DNA from: Nitrospirota bacterium
GTDB taxonomy: Bacteria > Nitrospirota > Leptospirillia > Leptospirillales > Leptospirillaceae
Reading direction: 5' to 3'
Length of the DNA stretch: 33,435 nt
Assembly: GCA_023481175.1 (NCBI GenBank)
Contig: JAMCWM010000025.1
Location: forward strand, 1-33,435
Notes under the pieces: model-generated
Seen by the model: only the letters and a program-made list of their open reading frames with translations
The model's database searches: none
What the model was told of the DNA's origin: nothing
Made by a program: the position numbers and the translations under genes
In this document: piece by piece, positions 1-33,435 of the stretch
Layout of the letters: each line of letters opens with the position of its first letter
Position numbering within the stretch: the first letter of the stretch is position 1

Positions 1-240
1 CGGGCTGTTGTGAGGACGGGCAAGAAGATCGGCACCTATGTCGGACGGGTGGCTGTCCGGGCTTCGGGGAGTTTCAACCTCCAAACCGGATCGGGACTGG
101 TTCAGGGGATTCCCCACACGGTCTGCCGGCTTCTTCAGAGAGCCGACGGCTACGGGTATTCATTGGTAACGACCAACAGAAAGGAGAGCGCATTCCTCCC
201 CGCCGTGAATGGCGAGGTTTCCAATGCGCGCAGAGGATGA
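1..240 (+). CDS. iscB: IscB-type RRXRR/HNH nuclease, C-terminal end (partial, runs off left edge)
   Basis: The frame is open to the first base and ends at TGA 238-240, so only the last 79 residues are present. They contain GKKIGTYVGRVAVRASGSFN, then VQGI, a Cys, and QRADGYGYS. I recognise this block as the C-terminal target-motif-interacting part of IscB proteins, the transposon-borne ancestors of Cas9 that use an omega (HEARO) RNA to direct DNA cleavage. The RuvC and HNH motifs would lie upstream and cannot be checked. The GTG at 10-12 is internal rather than a start. The stop overlaps the arsD start (ATGA), so the element ends hard against the arsenic genes. Family assignment is from memory of the conserved tail; whether the full protein is intact is unknown. 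Confidence 0.7.
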   Translation, partial: RAVVRTGKKIGTYVGRVAVRASGSFNLQTGSGLVQGIPHTVCRLLQRADGYGYSLVTTNRKESAFLPAVNGEVSNARRG

Positions 241-848
241 CGACGATTCAGGTTTTTGACCCGGCCCTGTGCTGCGCCAGCGGCGTTTGCGGTGTGTCGG
301 TGGATCAGGAGCTGGTCCGGTTTTCCGCCGACGTGGAGGCCATCCGGAAGAAGGGGGGGACGGTCGAGCGCTTCAATCTCTCCCAGGAACCGCTTCGTTT
401 TGTCCAGACCGCTCTTGTGGCGGAGATTCTCGAAAGAGAGGGGGAAAAGGCTCTTCCGATCGTCCTGTCGGGGGCAAGAATCCTCGCGAAGGGCCATTAT
501 CCCTCCCGGGAGGAGATGGAGCGGGAGTTGGGACTTTCTCCGGCCCCCTCCCATTTTACGGCGGCAGTGGCGGAGCTGGTGGCGATCGGAGCCGCCGTGT
601 CGGCCCGTTGCGACTCTTGCTTCCGGCTTCACCGCGACCGTGCGATCGCCCTCGGGGTCAGCGCCGAGGAGATCGCCGAGGCCGTGAGGCTCGCCAAAAA
701 GGTCCGGACGACCGCGGATGAAAAATTCGATCGGGTGGCAGAAGGGATTTTTGATGGCCGGTCCACCGGGACTCCTCTTCCCGTGGTCCAGACCTCCGGA
801 GACGAAGGCTTGCGCCCCCCTTCCGAGGGCAAGACAACCTGCTGCTAA
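237..848 (+). CDS. arsD: ArsD arsenic metallochaperone fused to an AhpD/CMD-like thiol domain
   Basis: This 203-residue protein is much longer than ordinary ArsD (about 120). Residues 1-100 are ArsD: MTTIQVFDPALCC with Cys12, Cys13 and Cys18, the As(III)/Sb(III) ligands that hand metalloid to ArsA. Residues about 105-172 look like an AhpD/carboxymuconolactone decarboxylase domain with Glu113, Cys125, Cys128 and His132. This spacing equals the E-x11-C-x2-C-x3-H relay of AhpD. The protein ends in a Cys-Cys pair (202-203), like the C-terminal pairs of ArsD. The ATG at 237 overlaps the upstream stop by four bases; AGAGG lies directly against it, so translation may depend on coupling. arsA follows after 17 bp. 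The fusion suggests a chaperone with its own redox centre; that role is an inference. Confidence 0.88.
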   Translation: MTTIQVFDPALCCASGVCGVSVDQELVRFSADVEAIRKKGGTVERFNLSQEPLRFVQTALVAEILEREGEKALPIVLSGARILAKGHYPSREEMERELGLSPAPSHFTAAVAELVAIGAAVSARCDSCFRLHRDRAIALGVSAEEIAEAVRLAKKVRTTADEKFDRVAEGIFDGRSTGTPLPVVQTSGDEGLRPPSEGKTTCC

Positions 849-865
849 CGGGAGAGGAGATCTTC

Positions 866-2671
866 ATGAAGTTCCTTGAAAATGCTCCCTCTTATATTTT
901 TTTTACGGGAAAAGGAGGAGTCGGCAAGACCTCGATCGCCTGCGCCTCCGCCGTCTTGCTTGCCCGATCGGGAAAAAAGGTGCTGATTGTCAGCACCGAC
1001 CCGGCCTCCAACATCGGACAGGTCTTCGGGGTTTCCATCGGCCACAGGACGGTGCTCGTCCCCGCAGTTCCGGGCCTCTCGGCCCTCGAGATCGATCCCC
1101 GGGAGGCGGCCGCCCTCTACCGGGAAAGGGTCATCGGCCCCGTCCGGGGCAAGCTTCCCGAATCGGTCGTGAACAGAATTTCCGAACAGCTCTCGGGCGC
1201 CTGCACCACTGAAATCGCGGCCTTCGACTCCTTTACGGAGCTCCTTGTGAGGGAGCAGATCCGATCGGAGTACGACCATGTCCTCTTCGACACGGCGCCC
1301 ACCGGCCACACGATCCGTCTCCTTTCTCTTCCGGGCGCCTGGAGCCGATTTCTGGAGGAGGGCAAGGGCGACGCCTCCTGCCTCGGCCCTCTGGCGGGGC
1401 TGGAGAGACAGCGGGATCAGTACCGGCAGGCGGTAGCGACGCTGTCGGACCCCGCCCTGACGCGTCTCGTCCTGGTCGCCCGGCTCCAGGGGTCCACCCT
1501 GTCCGAAGTCACAGGGACCCGGGAGGAGCTCCGGAGGATCGGGATCGACAATCTGGCCCTGGTATTAAACGGCGTCTTTCCCCCGGAGGCCACGGAGGGA
1601 GATCCCCTGGCAGAGGCGATCGTTCTTCGGGAACGCCGGGCATTGGAAGAGCTTCCGGAGAATCTCCGGGATCTCCCCCGGGACATGCTTCCCCTCCGTC
1701 CCGAAAACATGGTGGGCCTTCCGGCCCTGGAAAATCTCCTGGAACCCTTGGCCTCCGGCCGGCCAGATATCCCGCAGGAACCATCCAGTGTTCCCCTGCC
1801 GCCTCTCTCCGCCCTCGTGGACGGGATCGTCTCCTCCGGGCCGGCTTTGGTGATGCTGATGGGCAAGGGAGGGACCGGGAAGACGACCCTGGCCGCCGCC
1901 ATCGCGCTCGCCATCGCCGCAAGGGGCCTTCCGGTTCATCTGACGACCACCGACCCGGCGGCCCACCTCGAATCCACGCTGTCGGGGACCTATCCGGGGC
2001 TCGTCGTGAGCCGGATCGACCCCCGCGTTGAGACAGCCCGCTATCGCGACCGGGTGCTGGAGAGTCGGGGAAAGAGCCTCGATGCCGAGGGACGGGCCCT
2101 TCTCGAAGAGGACCTGCGCTCACCCTGCACGGAAGAGGTGGCGGTCTTCCAGGCCTTCTCGCGGGTCGTCCGGGAGTCGGAGCGATCCTTCGTCGTGGTC
2201 GATACCGCCCCGACCGGCCACACCTTGCTTCTCCTCGACGCGGTCGGCGCCTACCATTCCGAGGTTGTCCGGCATATGGGAAGGGACGAGGAAACGGTCC
2301 GGACGCCCTTGGCGGATCTCCGGAATCCCTGGCGGAGCCGGGTTTTGATCGTCACTCTGGGGGAACCGACCCCCGTTATGGAGGCCGGGGAACTCGCCTC
2401 CGAGCTCCGGCGTGCCGGGATCGAGCCCTGGGGATGGGTGGTCAATGCCAGCGTCGCGGCGGCCCGTCCGACCTCCTCCCTTCTCCGGTCCCGGGCCAGG
2501 AAGGAGGAAGCGGAGATCCGGAAGGTTCTGGAGGGACATGCGGCCCGGGTCGCGGTGGTTCCACTCCTGGAGCGGGAACCTGTGGGAGTCCGCGAATTGT
2601 TCGGGCTTTTGCGAAAGACGGGAGGTCTCCGGGAAGAGGGACGGGAGGAGGACTTGTTTCCTGAAGGCTGA
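866..2671 (+). CDS. arsA: ArsA, two-domain arsenite pump ATPase
   Basis: This 601-residue protein has the classic duplicated ArsA fold. Half A1 carries the deviant P-loop GKGGVGKTS (15-23) and DTAPTGHT (142-149); half A2 carries GKGGTGKTT (333-341) and a second DTAPTGHT (446-453). The three metalloid-binding cysteines known from E. coli ArsA are present at 113 (ACTTE), 172 (SCLG) and 421 (PCTEE). The family energises export of As(III)/Sb(III) through ArsB or Acr3. The start is set by GGAGAGGAGA 8-9 bases upstream of ATG 866. It lies 17 bp after arsD, so the two form an operon. No arsB or acr3 pump gene is in the window; it may lie to the left of the IscB element or elsewhere. Confidence 0.95.
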   Translation: MKFLENAPSYIFFTGKGGVGKTSIACASAVLLARSGKKVLIVSTDPASNIGQVFGVSIGHRTVLVPAVPGLSALEIDPREAAALYRERVIGPVRGKLPESVVNRISEQLSGACTTEIAAFDSFTELLVREQIRSEYDHVLFDTAPTGHTIRLLSLPGAWSRFLEEGKGDASCLGPLAGLERQRDQYRQAVATLSDPALTRLVLVARLQGSTLSEVTGTREELRRIGIDNLALVLNGVFPPEATEGDPLAEAIVLRERRALEELPENLRDLPRDMLPLRPENMVGLPALENLLEPLASGRPDIPQEPSSVPLPPLSALVDGIVSSGPALVMLMGKGGTGKTTLAAAIALAIAARGLPVHLTTTDPAAHLESTLSGTYPGLVVSRIDPRVETARYRDRVLESRGKSLDAEGRALLEEDLRSPCTEEVAVFQAFSRVVRESERSFVVVDTAPTGHTLLLLDAVGAYHSEVVRHMGRDEETVRTPLADLRNPWRSRVLIVTLGEPTPVMEAGELASELRRAGIEPWGWVVNASVAAARPTSSLLRSRARKEEAEIRKVLEGHAARVAVVPLLEREPVGVRELFGLLRKTGGLREEGREEDLFPEG

Positions 2672-2723
2672 AGCGGTGGAAAGGTGGTAATATATAAGGA
2701 CCAACCTGAAAAAAGGAGGAGCC

Positions 2724-3110
2724 GTGTCTGAGAAGAAATCCGGTCCCGACCCCCGGACGGAAAAACGCATTCTCGGGATTTTAGAGGCCCTGTCGTCCGG
2801 GATCCGTCTCGAGATCTTTCGGCTTCTCGTGACGCACGAACCCTCCGGTCTCGTGGCCGGAGAGATCTCCGGGACCGTCGGGATCCCCCCGACCAATCTC
2901 TCCTTCCATCTGAAGGCCATGACCCAGGCGGGACTCCTTTCGGTCACGCCCGAGGGGCGCTTTCTGCGCTATCGGGCCAGAATCGGAGGCGTCGAGGAGG
3001 TCATCGCCTACCTGACGGAGAACTGCTGCAAACATTCCGGAGGAGGCCCGCCCCCGGAAGACTGTCTTTCTCCTCCCCCTCCGAAGGGGCGGAAGAAGGG
3101 CGCCTGCTGA
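2724..3110 (+). CDS. arsR: ArsR/SmtB-family arsenic-responsive repressor
   Basis: This 128-residue winged-helix protein is typical of ArsR. The recognition region is PTNLSFHLKAMTQAGLL (about 56-72), followed by a wing. It lacks the ELCVCDL metal site of E. coli ArsR. It has instead a C-terminal Cys101-Cys102 pair plus Cys114 and Cys128, recalling the Acidithiobacillus-type As(III) site. The GTG start at 2724 is fixed by AAAGGAGGA a few bases upstream. The 52-bp gap after arsA holds an AT-rich patch, TAATATATAAGG at 2688-2699, that could be a -10 or operator, but no matching -35 is visible, so arsR may be the third gene of the operon. Its position last in the operon is less common than first. 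Confidence 0.92.
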   Translation: MSEKKSGPDPRTEKRILGILEALSSGIRLEIFRLLVTHEPSGLVAGEISGTVGIPPTNLSFHLKAMTQAGLLSVTPEGRFLRYRARIGGVEEVIAYLTENCCKHSGGGPPPEDCLSPPPPKGRKKGAC

Positions 3111-3125
3111 GCAGGACTTCCGCCC
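3087..3125. terminator. Hairpin between convergent arsR and pgi
   Basis: GGGCGGAAG (3087-3095) pairs perfectly with CTTCCGCCC (3117-3125). An inner palindrome, CCTGCTGAGCAGG (3103-3115), spans the arsR stop. It sits exactly where arsR (plus) and pgi (minus) converge, so a shared terminator is likely. There is no clean T-run on either side. Confidence 0.45.
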
Positions 3126-3126
3126 G

Positions 3127-4788
3127 TCAGCCCCTTCCCTTTTCCTCTCCTCCTTCGCGCATGGTCCGGTAGCGCCGGATCAGCGCCGAGGTGCTGGTGT
3201 CGTGGGGAGGTCCGTCCGTCTTCTTTCCGGAAAGCTCCTCGATGATCCGGACCGCCATCACCTTCCCGAGCTCCACCCCCCACTGGTCGAAGGAGTCGAT
3301 CCCCCAGACGATCCCCTGCGTAAAGACGCTGTGCTCGTAAAGGGCCACCAGCGCCCCGAGGGTCCGGGGGGAAAGGGTCTCCGCCAGGATGGTGTTGCTC
3401 GGGCGGTTTCCCTCGAAGGTCCGGTGGGGGACCTGGAATTCGGGAACGCCGGAGGACCTGACCTCGTCCGCCGTCTTTCCGAAGGCCAGGGCTTCCCCCT
3501 GGGCGAAGAGGTTGGCCATCAGGATGTCGTGATGGGGGCCCAGGGGGGTTCGGGGACGGGCGAAGCCGATGAAGTCGATGGGGATCAGCCGGGTTCCCTG
3601 GTGGATGAGCTGGTAGAAAGAGTGCTGGCCGTTGGTTCCCGGCTCTCCCCAGTAAATGGGACCGGTGGTGGTGTCGACGGGGGAGCCGTCGATCCGGACA
3701 TGCTTTCCGTTCGACTCCATGGTGAGCTGCTGGAGGTAGGCCGGGAATCGCTTGAGATACTGGTCGTAAGGCAGGACCGCGACGGTCTGGGCTCCGAGGA
3801 AGTTGGTGTACCAGACCACGAGGAGGCCCATGAGCGCCGGGAGATTCGCTTCGAGCGGCGTGATGCGGAAGTGTTCGTCCATCGCATGGAACCCCGCGAG
3901 CATCTCCCGGAAGTTTTCGGGTCCGATGGCGATCATCGTGGAGAGCCCGATGGCCGAGTCCATCGAATAGCGGCCCCCGACCCAGTCCCAGAAGCCGAAC
4001 ATGTTGCCGGTGTCGATCCCGAACTTCCGGACTTCGTCGGCATTGGTGGAGACGGCCACGAAGTGGTGCTTCACCGCGTCCGGGGATTCGAGGCGGGCCA
4101 GGAGCCATTCCCGGGCCGTCCGGGCGTTGGTCATGGTCTCGAGCGTCGTGAAGGTCTTGGATGAGACGATAAACAGGGTCTCTTCGGGATCGAGGTCGCG
4201 GGTGGCCTCGACGAAATCGGTTCCGTCGATGTTCGAGACGAAGCGGAAGGTCCGGCTCCGGTCGGAGAAGGAGCGGAGGGCTTCGTAGGCCATGACCGGC
4301 CCGAGATCCGACCCTCCGATTCCGATATTGACGACGTTCCTGACGGGTTTCCCCGTGGCCCCCCTGAAGGTGCCGTCCCGGACCCGGCGGGAGAAGTCCT
4401 CCATGCGGTCCAGGACGGCGTGGACCTCCCGGACCACGTCCGTTCCGTCCACGACCAGCGTCCGGTCCCGCGGCATGCGGAGGGCGACATGGAGGACGGC
4501 CCGGTTTTCCGTCCGGTTGATGTGCTCTCCCCGAAACATCGTTTCGATATGGTCGGTGAGATGGCATTGCCGGGCGAGCTCGACCAAAAGATCCAAAATG
4601 TCTTTTGTGATGAGATTCTTCGAATAGTCGAGGAAGAGACCCCCTCCCTCGGCCGAGAGACGCCATGCCCGGTCGGGGTCTTCCGCGAAGAGGCTCCGGA
4701 GCGAGCGTCGTTCGATCTCCCGGGAGTGAACTGCCAGGGCTTTCCATGCGGGAAGTTCGGTCACGCGAACGGGATCGGGGCGGGTCAT
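3127..4788 (-). CDS. pgi: Glucose-6-phosphate isomerase
   Basis: This 553-residue protein interconverts glucose-6-phosphate and fructose-6-phosphate in the cytoplasm. Family signatures are [18 protein letters not shown], the phosphate-binding [25 protein letters not shown], the active-site Glu in [20 protein letters not shown] and DQWGVELGK. The length matches bacterial and eukaryotic type PGI (about 550). ATG 4788 is chosen because AAGGAGT lies just upstream and it overlaps the upstream phosphatase stop by ATGA. The frame stays open far upstream, but that part is antisense noise or belongs to the neighbour. It forms a coupled operon with the phosphatase and lies opposite GH15 and pfkB genes that act on the same sugar-phosphate pool. 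Confidence 0.96.
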
Positions 4789-5396
4789 GCGGGACTCCTT
4801 TGGCTTCGGAAATTGTTGTCGGGGATCTCGTCGACAGGCTTCCGGTTCAAGGCGAGGAGGGCGGGCCAGGAGTGCTCGTTTCCCAGGATGGTGAGCGAGC
4901 AGGTTTCGATGGCAAAGTGCCGGGCGCTGTCCGAAGGGAGGCGAAGCCAGTTGGCGACGAGAACCCGGAGAAGATGGCCATGGGCGAAGAGGAGGGCGTC
5001 TTCTCCGTTTTCCTCGAGCCTTCCAAGAACCCGCCGGACGCGCCGGGTCACATCCTCCAGGGATTCGCCCCGGGGGGCTCCGTCCCGGAAGAGATCCCAG
5101 CCGGGACTGTCCCGGCAGATCTCGAGGGTGGTCCGTCCCTCGTAGAGCCCATAGTCCCACTCCGCCAGATCGGGGTCGAGGCGCAGGCATTCTCCGAAGC
5201 CCGCAAGCTCGGCGGTCCGGCGGGCCCTTGAAAGGGGGCTCGACAGAACGATCCGGGGGGCAAGGGAGTGGAGAAGGGGGGCCAGGTGCCTCGCCTCGGC
5301 CTCTCCCCGGGGGGTGAGGGGCAGGTCGGTCCGCCCGGTGTGACGGCCGGAGACCGACCATTCGGTGGCGCCGTGACGGACCAGAAAGACGTGCAT
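4785..5396 (-). CDS. Histidine phosphatase (phosphoglycerate mutase-like)
   Basis: This 203-residue branch-1 histidine phosphatase has the N-terminal LVRHGATEW motif with the phospho-accepting His. It also has the second-His motif [10 protein letters not shown] and the acid region [10 protein letters not shown]. It could be a cofactor-dependent phosphoglycerate mutase, a sugar-phosphate phosphatase or a cobalamin-type phosphatase; the short length without the mutase lid favours a phosphatase. The start at 5396 has AAGGAGTG upstream. Its TGA overlaps the pgi ATG by four bases, so the two are translationally coupled. The substrate cannot be told from sequence, but the pgi, GH15 and pfkB context argues for a sugar phosphate or glycolytic role. 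Confidence 0.88.
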
Positions 5397-5436
5397 GGAC
5401 ACTCCTTGGGTCGGAGGGAAGGATCGAATGTTTTCG

Positions 5437-5466
5437 AGGATAGCAGAAAAGCCGAAGGGGCAACAA
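5437..5466 (-). promoter_or_regulatory. Possible sigma-70 promoter for phosphatase-pgi operon
   Basis: On the minus strand TTGTTG (5461-5466) is followed after 18 bases by TATCCT (5437-5442), about 40 bp upstream of the phosphatase start. Both boxes are partial matches, so this is tentative. Confidence 0.33.
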
Positions 5467-5603
5467 GGAGAACGGAACTGGAAATAACCGGAAGAGGCTG
5501 AAAGAATCTTCCGGAACCTTTGGTTGTGCCCTCCTGTCTCCCGTGGGAGAATGCAAAGGCCGGAAGGCGCGCAGGACAATGGCGTCGGAGAAAGGAGGAG
5601 GGC

Positions 5604-7952
5604 GTGAGAGCACCGAAAGCACCGTATTCGCGGCCGGTCTGGAGTTCCGCCAGAAAGGACATGGTGGGAGGCTCCCTGGGACCGTCCCGGATCTGGTTCA
5701 CCCTGGCGGGAGGGATCCTGACCGAGGTCTATTCCCCCCGGATCGACATCCCGCAGATCCGGGACCTGGGATTCATTGTGGCCGACGACCGGGGATTCTG
5801 GTCGGAGGTCCGGGCCAACGGCCGCTACGAGATGACTCTGGCCGGAGAGGGCATTCCTGCCGTCGAGATCACCCACGAACACGAGCGGTTCCGTCTCAAG
5901 CTCAAAATCGTGGCCTCCCCCAGCCGGGACGTGGTTCTGGTGGATTACCGCCTCTCGGGGGAATCGGGCCTTCGTCTCTACCCCCTGCTTTCGGCCCGCC
6001 TCGGGGGAGAGGCCCTGGACAACAGCGCCCTGTGTGCCCCCTGGCGCGGACGGAGGGTCCTGGCGGCCTTCCAGGGGCCCTTCGCCCTCTCTCTGGCGGG
6101 TATGCGTTCCGACGGAGGGGATCTTTTTCTCCGGTCGTCCTGCGGCGAGATCGGAGAAAGCGACGGCTGGCAGGACTTCCACAAGAACGGGCGGATGGCG
6201 TGGAAATACGAGGAGGCCGGTCCCGGCGAGGTCGCCCTCATGGCGGAGGCCTCCTCTTCCGGAACCCTGGCCCTGGCCTTTTCGAGCAGCTGGGAGGCCG
6301 CCTCGACGCTCGCCTTCTCCGCCCTCATGGAAGGCTTCGGGCGCCAGTGGGAGGAGCAGGTGGCCCTGTGGAAGACATGGCAGGAGAGCCTCCGCCTTCC
6401 TTCGGGGCTTCCGGAGACCCTCGCGCGGATGTACCGGACCTCGGCCATGGTCCTCCGGGTCCACGAGGACAAGAGCTTTCCCGGGGCGCTGATCGCCAGC
6501 CTCTCCATCCCGTGGGGGGAGGCCTCCGACAGCCGGGGAGGCTACCATCTGGTCTGGAGCCGGGACCTCTCCGAGAGCGCCGGCGCCTTTCTGGCCATGG
6601 GAGACACCGGAACCGTCCACAGGATCCTGTCGTATCTCATGGCCACGCAGCAGGAAGACGGACACTGGCTCCAGAACCAGTGGCTCGGGGGGAAGCCCTA
6701 CTGGCAGGGGCTCCAGCTCGACGAAGCGGCCTTCCCCGTCCTCCTGGCCGCAGCCCTCGAGAGCTACGGACCTCTTTCGGCCGAAGGTCTCCGCACCATG
6801 GTGGAACGGGCTCTCCGCTTCATCATCCGTCAAGGTCCGGTGACCGGCCAGGACCGCTGGGAGGAGGATCCCGGAGTCAATCTCTTCACCCTGGCCGTTT
6901 CGATCGCGGCCCTGGTGGACGGGGCGGGATTTCTCGACCCCGGGGAGCGGGAGATCGCCTACTGGATCGCCGATACCTGGAATGCCCGGATCGAGCGCTG
7001 GAGCTGGTCCGGAAAGACCGCCCTTGCGGAGAAGCTCGGAACGTCGGGATACTATCTCCGGGCCGTTCCGGAAGGGGTCCTGGAGGACGCCGCGGCGAAG
7101 GGGCTTCCCCTTCTCATAAAGAACAGGTGCCACGATCCGGGGTTGGCGGCCTGCGACCAGGTCAGCACCGACTTTCTCCAGCTGGTCCGGTACGGCCTGC
7201 GGTCGCTCTCCGACCCGTGGGTCCGGGAGTCGCTCCGGGCGGTCGACGCCCTTTTGCGCCAGGAGACTCCGGCCGGCCCCGCCTGGTATCGCTACAACGG
7301 CGACGGATACGGAGAACACGCGAACGGGGATCCCTTCGACGGGACGGGTCGAGGGAGGCTCTGGCCGCTCCTGGTCGGCGAAAGAGGCCATGCGGTCCTG
7401 GAGGGAGGAGAGAGCCCGCTTCCCTACCTCCGGTCGATGGCCCTGATGGCCGGCCCGGGAGGCCTCATTCCCGAGCAGGTCTGGGATACGGTCCCGGTTC
7501 CGGAGAGGGATCTCTGGCCGGGGAGGCCGACGGGGTCGGCGATGCCCCTGGTCTGGGCCCACGCCGAGTTTGTCAAGCTGGCCGTGAGCCACGGGAGAAA
7601 GGCTCCCGTCGACCGGCCGAGGGGGACCTGGGAGCGCTACGGAGGGCAGCGGCCCAGGATCTCCTGGGTTCTCTGGCGGCACCGCCACAAGGTCCGGATC
7701 CTTCCGGAGGGACAGGAACTCCGCTTCGTCTTCGAAGGCAAAGCCCTGGTCCACTGGGCCGTGGACGGATGGGAGTTTCCCTCCGACACACCCTCCCGGC
7801 CCCTGGGGCTGGGATTCGAGGGGGCTGTCCTGCCGGTGACGAATCTCAGGACGGGCCAGCGGATCCTTTTTACCTTCTTCTGGCCGGAGGTGGAGCGATG
7901 GGAGGGGGTGGACTACTCCGTGGAGGTCGTCGGACCGGAGGAGGTCGAATAG
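5604..7952 (+). CDS. GH15-family glucoamylase-like glycoside hydrolase
   Basis: This 782-residue protein resembles bacterial and archaeal glucoamylases and glucodextranases. The N-terminal beta-sandwich begins [19 protein letters not shown]. The (alpha/alpha)6 catalytic domain has VWSRDLSES, the general-acid region DRWEEDPG (Glu420/421) and the general-base region IPEQVWD (Glu624). The family releases glucose from non-reducing ends of alpha-glucans. No signal peptide is visible, so it likely works in the cytoplasm on glycogen-derived or other alpha-glucosides. The GTG start at 5604 is chosen for the strong AAAGGAGGAGGG just upstream; the frame extends to 5520 without a good ribosome binding site. 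It is divergent from pgi and followed by a PfkB kinase, suggesting release and use of stored glucose. Confidence 0.9.
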
Positions 7953-7988
7953 GGGGGCTCCGGACGCCCTGCGGAAGACTCCCCCGAG

Positions 7989-8019
7989 CTGGCATCTTCC
8001 GGGGCCGCTCCTGTATAGT
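7989..8019 (+). promoter_or_regulatory. Possible promoter for pfkB-family gene
   Basis: TATAGT (8014-8019) is a 5/6 match to a -10 box. CTGGCA (7989-7994) is a 4/6 -35 at a long 19-bp spacing. The site lies about 60 bp upstream of the kinase start. Confidence 0.35.
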
Positions 8020-8079
8020 GAGTCAGGGAGGCCTCCTGATCCGCAGGAGACTTTGTCCACGCCGGCCGGGGGAAGGGGC

Positions 8080-9033
8080 ATGAACGGTCCATCCGCACCT
8101 GATCGTCCGATTGCGACCCTGACGCTCAATCCTGCCGTTGACGTCTCCTACGAGGTATCCTGTCTCGTCTCCGATCAGAAGAGCCATGCCACCGCGACCC
8201 GCACCGATCCCGGAGGAAACGGGATCAACGTGGGCCGGGCCCTCCGGGTGCTGGGGGTTCCGGCAGGAAATTACACCCTCATGGCAGGATCGTCCGGGGT
8301 TCTCCTTGAGACTCTCCTGGAGGACCAGATCGATCACGTCGTCTGCGAAAAGGTGGCCGGAGAGACCCGGATCAACGCCACCATTCTCCAGGCCGACCCG
8401 CCGGCCCAGTACGAGGTGACGGGAATCGGCCCCTTCGTGTCTCCGGAGGTTCTGGCAAAGATCCTGAAACAGTTCCTTGACCATGTGGGCGGCGGGTACG
8501 GGGTTCTTTCGGGATCGGTGCCTCCGGGCGTCCCCTCCGACATCTACGGATCCATGGTCCGGCGCGTCCGCGAATGCGGGGGCTTCGCCGTCGTGGACGC
8601 GCACGGAGATCTTCTCCGTCAATCTCTTGTCCATCGTCCCTTCCTGATCAAGCCCAACCGCTACGAGCTGTCCCTGCTTCTGGGAAAGGACGTTCCCCGG
8701 ATCGAGGATGTGGCGGAGGAGGCCCGGATCCTCGTGAACCAGGGCATCCGCTACGTCTGCGTCTCCCTCGGGGCCGAGGGGGCCATTCTTTCGGGGACCG
8801 AAGGAAGCTTCCTGGCCAAGTCCCCTCCGGTGACCGTCCGGTGCACGGTCGGTTCGGGGGATTCCATGGTGGCGGGTCTCATTGCGTCCCTTTCCCGGGG
8901 AGAATCCGCCGGGGAAGCCCTGCGGCTTGCGGTGGCCTGCGGGAGCGGGACCGCCGCCCAGCCGGGCACGGCCATCTTCACGGCCGACCAGATCCGGGAG
9001 CTCCTGCCCCGGACCTCCGTCACCCCCCTGTGA
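8080..9033 (+). CDS. PfkB-family sugar kinase (1- or 6-phosphofructokinase-like)
   Basis: This 317-residue protein is in the PfkB/ribokinase superfamily subgroup with FruK, PfkB and LacC. It starts TLTLNPAVDVSYEV, has the Gly-rich sugar-binding GGNGINVGRAL and ends with the catalytic anion-hole motif VGSGDSMVAG containing the base Asp. The likely reaction is ATP-dependent phosphorylation of fructose-6-phosphate or fructose-1-phosphate. ATG 8080 is chosen, with GGGGGAAGGGG upstream; a TTG at 8053 is in frame but its purine tract is too close. Next to pgi and GH15 it plausibly completes glucan-to-fructose-bisphosphate flow. The exact phospho-acceptor cannot be read from sequence. Confidence 0.9.
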   Translation: MNGPSAPDRPIATLTLNPAVDVSYEVSCLVSDQKSHATATRTDPGGNGINVGRALRVLGVPAGNYTLMAGSSGVLLETLLEDQIDHVVCEKVAGETRINATILQADPPAQYEVTGIGPFVSPEVLAKILKQFLDHVGGGYGVLSGSVPPGVPSDIYGSMVRRVRECGGFAVVDAHGDLLRQSLVHRPFLIKPNRYELSLLLGKDVPRIEDVAEEARILVNQGIRYVCVSLGAEGAILSGTEGSFLAKSPPVTVRCTVGSGDSMVAGLIASLSRGESAGEALRLAVACGSGTAAQPGTAIFTADQIRELLPRTSVTPL

Positions 9034-9093
9034 TCGAGGTCCCGGTGCACGGCCGATCCTCCGGAGCTTCCCTGCCGCAGGAGGGAGGCCGGG

Positions 9094-9122
9094 TCGGCAG
9101 GAGACGAGGGATATGCGATAAT
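9094..9122 (+). promoter_or_regulatory. Promoter with extended -10 for the HDOD operon
   Basis: TCGGCA (9094-9099, 4/6) is followed after exactly 17 bp by GATAAT (9117-9122, 5/6), preceded by TGC, an extended -10 element. It would give a leader of about 60 nt before the start at 9190. Confidence 0.5.
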
Positions 9123-9189
9123 GGTCCTCGGCCGGCTCCCCGGCAAAGACCCGACCGAGACTCCCGATTCGACTGGAGGGGGATTCCCG

Positions 9190-9516
9190 ATGAAACAGGT
9201 CCTTGTTCGTCTCGCCTCGCTCTCCCCGGGGGCGGTGATCGTCGCCGATGTCGTCGACCCCCTGGGACGCCTTCTCGTCAAGGGTCCTGTCCCGCTCGAC
9301 GAACACCTCAAGAATCTTCTCCTCTCCCGGGGGGTGCGGGAGGTCTTTATCGAGGATCGCAGAACCGTCGACCGCGTCGAATCGGACGAGGCAATCCGGC
9401 GGGAACTGGCGTCCCTCGAGAAGAGACTCTCCCGATTCCTGTCCGAAGGGCCGGAGCTCTCGCTCAAGGCCACGATCATGGATGTGATCGGGCAATTTTA
9501 CCGGGAAAAGAGGTAG
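9190..9516 (+). CDS. Small protein resembling the N-terminal domain of HD-GYP proteins
   Basis: This 108-residue protein contains LSPGAVIVADVVDPLGRLLV, then a stretch ending GVREVFIEDRRTV. The pattern resembles the short domain in front of many HD-GYP phosphodiesterases (L-x-PGM-x-L-A-x-D-V, D-G-x-L-L, GV-x-x-V-x-V). The second half (about 65-105) is charged and probably helical. No catalytic motif is visible. ATG 9190 has GGAGGGG upstream. The stop is one base before the HDOD gene, so they are translationally coupled and probably work together in signalling. Function is otherwise unknown. Confidence 0.75.
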   Translation: MKQVLVRLASLSPGAVIVADVVDPLGRLLVKGPVPLDEHLKNLLLSRGVREVFIEDRRTVDRVESDEAIRRELASLEKRLSRFLSEGPELSLKATIMDVIGQFYREKR

Positions 9517-9517
9517 G

Positions 9518-10423
9518 ATGTCCCCTTCCGGTTCGCCGCGAGAGGCGGACGGGAAAGGAAAACCAAGGAGAAACGACTCCGTGGAGACCGACGAGCAGGA
9601 CAAGATCTTTGAGGATTTCGAGAGGGAAAACGGGTTTTCGGCCATGCCGGAGGTCGTGAGCGAGGTTCTTTTCGCCCTCCAGTCGAGCCGGACGACCATG
9701 CACGAAGTCGGGGAGATCATCATGCGGGATCCGGGATTTTCGACCCGCCTCATCCACTATGCCAATTCGGGGGCCTACTTCACGGCCGTCCCTGCCTCGA
9801 GCATCGACCAGGCGGTGCGGATCATCGGGCTCGGTCCCCTCAAGGGCCTGTGCCTGGGGCTTCCTGTCTTTACAAGGTACAAGCACGTTCTGGGCGTGCG
9901 GGAGATCTGGGCCCACAGCCGGGCCACGGCGATCTGCTGTCAGATCGTTTCGGAAGCCGTCCGGTTTCCCGAGCCGGACACGGCAGAAACGGCCGGTCTC
10001 CTTCACGACATCGGAAAGGTCGTCCTTGCGGTCTCCGCCGGGAATTTCTTCCTCTCCCAGATCCAGGTGGCCGATTCCCCCGAACGGAAGCCCGACTGGA
10101 AACAGGAAAAAGAGCATCTGGGTTTCAACCATTGCTTCATCGGCGGGTGGTTTGCCCGCAAGTTCCAGATGCCGCCTCCGCTGGTCGAGGCGATCCTTTG
10201 GCACCACGAATACGAGAAGTCGCGTTACGGGAGGGACTTGGCCTGCCTCTGCATGGTGGGGGACCAGATCGCCGCTTCCATCGGTTTTTCCCATCCCGAC
10301 GATGTCTTCGTCGAACCCGGTCTGGTCGGCGCGCTGAAGCATCTGGGAATCGATGACGCTCTCTTCCGGAGGATCATGACCCGGTGTCTCGAGCGCGTCG
10401 CCAGGATGGTGGCCTACGACTGA
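9518..10423 (+). CDS. HDOD-domain signalling protein
   Basis: This 301-residue protein has an HDOD output domain. It shows FSAMPEVVSEVL, IIMRDPGFSTRLIHYANS, the SIDQAVRIIGLGPLKGL helix and an HD-like LLHDIGKVVL. HDOD proteins usually lack full phosphohydrolase activity and act in regulatory circuits (chemotaxis, cyclic-di-GMP, competence). Here LLHDIGK keeps the HD pair, and HH at 'LWHHEY' is also present, so residual metal binding is possible. ATG 9518 starts one base after the upstream stop. The first 25 residues are low-complexity, so GTG near 9581 is an alternative start. Confidence 0.87.
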   Translation: MSPSGSPREADGKGKPRRNDSVETDEQDKIFEDFERENGFSAMPEVVSEVLFALQSSRTTMHEVGEIIMRDPGFSTRLIHYANSGAYFTAVPASSIDQAVRIIGLGPLKGLCLGLPVFTRYKHVLGVREIWAHSRATAICCQIVSEAVRFPEPDTAETAGLLHDIGKVVLAVSAGNFFLSQIQVADSPERKPDWKQEKEHLGFNHCFIGGWFARKFQMPPPLVEAILWHHEYEKSRYGRDLACLCMVGDQIAASIGFSHPDDVFVEPGLVGALKHLGIDDALFRRIMTRCLERVARMVAYD

Positions 10424-10577
10424 TCCGGGAAGGCCGCCTGTCCAACATTCCCGTTCTCGCGGCACGTCTTTCCGAAGTCCGGACCGACCCCGTTCTCTCG
10501 TCCGGCTCTTTTCCCGAACTCCTGTCCTTCTTCTTCGAAAATCGGGTATTCAAATTCTGTGATCGAGTTTCTTTTTT

Positions 10578-10907
10578 TTGAAATCACAAATTGTGATCTC
10601 AAGGGGGCGGGGCGGACGGCGCTATCTTCCCTTCGTCTTTACGGAGCATGGAGCCTTATGGCCGCAACGATTCTCAATTCGCCATGGGCGGCCGAAATGA
10701 GCGTTTTTGTGGTCAGAGCCTTCGTGAAACTCGAGAGAAATGCCTTCCGCCCACAAGGAACTGGCCCCAAAAATCGAGGAACTTGAGCGGAAGCTGAGGG
10801 GTCACGACGAGGCCATCATTGGGTTGTTCGAGGCGATTCGGCAACGGAGGGAGCCAGCAGCGGAGAAAAGGAAACAGATCGGGTTCGCGACCGGCAAGGA
10901 GGGGTGA
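10578..10907 (+). pseudogene. Decayed ORF6N-domain protein gene
   Basis: Three reading frames read in turn give the usual C-terminal half of ORF6N/KilA-type DNA-binding proteins. From 10581, KSQIVISRGRGG, RRYLPFVFTEHGAL; then one frame over MAATILNSPWAAEMSVFVV and RAFVKLER; then KELAPKIEELERKLRGHDEA and GLFEAIRQ, ending KQIGFATGKEG at TGA 10905-10907. The N-terminal half (start, ILDADLAALYGV-type region) is missing. Two frameshifts and the truncation mark it as dead. ORF6N genes are typical of phage and mobile DNA, so this is a relic of an old insertion. The 150 bp between the HDOD stop and this relic hold no gene that I can see. Confidence 0.75.
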
Positions 10908-10988
10908 TGCTCATAAAAGACCCGAGATCGAATCTGCCCGAAACCGGAATGTCCGAGTCGGTCGCGGAATTCGGATGCCCCGAAAATC

Positions 10989-12659
10989 CTAGAAGCGCTT
11001 GGACCTCAGGATGACGATCGCCAGGAAGAATCCCAGGATTCCGGCTCCCGTAAAACCGATGAGTCCCAGCGTTTTGAAGGAGGAATGGGAGGAGAGGGAG
11101 GCGGAGAAGATCAGGGCCGATCCGATGACGAGGGAGGAGACCAGAATCGAGAGGGAGAGAAGGTTTCCTGTCCGGTCGATCTCCCGGATCAGGTCGTCGA
11201 GGTGTCGGAGGGAGAAGTCGATCCTGAACTTTCCCGATCCCGCCGTGTCCACCAGCCGCTCCACCCGTTCCGGCAGCCCCGAAAGGATCCGGAGAACGGT
11301 CCGGGACGAGATCTTCATGTTCCGGAAGAGCTCGGAGAAACCGAAGTTTTTGAGGAATTGGGAGACGATGAAAGGCCGGGCCTCCTCGAGCATGTTGAAG
11401 GAGGGGTCCAGCTGGCGTCCGATTCCCTCCATGATGACGAGAGCCCGGAGAAGGAGGACCAGTTCGGCAGGAAGCTTGAGGGCGTGTTCCCGGGAGATGG
11501 CGAAGAGCTCGGAGGCCAGGAGATCCACCCGGATTTCCGACAGGGGCTGGTTCACGAACTCGTCGAGGAAGCGGGCGAGCTCCGATTCGAGACGGAGGGT
11601 GTCGCAGTCTTCGGGAATGGCCTCCATCCGGCGCAGAAGCCCCACGACGCGGGCCGTGTCGTTGTCCGAGAGGGCGACCAGCAGATCCCCCAGAAGCGTG
11701 CGCCAGGTTTTCGAAAGGGTGCCGAACATTCCGAAGTCGAGGATGCCGATGCGGGAGCCGGACAGAACCAGGATGTTTCCCGGATGGGGATCCCCCTGGA
11801 AGAATCCGAAGACGAAGACCTGCTTCAGGATGGAGCGGGCCCCCACCCGGGCGATGATCTCCGGAGTGGTTCCCATCTCGGGAAAGCGGTCGGTCTGGTC
11901 GATCTTGATTCCGTCCAGAAATTCGAGGACCAGGACCCGGTCGGTCGAGTACTCGGGAAAGTGGCGGGGGATGACGATCTCCGGATCGTCGGCGAAGTGG
12001 CGGGCGGCCCGTTCGATGTTCTTCCCTTCGTGGGTAAAGTCGAGCTCGAGCCTGAGGATCCGGGAAAACTCCTTCACGACCTCGCGGGGGTGGTAGCGTC
12101 GCGATTTTTCCAGGTTGTCCTCGAGAAGCCCCGAAAGGACGGAGAGAATGGAAAGGTCGGCCTCGACCTTCGGAAGGATCCCCGGACGCCTGACCTTGAT
12201 GGCCACTTCGGTTCCGTCGAAAAGCGTCCCCCGATGAACCTGGGCGATGGTGGCCTGCCCCAGGGGAACGGGATCGAGCCGTGCCAGACGTTCCCCGGGA
12301 GGCATCCCCCAGGCCTCTTCGAGGAGGGCCTCGATCCGTTCGAAGGGCAGGGGGGTGACCCGGTCCTGGAGCCGCGAGAGCTCCTCGATATAGTCCGGAG
12401 GAAGGAGGTCGGGCCGGGCCGAGAGGATCTGCCCGAGCTTCGAGAATGTGGGCCCCAGCTCCTCGAGGGCCTTCCTGAGTCGAACCGGTCGGGGTTCGGA
12501 GGCCGGGGCCTTGCGGAAAAGAAGGCGGTCCCCCGCCGCCTTGAGGGGATTGAGCCTCAAAAACCCCACCATGTCCTCGAAGCCGTATTTCACGAGGATA
12601 TGGACAATCTCCCGGAGCCGGGCCAGCTCGGAAAGGGGAAGAAGCCTGATGACCGACAA
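10989..12659 (-). CDS. UbiB/ABC1-family atypical kinase
   Basis: This 556-residue UbiB-family protein has the KxGQ motif (Lys74-Gln77, in FSKLGQILSARPDLLP), VAIKV (Lys154), FQGDPHPGN with Asp289 and Asn294, and LDFG (Asp307). Two hydrophobic segments close the C-terminus (about 500-550), as in family members that sit in the membrane. The family supports ubiquinone or other isoprenoid lipid biosynthesis, probably as an ATPase or kinase. The usual Ala-rich loop AAAS is replaced by GQAT (in PLGQATIAQVH, 131-141). TTG 12659 is the start, with GGGAGG four bases upstream. It lies 24 bp after the SagB-like gene and is probably co-transcribed with it. Whether it acts on quinones here is inferred. Confidence 0.92.
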   Translation of the reverse strand: MSVIRLLPLSELARLREIVHILVKYGFEDMVGFLRLNPLKAAGDRLLFRKAPASEPRPVRLRKALEELGPTFSKLGQILSARPDLLPPDYIEELSRLQDRVTPLPFERIEALLEEAWGMPPGERLARLDPVPLGQATIAQVHRGTLFDGTEVAIKVRRPGILPKVEADLSILSVLSGLLEDNLEKSRRYHPREVVKEFSRILRLELDFTHEGKNIERAARHFADDPEIVIPRHFPEYSTDRVLVLEFLDGIKIDQTDRFPEMGTTPEIIARVGARSILKQVFVFGFFQGDPHPGNILVLSGSRIGILDFGMFGTLSKTWRTLLGDLLVALSDNDTARVVGLLRRMEAIPEDCDTLRLESELARFLDEFVNQPLSEIRVDLLASELFAISREHALKLPAELVLLLRALVIMEGIGRQLDPSFNMLEEARPFIVSQFLKNFGFSELFRNMKISSRTVLRILSGLPERVERLVDTAGSGKFRIDFSLRHLDDLIREIDRTGNLLSLSILVSSLVIGSALIFSASLSSHSSFKTLGLIGFTGAGILGFFLAIVILRSKRF

Positions 12660-12683
12660 GGGACCTCCCGTGCAAGAGGGTCG

Positions 12684-14255
12684 TTAGGCCCGCGGCACCG
12701 TTCCCAGGACCGTCAGGTACAGGACGGCGGAGGTGGTCGGAAGCCCCAGAAATTCGGCGATCTCGTCGTCGAAGAATCCTCCGATGCCGCTGGCTCCGTG
12801 GCCCATGTGGACGGCGGCAAGGTTCAGCCGTTCCCCGATGATCCCGACGTCCATGTGAAGGGTCCGGTAGATCCGGTTTCCGTAGCGCTCCGCAAGCCTG
12901 GGAAGGTTGGCCACCTGGATGAGCAGGCAGGAGGCATCCCGCGCCAGGTCCTGGCCGAGGGAGAACTCGCAGGCGATTTCGGCCATGTTGCCTCGCCTGA
13001 GAAGGGTCAGATCACGTGAATCCGGAGAAAAATGATAGAGCCCGGCCATGAGGAGATCGACGGAGTTGACGACCAGAAAGGAGGAAAAGAGCCGGGGCCC
13101 GAAAAAGAGCGGCGGGAGGGCGGGGTCGACCACGGGGTCCGCCGAGAGGTTGTATCCGAAATTGAGGAGCGCGGAGAGGTCCTCGAAGGGGAGCGGGTCG
13201 CCCGAGAGCTGCCGGGCCGAACGGCGGGTCAGGAGATCCCGGGAAAGGTTCTCGTCGAAGTCGATTTCGCGGTCGGTCAGGGCGACCGGATCGCGTTGCG
13301 GAGTGAAGCGGGAGACCGGCAGCAGCGTGGGGTCGTACTCCCCTTCCCCCGACCAGAGGAGCGGCGGGGCGAAGGGTTCGGGCCCGACCGCCGACAGACG
13401 GTGGAGGTCCCGGAAAAGGTCCCCCGTCTCCGGAGCCTCCGGGGGCGTGTAGGGAGGATGGGCCGGGGAGGGAAGAAGGGGGGTGCAGGGGATCGGCTCG
13501 TAGGCGGTCTCTCCGTGAACCATGGCCAGTCCCGTGAGGCAGACCTCGGTGGCGTCCCCCAGGAAGAGAAGGGAGTTCACGGAAGTGTCCTGGAAGCCCG
13601 ACAGGGGATAGGCCAGGAATCCCGATTCCCGGGCCATGAGGGAGAGGTTCGAGACGAGGTGTCCGGCGTCGAGAAGGATGCGACGGTACCCCCGCTCCCC
13701 GTAGCGCCAGGCCGAGCGCTCGTAGATTCCGGAGACGAGGATCAAAAAAGCCGCTTCGGAGAGGGCCGGCTGATGGAGGAAATAGGCCGAGACCTTCTCC
13801 CAGAAAGATCCTTCGATCACGGGGACGAGATGGTGCTCCTTCCCGTGGTAATGGTAGATCCCGTCGTTTAGGAAGGGCTGGTCCCGGACGACGAGGTAGA
13901 TCTCCGCCGGGTAGAGACCGCCTGCCGAAGGGGCCGCCCGCATGTAGGTCTTGTCGATTTTCGGGGAATCCATGATGGCGGTGACGCCGTAGGAGAAGAA
14001 GAGAAGGCGGGAGAGTTCGGCAAGACCCCAGGAGGTAGGGGGCTGGGGGGGAGCCACCGGCAGGGGATTCCGGGTGAAGGGGATATGGCTGAAAGGGAGA
14101 AAGGGGATGAGGCTTATGGGGTTGTCTGCCTGATAGTCCTTGAAGGGAGCGGGCTTTCTCGAATAGTCCAGGGACCGGAACCGGTGGATCGTGGTCCGGC
14201 TGTATTTGGTCTCCTCGTGGTAGTACTCCGCGCAGGAGACAGGGGTATGGTCCAA
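12684..14255 (-). CDS. SagB-type FMN oxidoreductase with two nitroreductase domains
   Basis: The protein has two tandem nitroreductase-fold halves. The first starts AEYYHEETKYSR, with RAAPSAGGLYPAEIYLV (FMN site) and LLDAGHLVSNLSLMA. The second starts RRSARQLSGDPLPFEDL and ends HMDVGIIGERLNLAAVHMG. SagB enzymes oxidise azolines to azoles in RiPP pathways, but many genomic SagB-type proteins have no known substrate. I place the start at TTG 14255, giving 523 residues, because TGGAG lies upstream and homologues begin just before the YYHExTKY motif. In-frame ATGs at 14345 and 14381 are alternatives, but 14381 lies upstream of a TATAAT box. No precursor peptide or cyclodehydratase is nearby. It is followed by the UbiB gene. 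Confidence 0.85.
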   Translation of the reverse strand: MDHTPVSCAEYYHEETKYSRTTIHRFRSLDYSRKPAPFKDYQADNPISLIPFLPFSHIPFTRNPLPVAPPQPPTSWGLAELSRLLFFSYGVTAIMDSPKIDKTYMRAAPSAGGLYPAEIYLVVRDQPFLNDGIYHYHGKEHHLVPVIEGSFWEKVSAYFLHQPALSEAAFLILVSGIYERSAWRYGERGYRRILLDAGHLVSNLSLMARESGFLAYPLSGFQDTSVNSLLFLGDATEVCLTGLAMVHGETAYEPIPCTPLLPSPAHPPYTPPEAPETGDLFRDLHRLSAVGPEPFAPPLLWSGEGEYDPTLLPVSRFTPQRDPVALTDREIDFDENLSRDLLTRRSARQLSGDPLPFEDLSALLNFGYNLSADPVVDPALPPLFFGPRLFSSFLVVNSVDLLMAGLYHFSPDSRDLTLLRRGNMAEIACEFSLGQDLARDASCLLIQVANLPRLAERYGNRIYRTLHMDVGIIGERLNLAAVHMGHGASGIGGFFDDEIAEFLGLPTTSAVLYLTVLGTVPRA

Positions 14256-14372
14256 GTGAAGTCTCCAGATTTGTTTCCGGCCATGCCGGCATTCTCCGGT
14301 TCCGCAGGGCTCCTGCGGCCGAAAACAACGGTCGTGCACCCTCATTCGGGTCTCGTTCGAACTCTTTCTCCC

Positions 14373-14401
14373 ATTATACATGGAGAGGGCCCCGCGATCA
14401 C
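14373..14401 (-). promoter_or_regulatory. Promoter for the sagB-ubiB operon
   Basis: On the minus strand TATAAT (14373-14378) is a perfect -10. GTGATC (14396-14401) sits 17 bp upstream as a weak -35. Transcription would begin near 14366, downstream of the ATG at 14381, which argues against that codon as the start. Confidence 0.42.
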
Positions 14402-15600
14402 CTGTTTTCGGCCGCAGGGGGGAGAGAAGTCACGAGCGTGAAGAGGTCGGTCTCCTGGCGGAAGGGGTTGAGGACCCGGAGGCCTTCCGCTTCGAATTCC
14501 AGGGGGCCATTGTAAAGCACAAGACCCGGCGCGCTTCGCGGAAGGCCGAGTGAGCGGAAGTTTTCGAGTCCGCGGGTGAAGTCCCGGGTGAATGTTTCGG
14601 CCGATTTGATTTCGACGGGAAAGAGGCGGCCGCTCTCCGGAACCAGAAGGTCGACTTCGTTTCCCCGGGAATCGCGGTAAAAGAAAAAATCGGGCTTCCG
14701 CCCCCGGTTCTGGGCGCATTTCAGGATCTCGCCGATAACCAGATTTTCATAGAGGCTCCCCCGGAGAGGGTCCCTTCGGACCTGCTCTTCGGTATGAAGC
14801 CCCAGAAGAAAGGCCGCCAGCCCCGTGTCGACGAAGTAGAACTTGGAGGATTTGACCAGACGTTTCCCGATGTTTTCGAAAAAAGGGGGCAGTTCGAAAA
14901 GCACATAGGAGGCCCTGAGGACGGAAAGCCAGTTCCTGACCGTCGTGGCCGACACCCCGGTATCGTTGGACAGGGACGAAAGATTGGTCAGCTGTCCGAT
15001 CCGTCCCGCCATCAGGACGAGGAATTTCTGGAAGGCCGAAAGGTCCCTGACCTGAACCATGGAGCGGAGGTCTCTCTCCACATAGGTCTGGAGATAGCTG
15101 TTGAAAAAACGCCTGGGGTCGAGGCCTTTCTCGTGAAGACCCGGAAAGAAGCCTTTCACGGCCAGAGCGAAGGGAGAGGGGAGGGGGCCCCGTTGGCGGA
15201 GTTCGTTGATCGACAGGGGCCAGAGACCCAGCACGGCGGTTCGTCCGGCCAGGGACTGGGAAATCTTTTCGGAGAGGGCGGGCTGATGGCTTCCCGTGAG
15301 GATGAACCGTCCCTGCCGGGGATCCTGGTCGACCATGCCCTGCAAATAGGAAAGCAGGAGAGGGAGCCTCTGGATTTCATCCAGGATGGCTCCCGAGTTC
15401 CGGGTTTCCGAAAGGAATCCGCGAGGATCGGATTCGGCAAAGAGCCGGATGTCCGGATCTTCAAGGGAGTAGTAGGGTTTGTCAGGAAAGGTGGCTCGGG
15501 CCAACGTGGTCTTTCCCGACTGGCGGGGACCCAGAATGGTCACAGCCGGATATTCCCGGGCAGACTCCAAAAGCTCTTCCGTGATGTCACGCGTAATCAT
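14398..15600 (-). CDS. AAA_14/DUF4143 ATPase
   Basis: This 400-residue protein follows the common AAA_14 plus DUF4143 layout. Walker A is GPRQSGKTTL (24-33), followed by YYSLEDPD, Walker B AILDEIQRLP (71-80) and the sensor FILTGSHQ. A DUF4143 half contains YVERDLR and a PD-(D/E)XK-like stretch with EVDLLV and PVEIKS. The family is widespread, often in accessory DNA, and its role is unclear; some members are considered defence- or mobility-related. ATG 15600 follows directly on a good promoter, with no ribosome binding site and probably no leader. The open frame further upstream to 15834 is spurious. The gene stands alone, ending near the sagB promoter. Confidence 0.9.
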   Translation of the reverse strand: MITRDITEELLESAREYPAVTILGPRQSGKTTLARATFPDKPYYSLEDPDIRLFAESDPRGFLSETRNSGAILDEIQRLPLLLSYLQGMVDQDPRQGRFILTGSHQPALSEKISQSLAGRTAVLGLWPLSINELRQRGPLPSPFALAVKGFFPGLHEKGLDPRRFFNSYLQTYVERDLRSMVQVRDLSAFQKFLVLMAGRIGQLTNLSSLSNDTGVSATTVRNWLSVLRASYVLFELPPFFENIGKRLVKSSKFYFVDTGLAAFLLGLHTEEQVRRDPLRGSLYENLVIGEILKCAQNRGRKPDFFFYRDSRGNEVDLLVPESGRLFPVEIKSAETFTRDFTRGLENFRSLGLPRSAPGLVLYNGPLEFEAEGLRVLNPFRQETDLFTLVTSLPPAAENR

Positions 15601-15606
15601 TCCGGA

Positions 15607-15635
15607 AGTATACCAAGGAGGATTGAGCAAATCAA
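15607..15635 (-). promoter_or_regulatory. Promoter of the AAA_14 ATPase, apparently leaderless
   Basis: On the minus strand TTGATT (15630-15635, 4/6) and TATACT (15607-15612, 5/6) are separated by exactly 17 bp. The -10 ends six bases before ATG 15600, so the predicted start of transcription is at or within the start codon. Confidence 0.6.
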
Positions 15636-15671
15636 AAGTTCTGGTTCTGATTTGTTCGTCATTGGCAGAAT

Positions 15672-15773
15672 GGGAATCTTCGTCGGCAAGGGCGGATGTC
15701 CGGTCCTGTCCGAAGGGAAGGAGGAGCCGGAAGGCCGGGGAAGGGTTCCCCCCGACCCACCGGAATGTTCTGG
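15672..15773 (+). pseudogene. Remnant of a DUF1054 gene (second copy of the 17825 gene)
   Basis: The stretch 15672-15708 matches 18090-18126 of the intact DUF1054 gene at roughly four bases in five. It encodes GIFVGKGGCPV against GVFIGKGGCSV. After a more diverged section, GTTCC....GACCCACC..GATGTTCTGGA-like sequence (15744-15773) matches 18208-18234. At least one frameshift separates the two blocks. Neither end of the gene remains. It is a relic of a duplicated or paralogous copy, lying between the AAA_14 promoter and ccoN. The comparison was made by eye only. Confidence 0.6.
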
Positions 15774-15849
15774 AGCAGGATCGGGTCTTGGGCGTTCCTT
15801 GGCGAGCGGAGGGTCCGGGACTTCCGACATGCATGAATGGTGCGAGGAA

Positions 15850-15888
15850 GGGGAGAAAAGCGGGAAAGGGCCTTCTCTCCCCGTTTTT
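15850..15888 (+). terminator. Possible intrinsic terminator downstream of the DUF1054 remnant
   Basis: GGGGAGA (15850-15856) pairs with TCTCCCC (15876-15882), followed directly by GTTTTT. The 19-base loop is long. It could be a surviving terminator of the decayed gene. Confidence 0.4.
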
Positions 15889-15965
15889 GGATTTCTTATG
15901 CCCAGAAAAAATTTTTCAAATTGGTGCCTGTCCGGCGAAGTTCCGATGATAGGAAGGGTGAAGGA

Positions 15966-16047
15966 TCTCTTTTCGGCTTCCGGAGGGATTTCCCCCGGAC
16001 GACTCCGGAATCCCTTTTCCGGAACGCGGCCGGAGGTCGGAAAGAGA
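15966..16047 (+). repeat. Long imperfect inverted repeat with nested hairpin upstream of ccoN
   Basis: The arms 15966-15983 and 16030-16047 form an 18-bp stem with three G-U wobbles and no mismatch. Inside, GGGATTTC (15985-15992) pairs with GGAATCCC (16007-16014), followed by TTTT, like a terminator nested in a larger stem. The 310-bp stretch 15890-16206 has no convincing gene. Another hairpin (about 16157-16182) precedes the ccoN ribosome binding site. It may be a regulated leader or a small mobile relic. Confidence 0.5.
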
Positions 16048-16212
16048 CATTTCTCCCGGGAGCCCGAAAGCCGCCCCCTGTCCGCCTCCAGAAAGGAATC
16101 CGGAGATTCGGCTGATGCCCGGAAGGGCCAGTCCGACACTTCCGGGAGCCTCCGTTCGGAAAAGGCAGGGGTCCGCCTTTCCGGCCTCCCTCAAACGGCA
16201 AGGAGGATGTCT

Positions 16213-17592
16213 ATGGATTCCGTAAAAAGCATTCCGAGCGGGACAGCCGCCAAGACGGCAATCATATCGTCCGTTTTCTGGCTCGCGATGGGGACGACAC
16301 TCGGGTTCGTCACCTCGCTCAAACTCTCCTATCCCGATGTCCTCTCGGGGACTCCCTACCTGAACTTCGGCCACATCCGGCCGGTCCACGTCCTGACGGT
16401 CATCTATGCCTGGATCTCGATGGCCTTTGCGGCGGCCATGTTCTATATGACCCCCGTCCTCTGCGGGACGAAGCTCTGGAGCGAGCGTCTGGGCGTCATG
16501 AACATCTGGCTCTGGAACCTGGGAATCATTATCGCCGATGTCTCTCTCGACCTGGGGATCAGCTCCGGGCGCGAGTATTCCGAGTTTGCCTGGCCCATCG
16601 ACATCTATGTCGTCGCCTTCATCTTCGTTCCGCTCGGGATGAACGTCTGGATGACCGTCCTCAACCGGACGGTGAAAGGCATCTATCCCACCACCTGGAT
16701 CATGATGGCGGCCATCCTCTACATGACGACCGACTATTCCCTGACCCAGTCCGTCGAAGTCTTCCACATTACCGGACTGAACGAGGCGCTCCTCACCTGG
16801 TGGAACGGCCACAACCAGCTGGGAATCTGGATCACTCCCGTTTCCATCGGGATCGGCATGTATCTCATCCCGAAACTTTCGGGCAATCCTCTTTACAGCC
16901 ACAAATTGGCGCACCTGACCTTCTGGGGACTCTTCGCCTTCTACTCCACTCCCGGCGCCCACCATCTGATGGGAGCCCCCATTCCCGAGTGGCTCAAATC
17001 CTTCGCCTCCGTCTCCGGAGTCATGATCCTCGTTCCGGGGATGGCCTTCATCGCCAACGCCCTCCTCACCATGCAGGGCAAGTGGCGGCTCTTTGTCGAA
17101 AGGCCCCCCATCCGGTGGGCCATCACCGGCACGCTGATGGGGATTCCCCTTTTCTTCCAGGGGGGATTCCAGCAGACCCGGGCGATCAACTGGTACATCC
17201 ACGGGACCCACTGGATCGTGGCCCATGCCCACCTTGCTCTTCTGGGATTCTCTTCCTTCATGGAAATCGGCGCCATGTACTATGGGCTCGAGCGGCTGCT
17301 GAACAGAAAGTTCAACCCGACCCTCGAGCTCTACCATTACTGGCTCATGACCATCGGGTTCATCATCTTCTGGACCTCGCTCACGGCGGCCGGACTCATC
17401 CAGGCGGCGGCCAAGGTCTACGAGATTCCTTATGTGGCGGCCGTCCAGGCGACCCATCCCTACATGGTGGCCCGGTCCTGGGGAGGCTTCATGATCATCA
17501 CGGGGCAGTGGATCTTCCTCTACAACCTCTACCGGACGTCGACCGATCCCGCCGGGAAGGCCGAGCCCTCGACCGTCGACGCGCTCGCGTAA
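16213..17592 (+). CDS. ccoN: CcoN-like heme-copper oxidase subunit I (cbb3 type), orphan
   Basis: This 459-residue polytopic membrane protein carries the cbb3 subunit I ligands: RPVHV (His59, low-spin heme), WWNGHN (His200, CuB), GAHHLMG (His250/251, CuB) and AHAHLALLG (His338/340, hemes). Tyr244 in FAFYSTPG is placed like the helix-VII tyrosine of CcoN. Glu-rich NorB features are not evident, so an oxygen reductase is favoured over NO reductase. ATG 16213 is chosen since AAGGAGG is six bases upstream; ATG 16207 overlaps that site. No ccoO, ccoP or ccoQ follows, which is unusual because CcoN needs a cytochrome c subunit. The partner may be encoded elsewhere. A strong hairpin ends the unit. 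Confidence 0.88.
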   Translation: MDSVKSIPSGTAAKTAIISSVFWLAMGTTLGFVTSLKLSYPDVLSGTPYLNFGHIRPVHVLTVIYAWISMAFAAAMFYMTPVLCGTKLWSERLGVMNIWLWNLGIIIADVSLDLGISSGREYSEFAWPIDIYVVAFIFVPLGMNVWMTVLNRTVKGIYPTTWIMMAAILYMTTDYSLTQSVEVFHITGLNEALLTWWNGHNQLGIWITPVSIGIGMYLIPKLSGNPLYSHKLAHLTFWGLFAFYSTPGAHHLMGAPIPEWLKSFASVSGVMILVPGMAFIANALLTMQGKWRLFVERPPIRWAITGTLMGIPLFFQGGFQQTRAINWYIHGTHWIVAHAHLALLGFSSFMEIGAMYYGLERLLNRKFNPTLELYHYWLMTIGFIIFWTSLTAAGLIQAAAKVYEIPYVAAVQATHPYMVARSWGGFMIITGQWIFLYNLYRTSTDPAGKAEPSTVDALA

Positions 17593-17599
17593 CGGCCAG

Positions 17600-17640
17600 A
17601 ACCTCTCCCTCCCGGATTTCGGAAGGGGGAGGTTTCTCCT
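17600..17640 (+). terminator. Intrinsic-type terminator after ccoN
   Basis: AACCTCTCCCT (17600-17610) pairs with AGGGGGAGGTT (17624-17634), with one G-U pair, followed by TCTCCTT. It begins eight bases after the ccoN stop and indicates a single-gene transcript. Confidence 0.62.
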
Positions 17641-17714
17641 TCCCTGGCCTCCGAAAGACCCTCCCTTCTCCTGCGAATTCCCTCTCCGGTCTTTCCAGGC
17701 CGGTCTCCCTCCTG

Positions 17715-17744
17715 TTGACCGGGAGGCTTTCTCCCCGGTACTCT
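17715..17744 (+). promoter_or_regulatory. Possible promoter for the DUF1054 gene
   Basis: TTGACC (17715-17720) is a 5/6 -35. TACTCT (17739-17744) lies 18 bp downstream as a weak -10. The gene starts 80 bp further on. Confidence 0.38.
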
Positions 17745-17824
17745 TTTCTCAGGCGCCTCTTCCGGAGAGAACTCCGCGGGAAGCGCACGGGACATGGCCA
17801 ACAATCTCAGGATTAAGGACGGAG

Positions 17825-19857
<2,033 letters not shown>

Positions 19858-19925
19858 TTACCGCAACAACTTACGCTTACCATAAAACATCGGATGCGTC
19901 GCGATTTTTCAGGCATTCTTGGGGG

Positions 19926-20506
19926 ATGGCGACCTTTCGGATTCCGAACCCCGCTCCGAACGTCCCTCCCAGCAAGGCCCAAGGCCTTGTCGACAGGATT
20001 TCCGCCGCTTTCCGGGACCTTCCGGATTCCAGAAAGCCCGGGAACAATCCGAAGGACTCGATGCCCGATGCGGCCTGCTCGGCCTTCTCCGTGTTCTTCA
20101 CCCCGTGTCCCTCCCATCTGGCCTTCCAGAGGACTCTTGCGCTGACGAGCGGCCGGAACAATGTCCAGTCCCACTTTGGCGTGCAGGATGTTCCGAGGGA
20201 CGTCCAGATCCGGAACATCCTGGATTCGGTCGAGGCGAAGGAGAGTACCCCGCTGAACCAGGGGGTCGGAGACACTCTGTGGGCCGAGGGAAGCCTCCGG
20301 CATCGTCACCTTGCGGTCACCCCGGCTCTGGTGGCCTCCGGAGAGCTCCGGGTCGTGCCGCTTCCCCGGAGTTCGTCGTCCGCGAGGACGGGCGCGAAAG
20401 ACCTCTATGCCCCTCAGCCCTTCTGCGAGAAGGTGAAGGCGGTCGGATTCCATGTCCTCTTCACCTGCAAACCCGCGTCCCGTCCCGCCCTCTTTGAAAA
20501 AAGTCT
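19926..20506 (+). pseudogene. Decayed DDE-type transposase fragment (ISNCY-like)
   Basis: From 19926 the translation includes GLVDRISAAFRDLPDSR, then SMPDAACSAFSVFFTPCPSH and SHFGVQDVPRDVQIRNILD, the N-terminal pattern of a large transposase group often labelled ISNCY. After a gap and frameshifts come HRHLAVTPALVASGELRVV, then PEFVV and EDG in the next frame, then KDLYAPQPFCEKVKAVGF and VLFTCKPASRPALFEKSL. Much of the catalytic domain and the 3' end are missing. No clear terminal inverted repeats were seen. It fills the gap between purA and the chemoreceptor. The family label is from memory. Confidence 0.65.
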
Positions 20507-20522
20507 CGTTCGACGTAAGGTT

Positions 20523-22151
20523 TCAAAGCGTAAACCGCCTGACAAGAACTTCAAGGGACTGGGACTGGGCGGAAAGGCCCGAAGAGATGTCTGTGAGTGT
20601 TTCCTGTTCGGAGAGCATCTGCAGGGAGAGCGCGTTGATTCGAGAGACGGCTTCCCGGGTGTGCTGCTCCTCCTTGCGGAGGTCGTCGAAGGAGCCTTCG
20701 ACCTGCTTCATGAGTTCCGGCAGCATCCCCACCGCATGATGAATTGACTTGAAGGCCCGGGATGTCTCGTCTGTCGACCCGGCCCCTTCTGCCACGGCCT
20801 GCTGGGCCTGCTCCATCATCAGGGTTGTCTCTTCGGACATCCGCTCGATCTCTTTCACCACATTCCCGATTTCCTCGGTGGATTTTCCACTTCTTTGGGA
20901 GAGCTTACGCACCTCGTCGGCGACCACGGCGAACCCACGGCCCTGTTCGCCGGCCCGTGCCGCTTCGATCGCCGCGTTCAAGGCCAGAAGGTTCGTCTGT
21001 TCTGCGATTTCCCGGACGCTCTCCGTTGCTGTCCCGATCCGCGATACCGATCCCGAAAGTCTCTGAAGGGCCTCTCGCGTTTTTCGGATATTGTCGAGGA
21101 TCTTGTCGAAGGAGCCCCTCGACCGCTCCCCGATCAGGACGCCCTCGTTCGATATCTCGACCACCTTGAGGGCTTCTCCGCTCGTGCGCCCCGTGAGCTC
21201 CTGAGAGTGTGTGACCGTCCTGTCCATGCGCTCAACCCCCGAGACGACCCGGGTGGTGGCATCCTCGATCTCCTTGGCGTTCGCCCCGGCGAGAGCGGAG
21301 ATCCGGGTCAGTTCGCCCGCCTTTTCCGATATGGTGCTTTCGATTCCTGAAAGACTGATCAAAATTTCGCGGAAATTCTCGAAGACCTGCCGGATCCTGC
21401 CGACAATCTGCCCGAATTCGTCCTTGTGGTGGTCCTCTGAAACGGGGGACAGGTCGAAGCGGGAGAGCTTTTCGGACATGCTGACTGAACTATTGATCCC
21501 TTTCCGGAATCGCATGTAGACAAGGCCCATCATCACCAGAGAGACAAGAGAGCCGATGGCCGCCACGGTGAGGGAAAGGGCCATCGTCCGGTGATAGGCC
21601 CTTGTGAGACGCGCTTCTTTGTGTGTCAACTCATTCTGGGATAGAAGCGTGAGCGACTGGATGTCGCCACGGATCCGCCGCCACTCGGAGAGTTCGTCCG
21701 ATCCGAGAAGGACCATGGCCCGCAGACGGTCCTGCCCCGAAAGTTCGAGTATGGCGTTGATGGTTCTCGTGTGTTTCCGGAAGGAGTCTTCGAGGTCCTC
21801 GAGCCCGGAGAGCACCTTCCTGCGAAAGACGGGGTTGGGGTTGGTCGCGATCACAGATTTTCCCTGGGAGATTATGTCGATTGTCACTTCTCTGAATTTT
21901 TGAAGATTGCTCTTTGCAACCTTGTCCGACGGATTGATGAGAAGGTTCCGAAGGGCCATCTCTTCGAGGAGGGCATTGGAGAAGATGTTCTGGTAGGCGA
22001 TAACGAGGGACTGGTCGTTCTTGAAGATCCGTTCGATCTCGGCGCGGTAATTCGCCATTCCGGAGAGGGAGACCCAGAAGGCATAGCCCACGAGGACGAA
22101 AGACAGCCCCATGGAGAGGGCAAATCGCACGGACATGTAGGTCATGTTCAT
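20523..22151 (-). CDS. Methyl-accepting chemotaxis protein
   Basis: This 542-residue membrane receptor has TM1 at about 9-30, a periplasmic helical sensor (about 31-185) with no domain I can name, and TM2 at about 190-213. A HAMP-like linker and a long coiled-coil signalling domain follow. The CheA/CheW-binding tip is present: [20 protein letters not shown], followed by [15 protein letters not shown]. It ends without the CheR-docking pentapeptide. The start at 22151 has AAGGGAG five bases upstream. The leader on the minus strand contains a small hairpin (22202-22224). No che genes are nearby, so it would act through a core cluster elsewhere. The ligand is unknown. Confidence 0.94.
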
Positions 22152-22347
22152 ACCGGCTCCCTTATCGATGGAGTAGGTTTTGAAGAAAATTTTTCCTGAA
22201 GGTGAGATCCGACGGGAGTCTCACGGTTCTTTTCGGAAAATCGGCGCGTTTTCTAAAGCATGGCTTGCCGGAATTTCCCTTGAGAGGCTTTCGAGAAAGC
22301 GATCCCTGGCGTGCCGTCCCGGGCAATGAAGCCGTTCACCCTGGTAC

Positions 22348-22369
22348 ACCCTGGAGCCGACTCCAGGGT
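22348..22369 (-). terminator. Hairpin at the end of the efflux pump gene
   Basis: ACCCTGGAG (22348-22356) and CTCCAGGGT (22361-22369) form a perfect 9-bp stem with loop CCGA, touching the stop codon of the DHA2 pump gene. A further CCCTGG lies next to it. There is no T-run, so termination is possible rather than certain. Confidence 0.42.
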
Positions 22370-23892
22370 CAAGGGCCTTTCCCCGAATTTTCTTTCGGGA
22401 GGGAAAGAGACGGAATGTCCCGGAAAAACCGGTCTTTTGCAGGAAGGATCAGGATGAAAAGGGAGGCCAGGAGGGAGACGCCCCCGAGAATGAAGAAGGT
22501 TTCGTTGTAGGCGAAGGCCTGGGAGAGGGAAAGGGCGAGCTTCCGGAACGGAGGAGAGGGAAGAGGGGCGGAGGTCTGGGGAAGGACCGGATGGAAGGCC
22601 GGGGCGATGTTGTCCACAAGGTGGCGGGCCCAGACCGTTCCGAACATCCCTCCCAGAAACTGGATCACAAGCTGGACGACCAGCCCCACCCGGTGAAGGG
22701 AGGCGGGAAGAGTCCGGAGGACCAGCGGGGCCAGGGAGACCTGGGTCAGGGCCACGCCGATGCCGAAGACCGCCTGGGGGAGAAGGACGAGCCCAAGGGA
22801 GTAGACATTGGCGGGAAGCGTCAGGTAGGCCAGGTTGGAGAGAGCGATCAGGAGCGACCCCGCCGCCATGAAGCCCCAGGTGAAAAAGCCGCGCCCCGGC
22901 GTGATCAGGAGGGCGAAGACCGGGATCAGAAGCTCGGTGATCGCCCCTATGAAGATCACCATGCCGGCCTGGTGGCTCTGGAAATGGTAGAAAATCTCGA
23001 GAAAGAGGGGAAGAAGATAGAGGCGTCCGAAGATGGCGGTCGACCTGAGAAAGTTTGCGGCGGAAAGGAGCAGGTAGCCCCCGTGGGAAAAAAGTTCGGG
23101 AGGAATGATGGGCCGGGGATGGCGCACGGCGTGAAGAAGGTAGGAAAAGGTCAGGAGGAGGCAGGCGAAGGCCATCCAGAACAGGGGCAGGCTGTGCCAG
23201 CCGAACCGCTCGCCCTCCATGAGGGTATCCATCAGGAAGAAGGCCGCTCCGAAGAAGAGAATCCATCCCCCGAGGTCGAAGGGAACCCTTTCGGGGCGGG
23301 GGTGGTCCGTAAGAGCCACCGCGGCCAGGAGAAGCGTCAGGAAGCCTACCGGCAGGTGGATGCCCATCGTCCAGCGCCAGCCCAGGGTATCGACGAGAAG
23401 GCCGCCGATGGTGGGGCCGAGGCTCACGGCCAGGGCGTTTCCCACGGCGAAAATGGAGAGGGCCCGGGCCCGCCGCTCCGGCGGGAAGCTTTCGTTGATG
23501 AGGGTGATCGACAGCGGAATCAGGACCCCCCCCGAAAGTCCCTGGAGAGCGCGCCCGACCATCATCCCCGGCATGAAGTGCGCCAGCATGGAGATCACCG
23601 AGCCCGCCATGAAGACGGCGGTGGCCAGGGAGTAGAGGTCGCGCTCCTCGAAAAGCCCCCGGAGGCGGTAGGAGAGGGGGATGCCGAGGGCGACGAAGAG
23701 GCTGTACCCTGCGGTCAGCCAGCGGGTTTCGTCGGGTGAGGAGTCCAGGGCCCGGGAGATGAAGAGCCGCCCGACATTCATGCTGGTGGTGTCGGCCAGA
23801 GGCATGGTCGTGCCCAGGATGACGGTGAAGAGGACCATGCCGGGCGAACGAAGGGGGAGCCCGGACAGGAGACGCCGGAGAGGATCTGTCAT
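22369..23892 (-). CDS. DHA2-family (EmrB/QacA-like) MFS drug efflux transporter
   Basis: This 507-residue protein has about 14 hydrophobic segments. The DHA2 motif appears early as TMPLADTTSMNVGRLFISR, then WLTAGYSLFVALGIPLSYRL, GRALQGLSGGVLIPLS and the motif-C-like GPTIGGLLVDTLGWRW. The family exports drugs, dyes or other small toxic compounds by proton antiport, often with an EmrA-type adaptor, which is absent here. ATG 23892 is preferred because a GGAG lies upstream and homologues start near there. An in-frame ATG at 24021 would add 43 Pro-rich residues. A 16-bp palindrome covers its ribosome binding site. It follows a small membrane protein and a thiamine-binding protein on the same strand. 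Confidence 0.92.
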   Translation of the reverse strand: MTDPLRRLLSGLPLRSPGMVLFTVILGTTMPLADTTSMNVGRLFISRALDSSPDETRWLTAGYSLFVALGIPLSYRLRGLFEERDLYSLATAVFMAGSVISMLAHFMPGMMVGRALQGLSGGVLIPLSITLINESFPPERRARALSIFAVGNALAVSLGPTIGGLLVDTLGWRWTMGIHLPVGFLTLLLAAVALTDHPRPERVPFDLGGWILFFGAAFFLMDTLMEGERFGWHSLPLFWMAFACLLLTFSYLLHAVRHPRPIIPPELFSHGGYLLLSAANFLRSTAIFGRLYLLPLFLEIFYHFQSHQAGMVIFIGAITELLIPVFALLITPGRGFFTWGFMAAGSLLIALSNLAYLTLPANVYSLGLVLLPQAVFGIGVALTQVSLAPLVLRTLPASLHRVGLVVQLVIQFLGGMFGTVWARHLVDNIAPAFHPVLPQTSAPLPSPPFRKLALSLSQAFAYNETFFILGGVSLLASLFILILPAKDRFFRDIPSLSLPKENSGKGP

Positions 23893-23902
23893 CGTCCGTT
23901 TC

Positions 23903-23918
23903 TCCGGCAATTGCCGGA
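23903..23918 (-). promoter_or_regulatory. 16-bp perfect palindrome at the efflux pump ribosome binding site
   Basis: TCCGGCAATTGCCGGA reads the same on both strands and lies 10 bases upstream of ATG 23892. The purine-rich CGGAGA that would serve as ribosome binding site is partly inside its 3' arm. It could be an operator for a TetR- or MarR-type regulator, or a hairpin hiding the ribosome binding site. Confidence 0.45.
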
Positions 23919-24036
23919 AAACCCGTGACCAGTCGGGGGAGGACTCAGGGAGGGCGGGACCGGGAGGAGGAAGGGAGGGGGCCAGGAGACGCAGGGGATC
24001 CTGTTCCGGACTTCGACGCACTTCAACGGGGCCCCT

Positions 24037-24264
24037 TCATGACGGCATGGAGAAATAAAATGTGGGAGGCGCAAGGGAAAAGGAGGGAAGCTGGTGGGAA
24101 AGCATCATGCGGGTCGCGGCGACAAAGATTCCGGCGGTCAAAAGGATCAGGCCCCCCAGAGCCAGCCGGTGTCTTGCCGTCCCGTGCGGCAGGAGGGAGG
24201 CCGCCTCGAGAAGCAGGATGAGGACGAGAACGAAGAGAACCATCCAGAAGAAGGCCAGATCCAT
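24037..24264 (-). CDS. Small two-helix membrane protein
   Basis: This 75-residue protein has two hydrophobic stretches, WMVLFVLVLILLLEAASLL (8-26) and LALGGLILLTAGIFVAA (34-50), joined by a short basic loop PHGTARHR. No family is recognised. ATG 24264 has AAGGA seven bases upstream, and codon use matches its neighbours, so it is likely real. It lies between the thiamine-binding protein gene (25 bp upstream) and the DHA2 pump. It may be a membrane accessory of one of them; function unknown. Confidence 0.7.
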   Translation of the reverse strand: MDLAFFWMVLFVLVLILLLEAASLLPHGTARHRLALGGLILLTAGIFVAATRMMLSHQLPSFSLAPPTFYFSMPS

Positions 24265-24289
24265 GCGGGGATCCTTTTTGCGAGACGGA

Positions 24290-24604
24290 TCAGGATTTCC
24301 TGACGGATCGTCCCAGACGTTTTTCGACGGACGAAATCTTTCCGGAGAGACGGCCGGTCTGGTTCTTCCGGGCGTCGATCTTGATCGAGACGCTGATGCG
24401 GTTGCAGTCCTGGCTCATCCGCTCGTAGCAGCGGGTGACCACGGCCATCACCTCGTCCCACTCGCCTTCGAGGACGGTTCCCATAGGGTTCAAACGGTAG
24501 TCCACCCCGCTCTTGTCGACGATGTCGAGGGAGCGGGCGACGTAATCTCCCACCGACTCTCCCTTGTCGAGGGGGCTCATGGAAAATTCGAGGAGAACGG
24601 ACAC
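24290..24604 (-). CDS. MTH1187/YkoF-type thiamine-binding family protein (DUF77)
   Basis: This 104-residue protein starts SVLLEFSMSPLDKGESVGDY and contains LNPMGTVLEGEWDEVMAVV and SVSIKIDARKNQ, the usual blocks of the MTH1187 family. These form ferredoxin-like folds that assemble as tetramers and in related proteins bind thiamine or its pyrimidine. GTG 24604 is chosen, with AAAGGA upstream. An in-frame ATG at 24676 would add a Pro-rich tail unlike the family. It is first in a same-strand run with a small membrane protein and an efflux pump. No thiamine biosynthesis gene or riboswitch was seen. Confidence 0.85.
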   Translation of the reverse strand: MSVLLEFSMSPLDKGESVGDYVARSLDIVDKSGVDYRLNPMGTVLEGEWDEVMAVVTRCYERMSQDCNRISVSIKIDARKNQTGRLSGKISSVEKRLGRSVRKS

Positions 24605-25013
24605 GGCGGATCCTTTCGATAGGGGAGGAGGAATTCCTTTCCCGGATATTCTGACGGATTTCTGTTCTCCGGGCAATCCTGGCGGCCCTTCCCCCCGTCA
24701 AAAAGGGGACCGGGGGGCCGGAAAAGAGGAGAGCCCTGAGAATGAGGACGTCAGTCTCTTTGAGACATTTTTGGCACGATTTTGCACGAACATTCCTCCA
24801 CGTATTGTTCACCATTTCGTCACATTATCTTGAGAATCCCTTTTTATCCCCCCGATAGGATGAGCACAGTCCCGAGTGGCCCCCGCGCATGTCGGGGAAT
24901 TCCGGACACCCCCCCCGGAACCTGCGTCGGTCCGGGGGAATAAATAGTTTGATCTCTTAAATTTCTTCAACAATTCGGTGCAACCGCACGATTAAACCAG
25001 GGAGGATCTCTTG
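24605..25013. other. Divergent intergenic region between thiamine-binding gene and porin
   Basis: This 409-bp stretch holds no gene. It contains a GC-rich hairpin (about 24681-24720). An AT-rich tract at 24771-24836 has TT/CAC-rich units repeating every 11 bp, and might be a degenerate Pho box. A TAGGAT-like -10 lies near 24856. A strong stem is formed by CCCCCGGA (24912-24919) and TCCGGGGG (24931-24938). The porin leader would start around 24870, with the stem inside it. Confidence 0.4.
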
Positions 25014-26636
25014 ATGACCACCGGTAAACGGTCGGCCGGGCTCGCCTTTCTCGCCGCGGGACTTCTCGCGCTGGGAGGCTGGACCCCGGCTTTCGCCGAC
25101 AACCTGACGCCCGACTCGCCCTATTCTCAGCCGGGCCAGACGGCGACCAACCAGTCGGGCACCCCGTCCGGCTCCCAGAAGGCGACCCAGGCGGACATGG
25201 ACAAGTTCAATTCGGAGTTCCACAACTCCTTCCAGAACCTGATGCCGGACGCCCCCCCTCCCGGATACTCGACGATGATGGGCAAGTGGGTCACCACCAT
25301 GTACGGCTTCGTCCAGGTCGATACGGTCTACGACTCCTCGAACTCCTACAACAACTGGCCTTTCAACGCGGCGCCGGCCAATGCGGGGGTGACCGGCAAT
25401 AGCGGAACGCCTCAAGGGAGCCAGATCGATTCCGGGCGCTTCGGAATGGACGTGAACAACTCCCGGATCGGCTTCGCCCTCTCCTCCCCGGTCTACAACG
25501 GCTACAAGATCCGGGCCTTGCTCGAAATGGACTTCCTGGCCGCTCCCACGCCGGGAGCTCCCGCTTTTGGGGGGTCCGGTCTGGGTTATGTGACCAACCC
25601 GATCTTCCGGATCCGGCACTTCTTCTTCGACGTGACCACCCCCTCCTGGGGCAATGTCCTGGTGGGGCAGTACTGGTCCCTCTTCGGATGGCAGCCCTAC
25701 AACATCCAGAACAACCTCCAGATCGCTCCCGGCCCCGGCACGGCCTACGGTCGGTTCCCCCAGATCCGCTGGTACAAGATCCTCCACATGGATCAAGCGA
25801 CGCAGGGTCTGATGCTCGAGCCGGCAGTGGCGATCATGCTTCCTCCGACGACGACCAGCGGGATGCCGTCCTTTACGGAAGGGCTGAAGCTCTCCGACAG
25901 CCATCTGATGACGGAGATGATGATCGGCGACACCGGAAAGGGCCAGTTCCCGGCCAGCATCGGGATCTCCGGGATCGAGCAGAATTATTCCGGATATAAC
26001 AATGGGAATCCAGCACTTTATCCTGCTTATGGAAATACATCTAAGGGGGCGGGCTTCAACTCCTGGACGGCGGCCGGGGCGGTGGACCTGATCTTGCCCA
26101 TCATCCCGATCCACAACGACAAGCCCGGGAACAACCTGACCCTCCAGGCCGAATACACCTGGGGCCAGGGGGACGCCTGGCAGTTCCCGAACCTCTCCTT
26201 TGGTCTTGGCGGTAATTCGGTCAATACTCCGGGAGGAGGCGGCGCGGGATATGCCGGAAACGGCGTGATCATGAACAACGGCTTCCTGCCGCTGGACATC
26301 CAGACTTACAACGCCGACCTCCAGTACTACTTCCCGGACGACGCCCGGACCTCGGTCGTGGTGGGCTTCGCCGTGGACAACGCCTCCAACCTCCAGCAGA
26401 TTGCCAATGTGATCGGAGGCGGAGGAGTGCCTCTGGGAGGCGCCGGGGGGACAAATGCCCTCGTTTCCTATCTCCAGCCCGACACCCACCTGACCTTCGC
26501 CTACGTGGACCTCTGGCACGATTTTACGCCGGCGGTGCGGGCAGGGCTCGAGTTCGGCCAGTACGACGCGGTCTACACCAATGGAATGAACGCCCTCGAC
26601 AACCGGGTGATGATGTCCTGGTTCTACCTGTTCTAA
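25014..26636 (+). CDS. Outer-membrane porin, DcaP-like
   Basis: This 540-residue protein has a signal peptide (KRSAGLAFLAAGLLALGGW, cleavage likely after AFA near residue 29). A low-complexity linker follows (about 30-75), then a beta-barrel. The barrel begins MYGFVQVDTVYDSSN and includes SRIGFALSSP, IRHFFFDVTTPSWGNVLVGQ and YWSLFGW, and ends in aromatic FYLF, the usual outer-membrane insertion signal. The pattern resembles DcaP and phosphate-selective porins. ATG 25014 has GGGAGGA eight bases upstream; TTG 25011 is less likely. It heads the phosphate genes, so phosphate or another anion is a plausible substrate, by context only. Codon use shifts to AT-rich around 25981-26045, probably an exposed loop. 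Confidence 0.85.
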   Translation: MTTGKRSAGLAFLAAGLLALGGWTPAFADNLTPDSPYSQPGQTATNQSGTPSGSQKATQADMDKFNSEFHNSFQNLMPDAPPPGYSTMMGKWVTTMYGFVQVDTVYDSSNSYNNWPFNAAPANAGVTGNSGTPQGSQIDSGRFGMDVNNSRIGFALSSPVYNGYKIRALLEMDFLAAPTPGAPAFGGSGLGYVTNPIFRIRHFFFDVTTPSWGNVLVGQYWSLFGWQPYNIQNNLQIAPGPGTAYGRFPQIRWYKILHMDQATQGLMLEPAVAIMLPPTTTSGMPSFTEGLKLSDSHLMTEMMIGDTGKGQFPASIGISGIEQNYSGYNNGNPALYPAYGNTSKGAGFNSWTAAGAVDLILPIIPIHNDKPGNNLTLQAEYTWGQGDAWQFPNLSFGLGGNSVNTPGGGGAGYAGNGVIMNNGFLPLDIQTYNADLQYYFPDDARTSVVVGFAVDNASNLQQIANVIGGGGVPLGGAGGTNALVSYLQPDTHLTFAYVDLWHDFTPAVRAGLEFGQYDAVYTNGMNALDNRVMMSWFYLF

Positions 26637-26652
26637 GTTCCAAGAAGATTCT

Positions 26653-26684
26653 CCCGGGAAGGCCACCCCTTCCCGGGTTCACTT
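26653..26684 (+). terminator. Terminator after the porin gene
   Basis: CCCGGGAAGG (26653-26662) pairs perfectly with CCTTCCCGGG (26668-26677) around a five-base loop, followed by TTCACTT. It separates the porin from the regulator gene. Confidence 0.7.
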
Positions 26685-26691
26685 GAGAGGA

Positions 26692-26724
26692 CTGTCATCG
26701 AAATGAAACAGACTCGTCATACGG
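26692..26724 (+). promoter_or_regulatory. Candidate Pho box in front of the PhoB-like regulator
   Basis: Three units at 11-bp spacing read CTGTCAT (26692), ATGAAAC (26703) and TCGTCAT (26714). The first is the E. coli PhoB consensus and the third is close. TATCGT (26742-26747) could be the -10. The site overlaps the longest possible start of the regulator (ATG 26703), which argues for the downstream start at 26769. It suggests autoregulation. Confidence 0.45.
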
Positions 26725-26768
26725 AGGACATCCGGAGAAGCTATCGTGGGCTCATGGAGGATTCTGGA

Positions 26769-27515
26769 ATGATGGATGTCTTGAAAAGACCCTCGAAGGT
26801 GGCGCTGGTCCTGGTCGACAGCGATCTGCGGGAAGCCGAAATCAAAAAGCTCCTTCTGGAGGATTTTCCCAAGGTGCGGGTCGCCCGCACCGCGGAGGAA
26901 GGAATCTGGATGGCGCGGAGGATCTTGGCCGGGGGGGAAAAGATCGATCTTTTGCTCTTCGATTCATCGCTTGAAAATAGCGAGGTTCTGGCCTTCCTGG
27001 CCTTTGTGCGGGGCCGCGGAAATCTTTCCCGCGTGCCGGCTCTGGTGATGACGAAGGAGAGGGATCCGGAGGAACGCGTCCGGATGCTGGAATACGGTGC
27101 CGACGAGGTACTGGTTCTTCCCTGTCCGGATCGGGAAACCCAGGCAAGGATCAGGGCGCTTTTGCGAAGGGAGTTGTCGTCAGAGCAGGACAACCCCGAC
27201 GCTCCGGCCCGATACCAGGTGGGGCATCTGATCGTCGACACCGAACGCCACGAAGTCCGATGGAAGGGGCAACGCATTGCTGTGACGCCCCTGGAGTTCC
27301 GCATTCTCGTCCGGCTTGTCCGGCGCCCCGGCCGCGTCCTGGGCCGGGAGGAACTCATGAAAAGTCTCTGGGGAGAACATTGGGAGGTGGAGGACCACAA
27401 TCTTTCGGTCCATATCCACGGCCTTCGGAAAAAACTCTCGCGGAAGGACGATCCCTGCACGGTGATCGAGACCGTCCGGGGCGTGGGATACCGGGTTCGC
27501 GAAGAGGCCTCCTGA
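26769..27515 (+). CDS. PhoB/OmpR-family response regulator with degenerate receiver
   Basis: This 248-residue protein has an N-terminal receiver and a C-terminal winged helix with [20 protein letters not shown] and HIHGLRKKL, ending TVRGVGYRVREE. In the receiver the phospho-acceptor Asp65 (LLLFDSSL) and Thr95 are present. The acidic pair reads DSD, with Ser18 where PhoB has Asp10, and the conserved Lys is Leu117 (LVLPCP for ITKPF). Phosphorylation may thus be altered or absent. ATG 26769 is chosen for GGAGG eight bases upstream; ATG 26703 would lie within the Pho box. It precedes pstS and no phoR is in the window. It is probably the phosphate regulator. Confidence 0.85.
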   Translation: MMDVLKRPSKVALVLVDSDLREAEIKKLLLEDFPKVRVARTAEEGIWMARRILAGGEKIDLLLFDSSLENSEVLAFLAFVRGRGNLSRVPALVMTKERDPEERVRMLEYGADEVLVLPCPDRETQARIRALLRRELSSEQDNPDAPARYQVGHLIVDTERHEVRWKGQRIAVTPLEFRILVRLVRRPGRVLGREELMKSLWGEHWEVEDHNLSVHIHGLRKKLSRKDDPCTVIETVRGVGYRVREEAS

Positions 27516-27520
27516 TCTTC

Positions 27521-27571
27521 CTGTCATCGATTTGTAATCGTTCTGTAACATAATTGTATTGTTGTTGTGGT
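27521..27571 (+). promoter_or_regulatory. Pho box array upstream of pstS
   Basis: Heptamers CTGTCAT (27521), TTGTAAT (27532), CTGTAAC (27543) and TTGTATT (27554) recur at exactly 11 bp, with a weaker fifth, TTGTGGT (27565). This matches the PhoB binding pattern, in which the box replaces the -35. It ends about 30 bp before the pstS ATG and starts six bases after the regulator stop. Confidence 0.82.
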
Positions 27572-27600
27572 ACGTTCAACCTACCTTTGAGGAGGATTTC

Positions 27601-28683
27601 ATGAATTTCGCCAAACGCACTGCGGGATTGGCGGCGGCCCTGGCGGTCGTCTCCGTCCTGTCGGGGGTCGTAAAGGCCCAGGCCGCCGACATCACCATTT
27701 CGGGCTCCACCATGCTCTTTCCCCTCGAGCAGGTCTGGGCCAATGCCTACATGAAGAGCCATCCGGGCGTCCATGTCTCGGTCGCCTCGACCGGGTCGGG
27801 TTTCGGCATCTCCAACGCCGCCAACGGCAACATCACCATCGGGGCCTCCGACGCCTACCTGACGAAGGAGCTCCGCAAGCGGTACGCCGGACTGGTCTCG
27901 ATTCCGGTGGCCTTCGACGACACCCAGGTGATCTACAACATTCCCGGCATCAAGAAATCCACGCAGGTCCGCATGGACGGCCCCACCCTGGCCCGCATCT
28001 ACCTGGGCAAGATCCGGTTCTGGGACGACAAGGCGATCCGGGCCATCAACCCGCACGTCAAGTTCCCGCACCGGCGGATCAAGGTCATCCACCGGGCCGA
28101 CGCCTCGGGAACGACCTTCGTCTTCACCGACTATCTCTCCCAAACCTCGAAGGAGTGGTATGACGAAATCGGCCGCGACCTCTCTCCCTCCTGGCCGGTG
28201 GGTTCGGGCTACAACGGCTCCGACGCCGTCGTCGCCGCCGTCCTGGCGACCCCCGGGGCCATCGGGTATGCGGGCCTGGGCTGGATCAACGAGTACCATC
28301 TGAGTTCCATGGCTTTGAAGAACCTGGACGGGTATTACGTGGTCGGCTCCGTCAAGACGATCCGGAACGCCGGGTTGGCGGCCCTTCACGATCCGACATT
28401 CCCGGACGACTTCAACCGCACCATCGTCTGGAACCTTCACGGCAAGGATGTCTATCCCGACGCCAACTTCGAGTTCTGGATGGTCAGCACCACCCTTCCT
28501 CATGACACGATGAAGGAAGTCAAGAAGATGATCATCTGGGCCCTGACCAAGGGACAGCACGAGAAGTACACGGTCCGCACCGGCTTTGCCCCGCTTCCCT
28601 TTGCTCCTTTGAAACCGCGCCTCAACAAGATCATCAACCGGCTTCTTCCCGGAAACAGCCTCAAGATCGAATCCGGCGGATAA
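27601..28683 (+). CDS. pstS: Phosphate-binding periplasmic protein
   Basis: This 360-residue protein has a signal peptide (residues 1 to about 28, FAKRTAGLAAALAVVSVLSG followed by KAQA). The phosphate site is visible as TISGSTMLFPLEQVWANAY, ASTGSGFGISN, TIGASDAYL and HRADASGTTFVFTDYLS. It captures phosphate for the PstCAB importer. ATG 27601 has GAGGAGG upstream. It is the first gene after the Pho box array and is followed by a stem-loop before pstC, consistent with higher pstS than pstCAB expression. It lacks a lipobox Cys, so it is soluble. A linked PstS just downstream of its regulator is a common pho layout. Confidence 0.95.
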   Translation: MNFAKRTAGLAAALAVVSVLSGVVKAQAADITISGSTMLFPLEQVWANAYMKSHPGVHVSVASTGSGFGISNAANGNITIGASDAYLTKELRKRYAGLVSIPVAFDDTQVIYNIPGIKKSTQVRMDGPTLARIYLGKIRFWDDKAIRAINPHVKFPHRRIKVIHRADASGTTFVFTDYLSQTSKEWYDEIGRDLSPSWPVGSGYNGSDAVVAAVLATPGAIGYAGLGWINEYHLSSMALKNLDGYYVVGSVKTIRNAGLAALHDPTFPDDFNRTIVWNLHGKDVYPDANFEFWMVSTTLPHDTMKEVKKMIIWALTKGQHEKYTVRTGFAPLPFAPLKPRLNKIINRLLPGNSLKIESGG

Positions 28684-28723
28684 CGGTCAGGGATTCGGAT
28701 CCAGGAAACAGAAACAGAACGCC

Positions 28724-28754
28724 GCCCTGGCCCGAAGATTGTTCGGGCCAGGGC
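28724..28754 (+). terminator. Long perfect stem-loop between pstS and pstC
   Basis: GCCCTGGCCCGAA (28724-28736) pairs with TTCGGGCCAGGGC (28742-28754) around GATTG. No T-run follows, so it is more likely a partial attenuator or a 3' stabiliser of the pstS message than a full terminator. Confidence 0.6.
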
Positions 28755-28780
28755 ATTAAGAAAGAGTCAGGGGAGTGTCG

Positions 28781-29911
28781 ATGGAGCCCGACATGGGGGC
28801 GCAAAAAATATCGGGACCGATTTTCACGGAAGACGACCCCGACCACCTTGCAGCCGGTTCTCCCCGGAATCTTTTGGAGGACAGACCTACAGAAAGGATT
28901 GTATTGGCAGTCAAGGAGGAAGGTGCCCAGGAGCCGACGAGCATCGTCCGGGACCTGAGGAAAGCCACCCACGCACGGATCCACCGCTCCGAGCGGATTT
29001 TTCAGTGGACCCTCACGATCGGAGGTTTTTTCGTCCTGGCCCTCTTCGCCACCGTTCTCGGGGTGAGCCTGGTCGAGGCCTGGCCCTCCATTGCGAAATT
29101 CGGCTGGTCCTTCCTCTGGACCTCCACCTGGAACCCCCACCGCCAGATCTTCGGAGCCTGGACCTATCTCGTGGGGACCTTCTGGGTGACCGGCATCGCC
29201 CTTGTTTTTGCCATCCCCGTCGCCATCCTCTCCTCCCTTTTTCTCTCCGACTATTCCCCCAAGTGGCTTGTCGGGGCCGTTTCGACCCTCATGGAGATGC
29301 TGGCCGGAATCCCTTCCATCGTCTTCGGGGCCTTCGGCATCATCTTCGTCGTGCCCCTTCTCCGGGACCACGTGGAGCCCTTTATCGCGAACACCCTGGG
29401 AAAGCGCTGGGACTTTTTTAACGGGGACGCCATGGGGTACGGCATCCTGGCCGCCGGCCTGGTTGTCGGCATCATGGTCATTCCCCTTGTGGCCACCGTC
29501 ACCCGGGATTCGCTCATCATGGTTCCCCGGGAAACGGTGGAGGCCTCCTACGCGCTGGGGGCCACCAAGGCCGAGACGGTTTTTTTTGTGAAGCTCACCT
29601 CGGTCGTGCCGGGAATCATCGGGTCGGTGATCCTGGGATTCGGACGGGCCATCGGCGAGACGATGGCGGTCCTGCTCCTGATCGGGAACCAGGCCTCGAT
29701 CCCCACCTCGATCCAGGACGTGGGGTACACGATCAGCTCCCTTCTGGCCAACACCTTCACCTATGCGGTGATCGATCCCCTCTATTCGGCGGCGGAGATC
29801 GAGCTGGGACTCATCCTTCTCGTGATCTCGCTTGTGGTGAACACCCTGGGACGCGAACTCCTCATGAAGCTCATGGGCGGCCGCCTGGCAGGATCGGTAG
29901 GCGGTGGCTGA
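28781..29911 (+). CDS. pstC: Phosphate ABC transporter permease PstC
   Basis: This 376-residue inner-membrane permease has six hydrophobic segments from about residue 80. The ABC permease loop is EASYALGATKAETVFFVKL, followed by GFGRAIGETMAVLLLIGN. GTFWVTGIALVFAIPVAIL marks the permease core. About 75 residues precede the first membrane segment, longer than in E. coli PstC. ATG 28781 has AGGGGAG upstream; a GTG at 28775 is in frame two codons earlier. It overlaps pstA by eight bases and forms the channel with it. Confidence 0.94.
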   Translation: MEPDMGAQKISGPIFTEDDPDHLAAGSPRNLLEDRPTERIVLAVKEEGAQEPTSIVRDLRKATHARIHRSERIFQWTLTIGGFFVLALFATVLGVSLVEAWPSIAKFGWSFLWTSTWNPHRQIFGAWTYLVGTFWVTGIALVFAIPVAILSSLFLSDYSPKWLVGAVSTLMEMLAGIPSIVFGAFGIIFVVPLLRDHVEPFIANTLGKRWDFFNGDAMGYGILAAGLVVGIMVIPLVATVTRDSLIMVPRETVEASYALGATKAETVFFVKLTSVVPGIIGSVILGFGRAIGETMAVLLLIGNQASIPTSIQDVGYTISSLLANTFTYAVIDPLYSAAEIELGLILLVISLVVNTLGRELLMKLMGGRLAGSVGGG

Positions 29912-30809
29912 CAACGTGCTCCCGGAAAAAGGACTCTCGCTCTACCGGCAGGTGCGGAACGTGCTTCTGGGAACCCTCACCGCCTTCGCTTTCGTCCTGG
30001 CGGTCACGCCGCTTCTCGCCATCATCTGGGTGGCCTACGACCGGGGAAAGTCGGCCCTGTCCCTCGCCTTCGTGACCACCATGCCCAGCGGATTTCCCGT
30101 GGGAATCGACGGCGGGATCCTGAACGGGATCGTCGGGAGCCTGATTCTCATCATCATTGCCAGCCTTCTTTCCGTTCCGGTCGGCATCTGGGCCGGCCTC
30201 TTCCTATGGGACCAGTCCCATACGCGCCTGGCCAAGACGACCCGTCTTCTGTCCGACCTTCTCCTGGGGGTCCCTTCGGTGATCTGGGGGGTGGTCGGGT
30301 ACTTCGTCTTTTCCACCAACACCGGCTACGGTTTCCACTGGGGATTCTCGGGGCTCGCGGCCGGCCTCACCCTGGGATTCATCATGATCCCCATCGTGAC
30401 CCGGGTAACGGAGCAGGCTCTCCGGGACGTTCCCCGAAGCTACATCGAGGGCGCCCTGGCCCTCGGGGCCTCCCGCTTCCAGGTGGTCCGGGGCCTCGCG
30501 ATTCCGGCGGCCATCACGGGGATCGGCACCGGGATTCTCCTGGGGGTTTTGAATGTTCTGGGGCAGACGGCGCCCCTCGTCTTCACCAACTACTACAACA
30601 CCGGGATTCCCCGGACGCTGGTCGGCTCCAACGGATCGGTGGGGGATCTGGCGATGCAGATCTTCATCTATATCCATGAGCCTTCGAAGGCGCTTCACGT
30701 CAAGGCCATGGCCGCGGCCCTGGTCCTGACGGTGATTGTCCTTCTCCTCGACATGGGAATCCGGCTTCTGGCCTGGGGAAGCCGCAAATACGCCCAGAGA
30801 ATGGGATAG
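29904..30809 (+). CDS. pstA: Phosphate ABC transporter permease PstA
   Basis: This 301-residue partner of PstC has six hydrophobic segments. It includes [31 protein letters not shown] and the coupling loop [20 protein letters not shown], then [22 protein letters not shown] 29904 overlaps the end of pstC, so translation is coupled; the ribosome binding site is weak, as expected for reinitiation. PstB follows eight bases after the stop. Confidence 0.94.
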
Positions 30810-30817
30810 GAGGCCCC

Positions 30818-31597
30818 TTGGAATCCGGAAATCTCGAACCTCTCGTTCCCAAGATCGAGGTCAAGAACTTCAGCGCCTTCTACGGGAAGACCCAGGCGCT
30901 CCACAATGTGGACTTCACCATCTGCGAAAGAAAGATCACCGCGATGATCGGTCCTTCGGGGTGCGGAAAGTCCACCTTTCTCCGGAGCCTGAACCGGATG
31001 AACGACTTTTTCCCGGAATTCAGGGTCGAAGGATCGGTCACGCTGGACGGAGAAGAGGTCTATGCTCCTTCCGTCAATCCGGTGCTGATCCGCCAGCGGA
31101 TCGGCATGGTCTTCCAGAAACCCAATCCCTTCCAGAAGTCCATCTTCGAGAATGTGGCCTACGGCCTCCGGATCCAGGGCGTGAAATCCCGGTCCGTCCT
31201 TTCCGACATCGTGGAAAAATCCCTTCGGGCGGCGGCCCTGTGGGACGAGGTCAAGGACCGCCTCAACGGGGCGGCCTTCTCCCTCTCCGGAGGACAGCAG
31301 CAGCGGCTCTGCATCGCCCGGGCCCTCGCCGTCGAACCGGAGGTGATCCTTCTCGACGAGCCGGCTTCGGCGCTCGATCCCATTTCCACCGCCCGGATCG
31401 AAGAGCTGATGCAGGATCTCAAGGATCGGTATACAATTGCCATTGTGACTCACAATATGCAACAGGCCGCCCGGGTGTCCGACCGCACGGCCTTTTTCCT
31501 GGACGGGACGCTGGTCGAGGTGAACGACACCACAAAGATTTTCACCAACCCGGAAGATTCCCGGACAGAGGATTACATCACCGGCCGGTTCGGCTGA
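30818..31597 (+). CDS. pstB: Phosphate ABC transporter ATPase PstB
   Basis: This 259-residue ATPase drives phosphate uptake. Walker A is GPSGCGKST (45-53), the Q-loop lies in VFQKPNPF, the signature is LSGGQQQR (156-163), Walker B is ILLDEP (177-182), followed by ASALDP, and the switch His is His212 in VTHNMQQA. The signature and the KPNPF block are specific to PstB. TTG 30818 is fixed by TAGGAGG four bases upstream. A start at ATG 30923 or later would lose the Walker A lead-in. It sits between pstA and phoU in the same operon. Confidence 0.96.
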
Positions 31598-31612
31598 CCA
31601 GGAAGGACGAAA

Positions 31613-32266
31613 GTGATAAGACACCTCGATGCGGAGATTGATCACCTCAAAGGCCACATCACGGAAATGGGGAACATGGTCGATCTCCAGATGAAGGAGG
31701 CGACGGAGGCTCTCATGGAGCGCGATCCCGTCAAGGCCAGGGGAGTCATCGACCGGGACCACCAGGTCAACGCCATGGAGGTGGGGATCGACGAGGACTG
31801 CGTCCGAATGATCGCCTTGCACCAGCCGGAGGCCCGGGATCTCCGCTTCGTCATCACCGCCATGAAGATCATCACCGATCTCGAGCGCATGAGCGATCTG
31901 GCCTCTAATATCTCGGAGCGGGTGGTGGAGCTCTGCATGGAGCCGCCGATTTCCGTTCCTCCGTCGATCATGGAGATGTCGACCATCGGTCGAGGAATGC
32001 TCAGAGAAGCCCTTGACGCCTTCGTCACACGAAACACCGCGCTGGCCCGGCAGGTGACCCAGGAGGACGAGCAGGTCAACGTTCTCCATCGGGAACTCGT
32101 AAAAAGCATCGTGGAGAGTCTGAAGCGGCATACCGGAGAAACCAGTCCCATCATTCGCATTCTCTTCGTCAGCCGCTCCCTCGAACGCTTTGCGGACCAT
32201 GCGACCAATGTGGCGGAAATCATCATGTATATGGTGGAGGGAAAGATCATCCGCCATATGGTGTGA
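31613..32266 (+). CDS. phoU: PhoU phosphate signalling regulator
   Basis: This 217-residue all-helical protein has two PhoU repeats. The first runs from EIDHLKGHITEMGNMVDLQM to LHQPEARDLRFVITAMKIIT and DLERMSDLASNI. The second ends RILFVSRSLERFADHATNVA, with the E/D-rich metal motifs of both repeats present. PhoU links PstSCAB to the PhoR sensor and keeps the pho regulon off when phosphate is plentiful. GTG 31613 has GGAAGGA upstream, 15 bp after pstB. PhoR itself is not in the window, so this signalling arm is incomplete here. Confidence 0.94.
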   Translation: MIRHLDAEIDHLKGHITEMGNMVDLQMKEATEALMERDPVKARGVIDRDHQVNAMEVGIDEDCVRMIALHQPEARDLRFVITAMKIITDLERMSDLASNISERVVELCMEPPISVPPSIMEMSTIGRGMLREALDAFVTRNTALARQVTQEDEQVNVLHRELVKSIVESLKRHTGETSPIIRILFVSRSLERFADHATNVAEIIMYMVEGKIIRHMV

Positions 32267-32386
32267 GGGAGAATTCAGGAAGGTGTTCGGATCTTCCGGG
32301 AGCATTCATGGAAAGGTCGTCGCCCGGCGTCATCTCCACCCTCAAGGATGAGGTTCAAACTGAGAATTGCTGTTGGAAGAGACTTA

Positions 32387-32415
32387 CTGACCTTTACAAA
32401 TAGTACCATTATGAG
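32387..32415 (+). promoter_or_regulatory. Possible hicAB promoter with operator-like direct repeat
   Basis: CTGACC (32387-32392, 4/6) and TATGAG (32410-32415, 4/6) are 17 bp apart. The octamer GTACCATT occurs at 32403-32410 and again at 32416-32423, overlapping and flanking the -10, as an operator for HicB autoregulation might. Confidence 0.4.
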
Positions 32416-32428
32416 GTACCATTCAAGC

Positions 32429-32698
32429 ATGAAGGGAAAACACCAAAAAACACTTCTTCTTTTGTTTTCCCATCCTACAAGCGCAAATGTGGACTGGAAC
32501 GATGTCGTTGGATTGTTAAGATCGCTTGGGGCTGTTATTGAAGAGCGAAAAGGCTCAAGGGTTGGAATTTTGTTGAACGACAAAACGGTCATTTTTCACA
32601 GACCTCATCCGCGCCCATCGATGGACAAAGGGGCCGTGGTTTCTATGAGAGAGTTTTTAAATCTTTGTGGAATCACTCCAGAAGGAGAAGCGAAATGA
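32429..32698 (+). CDS. hicA: HicA-family toxin (type II toxin-antitoxin)
   Basis: This 89-residue protein begins MKGKHQKTLLLLF, then NVDWNDVVGLLRSLGA, GSRVGILL and FHRPHP, the pattern of the HicA subgroup paired with RHH-type HicB. HicA is a double-stranded-RNA-binding-fold mRNA interferase using a conserved His. The start at 32429 aligns with family members; ATG 32411 would add MRYHSS and cannot be excluded. The antitoxin start overlaps its stop (ATGA). Sequence here is much richer in A and T than the rest of the window, a sign of recent acquisition. Confidence 0.87.
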   Translation: MKGKHQKTLLLLFSHPTSANVDWNDVVGLLRSLGAVIEERKGSRVGILLNDKTVIFHRPHPRPSMDKGAVVSMREFLNLCGITPEGEAK

Positions 32699-33036
32699 AT
32701 CTGATGGAATATAAAAACTATGTTGCCTTGATCGAATTCGATCCCGATATCGACATGTTTCATGGCAGGGTGATCAACGCGACTCCAAACACTTTTTACG
32801 GCAAGTCGGTCGATGAGCTGAAAGAGGAATTCAAGACGACTATTGAAGAATATCTTGAATTTTGTAAGGAGAAAGGATTGGAACCCGTCCGCCCTTACTC
32901 GGGAAAATTCAATCTCCGGATCTCTCCCGGTCTTCATCGGAATATAGCGATGGAAGCGGCCAAATCCGGTAAAAGTCTCAACTCCTGGATTGCGGAATGT
33001 CTTGAACAATCGATTGGGCACCTGGTCGAACGATAG
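32695..33036 (+). CDS. hicB: HicB-family antitoxin
   Basis: This 113-residue protein has the partial RNase H-like HicB domain (YVALIEFDPDIDMFHGRVIN, YGKSVDELKEEF, EYLEFCKEKG). A ribbon-helix-helix DNA-binding end follows (FNLRISPGLHRNIAMEAAK, SLNSWIAECLE). It neutralises HicA and represses the operon. ATG 32695 overlaps the hicA stop and has AAGGAGA upstream. A frame extension to 32665 lies inside hicA. Like hicA it is AT-rich compared with the phosphate genes. Confidence 0.92.
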   Translation: MNLMEYKNYVALIEFDPDIDMFHGRVINATPNTFYGKSVDELKEEFKTTIEEYLEFCKEKGLEPVRPYSGKFNLRISPGLHRNIAMEAAKSGKSLNSWIAECLEQSIGHLVER

Positions 33037-33060
33037 ATTTTGGCAAATAGGAAGAGAGAG

Positions 33061-33165
33061 ATGGATCCTAATGAATTGGTCGCGATCTGCAATCAAATAG
33101 CTTGGTTGGAACGTTATGTCGCATATTTCGCAGGTAGAATCAGTCCTCTCCGCAATTTTTTCTGA
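33061..33165 (+). CDS. Possible 34-residue peptide after hicB
   Basis: An ATG at 33061 with GGAAGAGAGAG just upstream opens a frame reading MDPNELVAICNQ, then WLERYVAYFAGRISPL, ending at TGA 33165. It continues the AT-rich composition of hicAB. It might be a truncated gene cut by the insertion that follows, or a chance frame. Confidence 0.3.
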   Translation: MDPNELVAICNQIAWLERYVAYFAGRISPLRNFF

Positions 33166-33269
33166 CGATTTTCTTGAAAAACACGTCACTTTTTGTTCAA
33201 GAACGCGACTTTTCAGGAATTTCCCTCTCCTCTCTGTTTTCCCCAGTCGCCCTTGGCGTCTCCTTCGGA

Positions 33270-33435
33270 CCGGATTCCCCCGTGACAACGAGGGTTCGGA
33301 TTGTTTGGGGAACGACGGCGGGCGCACCTCGTGCGCCCTTTGCCCGTTCCCTCTTTTCCCCGGATTCGAGACCGTTGGCGGAGCCCCTCATCCCGACCGG
33401 CAGGCCGGCTCGGGAACCCGGGTGTAGGCCTCGAA
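33270..33435 (+). ncRNA. Structured GC-rich RNA candidate, HEARO/omega RNA-like (partial at right edge)
   Basis: After the AT-rich hic region the sequence turns GC-rich and hairpin-dense, with no good coding frame. GGGCGCA (33321-33327) and TGCGCCC (33333-33339) form a perfect stem with loop CCTCG. This stem is extended by GGC/GCC and GAACG/CGTTC with small bulges. Further on come GGCGGAGCC, CCGACCGGCAGGCCGGCTCG, CGGGAACCCG and GGTGTAGGCCTCGAA. These last blocks resemble, from memory, the conserved 3' part of HEARO RNA found just upstream of iscB genes. The gene, if present, would start beyond the window. The 5' boundary is uncertain. Confidence 0.45.

Follow-up and report, generated by a model that had tools for sequence, protein, structure and literature searches.

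A natural fusion of the arsenic metallochaperone ArsD with a CMD/AhpD-type dithiol domain

A gene in the window, as the whole 33,435-nucleotide stretch of Nitrospirota DNA analyzed here is called, encodes an ArsD protein extended by a CMD/AhpD-like domain (Table 1), and 14 intact fusions of this kind were found, in 13 genomes in total. That the protein is such a fusion and that it is functionally tied to arsenic is almost certain, and the added domain has the look of a genuine partner in arsenic handling, with the arsenic link well supported. Judged by sequence, the fusion is a real, conserved variant of ArsD and is new relative to the literature searched: no ArsD-CMD/AhpD fusion was found described in the accessible portions of the open-licence literature on ArsD, arsenic resistance, and CMD/AhpD, and a description could exist elsewhere. 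ArsD serves as the textbook example of an As(III) metallochaperone; to our knowledge, there is no consensus on how cells keep its thiols reduced and loaded. The natural fusion of ArsD with a dithiol domain, kept under selection and apparently present on two ArsD backbones, suggests a candidate partner for these thiols and brings the question within reach of experiments on a single protein and a handful of Cys mutants. The fusion and the separate CMD genes that lie next to ars genes point to a helper of arsenic detoxification that has yet to be studied.

Domain architecture and gene neighborhood of the fusion

The open reading frame of the fusion gene, arsD::cmd, begins with ATG and contains no internal stops. 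Domain profiles bore out the original prediction of a complete ArsD followed by an AhpD-like core and a terminal Cys-Cys. The Pfam ArsD profile PF06953 matched residues 1-111 (E 3.1e-37, 128 bits, cut-off 27), and the ArsD model NF033727 matched residues 3-96 (113.6 bits, cut-off 90). The search against CMD/AhpD profiles, by which the prediction was to be checked, returned a significant match to PF02627 (CMD) over residues 104-153 (E 1.2e-9, 38.5 bits, cut-off 23) and a match to TIGR00778 over residues 108-152 that lies barely above the cut-off (28.8 versus 27.8 bits). Membership in three further families was not supported: the C-terminal part scored 12.3 bits with TIGR00777, the full-length AhpD model (cut-off 191.95), and the window protein scored 15.1 and 16.4 bits with NF041047 (GSU3128 family; cut-off 110) and 19.8 bits with NF041537 (ArsM/AhpD selenoprotein; cut-off 510), of which the AhpD-like end alone aligned. 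NF041537 also gave a weak match in 5/5 members of alignment A1. A chance match or frame artifact was ruled out by the profile scores above cut-off and by the 14 intact fusions.

Table 1. Coordinates of the features discussed, in the window and in other loci
Feature	Sequence	Position	Strand	Evidence or remark
3' end of iscB (RNA-guided endonuclease IscB)	window	1-240	+	cut by contig start
arsD::cmd, 203-aa ArsD-CMD/AhpD fusion	window	237..848	+	ORF, Pfam, NCBIfam, 13 other intact fusions
ArsD domain, residues 1-100	window	237..536	+	PF06953, NF033727; PDB 3mwh/3kgk/3ktb by sequence
Cys12, Cys13, Cys18 codons	window	270-275 and 288-290	+	within ArsD domain
CMD/AhpD core, residues 104-172	window	546..752	+	PF02627, TIGR00778; PDB 7y4r, 3bey; model helices
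Glu113, Cys125, Cys128, His132 codons	window	573-575, 609-611, 618-620, 630-632	+	within CMD/AhpD core
Low-constraint tail ending Cys202-Cys203 (840-845)	window	753..845	+	CC invariance, dN/dS, pLDDT
arsA, arsenical pump-driving ATPase, 601 aa	window	866..2671	+	TIGR04291 796 bits, cut-off 650
arsR-like regulator, 128 aa, ends KKGAC	window	2724..3110	+	PF12840 43.2 bits, PF01022 24.3 bits, over cut-off
Fusion with in-frame loss in the core	L043	2672-3205	+	
Partial second CMD-like frame	L130	17468-17800	+	
Sigma-70 region 4/ArsD end/CMD frame	L138	6061-6765	+	single open frame
arsD-like start MPKVQVFDP	L139	from 4752	+	by eye

Among solved structures, the nearest to the CMD part by sequence were the CMD proteins 7y4r (E 1.6e-5) and 3bey (E 3.2e-5); the AhpD entry 5dik gave E 0.19, or 0.081 in a second search. 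An AlphaFold2 model of the fusion, computed from a 30-row alignment of which only 5 rows cover the CMD part, had a mean pLDDT of 87.8 and a pTM of 0.64. The ArsD and CMD parts were confident, with CMD helices at residues 109-123, 126-138, and 143-172, and the tail was of low confidence (pLDDT about 50-70).

In AhpD, the dithiol of a CxxC motif is activated by a Glu and a His and regains its reduced form via a lipoylated protein. The predicted Glu-Cys-Cys-His set was found in the window protein at positions 113, 125, 128, and 132 (spacing 12, 3, 4), and its AhpD counterparts we take to be residues 118, 130, 133, and 137. The window protein shares with the AhpD/CMD family (PF02627, TIGR00778) the helical core and the order of Glu, CxxC, and His, as judged from these presumed AhpD positions, but has the core alone (∼65 residues), fails TIGR00777, and is joined to ArsD. 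Compared with ArsD of the E. coli R773 type, the full domain, Cys12/Cys13/Cys18, the adjoining arsA, and the terminal Cys-Cys are the same, whereas the window protein adds ∼100 residues with the CMD/AhpD core before the terminal Cys-Cys. According to the accessible part of PMC4562236, Cys12, Cys13, and Cys18 are required for the chaperone function of ArsD, and features of the E. coli R773 ArsD are tied to regulation.

In the accessible portions of the sources, the nearest precedents are ArsN-ArsD fusions and ArsM/AhpD selenoproteins. ArsN fused to ArsD or ArsC is attributed to Chauhan et al. 2009 in the part of PMC6205960 consulted; here, too, ArsD is fused to a second ars-operon protein, but the partner is ArsN and not CMD/AhpD. 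The ArsM/AhpD domain selenoprotein (NF041537), listed in the part of PMC13188914 consulted, is likewise an arsenic protein whose C-terminal end is AhpD-like; unlike the fusion, it is an arsenite methyltransferase rather than ArsD, and it has a selenocysteine.

The window starts at the first base of its contig, and arsA begins 17 bases downstream of arsD::cmd, followed by the arsR-like gene, whose product scored 49.8 bits with NF033788, below the cut-off of 55. Within the window, neither Acr3 (three queries) nor arsC was matched and no efflux pump match was seen; ArsB (PF02040) had no match in the genome of the window, which is 89% complete. Beyond the fusion, that genome gave one weak match to the fusion protein (E 0.098). 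The neighborhood of the other fusions, searched by tblastn, contained at least one of acr3, arsC, arsR, and arsA beside the fusion in 13/13 loci (L001-L003, L191, L130, L131, L190, L133-L136, L184, and L185). The gene order was arsR-acr3-arsC-arsD::cmd in L002, L003, and L130, with arsA next or 1.8 kb further, and arsA precedes the fusion in L133; no arsA match was present in the stretches of L131 and L190 that were searched. An ArsC match of the low-molecular-weight-phosphatase type lies just upstream of arsD::cmd in six loci (L001, L002, L003, L130, L131, and L190), and no arsC match was present in the stretches of L133, L136, and L185.

Two other features of the window were noted. The stop codon of the truncated iscB overlaps the ATG of arsD::cmd, placing a mobile-element gene directly upstream of the ars genes; 43 plasmid records match this frame, with iscB annotation in 5 of the 8 matches listed. 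An alternative frame at 3-239 had no family match and was rejected as the upstream gene. The GC content of window positions 32001-33000 drops to 0.479, compared to 0.57-0.68 in the other 1-kb steps.

Distribution, constraint, and history of the fusion

The 14 intact fusions are those of the window, L001-L004, L089 and L099 (both in one genome), L090-L094, L160, and L179. A scan of genome contigs yielded 47 relatives, of which 4 (L001-L004) have the whole extension and one, L043, has the extension without the core; the carriers include metagenome-assembled genomes of Rubrivivax (L001), Myxococcales (L002), and Anaeromyxobacter (L003). In the genome searches, ArsD bearers were counted from match rows, a fusion was defined as a profile match running through both parts, and the counts that follow may be low, being lower bounds in most searches. 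In the phylum of the window, 31 of 295 genomes had a near-complete ArsD, and the fusion was found in the window's own genome only. Myxococcota, the phylum of L002, differ: among 195 genomes, 12 had ArsD or a core-deleted fusion, and 8 of these, including the genomes of L002 and L003, had an intact fusion (9 genes). Elsewhere, the fusion was found in a single genome per search: L001's own, both in its family (299 genomes, 29 with ArsD) and in its phylum (398 genomes, 10 with ArsD); L004's own in its phylum (244 genomes, 2 with ArsD); one in the phylum of L042 (187 genomes, 25 with complete or partial ArsD); and one in the phylum of L041 (Gemmatimonadales; 140 genomes, 5 with ArsD). Thus, among the genomes searched, the fusion is rare beyond the phylum of L002. 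Among plasmid records, 2106 match the fusion query, none with one place covering 80% of it, and the CMD part alone had no match. Mis-assembly of a single contig was ruled out by the presence of the same architecture in 13 genomes. Two ArsD proteins of one genome (L101 and L102, both G336) carry another long C-terminal extension of ∼80-125 residues that is unlike CMD.

Two doubts had accompanied the original prediction, namely, that the extension might be absent from close homologs or poorly conserved in them. The first was justified: ArsD is unfused in three genus-mates of the window (G008, G009, and G013), and most ArsD proteins found lack the CMD extension. The second was not, given that the extension, where present, is conserved like ArsD. 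In alignment A3 (12 rows), Cys12, Cys13, Cys18, Glu113, Cys125, Cys128, His132, and the terminal two Cys are invariant; with L160 and L179, judged by eye, added to these rows, the ArsD triad, the E-C-C-H set, and the terminal CC are kept in 14/14 intact fusions. Within residues 105-170 of the 12-row alignment, 15 of 66 positions are invariant, and the chance of E-C-C-H all falling among them is p 0.0019. Median pairwise dN/dS (Nei-Gojobori) was 0.33 for ArsD (61/66 pairs), 0.33 for CMD (63/66), and 0.74 for the tail (51/66); these are relative measures, with many distant pairs and dS up to 2 accepted. The CMD part is, by these estimates, as constrained as ArsD, with both under purifying selection. 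Conversely, losses were found as well. L095 (G333) encodes ArsD and the tail without CMD, and L043 is a fusion with an in-frame loss of the stretch bearing the Glu, both Cys, and the His, the rest being kept. Because the domain or its core was lost there while ArsD was kept, CMD is dispensable at least in L095 and L043.

The two parts of the fusion differ in their phylogenetic signal. In an ArsD tree of 93 rows, the window and L001 lie among proteobacterial-type ArsD (motif VDQ), and the other fusions lie outside this set (motif VDP). With the long-branched L103 and L037 removed, AU tests rejected a single clade of fused ArsD, both with 13 fused of 91 rows and L043 counted as fused (p 0.00045) and with the 14 intact fusions of 123 rows and L043 counted as unfused (p 0.003). 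That all fusion genes go back to one origin through plain descent is therefore rejected by the ArsD parts, at 100 columns and with a long window branch. In the first CMD tree (13 fused, including the half gene L100, and 18 alone), fused CMD formed one clade with support of 89/80. In a larger tree (15 fused, including L100, and 23 alone), L187, a seemingly degenerate stand-alone CMD, fell inside the fused set, and one clade of fused CMD was not rejected (p 0.416). The window CMD, whose branch is the longest among the fusions (1.34), joined that of L004 in both trees (support 99/96 in the first and 97/83 in the larger), and its grouping with the CMD of L001 was not rejected (p 0.106). These histories, read from 66 (CMD) and 100 (ArsD) columns, lean toward, but do not prove, one CMD lineage residing on two ArsD backbones, either through recombination or because two fusions drew on a common source.

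Stand-alone relatives of the added domain

The nearest kin of the added domain are stand-alone mini-CMDs and the AhpD-like part of the ArsM/AhpD selenoproteins, not full-length AhpD. The mini-CMDs, which include the nearest stand-alone kin in the tree, are small proteins with the same core; many have Cys-rich C-terminal ends (GCGC, CCG, GCC), and several have ars neighbors. They differ from the fused domain in having genes of their own, which encode proteins of ∼85-160 residues and in nine cases adjoin an ECF sigma factor gene. Among five stand-alone CMDs scanned, four exceeded the TIGR00778 cut-off (L081, at 26.2, was below), all five weakly matched the AhpD-like end of NF041537, and all five were below the NF041047 cut-off.

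Apart from the half gene of G333, the CMD part alone was matched 22 times in the genome searches, and the neighborhoods of 19 of these loci were covered, with G556, G1203, and G1441 left out. In 8/19 loci (L081, L084, L086, L139, L140, L141, L143, and L144), acr3, arsA, or arsC lies within 5 kb, and in two further loci (L082 and L083) within 12 kb; the other 9/19 had none of the three in the stretch, some stretches being short or reaching contig ends. By our own estimate, 8/19 is far above the expectation from a few ars genes per several-Mb genome. The ars-linked loci come from families f10, f21, and f11 of the window's phylum and from one genome of the phylum of L002; because these are few lineages, the loci do not represent eight independent events.

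An ECF sigma factor gene adjoins the CMD gene in 9/19 loci (L081, L084, L086, and L139-L144), as called with Pfam for L143 and L081 and by eye or motif for the rest. SigZ was the best or near-best NCBIfam score for the sigma factors of L143 and L081, below its cut-off in both. In 6/9 of these loci the sequence ends with a motif like CxLYRDERNELAC (C-x-x-[YF]-RDERNELAC), and that of L143 nearly does. The ECF sigma factor and the mini-CMD may be a conserved pair. L143 additionally has an ArsE-type thioredoxin, and L140 has a thioredoxin and a DsbD-type membrane protein.

Several side observations concern these loci. Eight of the nine ECF sigma/mini-CMD loci are near ars genes. A single open frame in L138 combines sigma-70 region 4, an RDERNELSC motif, the last part of ArsD, and the CMD core. 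In L139, homology to arsD soon ends after an arsD-like start, and a stand-alone mini-CMD lies ∼1 kb away on the opposite strand.

Possible roles of the fused domain

The best explanation of the whole, which we hold at slightly less than even confidence, is an ArsD metallochaperone with a joined AhpD-type dithiol domain that serves as a redox relay. Cys125 and Cys128, activated by Glu113 and His132, would form a thiol-disulfide relay within the protein, holding the Cys12/Cys13/Cys18 triad in the reduced form able to bind As(III) or restoring it to that form, and perhaps also reducing the terminal Cys-Cys. The reduced triad would bind As(III) and pass it to ArsA, with electrons supplied by a cellular dithiol, e.g., dihydrolipoamide or a thioredoxin. 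The relay mechanism for the ArsD cysteines is itself a tentative proposal, inferred from sequence features and favored over a second As(III) site. Since the Glu and the His are kept along with both Cys, thiol catalysis seems a better fit than a passive metal site. The relay reading is supported by the domain matches, by the 14/14 retention of the E-C-C-H set, the triad, and the terminal CC, by the equal constraint on the two parts despite the long branch of the window CMD, by the two backbones, by the ars neighbors, and by the ars linkage of stand-alone CMDs, two of which (in L143 and L140) are accompanied by other thiol-redox genes. It is weakened by the losses in close kin, by the many ArsD proteins without CMD, by a TIGR00778 score ∼1 bit over the cut-off, and by the origin of the linked stand-alone loci from few lineages, with 9/19 lacking acr3, arsA, and arsC.

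The same cysteines could instead form a second As(III) site: As(III) captured by the CMD dithiol and the terminal Cys-Cys would move on to Cys12/13/18 and from there to ArsA, and the domain would widen the capture range of the chaperone and not be a redox enzyme. This is possible but on the unlikely side. The terminal CC of all 14 fusions, the Cys-rich ends of many stand-alone CMDs, and the presence of a like domain as the C-terminal part of the NF041537 model agree with it; however, CC tails are common on unfused ArsD too, so the tail need not belong to CMD, and the invariant Glu113 and His132 would be unexpected in a plain As(III) site. A role as reductant of ArsC, with the CMD dithiol recycling the low-molecular-weight-phosphatase type enzyme of the cluster and channeling newly made As(III) to ArsD, would suit the six loci with ArsC just upstream, but the window and three other loci have no arsC match, and we consider it improbable. 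Removal of arsenic-stress peroxide in the manner of AhpD is slightly less probable still: the E-C-C-H set and the TIGR00778 match are compatible with a peroxidase, but the AhpD core alone is present, as the TIGR00777 score indicates. Finally, an accidental fusion whose CMD part is a neutral passenger without a role is disfavored and has the lowest probability. The losses in L043 and L095 and the rarity of the fusion beyond the phylum of L002 are what such a passenger would predict; against it stand a CMD dN/dS equal to that of ArsD and well under that of the tail, the complete active-site set in every intact fusion, the occurrence of the CMD lineage on two ArsD backbones, and the stand-alone kin beside ars genes.

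Beyond the fusion, small AhpD-type dithiol proteins might conceivably belong, so far unrecognized, to the regular gene set of bacterial arsenic clusters, either encoded separately (in several cases with an ECF sigma factor) or fused to ArsD, acting directly on the chaperone as a dedicated dithiol by loading, releasing, or re-reducing its As(III) site; we regard this wider proposal as doubtful, yet possible. The stand-alone mini-CMD genes near ars genes gain a likely purpose from the fusion.

CMD-like sequences without the CxxC were also observed. L130 has a partial second CMD-like frame of this kind between arsD::cmd and arsA, and L157, L183, and L188 encode tandem CMD proteins in which the second copy lacks the CxxC.
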